Shown: positions 1-64,000 of the stretch, one piece after another
How positions within the stretch are numbered: position 1 is the stretch's first letter
How the letters are laid out: each line of letters starts with the position of its first letter
NCBI GenBank assembly: GCA_026874595.1
Contig: CM049309.1
Span: 22,179,033-22,243,032 of the forward strand
Origin: Sipunculus nudus
Lineage: Eukaryota; Annelida; Sipuncula; Golfingiida; Sipunculidae
DNA: 64,000 nucleotides
Direction: 5' to 3'
Translations under genes and position numbers: made by a program
Notes under the pieces: model-generated
What the model saw: the letters and a program-made list of their open reading frames with translations, nothing else
The model's database searches: none
Told to the model about the DNA's origin: nothing

Positions 1-1450
1 AACCGCTGGTTCCCGAAACCTTTAACATCCATGAAGGTGCTTAAAATATCACCCTGGACACCTTAAATGAGGTCATTGCGATCTACATTCTTTGAGTTAC
101 GGAGCCTTTTATTGCACCAATGAATACTTCAAAATTTGACACAAAAGCTCCAGTAACTGAATATCTAATTAATTTATTATGCATATATCAAATTTAATTT
201 TTTTTTAATTTAACGCATTTCATTCTCAATTTTGGACCTGCAAATGAAGCAATCTTTTCGTTAACAGGACACAAACCGTAATCGTTAGAAATAAAAAACT
301 TCTAACTATACATGCCGGGAGGTTCTAGGCAAATCTCCTTAGAAACCTGAAATTTTGTCATGGTGACATATATTTTACGAATTAATAGTGAATTTTGAGC
401 ACCAAGTGATTCAGACATGGCACAAATGCATGGAGGGTTTCATCAGTTCCAGAAGACTGGTGGCGCCACCTTTCTTTGTTTTACATTTCTATGCATTTTT
501 TCTCTATTTGAATGAGACTTAAATTGAAGCAGTTTGGCTGGTAACAGGGTACAAGTCATAATCGTTTGACCTATAAACTTCTACATATTCAGGGAGGTTT
601 TTGGTAAATATCCTACGAAAGCTCAAAATAGGTCATGGTCACCTATATTCTGGATACTATGGACCGAAAACATGATTCTAAGTGCCCAGTTAGTAAGACG
701 GTGGACAAATTGTATCCGTTAGGCCTAGAATATTCTAACGCAACATCCAGGGAGATTTTGGACAAATCCCCGCGGAAACCTAAAACTAAGTCATGGTAAC
801 CTATATTCTGCGGTCTACTGGACGAAACATGATTTTAAACATCCAGACAGTCAGGCAGGACAGATAAAAAATGTACTGTTTGAGCAAGAACCTTGTGATA
901 TGACATTCAGGAATGTCCTTTGCAAACCTCCTCTAATCCATGAACTGGGTCATCGTGACCTTTATTCTGTTAGCTATAGAAAACAATATGATTTTAGCTC
1001 TGATAAAGTCGGAGATGGGCACACATCAATACGGCAGGACCCAGAATATACTGACTTAAAGTTTTGAGAATCATGAAAGTCACACAGGGCACAATGCTTA
1101 TCTGTTGGATTTAGAAATGTCTTTCTTAATGTAAATGGAGGTCATTGAAAAGTCTTCTGGAACATACGAAATAAAGTAACTGTGACTTATGTTCTGAAAG
1201 ATATGTGAATGGATATGATTTGAGCGTGCTATATGACAGATCTACATGATTGGTTTCATTTGGACCTGCTTACTTCTAATTTGATTAAGGTTCCAGAAGG
1301 TTCTTGAAAATGTTACCTGGAACCTAAAATAATGTTAATTTGAAATATATTCTAGGAGCTCTGTGAATGAACATGATTTTAGTCAGAGGGGCAAAATTTA
1401 TAGCAGCTGGACGTAGAAACTTCTAACTGGTCAAGTCTTCTTGGGAACCC
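1..1450. repeat. Array of diverged ~150-bp monomers (AGGTCA-palindrome family, copy 1)
   Basis: Successive blocks share the same order of phrases: a GGGAGGTTCT-like start, AAATCTCC, an AGGTCATGGTNACCT-like palindrome, TATATTCTG, ACATGATTTT and a CAGACAG-like end, at about 150-bp spacing (palindrome near 350, 630, 790 and 945). The first ~440 bases match 59,270-59,700 almost phrase by phrase, and 26,170-27,550 is a further copy. No open frame of note. The palindrome resembles an inverted nuclear-receptor half-site with a 3-bp spacer, but this may only be a property of the repeat. Confidence 0.65.
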
Positions 1451-1461
1451 TAAATAAGGGG

Positions 1462-1690
1462 GGCCTGGACAGTCGAGGGGTAAAACGCTTTCTCTCCGCT
1501 GGCGACCAGGGTTAGATCCCCGGCCTGGCTTTGAGAGTGGGTTGTAGTTGCCCGTCCAAGGCCGGTGGTTTTCTCCGGTTTCCTCCACCTCTACATTTTG
1601 CCGAACGCAAGAGTCTGAGCCATGGAGAGTGCCGCGATTAGTTATAATAACTATTTGTACAATCCATGTAAAATAAATAAGTTTATATTT
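1462..1690 (+). mobile_element. tRNA-derived SINE
   Basis: The head is tRNA-like: GGCCTGG, a degenerate A box (GTCGAGGGGTAAAACGC), and a B box GGTTAGATCCC at 1510-1520 followed by CGGCCTGGC, which can pair with the 5' GGCCTGG. Downstream is a central domain with GGTTTTCTCCGGTTTCCTCC, common in animal SINEs, and an A-rich end (AAAATAAATAAG). It lies inside the 150-bp monomer repeat and so is probably a later insertion. The anticodon arm does not fold cleanly, so this is not a functional tRNA gene. Target-site duplications were not clear to me. Confidence 0.6.
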
Positions 1691-1859
1691 AACCTATTTT
1701 CTATGGACTATGGGCAAAAAGCATGATATTGATCCCTCTGGAAGTCATTCTACCCATTGTTTAAGGTTCCTTTACAAATATTTTTCACCAGCTCATGAGA
1801 TCAATGTTTGATGCATGCGTCACCTGTATGTCAAATTCAGCTGCGCGACATGGCACATA

Positions 1860-2460
1860 GGCCACTTTTTAGCTCAGTTGACTATAAGTCATCTGAGCTA
1901 TAGTCGTGGTCCATTGTCCGTCGTCCGTCCGTCTGTCCGTCCGTCCGTAGATGTGGCACGTTTTGAAACCGTAAGACCTAGGAATAAAAATTCAGCACAA
2001 TGTTAGATGTCCCTAAGATCTCCTACCAAACCGAAAACTGGGTCTTTGCGACTTTGTTCCTGTGAGAAATTAAGGAAAAACCTCAATTTTTTTTCTTAAA
2101 ATCCTATTTTCACACTTCAGGACTGCCTTATATCAAAACCACTCATCTGTTTTTCCTCATATTTACCATAAATATTTCTCTATATAGTTCCTATGTACAT
2201 CCGTGAAATTAAGTCTGTTAAGTTTAAAATCTTCAAGTTATGGGCCCAAACATAATGGACTTTGTAAAAAATCAGGAAAAAAATTTACTCACTTAACATG
2301 AAAAATTATGTAACTAGAGTCTATTTTCCCAAGTATATAACTATAATTAAGATTCAATTGTTTACCCAAAATTAGATCTCAATTTTGTAAATTTTAAAGT
2401 TATTAGCATAAAAATAAAATCAGTACCTTAAATTTTGCCAAACTTTGACCATGGCACTTT
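1860..2460 (+). repeat. TAGCTCAG...CTGAGCTA repeat head with (CCGT)n, then AT-rich sequence
   Basis: TAGCTCAG at 1870-1877 and CTGAGCTA at 1893-1900 form a hairpin. A CCGT/CCGTCTGT microsatellite follows at about 1917-1949. The same head occurs at 26,178 and 59,175, where it introduces the AGGTCA-type monomers. The rest, to 2,460, is AT-rich and holds no recognisable gene. Confidence 0.55.
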
Positions 2461-2960
2461 TTTAGCGAACCTGTGAGCTTTTGCGATGGCGCAGCGTCGT
2501 CCGTCCATCGTCAGCCGTCCGCCGTCCAGGGCTGGCTTTCCGCCGTCCATGGCTGTAAGTCAAAAACCTTCGGAGCTAGCAGCTCCAAATTACATGTAAG
2601 AATTAGTCACATGTGAAACTTGGTGCCCTGGAGCTTATTATTGGGTATCTGCATTAATTTAGATTTTATAGAGAACAAGCTTAAAAACCTTTATAAATCT
2701 TCTTCTCTGAAACTGTCCGGCCAAATTGTCCAATATTTCACAGAAATGATCCCCTGAACAATCTCTCTCAAGTTTGTTCGAATGGTTCCAGTTTACAGAT
2801 TTTTGGCCGAGTTACAGGAGGTTGAACTTAGTCATCTGTCCGAAAAAGCACACTAAAATTAAAATTTCACAAACGGCTAGAGCTATAATCACCAAATTTT
2901 ATACCAATGTTTGTCACATATGTCATATCTGATTTTGAGGTATTTGTGGTGCCACCTACA
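2461..2960 (+). repeat. Dispersed repeat with CGTCCGTCC-rich head
   Basis: It starts with a GC-rich CGTCGTCCGTCCATCG stretch and runs into long AT-rich sequence with TCTTCTCTGAAACTG and GGCCAAATTG, a layout typical of bivalve dispersed repeats. It ends in a GGTGCCACCTACAT motif shared with the next family. No coding sequence seen. Confidence 0.4.
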
Positions 2961-3277
2961 TTTATATGGTTTTTTTTACAAGCGAAAATGTAATTTTAAA
3001 CTCTTCTATTCTTATACACTGATTTATGATGAAACTGTTAAGCTGATTTTTTTAAACTTTACAAGAATTATTCTATGGTAGGGTTCTGCCAGTTTTATTA
3101 GAATAGATTGGGTAAATACAGCTTTAAAAAACATTATAGCCAATTGAAAAAGGCTTTCTGTATTTGAAAACAGATTTGACAACATTGTGAGTTTCAGCAG
3201 CCAAGTCAAGAGGTCAGTCAGTACAAACAGCTGGGGTCCAGACATCACCATGGCAACTGACCTGGCTCTTGGGGGTG

Positions 3278-3345
3278 TCTAGACAATGGGTCTAGACGTC
3301 TAGACACAGCGTCTAGATGTCTAGACACAATGTTTAGATGCAGAA
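3278..3345. repeat. Short GTCTAGAC palindrome cluster
   Basis: Five or six copies of TCTAGAC/GTCTAGA occur in 68 bases, arranged as overlapping palindromes at irregular 10-20 base spacing. It is a local low-order repeat with no evident function. Confidence 0.6.
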
Positions 3346-3419
3346 TTCCCAGATTATTGGAACTATATCTTTCAACTGTTTGAAAAAACTTGGTTTGCAT
3401 TTTAAGCAAATTGGGTTTA

Positions 3420-4100
3420 TCATCAGGTCACATGTGAACTGCTGCACCCTCATTTTTGGTTGACCTCTGAAGTTTCCTCGCTGCCAAGCGTCCATTTGTG
3501 CGTCTATTTCCACACATAAACCTGCATATCTCGGGAACCGTTTGACCGATCAGGCTAAAAATTTTGCACAAATGTAGCCCTTTGATAGCTTTATAACATA
3601 CACTAAAAATGGTGGCGCCACCTGCAACCATTTTTGCACAGCGTCCATCTGTTCATCTGCCTTGGGATAAAATCACTCATATTTCAGAAGTGGTTTGACT
3701 TATCCACCTGAAATTTTGCAGGTTAATACATCCTGGACAGCCTTCTTGATTTTATTACAGGTGGCGTCACCTACATTCACGTTTACTCTGCAGACATCCA
3801 AGCTCATATTTCGGGAACCGTTTGACTGATTGGGCCAAAATTTTGCTTGTGTATAGATCTCTTATAGCTCTTCATCATAAGCAAAATTGGTGGCGCCACC
3901 TGCACCCACTTATGAACACCGTCCATCTGTTCATCTGCCTTGGGATAAAATCACTCATATCTCAGCAGTGGTTTGACTTATCCACCTGAAATTTTGCAGG
4001 TTTATACATCCTGGACAATTTTCTCGATTTTTTGACAGGAGGCACCAACTTCATTCACGTTTACGCTGCAGACATTCATGCTAATATGCAACACACCTTA
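3420..4100 (+). repeat. GGTGGCGCCACC-type ~140-bp monomers
   Basis: Monomers contain CTCATATTTCGGGAACCG, GTTTGACT, a CCTGAAATTTTGCA phrase and the palindrome GGTGGCGCCACCT (about 3,612 and 3,890; variants at 3,763 and 4,038). Two slightly different monomers alternate, giving a ~280-bp double unit. The same family occurs forward at 46,560-47,290 and reversed at 35,830-36,210 and 63,140-63,700. Short ORFs here are accidental. Confidence 0.65.
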
Positions 4101-6100
4101 CTCTATTCCCCTTGCCACTTAATTCATGCCTCACTTCACCCGTCCCACTCTGATTTCTGCGGATACACATAGTCGCTTGTCGACTACCCATATTCTAGTT
4201 TTAAAATGTCCTAGTCTGAAACTTGCAGGTCTGAAATATCCATTTTGCTGAAATCATAATGACTAAGGTAGATATGCAGGACTTAAAAGGATCATTATTA
4301 AATTAAAAAAAACCTTCATTCATACTCCCAAACTTTGCAAAGGTTCGCATTAGGCCTGTAGGCCTTGTTTCCTGTAAGTACCATTGATTTAATTTTCACA
4401 GCATGTAAACATAAATATTTAATTTGTTTAAATCTGAAATTTGAAAATAAAAGCTTGAAAAATTAATCTAGTTATTGATTTTTCTTCTTGAGGCTCTATT
4501 GTAGTCATTTGCTTTGATTACAGATTACAGATGCAGGGTCCCACTCCAGTTCACTGGAAGTCAGCTATGCCAGGGTTTCTGATTTGTTACAGTCACTGGG
4601 GGAGATCCCCTGCTGTGACAGGTGTACAGTTATTCTCATATCACCAACCCAATCACCCCCCCCCCCCCCGCAAACCCAACCCACCAAGTGTTATGCAGTA
4701 ATTGGTCTTGTTTTCACTGTTTCTCCTTAATTGTAATGCTGTTTCCACTCTGATATGCAAAAACTTTCCTTGAAAAAGTAATTCAAGGTGTAATCCAGAA
4801 GATGCAATGTTGTGTAATGTAGCATTTTTAAAGAAATTTATTTTCTTTTGAATGATTTTAACAAATATAATTGAACCAATCAGTATGCTTAAATTATTAT
4901 TAAATATGAAGCACATTATGGATAAATAAAGACGCAATTAAAAATTGTTAAATCTAAATCAAGTATTATTTTTATATATTTATTGTTTTGCAGATTTAAA
5001 AAAGATATTTTTGTGGTAAAAAATAAATAAACATTCGTATGCATGATGTTGTATTTTCTGACAAGATTGAGATTTATGATGATGCAATTGAGAATTATGA
5101 ATCAACTTTTATATTCAGATATATATGTTATATTGGAAATGTATAGAAATATAAACTTAAATTTAAAAAAAATGATGTGATAAAAATGAGGATTTAACAA
5201 ACATTTGTTAATTATTTTCCTGCCTCAGCAGTAATTTGTTTGCCCTGTTTTGTGTTGTTAATTATTTATATTTTAACTGTATACATTAAAAAAAATACAT
5301 ATATATATATAATAAATATATTTTACAAAAAAATTGGTTTAATTGAACAAATGTGTTAACTACTGAAACGTCAACAGTTAATCAAAAAGCCAACTAATGA
5401 TCATGGTAATAGTACAGATCATTTGTTCACAAACTGCTCACATGCTTCAGTTTCAACATTAGGAAACACATGGTCAGGTCACAAAATATTATTTGCAACA
5501 ATTTACTGCTCATCAATACAAACCAATCATATAAACCAGCCCATGGCCTTTATTACCTCTTCCTCTTACACTTTATCTCCATTTGATATTATTTTAGATT
5601 TTTACCTTCAAGGTCAACGTCAGCTGAGCACAGTGACCCATGGGTCCCTTGTTTATTAACCTGAGCGTCCCTGAACCTCCATTTTTTTCTGCCTAATGAA
5701 AGCCCTGTCTTAGGATATATAAGGGTTGATCGGATTTAGAATTCTGAGACTCCAGAATGCAGAAGCCTATTCTGCGGTCTTGTTTAATGTCATTAATAAC
5801 TTGTAGTTAATACTTGACAGGTAAGATAAGATAAAGGTGCATTTTCTGCCTCATAATTAGTTATTATTTGAAATCTCAAAGGCCAGTGGTGTTTAAGTTA
5901 TGGCTTGTACTGCTGCGATTCTCGCAAACGCCTAGTTATTATTATATCTGCTAATTGTTGTTTTTCATATGTACTAGAATTATATCGCCCGTTTCGTAAA
6001 CGTTGTATTATTGTGAGTTGTGAATATGCCATATATTATAAATAACTGGGAAGGAAACAGAAACCGCGATCTATTGGGGAAGTATCATCTCTGTCCGTTA
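4100..6100. other. AT-rich intergenic sequence, no gene seen
   Basis: It holds a C10 run at about 4,661, short A/T runs, and a GTGACCCATGGGTCCCTTG end motif at about 5,635-5,655 that recurs at about 17,050, which suggests the 3' end of a dispersed element. No frame shows protein-family similarity. Confidence 0.5.
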
Positions 6101-6104
6101 AGCA

Positions 6105-8460
6105 ATATATTAAGACACGGGGAATATTAGTACAAATAATACATTATTCACGTGTACAAATAGGTAGGTCATTTAAATACAAGAGTAATTATACAAGTTC
6201 GAGCAGTGTGCCCTGACGAGTGTCAATATCAAAAGTGCGCGGTTAGTTAAGAACTCCATATGTATTAACAACTTGTCTTCGATTGGACAAGTAATTGTTT
6301 AACCAGATTTGCGGGGTAGCCTTATGCCATACTTGAGCATTTTAGTAATTAAGACATTATAATCAAGAATGTTTTTACATAAAAAAAACATACACCAGTG
6401 ACATTCTTTTTATTGACACCCATTATGCATTTGTCGAGAATACCATACATGTCGGCTGAAGTTTAATGATCTGGAAGATTTAGCAATTGTCGACAATTGT
6501 GTCCATAAACTTTGGTGAGACGAGAAATAAGTAACTATTCCCATGCAAGTCTTCTGCACATGACCAATATCTGACTTTGGCCGAGCAATATTTGAATCCA
6601 GGTCCTATAAATATATGGATGCCCTCCGTGGTCTTCCAAAGAGAATTAACCATTTTCAAGATAAAGGTTAAATAAATGAGACAATGTAGGTGAAATATAA
6701 CAAGGGCACCGCAAAGCGAAGCATTCCCTCGCATGGGAGCATAATAATATGGGGTGTATTACGCAATTGTTAAAATGAGGAGGGGAGGTGTGTGAGCTTG
6801 AGCTTTGACGTCAAACTAAATAAGTAGTACATGTATGGGTGGGTGAGGCATATGAGGAGGAGAAAGCTCAAGATCAAATGATTTTGCTTAAAATTGATGC
6901 ATAAGGTATATTGAGAGGGATGGGAGGACAGACAGGAAGACGGATGTACAAACATAGGAGTTTGTGTATCCGCTGTTGCAAATTTGTTATGAGGGGATAA
7001 TAACATATTGGGCTAGCAACTCAACGTAAGAAGGATTGGGCCCAGTTGAAAAAGCATATGGCACAAGGATACTACAGAGTGGAGTATGACGTAGCAGATG
7101 CTTAAAATGGGTCCACAAGCTTGTTCAAAAAGTGGGTGCTGTGGCCGTGACCTTTGACCCCATGACCTCAAAATCCATAGGTTTCTTCATCCATGGGTGG
7201 GTGAGCCATATGTGCAAATGAAAGGTTTAGGTCAAACAATTTTGATTAAAATGGGTCCACATGCTTTTTAAAGAAGTGGGTGCTGTGGCCATGACCTTTG
7301 ACCCCGTGACCTCAAAATCAAAAGGTTTCTTCATCCATGGGTGGGTAAGCCATATGTGCAAGATAAAAGGTTTAGGTAAAACGGTTTCGCTTAAAATGGG
7401 TCCACAAACTTGAAAGAGATGAAAGGTTTGGGCAAACGATTTGGATTGAAATTGATTTACAAGGCAATATCGGACGGACAGACAGACGGACGGACAGACG
7501 GACGGACGCACGAACGGAGACGTTACTATATCCCTTTCGCAACTTCGTTGCGAGGAGATAATAAGCAGCAACCTGAAGCAAAAACAGACATTTCCAATAT
7601 ATATTCTTTATACTTTACTAAACTTCTAATAGCTCTGACAAAAAAAACTAAATGGATACTGTATTAAACTTAAAAGATTCACGATTTGATCGGGCGTGAT
7701 CTTTTTAAAGTAAATCCTGGCTAATATTGTTTCCAATAGAAATATGATAATCAGTTATTGATTTGGAAGAACATAAAGAATTTAGAGGTCTTGGGTCGTT
7801 TAAGGGGGAATACTTTGGTAAGAAATTTTCGCACGCCACCACCAACTTTCCAATTTTTGACGCTCTCAGTCCAGTACATAGAAAGACAAAACTGACTATA
7901 ACATATGCATATGTGAGGATTTCAAACTATGTCATTTTTCCTTCGTGTCCCAAAAATGTGATTTGCTTCTGCTAAGGATATAATTAATATCACCATTTAG
8001 TTGATTATTAAAACGGTAATTTGGGACCTGCATGGAGCTGGCAAACAGTGTGGAGGGATGTGACGCTGTTTTGCTGGCGTACTGTATCGGTGTATCGGAT
8101 GCAACGCCCACTGCTGATGAATAATGTTTAAAGACAAGTGTGAACATGTGTATGCTTTAACTTAACTCGCAGAATATAGGTCACTGTGGTATGATACAGG
8201 GTTTCCAAGAAGAGTTCACTGGGACCTCTTCGGATCTTGATCTTGAAGTTTCTAGGTGTAACTGCTACGATTTGTGCAAGTCTGACTCACAAGTATCTCA
8301 TAAAAAATGGAGTCCTCAAGTTCGTGCTATAATCAAAATAAAAACTTTGGTTGGCCGTCGGCAGCTAACTCACAATGTGCTAAAATCATATTAAAACATT
8401 TTGTGAATTTGCACAGTTGGATGAACAGCCAGTTAAATGCTCAAATCAGCAAACTGTTGC
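6105..8460. repeat. Dispersed repeat, copy A (filled)
   Basis: It is collinear with 59,916-61,880. Shared landmarks are AATAATACATTATTCAC, GAGCAGTGTGCCCTGACG, TTAGTAATTAAGACATTAT, CAAGTCTGACTCACA and GGCAGCTAACTCACAAT (GCGGCTAACTCACAAT in copy B). Copy A carries an extra ~860-bp block at 6,700-7,560 that copy B lacks; copy B carries an extra ~450 bp at 61,282-61,738. Both copies have minus-strand frames ending in a DTIVDN-like peptide, but neither is intact enough to call a protein. Family unknown. Confidence 0.75.
6700..7562. mobile_element. Inserted element with internal ~145-bp tandem repeats
   Basis: It is present in copy A and absent at the matching point of copy B, so the borders are visible: GTGAAATATAA before and AATAAGCAGCAAC after, against GTGAAATATAATATGCAGCAAC in the empty copy. 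Inside are tandem units repeating TTAAAATGGGTCCAC at 7,102, 7,246 and 7,391, each with TGACCTTTGACCCC. A (GACG)n tract and a terminal hairpin CGCAACTTCGTTGCG (about 7,539-7,553) follow. An earlier diverged unit (6,775-7,003) ends with a similar GGGGATAATAAC, so the insert may be two elements in series. The layout resembles non-autonomous bivalve pearl/Helitron-like elements; that family assignment is inference. Confidence 0.6.
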
Positions 8461-9480
8461 GAAAGAGGCAGTCTCTCGACCTGGCTTGGCGTCCCCCGCA
8501 TGGATCTTCCCCTCTGGTCTGGACATCTGGGCGACCTCGGTCGTTTAATATTTGCGTCAAGCAGCCAAGTCTTGCCAAGCGATTTGCCCTGTATTATCGA
8601 GGACAACAGAAGAAAACGCACACAACAGCAGATAACTTGTCAAGTGATTCCTATTGCCCTTTAAAAGGGAATAACACTCGAAACGCGCCGAGGACTTATT
8701 ATTTTTATACAGGATATCCTGGCTGTTGCCAACTCCCAACAGTATACCATTAATTTCTTGACTTGTTATCGTTATCCGTCGGCGGATCTGTCTTGAACTT
8801 TTGTGTAACGAGTGAGCCACCATTGACTTAAATGGAACTGTGAACTACTTTGAACATTTTGTGAGCGCCGAATTGGACTGGACTTTAGTTATGTATAAAT
8901 TTGTGTTACAGGGCATACCAGAGACTTTAACTTTCATCATGTGTTAATCCTATAGTTTTGATTGTTATTGTACATATTGTATAAAATGCCATGATTCGGA
9001 TTAATAGAGCACCTTTATAGCACTTATAACGTATTCTTTTTACCTGTGAGGATGCGTGTCGGAACATTTGTGGTGCTGTCCGTCAAGATAAATTTGCGGC
9101 CTGAATGAGGAGCATAACATAACAAATATTGTAAATTAGATCATCTTCGAACAAACCTGGTCAAGGAATGCTAATATTTTCATTCCAGTACTTACTGAAT
9201 TAAAAAATGTTTCTTTGCAACAAGGGTTATTCCTCAGCAACTAATATAAGCAGCTGTGAAACCCTACTTAAAACAGTAGGCTTGTCTTTGTGGGAAAAGA
9301 ACTATAGGACCGTTTCAAATTTTCCTTTCTTTGGGAAATCGATAGAACGTGCAGCTTCATAACAGCTGAGAGTACACAGCTAACACAGGAACAACGGAGC
9401 AGAATAGAGAGCTGGGAACTTAACCTAAGCTACTTTGCTTTAAGTGCAAACTGATATCTGAGATGCGGCTGATAAGAAGA
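8460..9480. other. Unassigned sequence, possibly repeat-derived
   Basis: Moderately GC-rich to about 8,900, then AT-rich. Overlapping short frames occur on both strands (for example 8,307-8,753 plus), without recognisable domains and partly inside the repeat above. No gene called. Confidence 0.4.
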
Positions 9481-10010
9481 AAGTGATATATTTGATATTA
9501 TTTGATTTAAGGACCGCTTTCGACATATTCGATCAGCAGCTTTTATAGTGTTAACTTGATGTGTTTTGCAAATGATACTCAAATGTATCTCTCTTGTAAA
9601 CCAAATTTCAGTTTAAGTACTCATGACATGTGAAAGAAAATAGAAGCCCAATGAAGGTGATGAAACCGAGTGTATTATATTTGGGACGCAAAACCAGATG
9701 AGAAAGACTTTTTTATTGGAGTTGGAGACAAAACACCAAAATGTCATCCGAACAAAAATGTAGGATACTTTATAAACAGGCACTTAACAAGAAACGAGCA
9801 TATTAATCAGATTTGCATTTCAACACACCTGACATTAACGATTTAAACATGTTTCGTCGTACTTAATATCATTATTCGAACATCCACTAAATCTAGATGA
9901 TATATTACTACATTTTTAAGGTTTTCTCTTGAAATCCTACAGTTTAACATCGTGTTAGCTGTATTCACTAGAAGTTATTTTGCTAACATCTATACTAATG
10001 TATTTTGCCA
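9480..10010 (+). pseudogene. CR1/L2-type LINE reverse transcriptase fragment
   Basis: Translated pieces in shifting frames read like the palm and thumb of a CR1/L2-group reverse transcriptase: an FDLRTAFD-like motif at about 9,505 (usual D-x-x-x-A-F-D), FANDTQMYLS at 9,565-9,594 in place of the catalytic [YF]ADDTQ block, then a diverged stretch where a C-terminal LDYCN-type region would fall. The first catalytic aspartate pair position is N-D rather than D-D. Several stops and frameshifts make it dead. There is no ORF1 and no 3' tail; both ends are truncated. Confidence 0.6.
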
Positions 10011-10401
10011 TGGATGAATGAAAAACTCGATTCCATTTCGTGTCATTTAATCTTTCGGAGACCTAGATACCTAATGACTAAAAATCACCAGAGACCTGGT
10101 AAATCAGATGGGGGTGTGTTGAAAAAAATCCTTCATAACTTAGCATATCAAATAATACAAACATTACAACAGAGTTTGATAATATTTGTGATGAAGGTAT
10201 TTCATATAAAATGGAAGTGGGTGTTAGGTTTCTCAGTCTTTAAACCTAGGAAACTAAAAAAACAGTGTACCAATCGATATTACACAACCGTGTTTCATGA
10301 CGATATGTTAATTAAGTCGGCAGCATGAACTCCACATGGGTACTTCATTTATGTGCATGTTACCTGATTACGTATAGTTTATATTTTCATATGATTATTT
10401 C

Positions 10402-11155
10402 ATGAAATTCTCTCATTTTGATTGCTTACCAAACTTGATACATTGTTGTCCTTGCATTTGCAGAGATGGCCAACGAGAAGACAGAAAAGCAATTCCTCAC
10501 AACCTGTTTGAAAGGCAGCTTTTACATCCTTTTGTTCATAGGCACGTGGAAATCAATTTTCAATGTATCAAAATGATAAGGGAAAAAATCACATCTACGG
10601 ATATTGTTTACATTGAAGAGCCGGACACGTTGTTAACGTTCTTTGACGATATCTTAGACACAAACACAACTCAATTTTCATATGCATTGTTTAGATTTTC
10701 AAATAAATCATACTTAATTCGAAACGTGACGACATGGCTTTGTTGTGCAGACACATATTCACTGCGGTATTTAACGTCAAATTACGGACTTCTGCTTGGG
10801 TTGTCAATGACCAACTGTTACCAGCGATCATGATTTATTCATTCTGAGTTGACAAACAAAACCGTTTTCAACAATGGGAGAATTGGAATCATTTACTTAA
10901 CGCTTTTATATTGTCACCTTAATGATTTTACTGGAGCACATATATAATAATTCCGTTGGACAGCCACATCACACCCGGTTATTGATGAAGGTGACCACGT
11001 ATGAACATCGTTTTCTGGAGCACGACACTGAAATTCGACGTTCGACGTTGGATAATCAGATTCAAAATACTCCTCCATTGCTCCAAAGACCACTAACATT
11101 CCAAGAGCAAGTCATCCTTCAGAAATATTTAGAACAATTAAAAGAGCAATAAATT
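10402..11155 (+). other. Unassigned ORFs, no recognised domain
   Basis: A 143-codon frame (10,402-10,833) is preceded internally by an acceptor-like TTGCATTTGCAG ending near 10,464. After it the frame stays open for about 120 codons with a normal amino-acid mix and acidic residues. A second frame (10,922-11,152) ends in a glutamine- and leucine-rich tail. I recognise no family. These could be diverged exons or relic mobile-element coding sequence; chance is also possible given the AT content. Confidence 0.2.
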
Positions 11156-11488
11156 TTTTTTATTTATTTTTAAGGACGAAATAATTCGGGTTTTGGCTCG
11201 ACATTGACGGGTTGGCCGAACATTCACTGACATATGTATTACAGTGGAGTTAGAGGCATTAATAGAATTCAAATGATGGACGTTCAAATTATTTTATTGA
11301 AATAATTATAAATAATATAAAATGAAATTAAATAACAAACAAAATACAGGTAAATATTTTTAATGATAAAAAATAACTAAAAACATACCTAGATTTCACG
11401 GAAATCAACATCGTCAGTGACGGATTGATGCATGACATCGACAGGTTGGTCGGACATTCAAGTCACAAGTTTTTGCTTTCGGACTCGT

Positions 11489-11562
11489 ACCCGCACATAA
11501 GTCGACCCCCCAACTTTAGATGTTTTTTTTCAGGGCTAAAATTTCTCGACTTTTATGCGGGT
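11489..11562. repeat. Foldback with ACCCGCACATAAGTCGA arms
   Basis: ACCCGCACATAAGTCGA at 11,489-11,505 is the near-complement of TCGACTTTTATGCGGGT at 11,546-11,562, separated by 40 bases. It looks like a small inverted-repeat element or the collapsed end of a DNA transposon. Confidence 0.55.
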
Positions 11563-12261
11563 TTTTACGGTATATAATGTTTTATCTACTAGAGCAATCT
11601 ATTGGACTTTTGTTCAAATGAAACTCAACAGAAAAAAATACAATGAGAAAAAGATACATTATGGAGATTTGTTATTGTTGTTAAAATGCTCAATTCTTGT
11701 AACCTCTAACTCGCTCACATTTTTATTCATATTAGATATGTTGACTCGTTAAAATGTGATAAGGTATAACATGTTTGGTTAAGATTGGTATAACGGCTTA
11801 ACATCATTCACACTGAATGAAAATATAATATCCTATGTTCTTTGTAAGCGCAGTATATCACAAACAATATTAGTATAATTCCATGTATATTTTCAATCTG
11901 TTGCACTAATATCATAAACAATGGCTACATAAAAGTCTTAAGAAATGGGAAACTTGGCATATACATAAATGTTAGAGCCATTCCAGTCGAGGCGCTGTCC
12001 AAACCTTGAGACAAAGGGACAGCCCTTTGCCACAATGGAAAAAAGTCTTTGTGTAAACAATGAAACATGACAGTGAACATAAATACTTTAATGGCATGAT
12101 GATATGAATTAACACTCCTGAAACGTTAATTCAAGTCTGCTCATTACCTTTTACGTTAATTCGAAAACAGACAAACCAACTAACGAACCAAGGCAAGAAA
12201 ATATAATACTTTCGCCTTCCCGTTGAGGTTTTATAATAATATAATTATAGTCACTAGATAC

Positions 12262-12282
12262 AGTGGCGTATCAAGGATTTGA
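12262..12282 (+). mobile_element. hAT-like terminal motif
   Basis: CAGTGGCGTATCAAGGATTT begins here and resembles the CAG[TG]GGCGT ends of the element at 17,306-20,647. No partner end with a matching 8-bp duplication was found: the candidate right ends at 14,022-14,053 and 16,434-16,474 have different flanks. Confidence 0.35.
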
Positions 12283-12298
12283 AAATAGATATAATAAT

Positions 12299-12555
12299 AT
12301 ATAATATATATATATATATATATATTAATAAATCTTTTTTTAATTACATTGATATTCCACAAAGCCCTTTTAGTAGGAAGCAAGCATATTTAAACTTGTT
12401 TGAACACACTGCGTGGCTGTTAATTTGTCTCCTACTAAACATATCAAATATTGTTAGTTCGTGCATAATTATTATGATTATTAGATGTAATTTTGTAAGG
12501 TATCTAGTTCAAGTTGTTTTTGTGTTAACCGTTGGATCCTCATCTATATATATAT

Positions 12556-12600
<45 letters not shown>
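12299..12600. repeat. (TA)n microsatellites
   Basis: TA-dinucleotide tracts at about 12,299-12,326 and 12,545-12,598 generate spurious Tyr/Ile-rich frames. The AT-rich sequence between and after them, to about 13,040, shows no gene. Confidence 0.85.
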
Positions 12601-13054
12601 GCATTATTTGAACAACAGAAAAATACATGTATCAATAAGTGTAGTGTTGTAACTTAATTGTAACTTTTAAGTAGAAAATGGTCAGCACACTTGTAAAAGA
12701 ACTGAAATGGATTAACTATTATATGTCACTGAATCTGTCAAAGGATACTGCATCTATTTTTCATGTAGAGCTTCTGATAATGAATTCCATAATATAGGTT
12801 TTCGTAGATAAATTGTTTTGCAGAAATTAAGTTCGAACTATAGCCAGTGGAGTTAAAAAGAAATAAAGATAGTCTGACCTGAGGTAATTAAAGTGTAGCT
12901 GCTTATTTATTCTAGGATGAAATTGGGCTTGGGCAACATGCACCCGCGCAATTTAAAGAGATAAAATCACATTTTTTTTACTGGAATAGAATTTAGAGCC
13001 TAAACCTTCAAATTATCAGGACTGCATATTACTATGAAACAGAAAGATACTTAC

Positions 13055-13152
13055 CAGGCTAGGTAAGAAGACTGCTCTTTGGAAGTGGGTTGCTCTTCAC
13101 CTTGGTGGCCGACACTGTCGTAAAACCAACCCCAAGATGAATAAGAAGCCAT
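13055..13152 (-). CDS. Candidate first coding exon, function unknown
   Basis: On the minus strand an ATG at 13,152-13,150 opens a frame that stays open for 32 codons plus two bases, to an excellent 5' splice site, CTG|GTAAGTATC (exon end 13,055). The peptide starts MASYSSWGWF and is rich in Q, E and S near its end; I do not recognise it. Promoter elements lie at the expected distance upstream (separate entry), which is the main reason to believe in it. The rest of the gene would lie below 13,055 on the minus strand; no convincing second exon was found there. It could belong to a cellular gene or to the promoter-exon of a mobile element. Confidence 0.45.
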
Positions 13153-13199
13153 ACCCTGGCTGGCCTCAGGGCCAGCCTTCTATAGAGCCCACTTGTCTC

Positions 13200-13340
13200 G
13201 TCCAAAAGAGAGCGAGTTGCTATGTTTTTTCCCTTTTATACAGGTTACAGAAGGCAGGGTAGAAACCCTGCATTGTGATTGGTTAAGGGGCATCTCTATA
13301 TTGACTGTCAATCAGTGTTGATGCCCCACCCCTGGCCAAC
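13200..13340 (-). promoter_or_regulatory. RNA polymerase II core promoter candidate
   Basis: Reading the minus strand: a GC box (GGGGTGGGGC, about 13,332-13,323), a CCAAT box (AACCAATCAC, about 13,287-13,278), and a TATA box TATAAAAG at 13,240-13,233. Transcription would start near 13,205-13,210, giving a ~55-base leader before the ATG at 13,152. Order and spacing are textbook for a TATA promoter. Start site and activity are inferred. Confidence 0.5.
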
Positions 13341-15430
13341 TGAGGTCAGGTCAAAGGGCAAGAATGCTACAAAAGTACATAAACACAAGAAATATTGGAA
13401 GTGAAAAATACTCATTGACTGTTATTTGCATACCATTTGCAGGTTCATATTATTATTGAAAATGCAGCTTTCTGACATAAAGCCTGGCCATCTAGCTCCA
13501 GTGACAGTAGCTGGGTATTTAAAGGTGATTTTAAATACCTCAGAACCTAGCCATGACAACATGACACTCAGGCTTTCGGAAATAAAACTGATAGGGCCTG
13601 GAGTCATGATGGCAGTCACAACAGAACGCCCATTCTAAGGGTCGGATCAAAATGCAGTTTCATTATAATTATAGTTGCATGCATATATTAAAATTGCTTA
13701 TGCATGATTCTGCTTTTAATGAGTGTATAATGCAATACATGATACATAATCGGAAAACTATAAGTTCTTATTTTTTTTATTTGTAAATTTAATATATCTC
13801 TATATATATATATATATATATCGTCGGTGTTATTATCGAGTAAAGTGTGATAACGGAAATACTTCCTATCTCATTATACTAGTATATTTTTGGATGCTCT
13901 CTTAGTGGAGTAAATCACCAATTTATTTATTGGAAAGTAATAAATATAATAATGAAATTGCTAGGGAATAAAAAAAGTAATCTGGAAAAGAAATGAAAAT
14001 TAAGAGATATTACGTCTGAACGGGCTTGCGCCCTCTATGGATGCACCACTGAATAATAAATATGATATAATTAACCCTTGTACGGCATTAAAAATGCAGT
14101 TATAAATTACGATGTTATTCAAAATAAAATATAGTAATATATTTTCCATACGTTGAACAAATATGAAAATTCAATATATCCCAGAAGGTCATCGCTGGAA
14201 CAAACATACATGTATCATATGCAAAACGTATGTCTTTCAATATGTTACAGTTCAACGATATTAAAAAAAAAAATGTTACATTTATATCTTAGAAAAGGAA
14301 TACAACAGTCCAGATAATATATAACATACTAATACATGTATTATTATAAAATCTGATCGATTTACGAATTTAAGCAAATATTTTTTTAAACTAAAATTAA
14401 TTCTTTTTCAAGTTTTTGACTCTTTCTTTAAAACTTTATCAATCTCGATATTTATATTATATTAATTCCACTCCTGATGTTTCAAAATCACATTTCAACT
14501 TCAAATATATGGATATTTATTAATATATTAAAGTATGTTTGCATCTGATTGCATGATAAGGGCATATAACCAGAATGTGCACCCTTCAACTTCATATTAC
14601 TGTACGATTACAAGGATCTCGATAAGAAATCACAATTTTGTTTATATAATTTATATATAAATGCAACCGGACCATGAAATGTAAAATATAATTTGGCATA
14701 AAAAGTATTACATAAAAGATAAGGGTCTTAGAGATTCATAATACTGATGAATTTTTTTTTTGGTCAATGGAAGAGGAAAATGTTTTCAAATTATACATTA
14801 AAAATAAAATATTTTGTTCGAAACAACTTGTAAAATCATTAACTGGACGGTTTTTTGGTTCTGTCAAATTTTCTGTTTAAGTCTCTATGATATTATCAGG
14901 GTGATTTTTATAGGGGCACATGTATAAAATATTATCAAAACCTTTATTTTTTTCATGTTTCCATCAACATAAAATGCGGTAACAGCTTAAAATATTGATG
15001 AGTTAAAATAATCTTGTTTTACAAAATGAAATAAAATATCAATATAATATATTATTTAAAAAAACAGCATCATGAATGTTACAAAACAGAATGAATTTAT
15101 GAAAAATACATGATACTGAAGAAACTGAAAATGCTTGACACATTTGCTGACGATATGATGACCAGTGCATTTGCCATTACTGGCTTCCGAGTTTTACACA
15201 TTTGGACCATAACCGGGCATTTCCGAGCAAAAAATAGTCATTAACTTCGGATGGATAACTTTGATTATTTTACATGATGATAGAAAAGACCTTATTCTAT
15301 CAATAAAAATAAAAAGGTACTTTCCATTGATGTAGTAGCATTTTAATTATGCTTCGATCATTGCTTTACAAAAAGTCCTTGCTTCCGACTTCCGACTTCC
15401 GAGTTTTACACATAGCCGTTTGGAAATCCC
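13340..15430. other. AT-rich intergenic sequence with a small hairpin
   Basis: GGTATTTAAA at 13,514-13,523 and TTTAAATACC at 13,530-13,539 form a tight hairpin within a looser ~110-bp inverted arrangement. A (TA)n tract lies at 13,799-13,821. A hAT-like right-end motif (CGCCCTCTATGGATGCACCA, then CTG) lies at about 14,030-14,052. The remainder has no supportable gene. Confidence 0.5.
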
Positions 15431-15812
15431 CTACCGGAAGTTATGATTCTCCCGCTGACAGACGTGGAGACGAGTTTTTCGAGTAAAACCAGCCTCGGAA
15501 TTAAAAACTGCTGCACGTTTGCACGTAAGTCAACCGTAGATGTAATAATTATTATTTTCCCCAACAGAATAACGTCACTTTTTGTCTTAACTCAGGAAAA
15601 TGACAGTTCGAGAAGTGGATGAAAATGAAAAAGTAGTGTCAGAAATGGCGTGCACATCTGCACATACTAGAACTGATGCGAACCCAATAGCTTGTACTGT
15701 CACCCCATCGTCTTCAGTTCATCTAAAATCGACGTTTGGGGTGACAAGCTGTCGCTACCCAGAACCAAGAAACCGGAAGCTTTCATATAGTATTTTGGTG
15801 TATTCCAGGTTA
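15430..15812 (+). CDS. Candidate 5' exon(s), function unknown
   Basis: This is a locally GC-richer island in AT-rich surroundings. An ETS-type motif CCGGAAGT lies at about 15,434, a donor-like CACGTAAGTC near 15,521, and an acceptor-like TTAACTCAG just before an ATG at 15,600. The frame runs 77 codons to a stop at 15,831, or could leave at CAG|GTTAAA near 15,810. The peptide begins MTVREVDENEKVV and is S/T-rich, with no domain I recognise. The short putative intron (~75 bases) and imperfect second donor weaken the case; a chance ORF cannot be excluded. Confidence 0.25.
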
Positions 15813-15839
15813 AATTTTAAAAATGAGGCATAGCATACG

Positions 15840-17297
15840 TCTAGTCAAAGTACAAATAGCTTGCATTGATTGTTTGACAGTTTTTTGCCATCCTCCATCA
15901 TGTTACAGAACAATCACAGGGTTGGGAGACTTCACTTCTGCACACAAACAAAATATAAAAGAGAGATAGTAAAAAACATGAGAGAAATGTGTAAGTATAT
16001 AATCCCTTTACTGTTCAGATTTATTTTAGAAATGTTCAAAGTCTGACACTCTTTACATTTACATTACGAACAATATCTAGCTAAGCTTTTGTTCTTCCTT
16101 CACAAAATTTCAACAAATACAACAACACTAGTTTCTCTTTAGGTCAATAGGAACCTTTAGAACTGATAATAAATATACATTATTACATAAGTTATATATA
16201 TCCATATTTACATTACAGACAAGATCTTTCTTGTTTTTCTTCTTTCTTTTCCATATGGGAATAACATTACCATAACCGCGCATAGAGAAACATGAAAATA
16301 TTTTTTTTTCTTAAAACGCCATATTTTATATCTATGTGTGTGCATACTCAATTAAAATAACATAAAATTAATTTGAGTTAACAAACATAACACTTGACAG
16401 TAGTTGACTGGTATAAGTGTTAGTAGGATTTTAGGGGGGCGCGCCCCTTTGCGCCCCCTATGAATACGCCCCTGAGGTATGATTGTCTAATTAGAGATCT
16501 GCTTCAATGAACAAGTTTGTGCATATTGTATTAGGTTCTTATTCGAATTTCACACTGATCAAAATAATGTAGATGACTACGATCTTGTTGAAGGCGGCAT
16601 ATCCCTTTGATACCTGAAATGTCTGAAACGTGACAAGATATTTTCTTTATGTTAAGTTATATTTAGAATACTCATTCAGTCAAGTGAAGTTTATTAGATA
16701 TCATTCTACTATCATTGTCGCTTCTACGCACCTGTTAATGCTATTATTTATAAGAACAAATATAAAGCTAAACAAGGTAAGTGGTTTCATTCAACTAAGT
16801 TCTCAGACAAGTTTCAAAACTGATAACCTTTATCTTTTTCTTCTCCTGTACAACATGTACAAACCAGTCATGACTGAATTCTGTCTGTACATGTGTAACC
16901 CATCACAGGGAAAATCCCTGTCGACTGTGGTGTCAGGAGGTGAAAGGTCAAGATCATATCTGAAGTTAATCTCAATATGGCTTTCAGATGATGAAATTCT
17001 TGTTAGGAGTGTAAGCTAAATTCGCATGCTTGTAAGCTGAGCGTCATTACCCATGGGTCACTTGTTTAATTATTCTGACTTTCGTGAGACTTCCTTTACC
17101 TTTTTTTTTAAAGAAAATGTTTAGTTCAGTTTCACTTAAAATTGTTATAGATGCAGCTTAACATTTTCTTGTTATGGAATCATATCTGATGGAATAAATT
17201 AGAATCGTTCGTGTATCTCTTGTAATGCTTATATCTTGAACGGTTAAGGGCGAAAGACCAGTCTGAAAAAAAGAGGCAGTAGTAAGGGTTATAGTCT
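15840..17297. other. AT-rich sequence; isolated transposon-end motifs
   Basis: A palindromic GGGGGGCGCGCCCC followed by TACGCCCCTG at about 16,434-16,474 looks like the right end of a hAT-like element without its left end. A GTCATTACCCATGGGTCAC motif at about 17,043-17,061 recalls the 5,635 motif. The open frame 16,630-17,019 shows no family similarity. Confidence 0.4.
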
Positions 17298-17305
17298 AAT
17301 ATCAT
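17298..17305 (+). repeat. Left 8-bp target-site duplication, AATATCAT
   Basis: AATATCAT immediately precedes the CAGTGGCG end and is repeated exactly at 20,648-20,655. The preceding bases, GGTTATAGTCT, belong to a 39-bp satellite monomer that resumes in phase on the far side. Confidence 0.85.
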
Positions 17306-17357
17306 CAGTGGCGTCAATTTTTTTCCAGAGTGGGGGGGGGGGGGGGGGATGAATTTG

Positions 17358-17394
<37 letters not shown>

Positions 17395-17437
17395 GTACAC
17401 ACATATATACCTTTCAGCGTCTGTGAGTGACATATTC

Positions 17438-17479
<42 letters not shown>

Positions 17480-17570
17480 GATTATAATATATATATAATT
17501 ATATTTCAAATAATTATAATATTATAATAGAAAATAAGTTATTTTGTGAGTTCTAAGCAGGTTTAGATAT

Positions 17571-18000
17571 AACATGTTTTGGTAATCGTGCAAAATAACG
17601 GACCCATATTTCTCTCTCTCACAAATAACTGTGACCACATTTCACTAAATTTTTTTTTGCATGATAAAGTTGACGATCCGGCGCATCTAATGATATCATA
17701 TTTTTGTATGTTATTAATATATTTATTTTGCTACAAACTGTCGAAAAAGGGTAGTTTGCCGAAAATACCCAAAATGACGTCGTGTCAAAGACGTTCTGAG
17801 CCGACGTCATGAATCCACAGTAATATATATATATACCATGTTAAACATTTAGATGATGTCTTATAAAATTTACAGTCAATATATAATATTACCCATATAC
17901 GTTTATACTTTTTTACCTCATTTTATCCACATTTTACTTGATGTACGTTCAAGGTGACGACGCCCTGCCGTCAGAACGTAAACAAATGTCGAGTGTCACG
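17571..18000 (+). repeat. Left inverted arm
   Basis: It starts AACATGTTTTGGTAATCGTG and matches the reverse complement of 20,475 down to about 20,040. Conserved blocks include ATAACGGACCCAT, TGTGACCAC, ACAAACTGTCGAAAAAGGGT, AAAATGACGTCGTGTCAAAG, GCCGACGTCATGAATCCACA and ACCATGTTAAACA. Identity is high to about 17,888 and looser beyond. Two TGACGTCR motifs resembling CRE sites fall in the best conserved part. Confidence 0.8.
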
Positions 18001-18344
18001 TGACAAGTCATGCACTTAAAATCAAGAGAGACACGGGAGAAACACGTTCGTCCGCATAATGTTACAACATTTTTTGTTATACTAACATAATAATATCCTT
18101 ATTTTTAATAAAATAATTATTAAGTGTGACAACATTTATTAGTTATAATTAAGGACATTATTAATTTTGGGATCTCTTTTTTATAAATTGTGTGACCACA
18201 TATAGTAGTTAGAAATAGTAAAAAAAAGGTGTTGTGACCACATTTAAATATATTCTTACATCATTATATCCCTTATTTTTTCTAAATTTAATCCTGAATT
18301 ATTTTCAAACCAAGAGACCATTTTTTTTACCAATAAAAAAATAA

Positions 18345-18497
18345 GTTGTGACCACATTTTATTTGACCAGCCATATAAGTTTGTATTATATATAGAATAT
18401 TATAAAATGTGGTCACATATGGTGTGACCACATTTTTAACCCATGAATATTGACAAAAATAAGGTGTGACCAAAATTTAACCAGCCATATAAATTTG

Positions 18498-18542
<45 letters not shown>

Positions 18543-18751
18543 AATGTTGTCACATATGGTGTGACCACATTTTTAAAAATAAATTTTGCCAAAAATAAGT
18601 TGTGACCACATTTAACTTGACCAGCCATATAAGTTTGTATTATATGTAGAATATTATAAAATGTGGTCACATATGGTGTGACCACATTTTTAACCCATGA
18701 ATATTGACAAAAATAAGTTGTGACCAAAATTTGACCAGCCATATAAGTTTG

Positions 18752-18802
<51 letters not shown>

Positions 18803-19760
18803 AATGTTGTCACATATGGTGTGACCACATTTTTAAAAATAAATTTTTGCCAAAAATAAGTTGTGACCACATTTTACTTGACCAGCCATATAAGTTTGTA
18901 TTATATATAGAATATTATAAAATGTGGTTACATATGGTGTGACCACACTATTACCAATAAATATTAACAAAAAAAAGGTGTGACCACATTTTATTTGACC
19001 AGCCATATAAGTTTGTATAATATATAATATTATAAAATGTGGTCACATAGTGTGACCACATGTTTTACAATAAATATTAACAAAAATAAGGTGTGATCAC
19101 ATTTTATTTGTCAAGCCATGTAAGTTTGTAATAAATGTATAATATTTTAGAATGTGGTCACATATAATGTGACCACATTTTTTACAATAAATATTGACAA
19201 AAATAAGGTGTGACCACATTTTATTTGAACAGCAATATATGTTTGTATTATATAAATAATATTATAAAATATGGTCACATATGGCGTGACCACATTTAAT
19301 ACCTATAATTATTAACAAAAATAAGGTGTGACCACATTTTATTTGACCAGCCATATAAGTTTGTATTATATATATAATATTATAAAATGTGGTCACATAT
19401 AGCGTGGCCACATTTATTACCAATAAATATTAACAAAATTAAGGTGTGACCACATTTTATTTGACAAGCCATGTAAGTTTGTAATAAATGTATAATATTT
19501 TAGAATGTGGTCACATATGGTGTGACCACATTTTTTACAATAAATATTGACAAAAATAAGGTGTGACCACATTTTATTTGAACAGCCATATATGTTTGTA
19601 TTATATATATAATATTATAAAATATGGTCACATATGGCGTGACCACATTTATTACCAATAAATATTAACAAAAATAAGGTGTGACCACATTTTATTTGAC
19701 CAGCCATATAGGTTTGTATTATATATATAATATTATAAAATGTGGTCACATATGGATGAT
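18345..19760. repeat. Tandem array of ~113-150 bp hairpin monomers
   Basis: About 12 units are marked by CCAGCCATATAAGTTTGTAT near 18,368, 18,480, 18,622, 18,735, 18,885, 18,998, 19,112, 19,225, 19,347, 19,466, 19,583 and 19,701. Each carries the inverted pair TGTGGTCACA / TGTGACCACA around a TATGG-like loop and a further TGTGACCACA. (TA)n tracts expand two units (18,499-18,537; 18,755-18,798). The same TGTGACCACA word occurs in both flanking arms. Repeated subterminal motifs of this kind bind transposase in known hAT elements; that role here is inference. Confidence 0.85.
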
Positions 19761-20475
19761 ATGCCCAACATGGTCCCGTGTTTCTGCCGCGTTCGCCTCG
19801 ATTTTAAGGGCTACCGGTCTGTTACTCATGGTGAGGGGATGTTCCCATCTGATTGTCCTTACATAAAGTAGTCTAACAGGACAAAAAAAAATAAATAAGA
19901 TAAATGACATGTATAAAATGTAGTCTTTATACTCTGTCCACAAAAATGACTGTTTATTACACAATTTATATTTATTTGACATATAAAACGTACATAGAGA
20001 CAAAGCTGAATAGAGCAAGAGTTAACGTGATCAGTCGAATACATTCACAGACGACATTGCATGTTTATGTTTTTGGCGGCACGACGTCGTCAACTTTTAT
20101 TAAATCTTGGGAAATATGGATATTTAGAGGTAAAATTGTCTCTCTATCTATGCATAAAAAGATATATTGACTGTAATTTTTGTTAGACATCATCCTTTTG
20201 TTTAACATGGTATGCACGTACAGTAGTGTGGATTCATGACGTCGGCTGAGAACGTCTTTGACACGACGTCATTTTGGGTATTTTCAGCAAACTACCCTTT
20301 TTCGACAGTTTGTAGCAAAATATATTTATATCAAACATACAAAAATATTGTACCATTGGATGCGCTGGATCTTCAACTTTTACATGAAACAGTTTTTTTT
20401 CATTGAAATGTGGTCACACTTTTTTGTGAGACCATGTAAGATGGGTCCGTTATATTGCACGATTACCCATGTTTT
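19760..20475 (-). repeat. Internal spacer and right inverted arm
   Basis: About 280 bases of non-repetitive spacer follow the array, with a locally GC-richer part near 19,760-19,850. The right arm, about 20,040-20,475, is the reverse complement of 17,571-18,000 and ends CACGATTACCCATGTTTT. No coding sequence. Confidence 0.75.
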
Positions 20476-20647
20476 AGTTAATGGATTCAAAGTTTTCTAA
20501 TTATTAATATATTTCATTTGCAATATTATAATATTTTTCTCTGAAAAGTGGGGGGGGGGGGGATTACATTGGCCATCCCCCCTTGCCAAAAAGTGTGGGG
20601 GGAGGGTATATATACCCCCATCCCCCCCCCCTATATTGACGCCCCTG

Positions 20648-23600
20648 AATATCATACAAAGATAGTTAGTCTCGTGGTTATAGTCGGATATCATGCAGAG
20701 AGAACTGGTCTCGTGGATTTAGTCTGATATCAGACAGATCTCGAGAGCCCTAGTCTCGTGGTTATAGTCTGATATCACACAGAGATATCTAACCTCGTTG
20801 TTCAAGTATGATATCATACAGAGATATCTTATCTCTGTATGAGTTAAAGTCTGATATAACTCAAGAATATCTAGACCCGTGTATATAGTCTGATATTACA
20901 CGGAGAGGTCTTGTCGCGCGGTTATAGTCGGATATCACACAGAGATATCTAGTCTCGAGGCTATAGTCGGATATCGCAAAAGGAGATATGGTCTGGTGGT
21001 TATAGTCTAATATTACACGGGGAGATGTAGTGCCGTGGTTATAGTCTGATATCAAACAAGGATATCTATTTCCGTGGTTATTTTCTGATATTACACACAG
21101 AGATCTAGTCCCGTGGTAATTTTTTTGATATTTGATTGAGAGATCTAGTGTCATGGTTAGAATCTGATATTACACAGAGAGATCTAGTCCCATGGTTATA
21201 GTCTGATTTCACACACAGAGATCTGGTCTCGTGGTTAGAGTATGATGTTACACAGAGAGATCTGGTCTCGTGTTTATCGTCTGATATCACATTGAGAGAT
21301 CTAGTCCCATGGATATAGTCTGATATCACACACACACAGATCTAGTCTCGTGGTTAGAGTCTGATGTTACACAGAGAGATCTGGTCTCGTTTTTATAGTC
21401 TGATATCTAGATAAATAGTCTGACTAGTTCAATGGTTATAATCTGATATCACACAGAGATATTTAGTCTGATGGTTATAGTCTAATACCACACACAGATA
21501 GTTAGCATTATGGTTATGATCGGATATCATGCAGAGAGAACTCCTGGATAGAGTCTGATATCAGGCAGAGACACCTAGTCTCGTGGTTAGGGCCTGATAT
21601 CACACAGAGCTATCTAGTCACGTGGTTAAAGTCTCATATCACATAGAATCAAATAGAGGGATCTAGTCTCATTGTTATAGTCTGATAGCAGGCAGAGACA
21701 GCTAGTTTCGTGGTTATAGTCTGCTATCACAGACAAATCTAGTCCCCCTGGATAGAGTCATATATCACACAGAGATATTTAGTCACGTGGTTTTAGTCTG
21801 ATATCACATAGAGGAATCTAGTCCCATTGTTATAGTCTCATGGCAGGCAGAGACAGCTAGTTTCGTGTTAATAGTCTGATATTACACGAAGAGATCTAGT
21901 CTCTTAGATATAGACTGATATCATAGAGAGAGCTGGTCTCGTGGTTATAGTCTGAAATCACACAGAGATATCCAGTCTCGTTGTTCAAGTCTGATATCAC
22001 ACATAGGAATCTAATCCCGTACTTAAAGTCTGATATCACATAGAGATACCTATTCCCATGGTTAAAGTCTGATATCACAGAGAGATATCTTGTCCCTATC
22101 ACACCGAGAGATCTAGTCCCGTGGTTATACTCTGTTAATACACAGAGATGTCTGGTCACGCGCTTATAGTCTGATATCACACAGAGATATCTAGTCCTGT
22201 GGTTATAGTCTGATATTACACGGAAAGATCTAGTCCCATGGTTATAGTTTGATACCACAAAGGGATGTCTAGTCTCATGGCTATAGTCTGATATCACACA
22301 GGGAGATCTGGTCTGGTGATTATAGTCTGATTTCACACAGAGATATATAGTCTCGTTGTTCAAGTCTGATATCACACAGATAAATCTGATCTCATAGTTA
22401 AAGTATGATATAACACAAGGATATCTAGTCCCATGGTTAAAGTCTGATATCACATGGAGATATCTAGTCCCTATCACACCGAGATATCTAATCCCTTGGT
22501 TATAGTCTGATGTCACACAGAGAGATGTAGTCTCTGTTACACATAGAGATCCAGTCCAGTGTCTATAGTCCGATATATCACAGAGATATCTTGTCTGTTG
22601 ATTATAGTATGATTTTACAAAGAGAGATCTAGTAGATATAGACTGATATCACAGAGAGCTGGTCTTGTGGTTATAGTCTGATATCACACAGAGATATCTG
22701 GTTTCCTTGTTCAAGGCTGATATCAATAAGAGAAACCTAGTCCCGTTCTTATAGTCTGATATCACACAGAGATATCTAATCTCATATTTAAAGTCTGATA
22801 TAACACAGGGATATCTATTCCCGTGGTTATAGTCTGGTATTACATGGAAAGATCTAGTCCCATGTTTTAACTCTGATATCACACAGATATATCTAGTCCC
22901 GTGGTTAAAGCCTGATAATACATCGAGAGATCTAGTCCCGTGGTTATAGTCTGATAATACACAGAGATGTCTAGTCACGCGCTTATAGTCTGATATCACA
23001 TAGAGATATCTGGTCTCGTGGCTATAGTCTGATATCACACAGAAAGATCTGGTCTGTTGGTTATAGTCTGATATTTCAGGGAAAGATCTAGTCCCATGGT
23101 TTTAGTCTGATATCACACAGGGATGTCTAGTCTCATGGCTATAGTCTGATATCACCCAGAGAGATCTGGTCTGGTGGTCATTGTCTGATATCTCAGAGAG
23201 ATTTCCAGTCTCGTTGTTCAAGTCTAATATCACTCTAGTCCCGTGGTTAAAGTCTGATATCACAAAGAGATATCTAGTCTCGTGGTTAGGATTTGATGTC
23301 ACACAGAGATATCTAGATAATCTATTGACCTAGATTCGTGTTTATAGTCTGATATAAAACAGAGAGATCCGTTCATGTGGTTATAGTCTGATATCATACA
23401 GTAGGCCCAATGTTGTGGTTAGGGTCTGGTCCCTATCATACCGAGATATCTAGTCCCGTGGATATAGTCTCATATTATACAGAGATATCTAGACTCATAG
23501 TTAAAGTCTGAAAATACAACAGGGATATCTAGTCTCATGGTTAAAGTCTGATATCAAACAGACATATCTAGTGCGGTGGTTATAGTTTGATATCACACAG

Positions 23601-25200
23601 AGATGTCTAGTCCCTATCACACCGAGATATGCAGTCCCGTGGATAAAGTCTGATATCACAGATAGATATCTTGTCCCTATCACACCGAGAGATCTGGTCC
23701 CGGGGTTATACTCTGTTAATACACAGAGATGTCTACTCACGCGTTTATAGTCTGATATCACATAGAGATATCTAGTACCATTGTTAAAGTCTGATATCAC
23801 ACAGGGATGTGTAGTCTCATGGTAATAGTCTAATATAACACAGAGATATCTAGTCTCATATTTAAAGTCTGATATAACACAAGGATATCTAGTCCCGTGG
23901 TTATAGTCTGGTATTACACTGAAAGATCTAGTCCCATGGTTTAACTCTGATACTACACAGGGATGTCTAGTATCGTTGTTCAAGTCTGATATCACACAGA
24001 GATATCTAGTCTCATGGCTATAGTCTGATATCACACAGGGAGATCTGGTCTGGTGGTCATAGTCTGATATCACACAGAGATATATAGTCTCGTTGTTCAA
24101 GTATGATATCACACAGAGAAATCTTGTCCCGTGCTTATAGTCTGATATCACATTGAGATATCTGATCTTATAGTTAAAGTCTGATATAACACAAGGAGAT
24201 CTAGTCAAGTGGTTATTGTCTGATATTACACAGAGATATCTAGTCCCTTGGTAAAGTCTGATATCACAGAGAGATATCTAGTCCCTATTATTCCGAGATA
24301 TCTAATACCTTGGATTTAGTCTGATATAACATGGAGAGATGTAGTCTCGTGGTTATAGTCTGATATGCAACAGAAAGATCTGGTCTGGTTGTTATCTTCT
24401 GATATCACACAGTAAGATGTGGTCTGGTAATTATAGTCTGATATCACACAGAGAAGTCTAGTCCCGTGGTTAAAGTCTGATATCACAAAGAGAAATCTAG
24501 TCTCGTGGTTACGATTTGATGTCACACAGAGATATCTTGATAATCTAGAGACCTAGATTCGTGTTTATAGTCTGATATAAAACAGAGAGATCCGGCCATG
24601 TGGTTATAGTCTGATATCATACAGTCGGTCCAGTCTCGTGGTTAGGGTCTTGTCCCTGTCATACCGAGATATCTAGTCCCGTGGATATAATCTGATATCA
24701 AACAGAGATATCTAGTCCGGTGGTTATAGTTTAATATCACACAGAGATATCTAGTCCCTTTCACAAGAGATATGCAGTCTTGTGGATAAAGTTTGATATC
24801 ACACAGAAAGATCTAGTCTCGTGGTTATCTTCTGATATCACTCAGTGAGATCTAGTCTCTTTGTTATAGTCTCATATTACACAGAGAGATCTTGTCTAGT
24901 TGTTATAGTCTCGTATCACAGAGAGATCTAATGTCATGGCTTTAGTCTGATATCACACAGAGATATCTAGTCCCATGGTTAAAATGTGATATCACACAGA
25001 GATATCTAGACCCTTGGTTATAGTCTGATGGAACAGGTTATCTAGTCTCATGATTAAAACCTGATATCACATAGAAATATCTAGCCCAATGGTTATAATC
25101 TGATATCACACAGAGATATCTACTTCTGTGGTTATAATCTGATATCACACAGAGATATCTTGTCTCATTGTTAAAGTCTGATATCACCCACAAATATCTG
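20648..25200. repeat. 39-bp satellite array, ~115 monomers
   Basis: The consensus has GGTTATAGTCTGATATCAC followed by ACAGAGATATCTAGTCTCGT, a 39-base period, rich in GATATC, AGATATCT and AGATCT. Because 39 is a multiple of three, one minus-strand frame has no stop and gives 13-residue peptide repeats (YNHETRYLCVISD-like) over up to 206 codons (21,896-22,516) and 235 codons (23,501-24,208). Indels break it into eight or more frames. Longer segments recur at ~0.75-0.84 kb and ~1.6 kb, indicating higher-order duplication. Its first monomer lies left of the hAT-like insertion. I read it as satellite DNA; coding use is not supported by any start, splice or conserved-domain signal. Confidence 0.9.
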
Positions 25201-25351
25201 ATCGCATTCAACTTTTCACTTTGCTTTACTGGTCTTCGGGTCTGTTCGCCTTCCTGTTGATTTAGTACAGGTCGCAAGTGATTTTGTCATTTATTTTTTT
25301 TTCTTTTTCCTAGGCTGATTATGATTTGTTCCTTTCATATTTACATTGTAG

Positions 25352-25620
25352 TGGTGACACCATCATGCAGTCGCTCTGCCTTTCCCAGCAATTGGGTCAG
25401 GAAGGAGAAAGGCTACCTGGTCTACAGGAACGATTCTCAAATCATGAATGTGGGAACCCGAGTTACGTGTGCTGTTACCTGTCATGATAAAGGTTGGTGC
25501 AGAAGTTTCACATTTTCCTCACTCAGCAACATCTGCTACCTGAATGTGGATGTTCTCGACCACACTTTGTCGGGTTATGAGAAGCAAGAGGAGGCAGAAT
25601 ATTACATCCCAGAAAGATGA
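25352..25620 (+). CDS. Terminal exon of a PAN/Apple-domain-like protein
   Basis: A pyrimidine-rich tract and acceptor ATTGTAG precede 25,352; the exon would begin in phase 1, as is common for extracellular modules. About 88 residues follow to TGA at 25,618-25,620. The pattern C-x3-C-x5-C-x11-C (TCAVTCHDKGWC, then SFTF and NICYLN) fits a PAN/Apple module, a disulfide-bonded extracellular fold that binds protein or sugar ligands. A further cysteine lies near the exon start (PSCSRSAF). An AATAAA at 25,949-25,954 could end the transcript. Codon and amino-acid composition are clearly protein-like, unlike the surroundings. Upstream exons were not found; the satellite occupies the preceding 4.5 kb. 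It could be a lone exon copy rather than part of a live gene. Confidence 0.65.
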
Positions 25621-25639
25621 ACTATTCTGTTTGTCGCAG

Positions 25640-26165
25640 ACGTTCAGTAGGAGCTGTTGACGATGTAAATTTGGACATATGCTGATGAATCAATGTTGTG
25701 ACCTCCTTAGGAATTTAGGATAACCATAAAAGCTATCCTTTTCTTTTTTAAATGCAGGCATCAAATATTTATTTTGTCCCTAGTTTGTCCGTCCGCCCGA
25801 CCCGCCCCTTTCTCTTTTCAATTACCCTGCTGCCTTATTCACCAAATAGCAAAGGAATGATATGTGATTACATTTATGCATCATTGTTGAGCTGCTTCAT
25901 GCCACCAAAACCCGCCTTTTCGAAGAGATTCTTTATATCCAGTGAAAAAATAAATACTAAATTGATTTGAACTCTTAAGAAAATTGTGTTTCCTGAACCA
26001 TTAATTCTTATGGTACGGGATTTTCTCATTTCACATGTAAGCGATTTAATCTCTTTATAATAATCGATGCATCAGATAAAAAAATTGGCAGAAGTTTTTA
26101 TGAACGCTAAGTGATGTTCGCCAGCGGATGGAACCACATGGCTTGACCTTTTCTCTGCTAGGCGA
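25640..26165. other. 3' flank of the PAN-like exon; no gene seen
   Basis: Mixed composition with a short CCGTCCGCCCGACCCGCCCC stretch near 25,789 and AT-rich sequence after 25,930. It may contain the 3' untranslated region of the exon at 25,352. Confidence 0.4.
25949..25954 (+). terminator. Polyadenylation signal candidate
   Basis: AATAAA about 330 bases after the stop codon of the PAN-like exon, in AT-rich sequence. Plausible by position only. Confidence 0.35.
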
Positions 26166-26167
26166 AA

Positions 26168-27550
26168 CGGTAGGTTTTTTAGCTCAGCTGACTGAAAGTC
26201 ACTTGAGCTATAGCGTTGACTCTTTGTCCATCGTCGATCTGGCGACCCCTCCGACCGAATTTCCGTTAGCAGTGCACACATCTTAACCGATGAACCTAGA
26301 AACTTCTGAGCATCCAAGGAGGTCCATAAGAATATCTGCCTGACCAAATGGAATTAGATTACTGCGGCCTATATTATCTGAGTTACGGGGCCTGTTATTT
26401 CCCCCAGAATAATTAAACAAATGATAAAAAGCTCAAGAATCTGAATAGCTAATGCACTGATTGCCGTGATTCTTACCATGAATATTGACCATGGAGTGTA
26501 CTATCAGTTCTTGAAGGCTGGTGGCGTGACCTGTATATTAATGCATTATTTTCTCTATTTTTGAAACCTTCAAGTAAAGATGTTAAAGGAGAACAAACCG
26601 TATACCTAGGAAATTCCAAGTCTATATCCAGGGATATCCTAGTCAAAACTCCTTGGAAAGCTGAAATTAGAACGTTCTGACTCAAAGCGCCAGGTTAGTC
26701 AGATAGGGCGCAAATTTTGTCATATGGCTTATAATCTTCTAATATGACATTTAGATAGGTCCTAGATAAATCTCTAAGACAATAAGGTTACGGTGACCTA
26801 TATTCTGCCTACTGAGAGCCAAAAACATGAATCTGAGCTCCTTGAAAGTCAGATAGGCACAGATTGTATCCCATAGCCCACAAACCGTCAACGTTAGACC
26901 TAGAAACCTCTAACTGTACATCAAGGGAGGGCTCAGGCTAATCTCCTTGAAAACCTGAAATTAGGTCATGGTGATCAATATTCTGCTAACAAATCTCCAA
27001 AAATATAATTTTGAGCATCCAGACATGCAGGCACCAATTGTATCGACTAGACCGAGAGTCTTCTAAAGTAACACCTAGGGAAGTCTTGGGCAAGTTTACT
27101 TTGAATTCGAAATTGGATCACTGTGACATATATTCTGCGAGTTATGGATAGTTAGCATGATTTTAGAACTGATAAAATCAGATGGGCATAAATAAATTCG
27201 ACTGGACGAAAATTCAAGGAGGTCCTGGGCAATATCAGGGTAAATCTCCTTCAGCACCTGAGATAGGGTCATCATGAATCATGTTCTATGAGCTATGAGA
27301 AAACCTAATTTTGAGCACCCAGTAAGCCAGACAGGATACAAATTGTAATTATTGGATCAGGATTCTTTTTTTCAATATAAAGGTATTTCATTGTTAGGTC
27401 TCCTTGGAAAATTGAACATCTGAAACAAGGTTACTGTGACCTATATTCTGCAAGATGTGTAAAAGAACAAGATTTGAGCACCCTATAAGATAGATTTCCA
27501 CAATTTAATACATTTGGACCTAGGCTGTTTGCGCACTTCATGAACTGGAA
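26168..27550. repeat. AGGTCA-palindrome monomer repeat, copy 2
   Basis: It begins with the TAGCTCAG...TTGAGCTA hairpin head (26,178-26,212), a CCATCGTC stretch, then ~150-bp monomers with GGTCATGGTGATC (26,967), GGTTACGGTGACC (26,786), GGTTACTGTGACC (27,430), TATATTCTGC and ACATGATTTT-like words. It is the same family as 1-1,450 and 59,173-62,650. No coding sequence. Confidence 0.65.
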
Positions 27551-28507
27551 GTTCAAAATATTTATGTGAAGGTATGTGTAGTATGTCTCTTACGGCACCT
27601 ATCAGCAAAAGATTTCAAAGATTATTAATGATATACTGCTCTTCAGATGTAAACTATACATTTGTGCCAGAAAAATCAAAGTTTTTGCATCAATATGCAG
27701 GTCCCGATAGTTTTCAACAGCAAAAGTCCATGGCAACTATACAGCCAAATCGGGCGTATACAAGACAAAGAGATACGTCAAGAGAATCAACGTGTCAGAT
27801 TTATTTATATTTATTTAGATACATATCTGTTGAATTGCACTTGAGAAACCTGAATAATGAAACTTATTTATTGGATAACAATAACAGGTCCTCTTAATAA
27901 CTATTTTGGCAGGTAATTTTTTAATTATCCATGTCATCAAAATACTTCTTAAGAATTAGTGTGAAATATAAACAGCTTAGTTTCATATATTTATATAATT
28001 ATATATATTTATATATTTGGTCATATTTTATTCATATTAATTTATAAACATTACGTTTATATTAATTACAAACTTTATTAATATTGGCACGTTTATAATA
28101 GTTGTATGTATAAAAAGTGTCGCTTGATGCTTGTGGTAACGTTAACCCACCTCAGAAATTAAATGCCTATAATTTTGTTCTTCATCTTTGATAAACTTTC
28201 ACTGAATGACATGAACCCTGCCCTAATTATCTGTGAATTGAAAAACTTTGAACTTTATTTATTTATTGTTTACGACAAGCACCGTTTGTAGTTCAAACTT
28301 AATGAGACTTTGTAATATTTTGGTAAACATGAATCATATATGTATATTATCATATTTGTTTATTGTAAAAAATACGGTCTTTTAGCAAATCTTTATTGAT
28401 AAAGATTATTGTAATCATTCATCTCGATTGAATCATATTTCTTTCCTGTGGTTTTGAAGATAGAATCCTTACTTTGTGTAACAACAGTATTTCAAGAGGG
28501 AGAAGAG

Positions 28508-28569
<62 letters not shown>

Positions 28570-29687
28570 ACTCGTTAGATTTTCAGAGTAATTATATTTT
28601 CATATATCCAAGTATACATGAAATGTACATTTATCTTAGGATTAGGATTTATATGTATCAACATTACGAAATAATGTCCTGTTTGCAGTTGCATTTACAA
28701 TCTTTTAATTAATAACTTGTTAATACTTGCACATGTTTATGATAGATGTATGTATAAAACGTCCATGTAGTTTGATGCTTGTTGTAGCCTGAAGCCACCT
28801 CAGAAATTACATGCCTATAATTTTGTTCTTCATCTTTGATAATTTTTTACCAAATGACATGAACCGTGCCCCATTTAGCTTTTGAGGATAATTAATTAAA
28901 TTATCCATTGAACCAAAAGAACGCAGGAAGCATGTGTTTGAATTTCGAGGAGTTAGTATTTATATAATTAGATTCTTCTCATAGCTCATTTTATGAAAAG
29001 AAAATTTTTACCATTATATATTTTTTTGTTTACGCAAGCACCCTCTATAGTTCAAGCTTAATGAGACGTAATAATATTTTTTTGGTAAACAAGTTTATAA
29101 ATATATATATATTCTTTTATTTGTCATTAAAATATGGTCTGTTAGCAAAATGTTCTTGATAACAATTATTGTAATCATTCTTCTCGATTGAATCATATTT
29201 CTTTCCTTGCGTTTTGAATTAAGAATATTACTTTTGTGTGACAGCAGTATTTCAAGAAGAATAAGAGAAATATGTATATATAATTATACATGGATACATG
29301 TATATATACAAACACACCTTAGATTATCAGAGTAATTAAATATTTTTATATCTAAGTATATATGAAATGTGCATTTATCTTAGGATGTGTCAACTTTTCG
29401 AAATGGTGTTCTGTTTGCAGTTGCATTAACATATATATTAATTAATAACTTATTAATACTTGCACATGTTTATGATAGATGTATGTATAGAGAGTTCATG
29501 TCGTTTGATGCTTGTGGTAACCTGAACCCACCACAGAAATCCCATGCCTATGATTTTAATAAGAACCGTGCCCAGATGACCTCTCTTTTTTTAGGGGGGG
29601 GGGGGGGGGTAATTAAATAAATTACTCATGTAACCATGGAATCTTGTGTTTTAAATGTGAGCAGTTAATATTTCTATAATAGTTCGC

Positions 29688-30044
29688 CGACCCATATGTG
29701 TATTTGCACACTTTATAAGACCAGCGAAGTGATGTCACAGTGATTTGCTGTAGCTCAGTGGTTAGAGCAGACGACCGGCAATCGGAAAGTCATGGGTTTG
29801 ATTCCCATCGGCAGTGATCCGACATTTCTGTGTATTCATGTTCCATTTCTATCTACAATGAACCAGCATGGCTGTTCTTACATCCCCCTTATAATATATG
29901 CCGCACACCATGAAAGGTCACAAATTATCAGTGCCGCATGCAAATTTGCTGTGTCGACACGTATTGGGAAGCACTTTAACGTCACTGCTGTGACGTCCCG
30001 TTTCTGCTTCCTATAAATGTGTGCAAATACACAAAGGGGTCGGG
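29688..30044. mobile_element. Foldback element with ~33-bp inverted ends
   Basis: CCGACCC followed by GTGTATTTGCACAC and TTATAA at 29,688-29,720 is inverted as TATAAATGTGTGCAAATACAC plus GGGTCGG at 30,012-30,040. Further in, GATGTCACAG (29,733) pairs loosely with CTGTGACGTC (about 29,988-29,997). It encloses a tRNA-like segment. It inserts in the third 0.65 kb tandem unit. Confidence 0.65.
29749..29866 (+). mobile_element. tRNA-derived SINE-like unit 1
   Basis: D-arm GCTCAGTGGTTAGAGC with A box TAGCTCAGTGG, T-arm ATGGGTTTGATTCCCAT with B box, and an acceptor TTTGCTG that pairs with CGGCAGT except at the outermost position. The anticodon stem pairs only at its inner three base pairs and position 33 is C rather than T (loop CCGGCAA), so it is not a credible functional tRNA. 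The tail CTGTGTATTCATGTTCCATTTC is shared with unit 2. Confidence 0.6.
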
Positions 30045-30146
30045 GATGAATGTAACTCAATGGTTAGAGCAGACGACGAGCTGTGAGAGGTCATGGGTTC
30101 GATTCTAAGTGGACCCACTTTTCTGAGTATTCATGTCCATTTCTTA
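30045..30146 (+). mobile_element. tRNA-derived SINE-like unit 2
   Basis: TGTAACTCAATGGTTAGAGC, AGACGACGAG, GGTCATGGGTTCGATTCTAA and the tail CTGAGTATTCATGTCCATTTC mirror unit 1 in the same orientation. The acceptor does not close, so it is a degenerate SINE head rather than a tRNA gene. Confidence 0.55.
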
Positions 30147-30148
30147 TA

Positions 30149-30308
30149 CAGTGGAACCCCGCCTTTCGACCACTCCTGAATTACGACCGACCCCAAAGTT
30201 ATGATTAGTTTATTTGGTCTCGAATATATAACCCAAGTAACTTTGTGTGATTCCATCGTACATGCAATGAGCCAGCCTCAAGGCGATCATAATTATGGGG
30301 TTCCATTG
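30149..30308. mobile_element. 160-bp pogo/Tigger-like MITE
   Basis: It begins CAGTGGAACCCCGC and ends GGGGTTCCATTG, giving 12-bp terminal inverted repeats with one mismatch, flanked on both sides by TA (30,147-30,148 and 30,309-30,310). A TA duplication with CAGTGGAACC ends is typical of pogo/Tigger members of Tc1/mariner. It is too short to encode anything. A near copy of the right-end word (TTCCATCGTACATG) lies inside at about 30,251. Confidence 0.7.
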
Positions 30309-30879
30309 TACATGATACTCGATTATCAGAGTAATTACCTTTTCATATATCCATGTATATGTATCAAATGTACATATATCTTATGATAAACATTTTATAT
30401 GTTTAAAAATTTCGAAAAAGTATCGTGTTTGCAATAGCATTTACATTTCTATTAATTAATAACGTTGTTAATACTTGCACGTGTTTATGATAGATGTTTG
30501 TGTCAAACGTCCATGTCGTTGGATGCTTGTTGTAACGTTAACCCACCTCAGAAATCACATACCTATGATTTTGTTCTTCATCTTTCATAAACTTTTTCTA
30601 AATGACATGAACCGTGCCCCAATTATCTTTTACGGGTAATTATATAAATTATCCATTGGACAAAAAGTACACGGGAAGCATGTGTTTGAATAATGAGCAT
30701 TTTTGTTTATATTTCTTTGATAAAATTCTTCTCTAAGTACAGTTTATGAATAGACAACTTTGAACTTTATTCATTTTATTGTTTAAGATAATACGCTCTA
30801 TCAGCACCGTCTGTAGTTCAAGCTGAAAAAGACTTTTTATGCACACATATACACCATGCAACATGACCCTAGGTCATTT

Positions 30880-31730
30880 ATTGAAAATAGTTTGGGAGTA
30901 TTATGTCATTGTGTCTAGTCCTTGTATGACTAAATGTTCTATGCAAATGTCTGGGAAAATATCTAGATATGGTCGTGTAAATTACATCAATTCCGAACAC
31001 TGATGGCATGTCATGCATGGATTAGAATGATTTAAGTGTAAAATAATAAAATGGCATGGACGAAATATACTTGATTGTTATTTTTAGGACAATGTGTATA
31101 CATGTATATGTTTTGGATTTAAATGTTGTGTGCGAGGAAACGTAGCTCTGGGTAGCTCCTGGACAAATTATCTTAATTGACTTAACCCCCACCGTCCTTA
31201 AGGTCCGCCCCTTTGACCTATTTATGCTAATGAGCCTCAGAAGGTCCTACACAAAAGGCTTTACATTTATATGGTTGCGAAAGTTATTCATAAACAACAA
31301 TGACGTCACAGTGACGGCACAAAGGTCAGTTGTGTATGAATGGCGTCATTAACTGGAATTACTACATCTCTGTTCCCCAGTGATGAACATACAGATAATT
31401 ATCATTGTGAGTGTTTTGCCATATTTTGGATTATTTGTTTCCTACGAATTCAGTGCAAGGTTAAACATTATTAATCACTCACGGAATAGGAACCTTTGGC
31501 CTATAACCTTGTAAACTGTCTCCTGTGTATAATAAAAATATACCGGAAAAACACATGGACACGGTTTCTGGTTCAGACTATACATTTTTATCTGATTTGA
31601 AGAGTCTCTCACACTTTGCATTTTTTTCGCTTTCCAGGTCACTGCCTGTTATAATATACTAACGGTAACTTAATTGATTGGTTGCTCTCAAACTTCTTTA
31701 CTCATGATTATTCATTGAATGGACATGCTA
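30880..31730. other. Intergenic sequence, no gene seen
   Basis: It contains an octamer-like ATGCTAAT (about 31,226), a CRE-like TGACGTCA (about 31,301) and a G-run at 31,735, but no TATA-plus-ORF arrangement follows. Confidence 0.4.
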
Positions 31731-31734
31731 TTAA

Positions 31735-32160
31735 GGGGGGGGGGGGAGTTAGAGAGGTTTGCTCAGAGATGGTTTTTAAGGCTAGAGAGCTGGCCGCGCA
31801 GGATTAGATGATCGATGGATCGATGCGTATCTCGAAGGAATCGAGAAATTTGCCGTGAGCCACGAGTATCCGCGAGATAGATCGGCATTCAACCTAAGTA
31901 CTGGTGCGTCAAACGTAGGTTCATTACGTTATCTATCGTTATATGTTATCTTCACTCTGTGAACATGTTTAGAGAAGCCATAGACTGTGGTAAGGCGATG
32001 AAAAATACAGGGGAGGAGTTACAGAAGTTTGCTCAGAGCCAGGTTAGAGAGCAAGCCGCGCAGGAACAAGATGTGCGTGCTCGGGCTCGGGCTCACGAGA
32101 TAGTTACAGAATAGAGAGCAGGAAGCTCGCGAACACGAGTAAGAATGAGGTAAGAGGTCA
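31735..32160 (+). pseudogene. Ty3/Gypsy gag-like N-terminal fragments, first copies
   Basis: At 31,965-32,150 a frame reads REAIDCGKAMKNTGEELQ and then an R/A/E-rich helix (RARAHEIV), the charged coiled N-terminus seen in many invertebrate Gypsy gag proteins. A shorter diverged copy of the same nucleotides (GTTTGCTCAGAG to CTGGCCGCGCAGGA) lies at 31,740-31,805. Stops follow within a few dozen codons, so it is non-functional. A closely similar copy lies at 33,060-33,250. Confidence 0.5.
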
Positions 32161-32399
32161 CGTGATAGCGAGAGGTCATGTTCCCTGTAATATTTGGAAC
32201 TGTGTCTGTGTTAGGAAGATAAGTGTTATGAGGATTAATGGACTCTATGAAGTATCGTGATTACTGCTTTATTTGTGTTGACGCCCCGAGAGATCTGCTA
32301 GTAACCACTTTATTTGTTATTATATTTTTGTTTTGTTATCGACTGTCTTAGACTGTCTTAGAGTTATTCTTTGGGTGGTAATATGTCTTGTCTGACTGT

Positions 32400-32660
32400 T
32401 TTTTTGTCTGACTGAAAGTAACCTGGAAGTTCACATCCCGAGTGGTGTGACACGGTATCCAATTAAGGCGAGTAAGGTGCTGTCAGCCGGTGTCAAATGA
32501 AGTCCGGTCAGGTGCTGCCTACTGGGGTCCAGTGAGGTCCAGTGAGGTGCTGCCAGCCGACATCCAGTGAGTTCAAGTGAGGTGCTGCCAGCGGGTGTCC
32601 AGTGAGGTGCTGCTGCCGGATGTCCGGTGAGGTTAATTATTATGATGATCCTTACTTGTA
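32400..32660. repeat. GC-rich minisatellite, short block
   Basis: CAGTGAGGTGCTGCCAGCC-like words recur 6-7 times with variable 25-35 base spacing. It is the same minisatellite as 34,460-35,200 and lies between two gag-like fragments, in a position where an LTR would be expected. Confidence 0.8.
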
Positions 32661-33055
32661 ACAAGAGAGCTAAAGGGCCTCAGTTTCTCTTTAAGTAGCG
32701 TTAGTAGACGGTACTCTGCAGTGTCGGGTGACCTCTCAACTGCATTTTCAGTGTCAGTTGAATCTGACCACTGAGGTTTTACCCCTTCCCCCGGCCCATG
32801 TTTTATCGCCCAGATTTAGCAACCGTTCTCGCCGCGTATCACCGTGTAGTACCACGTACTTACGGATTTCCTAGGTCTTGAGGGTCTGTATACCCTGTTG
32901 GGTCGGAATTCGTGTCCGTCAGTTAGTCCGTGTGGTGTCACGGTAGGTTTAAGGGTGGCATAGAGTACAGGCGTTTTAACACTCAGGTCGAGCCGGGTGT
33001 TGTATTATAACGTAGGTTCGACCGTCAAACGTGGGTTGCCTACGTAAAGTCTTAT
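32660..33055 (+). mobile_element. Possible LTR/leader segment of a Gypsy fossil
   Basis: GC-rich sequence leading to a gag-like ATG at about 33,060. TGGTGTCACGG near 32,932 could be a remnant primer-binding site. No matching second LTR was demonstrated, so the boundary is inferred. Confidence 0.3.
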
Positions 33056-33059
33056 CGCT

Positions 33060-33930
33060 ATGGACCTGTTGAGAGAGGCAATAGACTGTGGTAAGGCAAT
33101 GGGTAATACAGGGGAGAGTTACAGAAGTTTGCTCAGAGCCAGGTTCTAAGGCTACAGAGCTGGCCGCGTCAGGAACAAGATGAGCATGCTAGGGCTCGCG
33201 CATACGAGTTAGTTACAGAATAGAGAGCGGAAAGATCGCAAACACAAGTTAGGTTTAGCAAATGTAGTTATAATGACAATTATATGTAAACTGCCCCGTA
33301 TACATCGGGGAAACGGAAGCCGCCGTGATAGAGAATCCCTTGTATGATTTGATCATCGGGAATGTCAAGGGCGTTAGTGCAAACTTGAAAGGGCAGGATC
33401 CGATACTAAATCCGATGCGCATTGATTGATCCGACTCCCGAAGTTGCTTCGGCAATAGAAACCAGGACATTGAAACGTAAGCGAGCGCAGGGGACGCATT
33501 AACTATTCGTGCCGAATCAAGTCATGGAGATTTGTCCGTCGGACACATTTTCGCTGCGGTGAGTAAATCAACACGTGAAGAGGAAAATTCCTGTCTTGAG
33601 TCCTCGGAGGATGAAGATCACTCGGGTCAAAGCCAACGATGGCGAGGCCATAGCCCTCATACCCAGTTCTGTACAACGCGAGAATATCTGATCGCCTACC
33701 GTATAATAGGAAACTATTGTCGAGAGAGCAAAACTACCCGACGGTCGTGCTTAAATGTTTGTCAGTCGTTTGTGCGATCCAAAAATATGACAGGAAATTC
33801 ACGGTCCAGAAGGATAAGAAACCCATAAGTTGCATTACAACGTCCAAATGCAACAACAAACGAGTGTTGCAATGGGCGCTGATACTGCAAGAGTACTAGT
33901 TTGAAATTTCCATTACGGCACCTGACTTTT
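33060..33930 (+). pseudogene. Ty3/Gypsy retrotransposon fossil (gag, protease, RNase H)
   Basis: In order: gag-like start (LREAIDCGKAMGNTGE) at 33,063-33,115; a protease-domain tail with NPLYDLIIGN at about 33,334-33,363; then, after loss of most reverse transcriptase, a fragment typical of the RT connection and RNase H (CLSVVCAIQKYDRKFTVQ at about 33,751-33,806, and RVLQWALILQEY at about 33,861-33,896). Family order is gag-PR-RT-RH-IN, so this is a deletion derivative. Multiple frame changes and stops occur. No integrase seen. Confidence 0.65.
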
Positions 33931-34450
33931 TTTAGTAGGAGTTGTAAACGAGTAAGGCCATTAAATTTAGAGCAGTGTACGACTCAAAGTTTTATAAGAC
34001 ATGAGTCGAGCCAATGTAGAAAACAGATTACTTTGTAATACTTTTTTTTAAAGGGGGGTGGGGTGGGGGTGGGGGTCTCAAATGGAAAGTGTCATTGTGT
34101 TTTATTTTTATTTCACGGGTACACTCTAACCGGGTTGGCTGTTCATTTGTATTTGTTGCGCTAGAATTGACCGCCGATTAGAGCTTTGTTTAGGGTATTC
34201 AGTGCGCTTTGTTCAAGGAAAAATTGGTGGCTTAATGACTTTTGTTCCAAGTACAGCCTATTTGGTATTCAGCGTGCTCATGAATATAAATGGGCCATAG
34301 TAGAAAAAACAGGCGATTCTTTGTGTTTGTCTTATGAATACAAATAAGCCTCCAGGGTAGAAGGGTATTTAAGGACGTGGATAGGGTAATTGAGGGATAC
34401 ACAGAGTGGAGCCTGCAGAGACCAGAAGTGCCAGAGTCCAGCCAGTTGCC
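33930..34450 (+). mobile_element. Possible 3' LTR-like segment
   Basis: A purine-rich tract (AAAGGGGGGTGGGGTGGG) at about 34,050 resembles a polypurine tract. Mixed sequence follows with a promoter-like GGGTATTTAAGGAC near 34,365. It runs straight into the minisatellite. LTR ends could not be fixed. Confidence 0.3.
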
Positions 34451-34459
34451 GCTACCAAG

Positions 34460-35200
34460 CGAGGCATGTCCAGTGAAGTGCTGCGAGCCCGAGGCCAGTG
34501 AGGTGCTGTTCAGTAAGGTGCTGTCCAGCTAGGTGCTGCAATCCTGTGTCCAGTGAAGTGCTGTCAGCCCGAGTCCAGCGAGGTGCTGCAATCCTGTGTC
34601 CAGTGAAGTGCTGTCAGCCCGAGTCCAGCGAGGTGCAGTCCAGCGAGGTGCCCTCCGTCGAGGTGCTGTCCAGCGAGGTGCTCCCACTGTTGTTCTGTCC
34701 AGTGAGGTCAAGTGAGGTGCTGTCAGCCGATGACCAGTGAGGCCTAGTGAGGTGCTGTCAGCCAGTTTCCAGTGAGATGCTGCCAGCCGGTGTCCAGTGA
34801 GGTCCAATGAGGTGCTGCCAGCCGTCGTGCAGTGAGGTTCAAGTCAGGTACTGTCCAGCGAGGTCAAGTGAAGTTCTGTCAGCCGCTGTGCAGTGAGGTC
34901 TAGTGAGGTGCTGTCAGCCAGTGTCCAGTAAGTTCTAGTGAGGTGCTGTAAGCCGGTGTCAAGTGAGGTCCAGTGAGGTGCTGCCAGCCGGTGTTCAGTG
35001 AGGTGCTGCCAGCCGGTGTCCAGTGAGGTGCTGCCAGCCGGTTTCCAGTGAGTTCCAGTGAGGTGCTGCCAGCCGGTGTCCAGTGAGGTCCAGTGAGGTG
35101 CTGCCAGCCGGTGTCCAGTGAGGTCCAGTGAGGTGCTGCCAGCGGGTTTCCAGTAAGGTGCTGCCAGCGGGTATCCTGTGAGGTGCTGCCAGCGCGCTTG
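34460..35200. repeat. GC-rich minisatellite, long block
   Basis: About 25 copies of CCAGTGAGGTGCTGCCAGCC plus GGTGT, in 25-base units alternating with ~35-base units that carry an extra CCAGTGAGGT. Open frames on both strands (for example 34,844-35,272 minus, H-W-T-S-L-rich) are by-products of the repeat. Confidence 0.9.
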
Positions 35201-35279
35201 ATGATTAAGATCGTTGCCTTTATTAGTAAGTCGGGTCATCACCTGGGGCAAATATGATTCAGGGGTCATCAATAATCAA

Positions 35280-35830
35280 AATACTCAGGCGAGTTATGAT
35301 TACTGCATGCACCACACAACGTATTTCAGCAGTATAAACACATCCATTTTTAAAATATTAAAGAGTTAAGGGTATATATTTATTTCCAAAGATTGTTAAA
35401 ACTTAAGGTCAGATGTAAAATCGCCCAGATGCCCTCAATAGTACTGAACATCTTTCAGGGTGATAATAATTTCTATGTCTTTCGAGAAGAATTCGAATAA
35501 AAATTACAATTAAGTTACAATTGTAAAATACTTGTTGCAAATAAAAACACTTTAGTTAGATAAAACTTTAGTTTCGAGGATTCGGGCAAAACATGTATAA
35601 ATGCAAAATCTGTAGTTTTTTAAATTACAATTGTAAAATACTAGTTGCAAATAAAAACACTTTAGTTAGATACTTTAGATACAACAATATATAATATTAA
35701 ACAATATACATAAAGATATGACTGATAATATTGTTGATATTTTAGAGGTCCCTTTGTCCAGAAAATTGGGTAGCTATAGACATGCACAATTTCAGGCCAT
35801 ACGGCAAAACGATCCTAAGTAACAGGCATC
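35280..35830. repeat. AT-rich sequence with a 44-bp direct duplication
   Basis: ACAATTGTAAAATACT, GTTGCAAATAAAAACACTTT and AGTTAGATA occur at about 35,517-35,562 and again at about 35,627-35,672 with a single difference. Nothing else is recognisable here. Confidence 0.6.
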
Positions 35831-36330
35831 CATGTATTCTACGAAAATGGGAAGGTAGGTGACGCCACCTGTCTGGTCTAGAAGAATACCCCCATGATGG
35901 ATGGACATGACAAATTTCACACCGTTACATTGAACCACTCTCGAGATGTGATTAATTTTCGCCCAAAGCAAATGCATGGATTGACGGCATGTAATACGAT
36001 AAAAGATGGCGGACGCAACCATTGAGTACGAGATGTAGTCTTGAGTATGAGATGGAGAGATCCATGATCGATGAACATGCACAATTTCAGCTCAATACAT
36101 TGAACCACTTCCGAGATTTGGGCTTTTATCACTAAGCCACTCAGATTCATACTGCACGAAAAGGATTGTATGTTGCCGCCCCCGCCCACCGATATGGAAG
36201 AGAATCAATCAGAAAAAAATCACCTTTTTGATAAATTATTCAAATGTTAATTTGGATCTTCCATAGAAAGGGTAAAATCTAGTGTCCAGGGGTGTGAAAT
36301 GGTGTGGTTTATCGGATGCAACACCGCTGA
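35830..36330 (-). repeat. GGTGGCGCCACC-type monomers, reversed
   Basis: AGGTGACGCCACCTG near 35,851 followed by reverse-strand forms of the ATCTCGGAAGTGGTTCAATG phrase near 35,935 and 36,105. Then GTTTATCGGATGCAACACC near 36,306, a phrase shared with the dispersed repeat at 8,090 and 61,035. Confidence 0.5.
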
Positions 36331-36339
36331 TGATTAAAT

Positions 36340-36906
36340 CTTTTTTTTGTAGATGTAATGTGACAGTCACATTGTTATCAATTCTGACAACTTACTGTTG
36401 ATAAGCTAGGGATAGTTTACAAGGCTAAATGCTATTTATTGCTGTACTAGACTGAAACAAGATTTTCAACCTGGTACTGGTTATTTGCTGCCCCCTAAAA
36501 TACGGACAGTCATACAAACGCCAGGCTGTGCTATACAAACTCTAGGTGGCATATTTAATAGAATTTGGTACAGATGACAACATATGAGATAACAGAAAAA
36601 ACAGATATAACATCTAATTAACTGACCTACTTTCTTAGATTCATGGATCCATCTGGTGTCTTAGATCCATGACACGGGCTGCACTAGCAGCTACAAGCCT
36701 CTATAAGCCATGTATCATTCGTCCAGATAATATATAAAATATTATGAAGAAAAGTGATATAATATCTCTAATTAAACAAAGTAAGGTAATCAAACATGTC
36801 AATTAAAACTCTTTCATTTAATTATGTCTACAATTGTTAACTGACCATATCCTGTAATCATAACACTTGGAAGAAGTTTGTGGATACAGAAAAATTAGTA
36901 AAGGGC

Positions 36907-36969
<63 letters not shown>

Positions 36970-37135
36970 AAGAAGAAGAGAGAAAGAATAAAAGAGAGTG
37001 AATTTTATGAAGAAAGAGAAGTAAAAGAGAAATATGTGCAATGTGTGTTACGTTAGCTAGTGTCATATATGATGTTTGTAAATGTGTTTAAATTTATTCG
37101 AATAAAAAATATATGAGTATATATATATATAACAG
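36340..37135. repeat. Intergenic sequence with (GA)n microsatellite
   Basis: A GA-dinucleotide tract spans about 36,907-36,966 with one interruption; the minus-strand Ser/Leu-rich frame over it is spurious. No gene seen in the flanks. Confidence 0.75.
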
Positions 37136-38200
37136 TAGTTGTCACACCGGGTTTGGTTAAGGACAATTACTTGGGTAGTGGGCCGCACATACAGATCACG
37201 TCTCTCAGTCTCAGTCACAAACACCATCCGAAGCACAACACAGAATGTGCTTTACAGGTTTAATGTGCTGGAAAGAGAAAACACATGACATTGAACTCTC
37301 CAAGTCATATATACAATTAAAACGGCGACAAATGTACAATAGGGAATATACTCAGTTTTCAGGATTTACAGTTAACATTTGCTAAAACAATATACGGCAC
37401 TTACAATTCGTTTACACATTGAGAACATTATTACTGGATGACCACCTTTGGTCATTGACAAATCAAACTTTCTGACAACATTTAGCAAAATAAGCGTGTA
37501 ATAATAACTATGATAATATTAGCATTATTATGAAAATATAACGACCGACATACTCTCATGAATAGTATACGATATTACAGACGACCACATTTGGCCATAG
37601 CATAGTTTTATAGTCACCTTTAGTTTACCTTTTGGACCACATTTAGCAATATAGTATGTGAATAATAACATTACCGTTATTATGACCATATATTGACTGA
37701 CCTACTCTACTGAAAATGACATTAACACACTAATTCAGGAAATACACTTAAAATTACGTACCTTGAAAGAGAAAACACATGACATTGAACTCTCCAGTTC
37801 AATATTTGCCTACCAAGTGACGTTAATCGGAAAACTTGGCGACAAAACCAGGTACACTATTTATATACAAATGAACAATATTACTAATAAATGAGTAAGT
37901 TCATCCGATATTTCACAAAAACGTATAAGCACTGGATAGTATTACCTATATTAAATATAACGCTTACTACTACATCATACATATAATTACCTTGATATTG
38001 CAGACAAATCATAAATTGTTGGAAATTAATCATTTGTAGCAAATGTTTTGTTAATATGTGGCAATGATTAATGGGCACGAGACATGAGACTGTCAGAGAG
38101 AGAGAGGGCGTGACAATGGGAGAGAGCACTCCAATCCATAAGCAGATCCGTAATTCCTGCTAAGCAGTGTTCAAATACATTCACATGCATTAATAACTGG
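37136..38200. repeat. Repeat-rich AT sequence with short tandem duplications
   Basis: GAAAGAGAAAACACATGACATTGAACTCTCC (in part) occurs near 37,271 and 37,765. A ~140-bp unit with GACCACATTTAGCAA-type and GACCTACTCTACTGAAAA-type words is duplicated in tandem within 37,440-37,740. TGTCACACCGGG at 37,140 may mark an element end. No coding sequence. Confidence 0.45.
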
Positions 38201-38315
38201 AACAGGACCCAAGGAATCTTATGTTCAAAGCCAACGCAAAACTAAACATTTTTTTTGGGGGGGGGCACCTTGGGCGAGGACATGCGCGCACCTACGTCAT
38301 ATTGTGCTGCATTCA

Positions 38316-38316
<1 letters not shown>

Positions 38317-38392
<76 letters not shown>
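38317..38392. repeat. (TA)n microsatellite
   Basis: Uninterrupted TA tract of ~76 bases. Confidence 0.95.
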
Positions 38393-38395
<3 letters not shown>

Positions 38396-38399
38396 GTTC

Positions 38400-38778
38400 T
38401 TTCTAGGCTATTTGCAATGAACTGATGGCAAAGTGCTCTATGGTATTACCAGAGCGTATAAGTATATATATCATGTGTAAGGAATAACAGATGTTACCTG
38501 TGCCTGTGGGAGAAATATTTCATTTTATGCAAACAAAGCCTGGCCACGCTTAACCAACGCAATGAACTTGTAACAAGTTTAAGACACGCTAACAAATTCC
38601 TCTTACGTAAACTCAACACAAAGAGTATTCCAGATTAGGCACGTTTTACAAATCCACGTTGTAATTACCACAAACATGCTCCAATGAACAACCAGTTGTT
38701 CAATGTACAACCCGTCCAGTCATACAACTGAAGAAACTGAGTCAACACGATGCTTACATTCGTTTGATTCCATACACA

Positions 38779-38848
<70 letters not shown>

Positions 38849-39984
38849 GGCGCCATCTTCCGGTCAGACAAAATGAACAACATGGGATATAAAGTCGCCC
38901 ATCCTAAGATAGGTCACACCTTTTAACCAATCTTAAGATGGATCTGAACCATTAACCCCATTGTCTGGGAATCAGCTTTGAAATAGGGAGACGGGTCAGA
39001 CCTACTAATCGATATCGCTCACAGGTTCAAAACCATCTTAAAGATGGGTCATGGCCATTTACTGATACCCATTTGTGGAGATTAAGACTTTCCACAACAT
39101 CTTACCATTAACATTTACGTCAACAATGTCAAACTGGGACAAGTTTCTTACAAGTGGGTTTAAAAATAGATATTATGTTTTCATTTGTTTTAATAGTCCC
39201 TTTAGGTGAAAAAAGGGGACGGACGGTTACAAATTTAAATCTAACAAAGCTGTCGTCATTATCGATAGATCAGGGAATCAGCAGTAGAATATATAATCGG
39301 TTTGATACAAGGATCATTTGGGAGCATTTATTTATTTTATTTTATTATTTTTATTTAAAATACGCAAAGATCGTCCCAGACACCCCATCGTGTCACCGCT
39401 GCTTTGTATAGCTCGGTTCTCTGGCGATCTGCATCCAGCCCTAATTTTAAACATACGCAACCCGGACTCGGTGCTTTGATGACACCAGAACACAAGCTTT
39501 CGTTGGTCTGATTCTTGGCCCTATGCCAAAATGGATGTTATCAGGCAACATTTAATCATGCTCACGCCGAAGACTTCTTGAAAAATGATATCTCAACTCC
39601 CCTTTCCTTGTAATATTTCTGATCAAATACTGGGCTGTTTGAAAAAATGTCTTTGTCTTTTTTTCGTTTTCACGTGTTAATAGACTAGGTACACGACTGT
39701 GTCCCTGGTATAACAAGTTTGTCTGCGTATATGTTCTGTTTTCCTGCATCTGAAGAGGTATACAGGTTATTTGAATTTTTTTCATGCTCATCTTAATAAG
39801 TTAAACAGCTTATGGGTTGTGAGAATGTATACGCAGGTTTATATGCAAAATAAACAACAACAACAAATATCCTAATATATAAAATATTTTTTTCCTCAGC
39901 CATACTCTTCTAGGTTTAAAGTTTCAAATCATGTACGCTCATATCTCATATCAGCGTGATGTCCTATTGCTAGTAGGCTATTGA

Positions 39985-40040
<56 letters not shown>

Positions 40041-40180
40041 CATATATATATATTTACATATATATATATATTAAACACCTAGCATAATTTGACAGAACAT
40101 ATTTATTTTTAATTCATTTAAAAAATAGAAATATCAGTCGTATAAGATGAAAAAAAAAATTAAAAAAACTAGACTACCAT
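38400..40180. other. Intergenic sequence, (TA)n tracts, no gene seen
   Basis: TA tracts lie at 38,780-38,841 and 39,988-40,071. Between them is a stretch with repeated CTTAAGATGG / CATCTTAAAGATGG words (38,920-39,050), loosely echoed at 48,100-48,260. Frames of 80-odd codons at 39,154 and 39,552 have no recognisable domain. Confidence 0.5.
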
Positions 40181-41620
40181 AGGTCGAGCGCTTGCCATAA
40201 ATTGAAATAAGGCAGACAGACAGAAAGGGGAATGCAAAGACTAATAGAATGAGCTATATAGCTTGTGTAGATAGGACAATTTTGCACGACGTAATAAGCA
40301 AAATAATAATTTTTTTCGGTGACCTTGCCCTTGACCTTTGAGCTATCGCCACTAAAAACAAAAGACTTGCAGGAGTTTCGTTTTCCTATCAACTGAATAA
40401 CTGTTTAAGATTGTTTTAGATTTGTGGCCTGAAGAGCAAAAAAAGTGAAATTTTGTAATATATCATTTGACGAGAAACGGTACGAGATTTCCCGAGACTT
40501 GGTATAAAGTCCAGTAAAAATGATCCAATGGTGCCTGAAGACCACTGTACCATTAAAAGTGACAACGCTGGATAAATGAGACCATATTTTGGGATATCAT
40601 GAATTTTTCCAAAAAATGCATAACCATGGTAACAGCAGATTCAGACAGTTTCAAATCAAAAGAAATGCCTTTAATTGCGAGTAAAATGAGCCTCAGTTTA
40701 TTTTGATGAAGACATGTAGAAACAACTATTTTGTAGTTTTTTTAATGACATTGGCCTTTACCTGTGAACTATTTAATCTAAAAGACATCAGAAATTTGAG
40801 AACTTCAGGTGTTATATCAACAGTATAACATTCAGAGGGATTGTTTTTAAAATCTGGCCTGTGGAAAACCATATATCAGACGCAAGAACAATCGGGGAGG
40901 CGAATTTGACGACAACTGACAAAATGACGGACATACTGGCATACTGAGAGATCTGAGATAACATTTGACTAGACCATCAGCTGTGAAAAGAATAGAGGAA
41001 CATACTGAGCTATAGTTTATGTAGCTAAGGTTTATAGTTTTGGAGATATGGCCAAAATTGATATGTTGCGGTTTTTCGAATGCAGGGCCCCCTAGCGGCT
41101 ATTTTCCGTAAAGAAAAAATCAGTTTTGAGATATTAGTGTAAGACATAAGGTGTACCAGTTTCCCAACTGGCAAAAAAAAAAAATATTGCAGTGTTTCTA
41201 ATGCAGCGCAACTGAATGCCGGCAACTGAAAAACAGACAGACATACTGACACACTGACACATCCGAGATGACAGTTGGTTAGACCAATTCTGAGGAAAGT
41301 AGAGAGGAACAAAATGAGCTATACATCATGTAGCTATGGTTTATAGTTTTGGAGATATGTCCCAAAAAATCATATTTTGTATTGTTTCAGATGCAGCGCC
41401 CCCTAACGGAAATTTTCCGAAAATAAAAAAAAATTCTTTTGAGATATTAGTGTAACGATATACCTGTTTCAAAAGGATTCCTGCAAAACTTTTGAATGTA
41501 GAATTGTATATGTAAGGCACAAAACCAGCAAGCAAACAAAATTGAGTACAATTGACAAACAGACGGCTATTTTCCGAAAATGAAAAATCAGTTGTGAGAT
41601 ATTTGTGTAAGACATACGAT
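40180..41620. repeat. Diverged 0.3-0.4 kb repeat units
   Basis: ATGCAGCGCCCCCTAACGGA-type words with TTTTGAGATATTAGTGTAA recur at about 41,080 and 41,391 (spacing ~310) and partly at 41,565. ACCTTGCCCTTGACCTTTGA at about 40,322 is echoed at 40,745. Ends at a G18 run (41,621-41,638). No conserved frame. Confidence 0.55.
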
Positions 41621-41638
41621 GGGGGGGGGGGGGGGGGG

Positions 41639-41816
41639 AGGAGGTCATAGCCCTCTGCGGCCCGCCTCTGGCAACGCCTCTTTAATCAATTGTTGATCGG
41701 TTATTGAATAATCATCATTTCTTTCTGCGAGTGCCATATTTAGGACATATTCTCAATTAAATTGACGATTATAAAATGTCCATGTTTTCAAATACAAGGA
41801 GAACTCTTATGAAACA

Positions 41817-41872
<56 letters not shown>

Positions 41873-41998
41873 ATAATATATATATAAACACACAAACATA
41901 GAGGAATCAAATTTGAATTATATAATTGTATAATTGTTAACCTCTGGGTACAGTACCAGAGTGTCCGGATCCTAGGCTCTGATTCTAGATACCACCAC
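41639..41998. other. Intergenic with (TA)n; possible LTR internal flank
   Basis: TA tract at 41,819-41,886. If the LTR-like segment that follows is real and on the minus strand, GGTGGTATCTAGAATCAGAG just left of 41,998 would be its primer-binding region; this is not a standard match. Confidence 0.35.
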
Positions 41999-42558
41999 TG
42001 TCACAGCTCAAAAAGTCCTTTAAAATATAGTCCAGATGAACAGTTCACGTAAATCTTCTCAGAGAACAATAGTCCAATGTAATCTCAAAATCAATCTGTT
42101 GTGATCCAAAAGTGAACTTTGGCAATAATCCCAAAGACAAACTGAAGACTGTATAAAATCCGTTAAAATTTCGAAGGATATCTATAAATTCTGCAGTTAT
42201 CGGAAAGGTCCACAAACTGACTTATACTCTTCCGTGTCCGTTGGAATTTTTCTCTCTTTTCCTCCTCGGCTCTTAACACAGCCCCTATTTATAACTTTTT
42301 CATCCGAAAATACTAGAAAAAGGAAAATCCCAAAGAACAATACACACGTAACAGGAACAGACTTGAAACATCTAGAACAAAGAATGCTGTGTTTCTTTAC
42401 TTAAGACCCGAAGCGCGTGCCAGGCCAACTCGCACGTCTCCCATGGCAATGGACTATGCCGGCCCAACACAGGCAACACCCCGGCGCACAATTAACCAGG
42501 GCCTGCCTGACACTAATAAGAATATCAACAGCGAACAATTAAAGAGACACCTGTAACA
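41999..42558 (-). mobile_element. LTR-like segment (~560 bp)
   Basis: Reading the minus strand it begins TGTTACAGGTGTCT and ends GAGCTGTGACA (TG...CA termini), with a central TATAAATAGGGGC (42,293-42,281) followed by a GAGGAGGAAAAGAGAG stretch, as in LTR promoters. A related beginning (TGTTACAGACGTCTG) occurs on the minus strand at about 59,915. No 5-bp target duplication is evident, so it is probably one LTR of a truncated element. Confidence 0.45.
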
Positions 42559-42559
42559 A

Positions 42560-43090
42560 CATAAATATTACTTGGGTTTTTTTAACGTTATATATGATCA
42601 TTTGGCTCACTTCTTTTATCTTGACTAGTTGTGAGTACGCGACTGTATGGACTAATACACCAAATGTGGGTTCCTCATATGTACACACTGAGCGGCTAGA
42701 TTCTAGCAAGAAGGGAACCCATACTTCTCAACGCAAAGTTGATATCTTCAGCTGTTGCGGGCTAACATTTGAGCCCCGTATAATCTACCAATACCTGTTT
42801 TTTAGCATTAGGTCCTGTATTGTGCATAAATTACAAATATGAACAAAACATGAAAATACTCCATTAAATCCACAGTAGCGGTATTCCAGAATTCCTCACA
42901 GTAATTCACGTGGATAATAATACTAGGATGATACCTTTATATCGCGTAAGTGATAAAGATATACACTCTGGCAACCGGCAGTGAAATGAAATAATACTAA
43001 AATACAGTTCATTTGGTATAATGAATGACTAAATATAGGCTTGTTTTAAAAGGAATGTCGTTTACCTCTTTAAAAAAAATATCATGACAC
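42560..43090. other. AT-rich intergenic sequence, no gene seen
   Basis: The 82-codon frame at 42,594 has no recognised domain. Confidence 0.45.
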
Positions 43091-43450
43091 ATTAGAACTA
43101 ATATCTGTAGGCAATGTACATGTGTTCCATAATTTAGCACCAAACACACACATTCGATCACCATACTGGCGTGACACTCGGGGCACAACCAGTCTCAATT
43201 GATGTAAGGTGATCCAATTAAGGTCTCTTCGATGTTGATACATAGTTAACAATTTTTTTTGCAGATAACGCGGGCCATTCGTTGTATACAGGGTCAGACG
43301 TAAGAATTTTGTATTCTCTGTGCTGGTTCACGGGCAGCCAGTAGAGTTGGAGTAGCCCTGGGATGATGTGATAGCTCCGTTGTATGTTAGCAGACGAACA
43401 GCATTGCTTGAGCTATTTGAAGATAGTGTGATGCCTTGTCAGTTACATTT
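43090..43450 (-). pseudogene. L2/CR1-type LINE ORF2 C-terminal fragment
   Basis: The minus strand translates to the conserved tail of L2/CR1-group polymerases: a YLQKKLLTMYQHRR-like piece, LRLVVPRVSRQYGDRMCVFG and AKLWNTCTLP (about 43,200-43,105). In the family this region follows the thumb domain and includes the VPR...GDR..F...ALWN pattern. Upstream stops and frame shifts indicate a dead, 5'-truncated copy. Confidence 0.65.
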
Positions 43451-43732
43451 ACAAGAAGTCCATTATGGAAGTCTGTGCTTGAAAAAAAAAAAACATTGTC
43501 CACTGACCAAAGGTGGCTGGATTTGGAAAAAAGTTTGACACACTGACTTCAGTTCCATGCAACAAGTTTCAGTGGTCCTTTTTTTTTTAATTTATCCACT
43601 CTCATTACGTATTGACAAGAAGAAACGACCTGCTTCCGCTACAAAATTGTGCTGCCATCTTGCGGCTTTATATTTAACTATACATTTCGGATTGCACATG
43701 TCATTTACGTCCACATGACCATATATGAGCAT

Positions 43733-43975
43733 ATCCTATAAATATAATATGCGCTACTGGCTAAATTTTTGATGGATCCAGAACATCATGGAAGCGGAAT
43801 ACGGCCTTCTATTGTACCCCGAGACTGGCAGCTTTATTGCGCCGCTGTTTTTATTCCTTGTGAGCGAGATTTCATAAATTATTTCATGTATTTGATAATT
43901 AGATTTTACATGTGCATAGAAATAGAAGACGAGGAGAGTGATCTTTACCTTGAATGGGTCCAGTTTTTTTTTTAA
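43733..43975 (+). CDS. Candidate promoter plus first exon, function unknown
   Basis: A strong TATA-like CCTATAAATATAA at about 43,735-43,747 is followed 25-30 bases later by an ATG at 43,772. The frame (MDPEHHGSGIRPSIVP...) runs to a stop at 43,975 or could leave at the donor-like CCTT|GTGAGC near 43,860. It lies 0.9 kb upstream of the SGNH ORF on the same strand and might be its 5' exon, but no experimental or domain evidence supports joining them. Confidence 0.28.
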
Positions 43976-44500
43976 ATCACATAAACATTAAATAGCTCAA
44001 TGTGGCGAGACTGGCGTCAGTAGTTGCAAGTATATCACTGAGCTAAAATTATTTGCTAGTATGGCGTGGAGCTGAAATAATGTTCCCTTGATAAAGACTA
44101 TGTTCAGACTAATGTTTGATTGATATAAATACTTTTTTATATATAGGGACAACCTTTACCAACTCCTACATACACGCACGTAAATACATCTTTGCTAAAT
44201 TTGCTCATTGTCATGCAAAACCTGTATGTGTACAATTTAAGATTATTATTTCAGTTTAACTGTCAGATGGATACTATATTGAACCTAATATGAAGCAGTG
44301 CACTGAACTATTATTTCTAACTTTTAACTTTGTAATATTAGGGTCCACATGTCAGCTTTAGTTAATCAACACTGAAAAGAATAAAATAAATTAATCAGTA
44401 ACTAAGTATTATGTCATGTAAACAAGGATATTCATTTTAAGCAGTTATGCTATTGCATTATTTTGTATGTTTTAGGGTTTTCCAGTGCAGGAATAAAAGT

Positions 44501-44686
44501 CTAAAAACCCTGATACGTCCTTGATGGGTCGTCGTCATTATCGAACCTGAGTCCTCCCACAGTTTCTGGTGACGGCGTTGGGATGACGACAGATTTTAGG
44601 ACTTCTTTGTCACATCGCAAGCTGGTACTTTGAGTTGAACTCTGACCTGGATACAGACTGAGACTTTCCCAGAAAGTGAAACACAT
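44501..44686 (-). other. Unassigned 61-codon ORF
   Basis: Minus-strand frame ending at TAG (44,503-44,501) with a protein-like composition (KSVVIPTPSPETVGG, then an acidic DNDDD run). Unusually low in AT compared with its flanks. No family recognised; it could be a fragment of an exon or of a mobile-element ORF. Confidence 0.25.
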
Positions 44687-44860
44687 TGAATTTGTATCAC
44701 CATTTTAATGGGGTTTTTTTTCATGAGTGTTTGTGGAACTTGTGGGCTCATTTTGATATATATTAATGATCTTTGGCGAGTGAACTTGATAGTTCGTTAT
44801 TTCTATGTAAACTGCTTGAAAGTTGTTCACCAGTAATGTTTCAGTATTTTATTTCATGTA

Positions 44861-45523
44861 ATGTATAAAGCAAAATCCAAGAGGTACTGCCGTTTGAATC
44901 CTGTATTTGATAGTTCACACATAGCTGTCAGAGGTTACCATTGTCACAGTCGACATAGGGTAAACCGGTGGCCAGCTTTAGTTGAGCACAGAGAGTTGTT
45001 GATTTGTGATAGCATTACCAGGAATGTTAACAGAACTAGAAGTGCCGCATTCCCAGGTGCTAGAAATGAAACTATTCTCAATAAGGTTGTGCACGGCCAT
45101 ATTAGTGTTGAGAGTTATAAGGTGTATATTTTACATGTGGGTACCAACAATGTTGAGAAGAATAGTGTAGAAGAGATACGCTCTGCTATGAACAGACTTG
45201 TTACTTTGTTGAATGGAGAGAAATCTCAAGCTGTTACTGTGATTTCCAGCATCCTACCAAGGCCAAAGGACTTGGGTGTGAATGATCTGAATAGGAAAGT
45301 TACACAAGTGAATGCAATGTTAGCACGTCAGGCTAAGGCTTGGGATTGTAAATTCTTGAAATCATACAGGGCATTTATTGACAAACAAACCAAAGAGGTG
45401 CGACTTGATCTGTTTGCTGAAAACGAAGGGATACATTTTTATGAAACTGGAGCGATTGTATTGATGGATTACTTTGAGGGAAGTTTCCGATCTTTAGTCG
45501 GCAAGCTGTCAGATCGGGTGTGA
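44861..45523 (+). CDS. SGNH/GDSL-hydrolase-like protein
   Basis: 220 codons. SGNH hydrolases are esterases/lipases with four sequence blocks. Visible here: block I LLICDSITRNV (residues 47-57, the catalytic Ser at 51 kept but the usual Gly before Asp-Ser is Cys); block II FPGA (64-67); block III GTNN (94-97); a conserved SSILPRPKD stretch (129-137); block V ENEGIH (187-192, Glu-189 where Asp is usual, His-192 kept). Upstream stop at 44,834 in frame. A possible acceptor TTTCAG ends at 44,844, so more N-terminal sequence could come from an earlier exon. Such domains occur in CR1-like retrotransposon ORF1 proteins and in mollusc zinc-knuckle proteins; a mobile origin is likely. Loss of Gly and Asp may impair activity (inference). 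Confidence 0.65.
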   Translation: MYKAKSKRYCRLNPVFDSSHIAVRGYHCHSRHRVNRWPALVEHRELLICDSITRNVNRTRSAAFPGARNETILNKVVHGHISVESYKVYILHVGTNNVEKNSVEEIRSAMNRLVTLLNGEKSQAVTVISSILPRPKDLGVNDLNRKVTQVNAMLARQAKAWDCKFLKSYRAFIDKQTKEVRLDLFAENEGIHFYETGAIVLMDYFEGSFRSLVGKLSDRV

Positions 45524-45529
45524 ATTATA

Positions 45530-46560
45530 TCACTGATGTTTAGCAGAGAAACCTACTGCTATTGCATCAAAGTTCGCAAAAAAACTCTGTTGCTTTTTAA
45601 TATGCGAAAAGCAATTTTTCAGCAATTTTTAGGAACCTATGCTACATGTGAGGACATTTGATTTTCAGGCATATTCAACTGCTTGCAAGTCTGAGGTGAT
45701 TTTTGTTGTGATGTACCCATCATTTTGAGTGATTTTTCCGCCTTTTCTTACTTGCCTAGAGACTACCACCGAAAACGGTCGAACTGATTTCGGCAAAAAA
45801 CGGATTTTCTTTGTTGTCACCTGCAATGCAGGATTAAGGACTGTTGGTGCATGTGATTAACCTTAATTGCTTTTAGTGACAGATTAAAGTATGTTTGGCC
45901 TCACATTTGACAAAGGCTCTGACCAATGTGCGTAGTCAGTATATTTGAAAAACACATCACTCTCGCTTAATGAAAAGAAGGGGTTCAACCCAGGAGAATT
46001 AATGACAAAACCTTATACTAGGTCCCCATTTTAAAAAAAAAAGTGGGGTTTGGTTGGGTTCGCGGTTTTCCAGGCCTCAAAGTTGGTCTGATACGATTTA
46101 AAGAAAGGTTGCTGTTGAAAAGGTGGACGGACCCCCCAGACTCCCCTTTTGGTCCGCTTCTGCTACTAATGAGGTATGCATATAAAAGTTTCTTCAGAAA
46201 CAGTCTCCAGACCTTAAAACGTACATTTTATCAATCTTTCATGTCTTCCCCACATCAACCTATTCTTTAAACGCCCAACAGTAGTAACCATTCAAAGATC
46301 ATCAAGAACCTGAGTGGCCCCAAGTCCCATTCCGGTTCGCAAATGTAAACTTCATCACTGACCAGGTCCTCTAGGTCAACATACCGGTGTATTCTTGCCA
46401 CAAGCACAGAGATTTTATTAATAAAATAACCCAATATTCCTCCTCTCAGTTTATACATCTCCCCAACCCCGGTAAAATGCCCGGTATACCTGGTTTATTT
46501 GTCAGCATTTCATAATTGGTGTCTCATTAGTGTGACGCATCTTTAAAAGCTTTCTTGTAC
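45530..46560. other. Intergenic sequence, no gene seen
   Basis: Mixed composition; frames at 46,043 (plus) and 46,267 (minus) are short and unrecognised. Confidence 0.45.
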
Positions 46561-47290
46561 ACGGTGGCGCCATCTATATATTAGTTCTTGCACAGGGTAC
46601 ATCCGTGCACATATCACGGGAGAGGTTTGACTCATCGGTCTGAAATTTTGCCTGTCCAAAGATCATTAACAACTTTCTCTACAAAAGACTGGTCGTGGCT
46701 CTACAACAGTGTTTGTGTATGTTATATATCTGTGCACATATCTAAGATGTTGTATAACAATAAACAAGACTGACGGTGCCACCTACAATTGTTTTTGAAA
46801 AGTGAACTCCATGCACATATCTCGGAAGCGGTTTGACATATACAAATTAAAATATTCATAGTTCTTAGAAAACTTTTTCCAATACACTACTGGTGGTACC
46901 ACCTACATTTTGTTTAAGAGTGGCATGCATCTCTGGATCTATTTTGGATGAAAAGCACACATATCTCAGGAGTACTTTAATGTAGTGGCCTGAAATATTG
47001 CGCGTCCAAACATTTTGAATAGCTTTCTGATACATAAGATTGGTGGCGACACCTATAATCCATGCACCTCTCTCAGGAGTGGTTTGATGTATTTGTAAGT
47101 AGGTGTCAAGTCAATAGATCTTGGATTGCTTAAATTCGTAAATGAGACAGTCAGGTACCACTTTTTTTTATTTAGTAGACTACATCCAACCACGTATCTC
47201 GGGAATAGTTGGTAGTCTTGAGTAGGTTTATCTTGTACAAAAGACTGGTGGGGCCGCCCATACTAAATTTACATGATATCCATCCATGCT
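46560..47290 (+). repeat. GGTGGCGCCACC-type monomers, forward
   Basis: GGTGGCGCCATC (46,564), GGTGCCACCTACA (46,770), GGTGGTACCACCTACATTTT (46,892), GGTGGCGACACCT (47,040) and GGTGGGGCCGCCC (47,260) mark ~120-220 base units that also carry CACATATCTCGGGAG and GGTTTGAC-like words. Confidence 0.65.
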
Positions 47291-47479
47291 TCTATTTTGA
47301 TTGAGAATCACTCAATATTGCGAAAACACATAAGGAGACATTAACTGCCTCACTTAGTTCATGCCTATCTGATTCGACCAATACACTTTCTCCTTTCATA
47401 TTTCTTTATTGTTCTAGTTTAAAAGCAGTCAATGTTAATTTGTCGGTAAAAAGTGTTTTTTTATAGAAATTAACAAACC

Positions 47480-47617
47480 CTATATATATAAGGGATCAGT
47501 GATTAGAGACCTGACCATTCTCTGCACCTTTCTGTTGACAATATGCTTGTTTACCTGCTAACTGTACTTGCTGAACCGAGCGTGACATCATCTCTGTGCA
47601 TGGAGAATAGGTGTTAG
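47480..47617 (+). other. TATA-like motif followed by a short signal-peptide-like ORF
   Basis: TATATATATAAGGG at about 47,481-47,494; ATG at 47,543 begins MLVYLLTVLAEPSV, a hydrophobic start resembling a secretion signal, with a stop after 24 codons (47,615-47,617). It could be a first exon if spliced at AATAG|GTGTTA, a weak donor. Chance is quite possible. Confidence 0.15.
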
Positions 47618-47619
47618 AC

Positions 47620-49870
47620 CTTTCAATAGTCATCCCTCCACACTTGCGACATATATTGGCGGCTACTGACACTAATGGTTCGGGTCCATTCTGTCAAAGA
47701 AAAAGAGGCTAATTCTTGGTTTATACATACTAATTTCTTTTGGATTGTACAAATAGCGCTTAAGCCCTAATATAACTACTCTTATTTTCTTATCATTAAA
47801 GGTGCGGTTTCTTATTGTGTCTGTGACATGAACCTGCTTTTATTAAACAATTTCCGCAATAATTGCTCAAAAGACCCGAAACCAGCAGAAGACCGATACG
47901 TGTAATGCGCATGCTCGTGAGAAAGGTCTATTTTGTGGTGTTTCTTTTGTCTGGTAACACTACATGGGCTAAGGTTTAACATTTTTACTATTTGCTTTTC
48001 ACGTAAGGTATGAAGGGCTTGTTTAACAGAACGCTGAAATCTGAAACTGTTGAATGTTATGTGCCAAAAATTACTATACATGTTTTAAGAGCCTGTCATC
48101 GGATATAGGGCCGCCCATCTTAAGACTCATTTACCAATCTCCAGTATCTAGAAATGCGATTTGTGGAGATGGGTGATCTCCGATAACCGATGTCGGTTAC
48201 TGGTTCATAAACCTCTTAATCAGGCCCATTTAACGATCCTCAATGGGGGTTAAGTTTCAAAGGCCCACCTGCCGGTGTTCATATAGATAAACTGATATTA
48301 ATAACAGATATACATTAATATATCATGAATATATCAAATATTACTATTTTACATACTTTATGTACCGCACATTATATACATGATATTCTTTTATTATTTC
48401 AAGTAAAAGAGATAACTATTTTAACCTTTTGTCATACACATATCTGTTTTATTCACATAACTAAAGGAAATTTTAACACCAACCAGTTAAAAAATGTTCT
48501 CAAGAAACTTACAGAGGAGGCACTAGAAATTATATAGTACTCACTGAGGCATCAAGGGTGACGATCTATGAATCAGTGATATACTGCTGTGACAACATGC
48601 TAATATATCTATTCAATGAAAATCATCAAGAGTGGAACTTTTATTTTAACTTCAACTTTATTTCAGCTATGGGTCATGATATTTATTGTTGCTGTCAAAA
48701 GTAACTCACCAACCGTTAATTTAATGTTTAATATTCAGGGAAAATGCCAGTTATATCATGCATCTCCTGTATCTTATACGTATAATCATAGAGCATATCC
48801 TTACTAAGTATATCCCAACCACCTAATCAATAGTGCGCATGCTAACCCTGTTTAGGCTTAATGAATATGTAATTGTAAATTTAACATAGCCTCATACTCA
48901 GCAATATCAATTTTTTTCTCTGCTAAATTCCTGGCATTCCCGCAAGAGTCACTATTGTCGAATCTTCAACCCTCAAGCTTAGATAAAAAATGTACCTTAG
49001 ATAAAAGGAAACTCAGTGAACATGAAAACAGTTTAAATTCAAGAGAAATTTGAGAGTCAATATGAAAAAAAAAAAATCCCCATTCAGGATGATTTATCAT
49101 GCTAGTTAAGCCCTATAAACAGTGGTACTATCGTATTGGTGCCTGTTTATTTATCAGTTATCCTTTCAAATAAACTTACTTCTCCTTTAGGCAGTTTTGA
49201 AAACTATATTGAATTTGATACAAACTTCATATTCATTTTTTATTATTTTTAATATCATATTTACATACACAATACAGTATAAACTCTGTCATCAAAGATA
49301 GAAATAAATAAATAAATAAAGTTTACATCATCTATTTATTTACTCATTTCAGTAGCAGTCTAGTTTTTTTCAAAACATGATGAACTTAACATGGATCAGG
49401 AGATGTGCACAAAGTGTAAACTGGGTCTATTTTCAGTTTTTTCTTAAGCACACTTTAAATGTCATTGACAGTAAGATTGATTGCATGCCAGTTGCATACA
49501 TAATGTTACATTTATAAAGAATATAGGTCACGGTCAGCCATGGTTTCCACTATCACAGCCATTTAATTTAAACATGATTGTTTATATTAAAAATATGAGT
49601 AATACAAGATAAGAACCTTTGAAAAGGTAGATTCTTTTTATTTAACAAGAGGAATAAAATGATTGTTCTTCCAGTTTTAACCGTGATTATTAAAACCATT
49701 GTTTGTCAAAACAAATTGATAATATCACCTTCAGTGACCTACAACAAAACTATTACAGTTTATGTTTAGCTGGCTCTGCTGCTTTACAATGTAGGCTACA
49801 AACGGATCACCAATGTGGACGTTTTACTTGTTTGCCTTACATGTTTATATATATATATATATATATATAT
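47620..49870. other. AT-rich intergenic sequence, no gene seen
   Basis: It includes CTTAAGA-containing sequence at 48,100-48,260 similar to 38,920-39,050, A-rich stretches, and a (TA)n tract at 49,846-49,870 next to the LINE fossil. Confidence 0.5.
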
Positions 49871-49877
49871 AACAGGT

Positions 49878-51735
49878 CAAATTTTATAAATCTCTATATA
49901 CAACTACAGTTAAACAGGAAAATTCTTTAGATAATTATGGAATATTAAATAACATCAATATCCTATTACAGGAAGATAAACAAATGTGTGACAAAGAAAT
50001 TAACCCTATAGAACTATTTACTTCATTGATATCTCTTCAGATGAACAAAACACCAGGTGTGCTGGCTTTCCTGCTGAATTTTACAAAGTCTTTTGGGATT
50101 ATATAAAAGAATACTACATTAATGCAATTAAATATTCTTTTGAAACTGGATCCTTGCAAACCATTATGAGCCGTACATCCTCTGTCTAATACCAAAGAAA
50201 GATAAAGACACATTAGTTTTAAAGAATTGCACCCTCTCTCAATGTTAAGCACTAATTACAAAATTACAGATTTATTTGCATATTTAAAGAAACATAATAT
50301 AGATAGTTACTTTTTGTCAATAGCTTTAGAAAAGGCCTTCGATTTTTTTTAGAATGGACTCACATTCAAAACACTTTACACCTATTTAACTTTGGAACTG
50401 CATTTAAAAATGAATAAATATATTTTCTCGGACATCAGCAGCTGTGTTATAAACAGAGGATGGGCAACCAACTATTTTCCAGAAACGCGTGGTGTTAGAC
50501 AAGGATTTCCTTTATCTCTTTATTTATTTATATTAGCTTCAGAAACATTAGCAATTAAAATACGAAACAATACAAAAATAAGAGGAAAAGATGTTACTGG
50601 TAAATAACATAAATTAATATAATATACAGATGATACTGCTCTTTTTCTCACAGTAGGCCATGAATCAACAAAAGAAGCCATTTTAACATTTTACAAATTT
50701 CTCAAAATTTCAGGCCTTACTGTAAATTTAGATAAAACGGTGATTATACCATTTTTAAAAAAACACTAAAAATATATGCGATAATATGAAAAATTTAGGA
50801 ATTTAGTGGTGCACAGAACCCATAAAGATTCTTGATATATATATACATCCAGATTGGCGAAAACTTTTCTTAAAATATAGTAATTTTAAAGAAATATTAA
50901 ATAAAATTAAATTTTAATTTTAAATATATTGGCAGCAAGAACCATATCAATCTCGGGTAAAATTGCTGTGATAAAAACCCACATTTTATCACAGTAAACC
51001 TATGCATTTCAGGTTTTGCCAAGTCCTTCAATAAATTATTTAAAAGAAATTGAAATCCTGCTGTATAAGTTTATATGGGGTGGACAAGAAAAAATAAAAA
51101 GAACAACCTTTATTGCGACAATTAATAAAGGGGGACTTAACAAGACGTATCTAAAATTAAAAAAAAAATGTAGCATTAAAAATAGGATGGATTTGACATT
51201 TGGGCTAAATATAACTTTAAACATGTAAACGTTTGTGATGAAATTCTAAATAAGGTAATGTTTTTCAACTCTCATATAAAAATAGGAAATAAAATAGTTT
51301 ACAATAAAACTTTGCATACAGCTGGAATAACAAGTATAAAAGATATTACAAAACATAATGGAGAAAAATATCTTTCTCTCACACAGAGAACTAACAGATA
51401 AGATTCAAGTAAATATTAAGAATTTAGAAAATGCTATACATGAGTATAGTGGATGCAATCTCATTTAGGTTGAAGAGAGCATTGGTAACAGATAAAATAA
51501 CAGAAGCAGTCAATAAGTCAAATTTAGAAAAAGTGAAGAAAATGAGTAGAGTAACACACACAATATATAAAGAGTTATCACTCAATATATACACAGAACC
51601 TTCAAGAAGAATAGAAAAATGGAACCGAGATATGGATGGAAATTATCAAGAAATTATATTTGAAGAATTTCGGAATATTGAAAAAAATTACAATATCAGA
51701 AGAACAGAGAATGTTTCAATTTATCTACTACCAGG
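49878..51735 (+). pseudogene. Tx1/L1-type LINE ORF2 fossil
   Basis: Collinear pieces of an L1/Tx1-group polymerase in shifting frames: KFYKSLYT (49,885), QMNKTPG then GFPAEFYKVFWDYIKEYYIN (about 50,039-50,125), AIKYSFETGSL, a PLSMLSTNYKI block, a palm motif LSIALEKAFDFF (about 50,317), CVINRGWATNYFPETRGVRQ (50,443), LSLYLFILASETLAIKIR, YTDDTALFL at 50,623-50,649 (catalytic Y-A-D-D with Ala to Thr), LKISGLTVNLDKTVIIPF, LYKFIWGGQEKIKR and a C-terminal IEKWNRDMDG piece (51,611). The segment between NYKI and the palm motif is shortened, so there is an internal deletion. Many stops. The 5' endonuclease domain is missing. Confidence 0.8.
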
Positions 51736-52330
51736 TTTTGTGGGTCCAGAATTCCATTAGAACCAGTAAAAACATCTTTGCGTATTAAAATTACTGGCAA
51801 ATCGAAGATGGCGTCCAAAATGGCCATCAAGTCCAAAAATCATAAATCTTTCATCATAGAGTTCTTATTTTGGTATCTACTACCAGGTTTTTAGGGTCCG
51901 GAAGTCAGTTGGAACCAACGAAAACATCATTACGTAATTATGTCACTGACAAATCTAAGATGGCCTCAAAGTTGCCACCAAGTCCTTAAAATTGCCATAA
52001 ATAATTTATTTTTCATAATATAATTGTAAATTTTGGTATCTTCTACCAGGTTTTTGCGGGTCCAGAATTCCATACGAACCAAAAAAAAAACATCATTACT
52101 TAATTATGTCACTTGAAAATCCAGGGGAGATTCCATAATGGCCGCAAAGTCCTTAAAAGGTCCTGAATCATTTATTTTTCACCATGCAGTTGTAATTTTG
52201 GTATGTGCTATATTTTTTGTCTGGGATTTCTATGAACGAAATAAAAAAACTTCGCTATGAAGTCATGTCACTGGCTAATCAAAGATTTGCCATATATAAA
52301 AATATACTAATACCATGTGAACCTTGCACA
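51722..52330 (+). repeat. ~155-bp tandem monomers, forward block
   Basis: TATCTACTACCAGG begins units at about 51,722, 51,874, 52,036 and 52,200. Units share GGGTCCAGAATTCCAT, AACATCATTACGTAATTATG and AAGATGGCGTCCAAAATGGC. The first unit abuts the last recognisable LINE codons. Confidence 0.8.
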
Positions 52331-53390
52331 CTAATCTTATTCTGTAGTCGGTACCGACTCTGGTATTTTAGGTCGACCAGCAACCTGCGCTTGTCTCCAA
52401 AGTGAAGGCTTAGACGGATGCTGGCGAGACTTGCGTGGCAAGTGTTTCATCAGCTGGTCATTGATTGGAGTTTGTGAATTGAAAGCTGTTAGGTTAATGA
52501 ATGGTTAATGTTGGTTAATGAAAACTTATTCCACATGAATCTTCCTAATTATGAACGCATTATGTTAGTTTTGAATCTTGAAAGGAAAGGTTGCATCTTT
52601 CACTAAATCTTTCAGTCTTTGAAGTAACTATTATATTATGATACAGTCTTGGAACAAAAGTGAGGATAATCAATCAGTTGATTCTATTACTGGAGTCTTC
52701 TGAAGATGATCCATAGCTGATCCTTCATACAACGATGTAGCTGTAGGTGTCTGAGATAAAATAACCGTTTTTTGGACCTGGTAAACTGGACACATGCAAC
52801 ATTCCATACAGCATGATAACAGAAGATCAAGGATGGTCATTTTGCACTAGACTTTGATCAGAAACAGAAACCTCATACAAATAACTGTGTTTCAGTGATG
52901 ACGCTCATCGTGCGATCTTAATTTAATTTGCCCCAGCTATTTTGTTCCTACTTTGTTCGCATTTTTTCTGGGAGTAAAACAATTTAATCTTATGGATCGC
53001 ATAGAAATGCGCCAGTTTTATGCGGTTTCAGTGTACTGGTGGCCATCTTAGGTCCATTGTTTGATATTTTAGAATACTTGAAGGCAAGGATTTAGTACTG
53101 GTCTTAAATTTTTCATTTTTAGACACTAAGCCTAGCGGCAGTAATCAACAATAGAACCTTTTAACTTTGTTAATGTACAGTTAATCGGCTGACATCTTAG
53201 ATGCTATCTTGGAAATATAGATTGCCTGCAAGCCAAAGTGCGTCGCTAACATTTTACCACTGGGCAAATAATTAACCCTAAAAATAAGTAAAGACACCAA
53301 AAACTAAGGCAATTATATAGAGAGTGACTTATGAACATTTAACGCAAATGACGTAATCGGTATCCATTTTGACGCAATTTCTGATTTATG
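52330..53390. other. Spacer between inverted monomer blocks
   Basis: About 1 kb without protein similarity. Relic reverse monomer words (GGTGGCCATCTTAGGTCC, 53,039; GACATCTTAGATGCTATCTT, 53,192) appear toward its right side. Confidence 0.5.
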
Positions 53391-53690
53391 GATCCTGACA
53401 AAATAGCAGTAAATACTAAAATTACAACTGTATCATGAAAAAAAGATTTATGGCAATTTTTAGGGACTTGGCAGCCATTTTGGACGCCATCTTTGATTTG
53501 CCAGTATATAAAGACGTAATGATGTTTTTATTCGTTCTAATAGATTTCTAGAACCCAAAAACCTTGTAGTAGAAACCAAAATTACAACTCTATGGCACCA
53601 AAAAAAATGATTTATTGCCATCTGAGGCGCTTGGTGGCCCTGTTGGACGCCATCTTGAAAATACAACTTGCCGGGGTCCAATTTTGGTAA
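53390..53690 (-). repeat. ~155-bp tandem monomers, reversed block
   Basis: ACAACTCTATGGCACCAAAA, GCCATTTTGGACGCCATCTT and CCTTGTAGTAGAAACCAAAA are the reverse complements of the forward monomer words. About two units, giving an inverted arrangement with 51,722-52,330. Confidence 0.75.
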
Positions 53691-53699
53691 ACTTTTGAT

Positions 53700-55043
53700 A
53701 GTATGTTGAGCTGGTCCTATAGTACAGAAAAGCACCATAAAACAATATCTTGCAATTTTTTGGGGGTTGAGCTATTTTATGCGTATTTTGACCCGTCTAC
53801 ATGTGATATATCATTGTTTATGTATGCATGGAATGTATTTCATTTGCTTATATATATGTCTATGTTTGTATGTTTGTATTTGTATAAAATGTATTTTTTT
53901 AAAGAATTTCCCTCATCATAATATGCAATTAATCTGATTTTATTTGTTTTCAAACTTGATTATATCGTTATGTCATTAATCATCTCATATTGTTCACATA
54001 AACAAAAATAACTATATGGCACTTGTTTGCCATTTGAATGAGAATAAGGTCATTCATACCCACAGTGACAACTCATTAAAAAAGTTTCAAACAGGTCAAC
54101 TGAATTTGTTCACATCACATGTTCACAGCGTATACAAGAACGTGAACTTGATTCCGCATGATGCAGACAAACCATACAATAATGTAATACTCTCATTCAA
54201 AAAATGTTCTCTTTTGATAACTTCGTGAATACTCTGAGAAAGGTTCTGCATTCCAAAGAGTGCTTATACATCAGGGCAGTAAATGGCAGCATGTTGTGTC
54301 AATCATAAGAGACGCATGCTATGCAAGACCTCAATTACTACTGTATTACCATTAAACAAGAAATATTTTATTTTTCATTTTTTAGAAAATAAAGTTATTG
54401 AATTTAAAAAAAAATATTTAAACTGTTTCAAATTTATTTAAAAATATCTAGAATATACAAGGTGCATGTATTTTTGTTTTAAATATCATATCTTGCCGTG
54501 ACTTTTTATCGGTGGCCACTTGTATTACATTGTCATTGTTTATTGTATTTAACATAGGTTTACGTTGTATAAATTATATTTTCCAACACAGCGGTGCAAA
54601 TCAGACAGTTTTCACCGAACGTTTGACCATGTATAGATATTTTAAAAAGATTAAATATGTGAAATTATTTAAGTTTTAAAACTTGCCACCTATAAGCTAC
54701 TTTCTATAAATAACAACTAACCATTTGAATTTGACTTTAAGAACGAAAGATAAAAATTAACAGGCTAGTCCAGGTCAAAAATTGGAAAGATTACTTGCAA
54801 GTTGTTTTATGAATAGATAGATAGTGCATTTTCGTTTGTCTTTAATTTTCTTTAATTTACCTCAGTCTGACTCAAAGCTGTATTGTTGTTTACAGGGAAA
54901 TATGGAAATCAGTAAAATATACAAACGGTATTTGACTCATGGATCAGATATGTAAAGTACCATTTATTTATATTTTTTAGTCAAATTTATATGCAGGCCT
55001 AGGTAGATCATGATCAGATATGAGGTCTGACCCATCTTGAGCT

Positions 55044-55097
<54 letters not shown>

Positions 55098-55745
55098 TTA
55101 TAATCAATATTTTGACTGTACTTTTTTTGAGAAGTTGGAAAATTAAAGATTCGTTAAATATATTCTCTATTAAAAATAAATGCCGTGTATAGTCGCAAAA
55201 TAAAATGGTTGCTCCATCAAACCGCTTGGTTCTGATAAATTAATCACACTTGCCTCCTCCGGTGACCGGTTTAAAGGTTGTTATAGGTATTCAAATGGAC
55301 CTCTACCCTGAAATCAACACAAGTCCATGCGATAGTTTTAACAAAATCCGTCATATACTGACATAATTTATTTAGTAAGCATTATTTATTCAATGCCCAT
55401 ATATCAATGGTGTGTGTCAGTTTCTGTTTAATTTCTATGAATATTTATTCTGAGCACATGACTGAAGTACTTGAACAAAAGTTATTTTTTAATCCGTTCG
55501 GACCGGGCGTTGGCATGGAAGAGATTCTGGGATAAGGATAAATTAAAGGTTCTTCTTAAAGTTAAATTTTCTTCATCGTCTCTTGTGCAACATGAAATAC
55601 ACCATAAATTTGTGTAACGTGTAAAGTACATGTTGAAAATTTAATTTAGGTATAACATCCAAATACGCTAACGAATCAGACAGAAAAAAATGTACTCTTA
55701 TCATAAGGGATTCACCATGTTAACGTTATAGGCTGACATTAAGGC
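53700..55745. other. AT-rich intergenic sequence with (TA)n
   Basis: TA tract at 55,045-55,096. Frames at 53,703 and 54,016 are short and low-information. No gene supported. Confidence 0.5.
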
Positions 55746-55749
55746 ATAA

Positions 55750-55985
55750 GCGTCAGGTTTTATTGTCTCCGCCAAGAGGGTATGCATTTATTCCCGTTCG
55801 TGTGTGTTTATGAGTGTGTTTGTCGGTTTGCTCACAACAAATTTTAACGCAATCATAAAAGGAATCTCGTGAAATTTTCAGGGCATCTCGGGGGAAACGG
55901 CAAAGGAAAAATCGATTAGATTTTGCTGTGATAGCGTCATCAAGGAATATTAACAAACGTGCGGTCATTTATGCAGGGAATAACC
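55750..55985 (-). repeat. Dispersed repeat fragment with CTCCGCCAAGAGGGTATGC
   Basis: A TCTCCGCCAAGAGGGTATGC head, GTGTGTTTATGAGTGTGTTTG, and ATCTCGTGAAATTTTCAGGG match a layout common to dispersed repeats in marine invertebrates and fish. Orientation uncertain. Confidence 0.35.
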
Positions 55986-56044
55986 TGAGAATATGGGCCA
56001 AGACATAAGTGAATGCAAAAACCGTCCTCGTGCGCCACGCAGGC

Positions 56045-56565
56045 CTGTCAACCTGTTCAGGTCATGGTCGAGCGGCAAGTCAGAGTGTCCCGTGGTTCAC
56101 TGCAACACGCCTTGTGCTCACCGGCGATTTTCTTAGTTCCGTTAGAATGACCGTCTGCCCAGAGCATCCAACAGCTTGCCACAAGACGCTTGATTTGTTT
56201 GAAGGCCTGTTCTTGTTCACACCCCCATGACCAAGTAACATCTTTCCATGTCATTAGTCTGATAGGTTCAAGTACATTTGATTACTATGGCAGGACCTTG
56301 CTAAGTAGTTGACATTTCCTGTCAAACGCTGTATTTCTGTGACATTCGTAGGTGCTTGCAATGCAATAATGGATTATATCTTTGCTGGGTCTGCTTTCAG
56401 CCCATCTTTACCTATCTTGTGTCCAAGAAATGTCACTTCACTCTGTCTGAGCACAGTTTTATCACTGTTCAGTCTGATTCCCTGCTGTCTACATCTTTCT
56501 AGCAGGTTTCTGAGGTTGTGGTCATGATCTCGCCTAGCCTCTGAATCTTCCTTAAAAGTATTCTA
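56045..56565 (-). pseudogene. Ty3/Gypsy reverse transcriptase / RNase H fragment
   Basis: Minus-strand translation gives DHDLRNLLERCRQQGIRL-like sequence (near 56,530), FLGHKIGKDGLKADPAKI (56,431-56,378), a PTNVTEIQRLTGNVNYLAR stretch (about 56,350-56,295), then WSWGCEQEQAFKQIKRLV (56,230-56,177). These are the end of the RT palm and connection region before RNase H in Gypsy elements. In-frame stops and frame changes make it inactive. No protease or integrase remains nearby. Confidence 0.75.
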
Positions 56566-56764
56566 CATAGCTTCATTATTGCCTTCTAAAGACAGTTTGA
56601 TCTTTAAGACCTATGAAACGAGCCATTTTGATGTAAAGTTCCTTGCGTGTATTTTCAGAGTTCTCTATTATCGCTAACGCAGCGTTACTCATTACTTTGA
56701 ATCTGGACACGAATGCACGTTATTTCTTAGTCTGTTCAACTCAGGGTTACGTAGGGCATTATAA

Positions 56765-56779
56765 CGGCCGCTGCCACCA
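56765..56779 (-). other. Retrotransposon primer-binding-site-like motif
   Basis: The minus strand reads TGGTGGCAGCGGCCG, close to the TGGTGGCAGCGG motif that follows the 5' LTR of many invertebrate Gypsy elements. It lies on the same strand as, and 200 bases upstream of, the RT fragment. The preceding bases do not end in CA, so the LTR edge is unproven. Confidence 0.4.
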
Positions 56780-57100
56780 TATTTCAAGGGGTTTTTCACA
56801 CAAAATATAGCGTCCACGGAAGCACACAACGACGAGTCCAGGTGTTTACAAGAAACCATATTTAATGCGACTTATCTGCCGAGGGGGTCGCTGCCTCAGG
56901 GACAGCCCGGTAAACATATAGCGCCTCGGGGAGGGATCATTTATAATAAAGTTATCAACCAGTATTTGAACAAACATAGACCGGGACCACTCGGAACTCC
57001 TCAGTTGAATTCGTAATCCCCCGAGACCACCCGAAGTTGAGGCGAGATGTGTCGAGTTGGACCCGGACGTCACCCTAGAATCACGCCCATTCACAAAACA
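56780..57100 (-). mobile_element. Possible 5' LTR remnant of the minus-strand Gypsy fossil
   Basis: GC-richer block upstream (minus strand) of the primer-site-like motif, containing TTTATTATAAATGATCCC as a possible promoter (about 56,952-56,935). The distal boundary is not visible. The 82-codon frame over it is not recognised. Confidence 0.3.
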
Positions 57101-59165
57101 CGTGTATAAATCGGTAGGTGCGTTTTATTTGGTTGTACACGTCTACACCGCCAAGTCACCAATATCGCGCCGAAATGTAGTTCCCCAGGTTTGTCGAAAT
57201 TTCAAACAAACAAAATCAATCATATTCTTGTTAATCGTTATATTTGGAATTAATGTTGTAAGTGCATACTCTATATTTGCTTAATTGGCTTCATTATTGT
57301 AATTGACATGAGATAGATTTTAGCTTGAAAGCTCGTTAAATGCATTAGTGTATGCAGGAAGTTGATCCTTTGATTGTCATAGATAGTCCTTCTGTGTGCA
57401 GAATTGGCAAGTGAGCAAGCTTTCGGAGAATATTCCAAATAGTTAATTTTAATTAGGGATGGCAGGGTGGTATTGAATGTATCATGAGTTGATGTGATAA
57501 CCTGTCATATTCCCATAGAAGATCGTAACTTTTTCGCAATTCTTTTGTTAAAGTTGTACTCACAATCATAACTGATTTTTTTTTTGCGTATTTTGAACAG
57601 GTGCACATCAATGACACGAAACGGGGCCGAAATGAGAGGTACTGAAATCATGTCGTACTATGCGCTGTGCGACAGTCGCTGGGTGTTTGATCTGTGAGGG
57701 GTCGTGTTCTGACGATTATGGACGTTCTCACGGTCATCGATTAATAAGAGTACAAATTTGTTTGGATATAACCAAAATGATTGTAAAAGACCAATCCAAA
57801 AGAGTCATTTGTTTTGACCTAACCGAACTGATTTTATAAGGCCGATCCATATAGTGAATGCTGGAGATAAGTAATGTTTTACGAACATATAGTCATCAAA
57901 GACACTAGTGAAAGCGGGATGGAGGCGGATAGTAAGCGGGCTATGTGGAGGGTGGAAATAAAGGTGATGGGTCGTCCAGTGAGGCGTGATGAAATGCCAA
58001 TCACGGAAATACCATTGCCAATTACTAATGCATGGAACGGCGTGCAAAGCTATACGCTTGAAAGCCTTTCATTGCTTGTAAATGTCGTATGTCGCAACAA
58101 TGCAACATACATATAGATCACAGCAGTTTAAAACGATGAGAACTTTTATTCTTTTTTTTTCATCAAGATACTCATCCAAAACTCAATTATGTCACTGTTC
58201 CGAGCAGGGCTGTGTGATTCAGGACGCTTTCAGGACAAAGCGTAAGTTACTTTATTTCATACTCTGGGAGACATGCGAGGTATATATTGAAGTCAGATGT
58301 TTGAGAAAAATGACCTTGAAGCTCCCCTGCTGTTTTTATTATCTATTCACTGTAAAACTCCTCTTTACATAAACATGGCCATTAGTAAATTACACAAACG
58401 CAAGGTTAAATGCCTGCAATAAAAAGGCTTTGCCAACATTATATAAAATCATATTTAGTTTGCATAATTTGCGAATATCTCACAATTCACGGATCTTTAC
58501 GTTGAAATATTTCTTTTTAATTCACATTTTAGCCAAGTCATAAACCTATATAAATTTTAGGCCATTTGAAATACACATTTGTATGCAAGACTAGTTGCTC
58601 CGCACTCTCGGGTTTGTAAGGACTAGTTTCTTATTGAGCTTTTTCTCAATTTGGTCGCGTTGTCTTCGTCTGACGGGTAAAAATAAATTCTTACTTCTAA
58701 AGTCTCCCATCTGGCTCTTTCATGCTAGACTAGCCATATTTTATTCTCAGATAAAATGCTGTAGTTCTACATACTGAGAAAGCGCATAAAAGTTAGTTAT
58801 TATAACAGTTAAACTGTGCTGCCTGTAATATATATGTATTTGTAAAGGCAATGATTTTTCCTGGATTTTGATCATTTAACAGAATGATATCCTTCTTCAT
58901 CGATCTATGGCACTTTTGATCTTTTAGGCACGGCTTTCAGGAAACTTGGGAAGAGTCTGTGATGCTTGAAATCTTTTTTTTTTTGGCGTTCGGTTCTGAG
59001 GGTCAAAGCGTCTGATCAGATAACCCTTACATTCCAAAATAATAAAATAATCATCTGATGACACGATATTTAATAATAATCATAAAATATATCCAATTCT
59101 AGATAACGCTTCAAAATATGACGCAGATACAGTTCCGTTGGGACTCTCCAAAATAACGTGTCCCT
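57100..59165. other. AT-rich intergenic sequence, no gene seen
   Basis: Frames at 57,057, 57,874, 58,082 and 58,595 were inspected and have no recognisable domain. A donor-like AAGCGTAAGT occurs near 58,237 without a convincing exon. Confidence 0.5.
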
Positions 59166-59699
59166 CCAATTTTTTAGCTCAGCTGACGTAAAGCCATCTT
59201 AGCTATAGCAATCATTCTTTGTCTGTCGTCCTTCCAGCCGTACTCTCGTCCGTTAACAGGGCACATAATGTAACCGCTCGTTCCAGAATCTTTTAACATC
59301 CATGGAGGTCCAACAATATCTCCCTGAACACCTGCAAAAAGGTCACTGCGACCTACATTCTCTGAGGTACGGAGCCTGTCATTGTCAATAATTCAAAATT
59401 CGACAGAAAAGCTCCAGTTTCTGAATCACGAAGTAATTGATAATGCATTAATATAATTTTATTTTTTTTTAATTTAACGCATTATATTTTAGTTTTTGAG
59501 ACCTGCAAATGAAGCAGGCTAGAGGTAAACAGGACACAAACCGTTATCGTTAGACATAGAAACTTCTAACTATACATGTCGGGAGGCAGTAGGCCTGAAA
59601 TCTGGCCATGGTGACATATATTTTACAAATTCAGGGAGGAAAACATGATATTAAGCACCGATTGAATCAGACGGGGCACAAATGCATTGATTGCCATGA

Positions 59700-59915
59700 T
59701 TAGGTTCACACGTTGGCCGGCCCGGCTCGGCCAGGCGAGAAGGCCCAAGACTAGCATGATCGCTGTGTTTACACGTGGGCCGCACCCGCCCAGCTAGAAC
59801 AAGGAACGCTGTGGCATAGCAATGCCCAGGGCTCGAGCCAAACACGAATCAGAATGTCAACAGCGCACAATAAACGGGACATGTCAACAGCTCACAATAA
59901 AACAGACGTCTGTAA
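59700..59915 (-). mobile_element. LTR-like fragment related to 41,999-42,558
   Basis: The minus strand begins TGTTACAGACGTCTG at 59,915 and shares scattered words (AATTGT/TATTGTGCGC, CTGTTGACAT/ATAT, TTGTTCTAG) with the 42-kb segment. GC-rich, with palindromic GGCCGGCC near 59,715. Truncated; no TATA box. Confidence 0.4.
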
Positions 59916-61880
59916 CAATATTAAGAAAAGGGGTATAACATTATCAATAATACATTATTCACGGATACAAATAGGTGGGTCATTTAAATACAAGAGAAAT
60001 TATATAAGTTTGAGCAGTGTGCCCTGACGTGTGTCTATATCAAAGGTGCGCTTTTTGTTAAGAACTCCATATGAATGAACAACTTGTCTTTGATTGAACA
60101 AGTAATTGTTGAACCAGATTTCCGGGGTAGCTGTATGCCATACTTGTGCATTTTAGTAATTAAGACATTATAATCAAAGCTGTTGAAACCGATTTCACAT
60201 AAAAAAAACATGTACCAGTGACATTCTTTTTATTGACATCCATTTAGCATTCGTCGAGAATACAAAACAAGTCAGCTAGAGTTTAATGATCTGGAGGATA
60301 TGCCATTGTCGACAATTGTGTCTACAAAATTTGGCGATGCTAGATTTAACGAAGTATTCCAAAGGTTTCTGCGCATGACCAATAACTGACTTTTGCCGGG
60401 CGTTATTTGAATCCAGGGCCTATACATACATGAATGCCCTCTGTGGTCTTCCATAGAGAATTCACAAGATTCAAGGTAAAGGTTAAATAAATTTTAAAAT
60501 GCAGGTGAAATATAATATGCAGCAACTGGAAGTAAAAACAGACATTCCGAATATAGGTTCTTTCATGGATAAATAGTGGTTCTTAAATGGATGCTGTATT
60601 AAACTTAAAAGATCCAAAATTTGATCGGATGTCATCTTTTTGGTAGATCCTGGCTATTGTTTCCCAATAGAATTATGATAATCAGTATATTTATAAGGAA
60701 GAACATAAAGAATTTAGAGGTCCCGGTCGATTTAGGAGGTTATCTTTTTTTAACAGGTTATCGCACGCCACAACCAACGTTCCAACTTTTGAGGCTCTCA
60801 GTCATGTACATTGAAGACAAAACTGTCCGTAACATATGCAGTACGTGAGGATTTCAAACCATGTCATTTTTCCTTAGTGTCCCAAAAATGTGATCTACCT
60901 TTGCCAAGGAAACTACTATATTATGAATGGTCACCATCTTATTGATTATTAAAACGGTAATTTGGAACCTCCATAAAGCCTCCATAAAGTGTGGGGGGGA
61001 TGTGACGCTGTTTTACTGGCGTGGTGTATCGGGATATCGGATGCAACGCCCACAGCTAAAGAATAATGTACATGGAAAGGTGTAAAGACAGGTATAAACA
61101 TGTGCATGTTTTGACTTAACTGGCAGAATATACATGTAGGTCACTGTGGTCTGATATAGGGTTTTCCTGAAAAGTTCTCATGGACCTCGTCGGATCTTGA
61201 ACTTGAAGTTTCTAAGTGTAACTGCTACGATTTGTGCAAGTCTGACTCACAGGTATCTCATAAAAATGGACTCCTCAATTGCATCTTTAGTGACTTGTGC
61301 ATTGCATTAGTGAGTCCATCGATTGCCCCTTAGTTGCCTGTGATTATAACACTTTAAACATAATTTAGCGATTTCACATATTTCCATTGATTAACTGATT
61401 AGTGTTCAGTACATTTATATGTGTTGTGAATATATGACTATTGGAAAAAATACCTTAAAACAGCTTTGTTCTGCACCAAGGAAGTGAAAATATATACATT
61501 AAAGAATACAGACCTAACGCATTATACAGGACTGCCGTCAATACAGTTAATTAAAGGTTATCGGGGTGTATATGCTTAGTTTTTCTCTGGACAAATCAAT
61601 CAGTTACTGATGTTACGTATGCTTAATGCTTTCCACAATGGTTATCTGAGACTACAGGCCTTTCAACACAATACGTAACATTGACATGTTCCAAACATAG
61701 GAGCTACTTTTATACAATTTCTTTTCTCTGAGTAACAGATCGTTTCGTGACATAATCCGAATAAAATCCAAATGGTGGGCCGTCAGCGGCTAACTCACAA
61801 TCTGCTAAAATCATATGGAACTTTTTGTGAATTTGCACTGTTGGGTGATCGGTCAATTAAATGCTGAAATCTGATAACAA
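59916..61880. repeat. Dispersed repeat, copy B (empty)
   Basis: Collinear with 6,105-8,460 but lacking the 6,700-7,560 insert; the junction reads GTGAAATATAATATGCAGCAACTGG at about 60,505-60,529. It contains its own extra segment at 61,282-61,738. Nested within the AGGTCA-type repeat. Confidence 0.75.
61282..61738. mobile_element. ~450-bp segment present only in copy B
   Basis: Copy A reads CTCAAGTTCGTGCTATAATC without interruption at 8,313; copy B has CTCAATTGCATC and then ~450 extra bases before CGTTTCGTGACATAATCC. Either an insertion in B or a deletion in A. No terminal repeats obvious. Confidence 0.45.
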
Positions 61881-62649
61881 ATATTGGAAACATGATTTTG
61901 TGTATCCAGTGAGTCACTCGGGGTACATATTGTATCGGCTAGCCTAAGAGTCTTCTTACATAACAAGCTGGGAAATTTTGGGTCAGCCTCCATCAAAACC
62001 TAAAATTAGTTCATGGTAACCTATTTTCTGCGGGCCGTTGACCCAAAAACATAAGTTTAAGAACACAACAGTCAGACAGGTACAACACATCTGGACGAGG
62101 AACCTTGTTATATGACATCTATGGATGTCCTTTGCAAGTCTCCTTTGAATTCTGAAATTGTTTCACTGTGATCTATATTATGCGAGTTAAAGTAAAGGAA
62201 AGATGATTTAAGCACTGATCTATTCAGATGGGCACAAATCAATACGGTTTGACCTATACCCTAAAAGTTCAAGGAGGTCCGGGACAAATCTCTTTCAACA
62301 TCTCTTGAAACATTATGATGTCATGATGACCAATAATCTTTGAAATACGAGGAGGAACCTAATTTTGAGCACCCAAAATGTCAGACAGTGCACAAATCCT
62401 AATGGTTTGATATGGATTTGTCTTTCTTAATGTAAAGGGGGGGGGGGGGGGTCATTGTTAAGGTTATTTGTACACCTGGAATGAGGTCACTGTGCCCTAT
62501 ATTCTGCAAGATATATGAACCAACATGATTTGAGGACCCTACAATGGAGATTTTCATGAAAGGCTACATTTGGAACTAGAAACTTCTAATTCGATTAAGA
62601 TCCAGGGATATTCCTTTAACTAAGGACCCATGAATTTCGACGTTCAGCA

Positions 62650-63120
62650 GAGTTCGTCTATAAAGTGTATTTTTCGAAAGGTTGGTCCTGTGAACTTGCC
62701 CCTTGTCCTTGTGACCTAAACATCTGAAAACTTACTATCCTGGAACTTACTTTTACTTCGATTCCCGTTGGGTTGGCTGAAATAGGATAATACAGGATCC
62801 AAAGGTACCTTGTGTAATGAATTCAATTAAACAAGAAGAACAGGCACACACAATTTCAAAACAACACATGACATCATTCATCGATATTTTGGAAGATAAT
62901 TTATTTGACAAGAAGGTAATCTAATAGGACAATGATAATACTGCAGTATTCCTAAATATATTTTTGGATGCACAAAAAGAATGCAAAGATCAGTGCACGT
63001 GTTTTTTAATCCTTTCCATTGCCATGCTTAACAGGGTGAAACCTTTCAAACAGTGAGAAACAGGTGATGTTAGCAGCCGATATCTATGGACATGAAAAAA
63101 ATATAAAGTAATGATTAGTA
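62650..63120. other. Intergenic sequence, no gene seen
   Basis: Mixed composition, no recognisable repeat or frame. Confidence 0.4.
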
Positions 63121-63700
63121 CTGGTGATCGGATCCATTCTGGTTACAGATTATCAGTCGCGCCACCTGTCATATGTATGATTTAAATTATGCATGATCCG
63201 TGGCTGTGCAAAGTTTCAGGCCAATAGTTTATACCATTCCTGAGATATGTGTAATATTAACCTAACTAAGATGCCTTTATGGCCATAACGGAAAACAGTT
63301 ATAGGTGGCGCCTCTAGAGTTCAGAAAATGATAAACCATTCCATGAGCTTTCCATAGAAACTAAAATAGAACAAAATCTATTGAACAACTCCTGAGATAT
63401 CGGTGGCTTTTTGTAGCAACAAAACGATTGCCATCATAAAGATTACGACCTATGTACGTGATAAATCTATCCACCATCTTACCGTCCAAAATATCAGGCC
63501 GATAGCTTATGACAGTCCTGAGATATATTTGATAAATTTTACCTTCAATAGACGCATAATTGAAAAATAATTATTAATAATTAAACCAAAGTTTAGTGCA
63601 TGATAAAACTATTCTCGAGCTTTCTACAGAAATAAAAAATGGAGAAAATCTAATGAACCACCGTGAGATATGGGTGATTATATACGGCGGTTGACTAAAA
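63120..63700 (-). repeat. GGTGGCGCCACC-type monomers, reversed
   Basis: GCGCCACCTGTC (63,160), AGGTGGCGCC (63,302) and reverse forms of the ATATCTCAGG...GGTTTA phrase (63,238; 63,390; 63,520) in ~140-bp steps. Confidence 0.6.
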
Positions 63701-63739
63701 CAATATTCTTCTCCTTTTTGCAGGAAGCCACATGTCAAA

Positions 63740-64000
63740 AATAGAGTAATGAAAATATTGACTTAAAGTGATTCCAAAAGCTATCAATAAGGTTCTTCCC
63801 ACTACAGGAAACAAATTTAATGACAGATGGTACCTGTGACCTTGACCTTTGACCCCCAAAATTAATAGGACTCTTCCCCCATTGGCACCCATATATTTCA
63901 TAAGAAAGAAGGTTTTTTAGGGATCAAAAGTTTGGCTTAAAAATGCATCCACAATCTTTTTTTTTAAAGAAGTGGGACCTGTGACTTTGATTTTGACCTC
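63740..64000. repeat. TGACCTTTGACC-type ~145-bp monomers
   Basis: GTGACCTTGACCTTTGACCC at 63,836 and GTGACTTTGATTTTGACCTC at 63,981 are one ~144-bp period apart, with TTTGGCTTAAAAATGCATCC between, as in the 7.1-7.4 kb tandem units. Runs off the window. Confidence 0.6.

Follow-up and report, generated by a model that had tools for sequence, protein, structure and literature searches.

Where an old 39-bp satellite begins in the genome of Sipunculus nudus, two cut-and-paste transposons are nested in one another: a hAT-like MITE entered the satellite, and a second, non-autonomous element later entered the MITE. We are highly confident of this nested structure and of the order of the two insertions, leaving aside the name Merlin that is proposed for the inner element below. 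The window, i.e., the whole stretch of DNA that was analysed, comprises 64,000 nt of the forward strand of assembly GCA_026874595.1 (CM049309.1:22,179,033-22,243,032).

The original prediction took the 3.34-kb insert for one hAT-like element and named genomic copies with deviating borders as a result that would speak against it; such copies were found. When the genome was searched with the insert (39 of 3399 candidates scored; the matches listed are part of 294), nearly all listed matches were confined to query positions 276-3162, and thus ended at the inner borders 17581 and 20467 of the window. Among the matches listed, only the window itself and a regional duplicate with the same flanks, situated ~108 kb away (C4:22304373-22310459, L009), reached the outer ends; one match (C5:92355543-92356109; query 54-592, 75%) spans an inner border. 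A second exact 8-bp duplication, CATGTTTT, lies inside the outer pair and encloses GGTAATCGTGCA...TGCACGATTACC. Its left copy (17573-17580) forms the last 8 bp of the left MITE part, and its right copy, to which no strand is assigned, occupies 20468-20475. Two other copies of the outer element (L031 and L032) carry this inner target intact and unsplit, as ATAACATGTTTTAGTTAATG. The hAT-like label therefore fits only the outer 447 bp, whereas the 2887-bp bulk of the insert is a different element.

The outer element consists of a left part that starts with CAGTGGCGTCAA (17306-17580, plus strand) and a right part that ends with TTGACGCCCCTG (20476-20647, plus strand). Its ends and target-site duplication are as they had been predicted: the CAG...CTG ends (CAGTGGCGTCAA / CAGGGGCGTCAA) agree at 11/12 bases, and the duplication AATATCAT matches at 8/8 between 17298-17305 and 20648-20655 (neither copy has a strand), enclosing a body of 3342 bp (17306-20647). 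A strict screen of the whole window for CAG...CTG ends with at least 10/12 matching bases and an exact 8-bp duplication returned this pair only, against a background of 0.02 pairs per window in 100 first-order-Markov randomised windows. A looser screen (9/12, one duplication mismatch allowed) returned four pairs where 0.84 were expected; of the three further pairs, two are located in satellite DNA and the third covers 11.7 kb. A genome search for other copies, in which 40 of 983 candidates were scored, gave 106 matches, from which 30 loci were returned; two of these loci are the window and L009. Among the other 28, both ends were found by pattern in 25, one end being absent in three. The duplications anticipated at such copies were exact in 22 of these 25 and had a one-base mismatch in three; since three copies share the same site, GACATTAG, not all 22 are independent. 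The ends of the 25 copies are similar to those in the window, by which they were chosen. The closest other copies are 86-91% identical over the left part, and the one at 91% is the regional duplicate. Terminal repeats of hAT elements begin with CA, and Ac-type members prefer the target nTnnnnAn. The outer target sites lean towards this pattern, at 22/42 positions vs. 33% expected (p = 0.007), but T2 and A7 are both present in only 3 of 21 sites. Judged by its ends and duplications, the outer 447 bp are a non-coding, hAT-like MITE; terminal inverted repeats of hAT elements are short, 10-25 bp (PMC3942097).

The inner element (17581-20467, plus strand, 2887 bp) is non-autonomous and has Merlin-like ends. 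In addition to the window, 20 loci from the genome search were examined (n = 21), with copies of 2.4-5.6 kb. Both ends, found by pattern with at most two mismatches in 14 bases, were present in 19 loci, and one end only in two (L015 and L025). The 8-bp duplication was exact in 18 of the 19 scored copies and contained two mismatches in L014; as the window and L009 represent one insertion, 17 exact duplications are independent. GG starts 37 of the 38 ends, one end of L019 starting with AG. The longest stop-free frames in the 19 copies measure 84-233 aa and are mostly derived from the internal array. In the right side region of the window's inner element, a 91-aa and a 38-aa frame matched nothing in Pfam up to E = 10. 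No Rfam family reached the gathering score in the element; 20 sub-threshold matches (best E 0.012) fell on runs of AT or of G, on the array and on end regions. No transposase was seen for either the outer or the inner element.

Merlin elements are described with GG ends, inverted repeats of 24-462 bp and duplications of 8 or 9 bp (PMC8101967). The inverted repeats of ~417 bp and the 8-bp duplications of the inner element lie within these ranges, and together with the GG ends they fit Merlin. A serious contender, to which we allow a little short of an even chance, is membership in some other superfamily that generates 8-bp duplications (Mutator/foldback, P or hAT). Duplications of Mutator/foldback elements measure 8-11 bp, mostly 9, and the length of 8 bp scored for all 18 exact inner duplications falls in this range. 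Foldback elements are, moreover, usually long-armed, and Tetris, which generates 8-10-bp duplications, was placed in Mutator (PMC4079207). Such an assignment is less easily reconciled with the constancy of the exact duplications (18/18 of 8 bp) and with GG at 37/38 scored ends, and the inner sites, which agree with nTnnnnAn at 12/34 positions, do not show the hAT-type lean of the outer sites.

The two inverted arms of the inner element (17581-17991, plus strand, and 20052-20467, minus strand) are ~417 bp long and 78-83% identical within one copy. They contain an unbroken 99-bp core (17724-17822, plus strand; 20224-20322, minus strand) in which the left-arm and right-arm consensus differ at two positions; in columns 149-246, borders picked by eye, 4/98 positions differ vs. 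65/307 outside (Fisher p = 2e-5). A 29-base pattern from this core had no exact match in viral contigs. The arms share several further, separate stretches; one of them is the terminal 27 bp, and another comprises 18 bp that surround the 10-bp motif TGTGACCACA, which is found 48-50 bases from the end in 18/19 left and 18/19 right arms. The same motif is present three times in the consensus unit of the internal tandem array (18337-19755, plus strand), which is built of ~117-118-bp units, some longer via TA runs, with TGTGACCACA / TGTGGTCACA sites. Per copy, 20 to 76 of these 10-bp sites were counted, partly as facing pairs. It is conceivable, though on balance we doubt it, that the shared islands are gene-conversion tracts between the arms rather than constrained sites: the arms are able to pair as a hairpin, and the continuity of the core with its two differences would suit such a tract, but conversion does not readily account for several separate stretches that include the terminal 27 bp, nor for an 18-bp stretch holding a motif that the array also repeats.

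The satellite that received the MITE starts with 11 bp at 17287-17297, which belong to the first monomer, split by the insertion, and continues at 20648-25199 (both plus strand), with 120 monomers in all when the left 11 bp are counted. That deletion of the insert restores the satellite phase had been proposed earlier, and this was borne out. In the insert-deleted window the 39-bp phase runs uninterrupted from 17287, where TRF also places the array start. The array score, 4401 with the insert, rose to 4419 without it; scored by themselves, the 18 bases on the left side of the insert gave 31. The restored first monomer has the full 39 bp and is 87% identical to the array consensus. Thus, the hAT-like insertion lies in the first monomer and is younger than that monomer, and the near-coincidence with the array edge, also recognized before, amounts to 11 bp between the left boundary of the array and the outer duplication. 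In a 4.56-kb array, an insertion would hit one of the two edge monomers with a chance of ~78/4563, i.e., 1.7% by simple arithmetic. The coincidence is mildly unusual, and at this chance no special cause is needed. The array also has long minus-strand open frames, which are read as a by-product: with a unit length of 3 x 13 bases, an open frame remains open.

Later array growth would explain the coincidence. The MITE would then have entered an ancestral 39-bp unit that stood alone, with rightward expansion into an array only afterwards. We consider this unlikely. An insertion 11 bp from the left edge, with 1.7% for both edge monomers together, speaks for it. Against it, the monomers are on average 75% alike without a neighbour effect, so that the array looks old, while the closest other copies of the MITE are still 86-91% identical over the left part, including the regional duplicate at 91%; furthermore, between the regional copies the array was altered only by a few whole units.

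In the regional duplicate the nesting is unchanged: L009 has both nested duplications and the same satellite flank as the window. Hence, both insertions, in this nesting order, predate the regional duplication. The inner element of L009 is nearly twice as long as that of the window, a difference of 2.7 kb, and the inner array differs in length between the two regional copies, while the 39-bp satellite next to it differs between them only by a few whole units. The order of events is as follows: the satellite monomer came first, then the MITE, then the inner element, then the duplication of the region and lastly the change in inner array length. That the 3.34 kb are one hAT-like element, or a composite mobile as a unit from its CAG...CTG ends, is extremely improbable despite the clean outer ends and duplication and the existence of one further full composite: the former is ruled out by the inner borders of nearly all listed genomic matches, the inner duplication and the two unsplit targets, and the latter, for the only other composite found, by the left flank, AATATCAT and satellite that L009 shares with the window and that identify it as the regional duplicate, while at 17 other insertions of the inner element an exact duplication of their own flanks the inner ends and the inner part is absent from 25 other outer copies.

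These events may be envisaged as follows. The MITE of ~450 bp, moved by what would have been a transposase encoded elsewhere in the genome, entered the first monomer and duplicated AATATCAT. Later, the unrelated inner element with its ~417-bp arms entered the MITE, duplicating CATGTTTT. Its most likely mover, to which we give an even chance, would be a Merlin-type DDE transposase acting in trans. This putative enzyme would read the terminal 27 bp and probably also the TGTGACCACA site ~49 bp from each end. In the inner element, the ~117-bp unit with the same site forms a tandem array of varying length, which slippage or unequal exchange may have altered; whether units were gained or lost, we can only infer. 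The region was duplicated ~108 kb away after both insertions. A speculative extension, which we regard as rather improbable, is that the inner family keeps enlarging an internal array of its own putative recognition sites, the array acting as bait for transposase or a host factor, or as a platform on which either is loaded, and the 99-bp core as a second, larger binding platform.

Elements of comparable design exist elsewhere. Repeat-bearing MITEs of the clam Donax trunculus reportedly are non-coding and contain a tandem array of variable length. The foldback element Tetris, from Drosophila virilis, is non-autonomous with long inverted arms, like the inner element, and its internal ~220-bp tandem repeats share a 37-bp stretch with the terminal domain, an arrangement to which the inner element is analogous (PMC4079207). 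Its repeat number varies between allelic copies, and its repeats feed larger free satellite arrays; however, they lie within each arm, whereas the inner element has one array between the arms, and its duplications are 8-10 bp, whereas the exact ones of the inner element are all 8 bp (PMC4079207). The likeness to Merlin includes GG ends, repeat length range and duplication size, and some members contain tandem repeats; the inner element differs in being mostly tandem array inside and in belonging to a family known here without a transposase (PMC8101967). Xenopus miDNA4 is likewise a non-coding transposon with a tandem array of variable length, but it belongs to Tc1/mariner, whereas the inner element has 8-bp duplications and an array motif that is also present in its own arms (PMC12628747). 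The outer element resembles Tip100 and other hAT elements and MITEs in its 8-bp duplications and short terminal repeats, and, in a comparison of terminal bases alone, its right end CAGGGGCG is the same as bases 1-8 of the terminal repeat of Tip100, CAGGGGCGGAG (PMC12511174, PMC3942097).

Nested insertions and repeat-bearing non-autonomous elements are common, and the locus is mostly ordinary genome history, unusually readable. The nested reading corrects a plausible single-element view of the 3.34-kb insert and makes one locus a clean relative clock for the monomer, the MITE, the inner element, the regional duplication and the change in array length. Since a near-static 39-bp satellite lies beside a changing ~117-bp array in the same two copies, it can be asked directly why one of them changes while the other stays as it is. 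If the platform reading were true, such elements would be seeds of new satellites.

The 8-bp duplication, the CAG...CTG ends and the restored satellite monomer of the original prediction were all found in the window, which lies at C4:22179033-22243032 in the 1.43-Gb genome searched (153 contigs). After deletion of the insert in a script, the 39-bp array is unbroken from 17287, and its first monomer is normal, with 87% identity to the consensus. A second CAG...CTG pair with ends matching at least 10/12 and an exact 8-bp duplication is not found elsewhere in the window; 100 randomised windows gave a mean of 0.02 such pairs. A looser screen of the window yielded four pairs against 0.84 expected, and two of the three besides the insert lie inside the satellite.

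The insert was also taken for a single element, and this did not hold. With 17306-20655 as query, a genome search scored 39 of 3399 candidates and yielded 294 matches. Among the part of them that was listed, nearly all fall within query positions 276-3162 (± about 15 bases), the exceptions being the window itself, the copy at C4:22304373-22310459, and, on C5, a single 75% match (query 54-592). Query positions 276 and 3162 correspond to 17581 and 20467 in the window, the outer ends of ~417-bp inverted arms, and directly outside them CATGTTTT is present twice. Since nearly all of the listed matches end at the inner-arm borders, and these are flanked by a second duplication, the insert consists of two elements, i.e., an outer MITE of 447 bp (17306-17580 and 20476-20647) and, nested in it, an inner element of 2887 bp (17581-20467).

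When the left 275 bp of the outer part served as query, 40 of 983 candidates were scored and 106 matches obtained; the 30 loci returned include the window and its regional duplicate. Both outer ends were found by pattern, 300-600 bp apart, in 25 of the 28 others, with an 8-bp duplication that is exact in 22 and has one mismatch in three. These 25 copies are 334-522 bp long and, therefore, too short to contain the inner element. The duplication GACATTAG is common to three exact copies of differing length (L053, L055, and L058), perhaps because the elements entered separate copies of a single repeat or because the loci are duplicated. The structural hAT features tested are present in the outer element, which may on these grounds be regarded as hAT-like. 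In the duplications of Ac-type hAT elements, the second base is preferably T and the seventh A; these bases are favoured at the outer target sites (22/42, p = 0.007), and the inner target sites are without this bias (12/34). The bias weakly favours hAT for the outer element and something else for the inner one, weakly because both bases occur together in only 3 of 21 outer sites.

The inner element was analyzed in 20 fetched regions and the window. Both ends were found by pattern in 19 of these 21 loci, and one end only in L015 and L025. The 8-bp duplication is exact in 18 of the 19 and has two mismatches in the other (L014); as the window and its regional duplicate hold one common insertion, 17 exact duplications are independent. 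The 19 copies vary in length from 2420 to 5634 bp, and no coding capacity was found in the element. Left arms are mostly 90-99% identical among copies, bin by bin, as are right arms, and the two arms within one copy are 78-83% identical. Several stretches, including the terminal 27 bp and an 18-bp stretch with the motif TGTGACCACA, are identical between the left-arm and right-arm consensus. The two consensus sequences differ at two positions in a 99-bp core, and when the 69 arm differences were randomly placed, an equally clean 98-column stretch arose in 0 of 20,000 trials. Gene conversion between the arms is a possible cause of the shared stretches. Among the recent copies, the core is not clearly more conserved than the rest of the same arm, so that a signal of constraint comes only from the comparison of left with right arms, whose divergence is older. 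Folded as single-stranded DNA, the left core of the window copy does better than its shuffled versions (z = -3.8), but the same is true of two array segments (z = -4.3 and -3.4).

The interior of the inner element is an array of ~117-bp units, the consensus of which contains three sites of the same motif, two of them facing each other. Exact sites number 20 to 76 per copy; the window's copy contains 28, and there are none elsewhere in the window. The units average 91% identity within and between copies alike and, therefore, show no sign of copy-by-copy homogenisation. Within 17581-20467, TGTGGTCACA in the array sites may be similar to a RUNX site, and AGGTGTGA, part of the array unit, to a T-box half site. 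The internal repeats of Galileo hold transposase binding sites, as cited by the authors of Tetris (PMC4079207), and, on this borrowed model, the array may be a carrier of binding sites.

Tetris, a foldback element of Drosophila virilis, is nearest to the inner element in design and was placed in Mutator by its authors from the size of its duplication and its foldback form (PMC4079207). For Merlin, PMC8101967 lists GG ends, 24-462-bp repeats, and 8- or 9-bp duplications, all three of which are found in the inner element. On this structural likeness, it may be called Merlin-like, not Merlin. Another study places Merlin among the rarer superfamilies in bivalves (PMC10294476).

Several other features were observed in the window. 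The segments at 6.1-8.3 and 59.9-61.3 kb are repeats of each other with 79-84% identity, and a minisatellite at 32471-35198, with units of 15, 25, and 35 bp (e.g., GTCCAGTGAGGTGCTGCCAGCC), is richer in G+C than its A+T-rich surroundings. An open frame of 228 amino acids (44837-45523) resembles a GDSL-like lipase domain, scoring 30 bits against a Pfam cut-off of 32.9. Among locally repeated sequence, 29744-29816 matches tRNA in Rfam, was not called by ARAGORN (bacterial code), and is possibly a tRNA-derived repeat.

A large part of the window's first 47 kb (1-47315) has a second copy 105-115 kb downstream; this copy is oriented alike, is interrupted by insertions and gaps, and shows roughly 81-98% identity by segment. 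Approximately 4.2 kb at 12239-16477 is missing from this duplicate at C4:22301444-22301454; it has CAGTGGCGTATC at 12261 and a sequence ending GAATACGCCCCTG at 16474. As the octamers flanking these two ends are not alike, the segment is not a clean 8-bp insertion. Conversely, 2.1 kb in the left flank of the duplicate (C4:22302099-22304200), a stretch not assigned to any family, is missing between 17125 and 17133 of the window. The nested pair, both 8-bp duplications and the satellite flank are all present in the duplicate, where the outer right end is CTA, not CTG. Left of the insertion, all 164 aligned bases are identical, with 95.2% identity further left; the outer parts are 94.7 and 93.0% identical, the inner arms 96.5 and 99.0%, the 39-bp array 98.1%, and the right flank 92.0%. 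This spread could result from gene conversion between the two copies. In the 39-bp array they differ by three gaps (39, 78, and 39 bp) and a 6-bp gap, apart from a gap at the end that is a product of the chosen borders, while the inner element measures 2887 bp in the window and 5634 bp in the duplicate.

The original dating of the insert as younger than the start of the array stands for the outer insertion, which is younger than the first monomer. It is probably also younger than a long array, because the monomers average 75% identity without a neighbour effect. Two other outer copies (L031 and L032) contain, exact and unsplit, the 20-base sequence into which the inner element inserted, and the best match in the remaining 23 is off by 1 to 7 positions. 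That the inner insertion came after the outer one follows from the nesting and from the unsplit target in other outer copies. Both insertions predate the regional duplication, unless conversion between the two copies took place afterwards.
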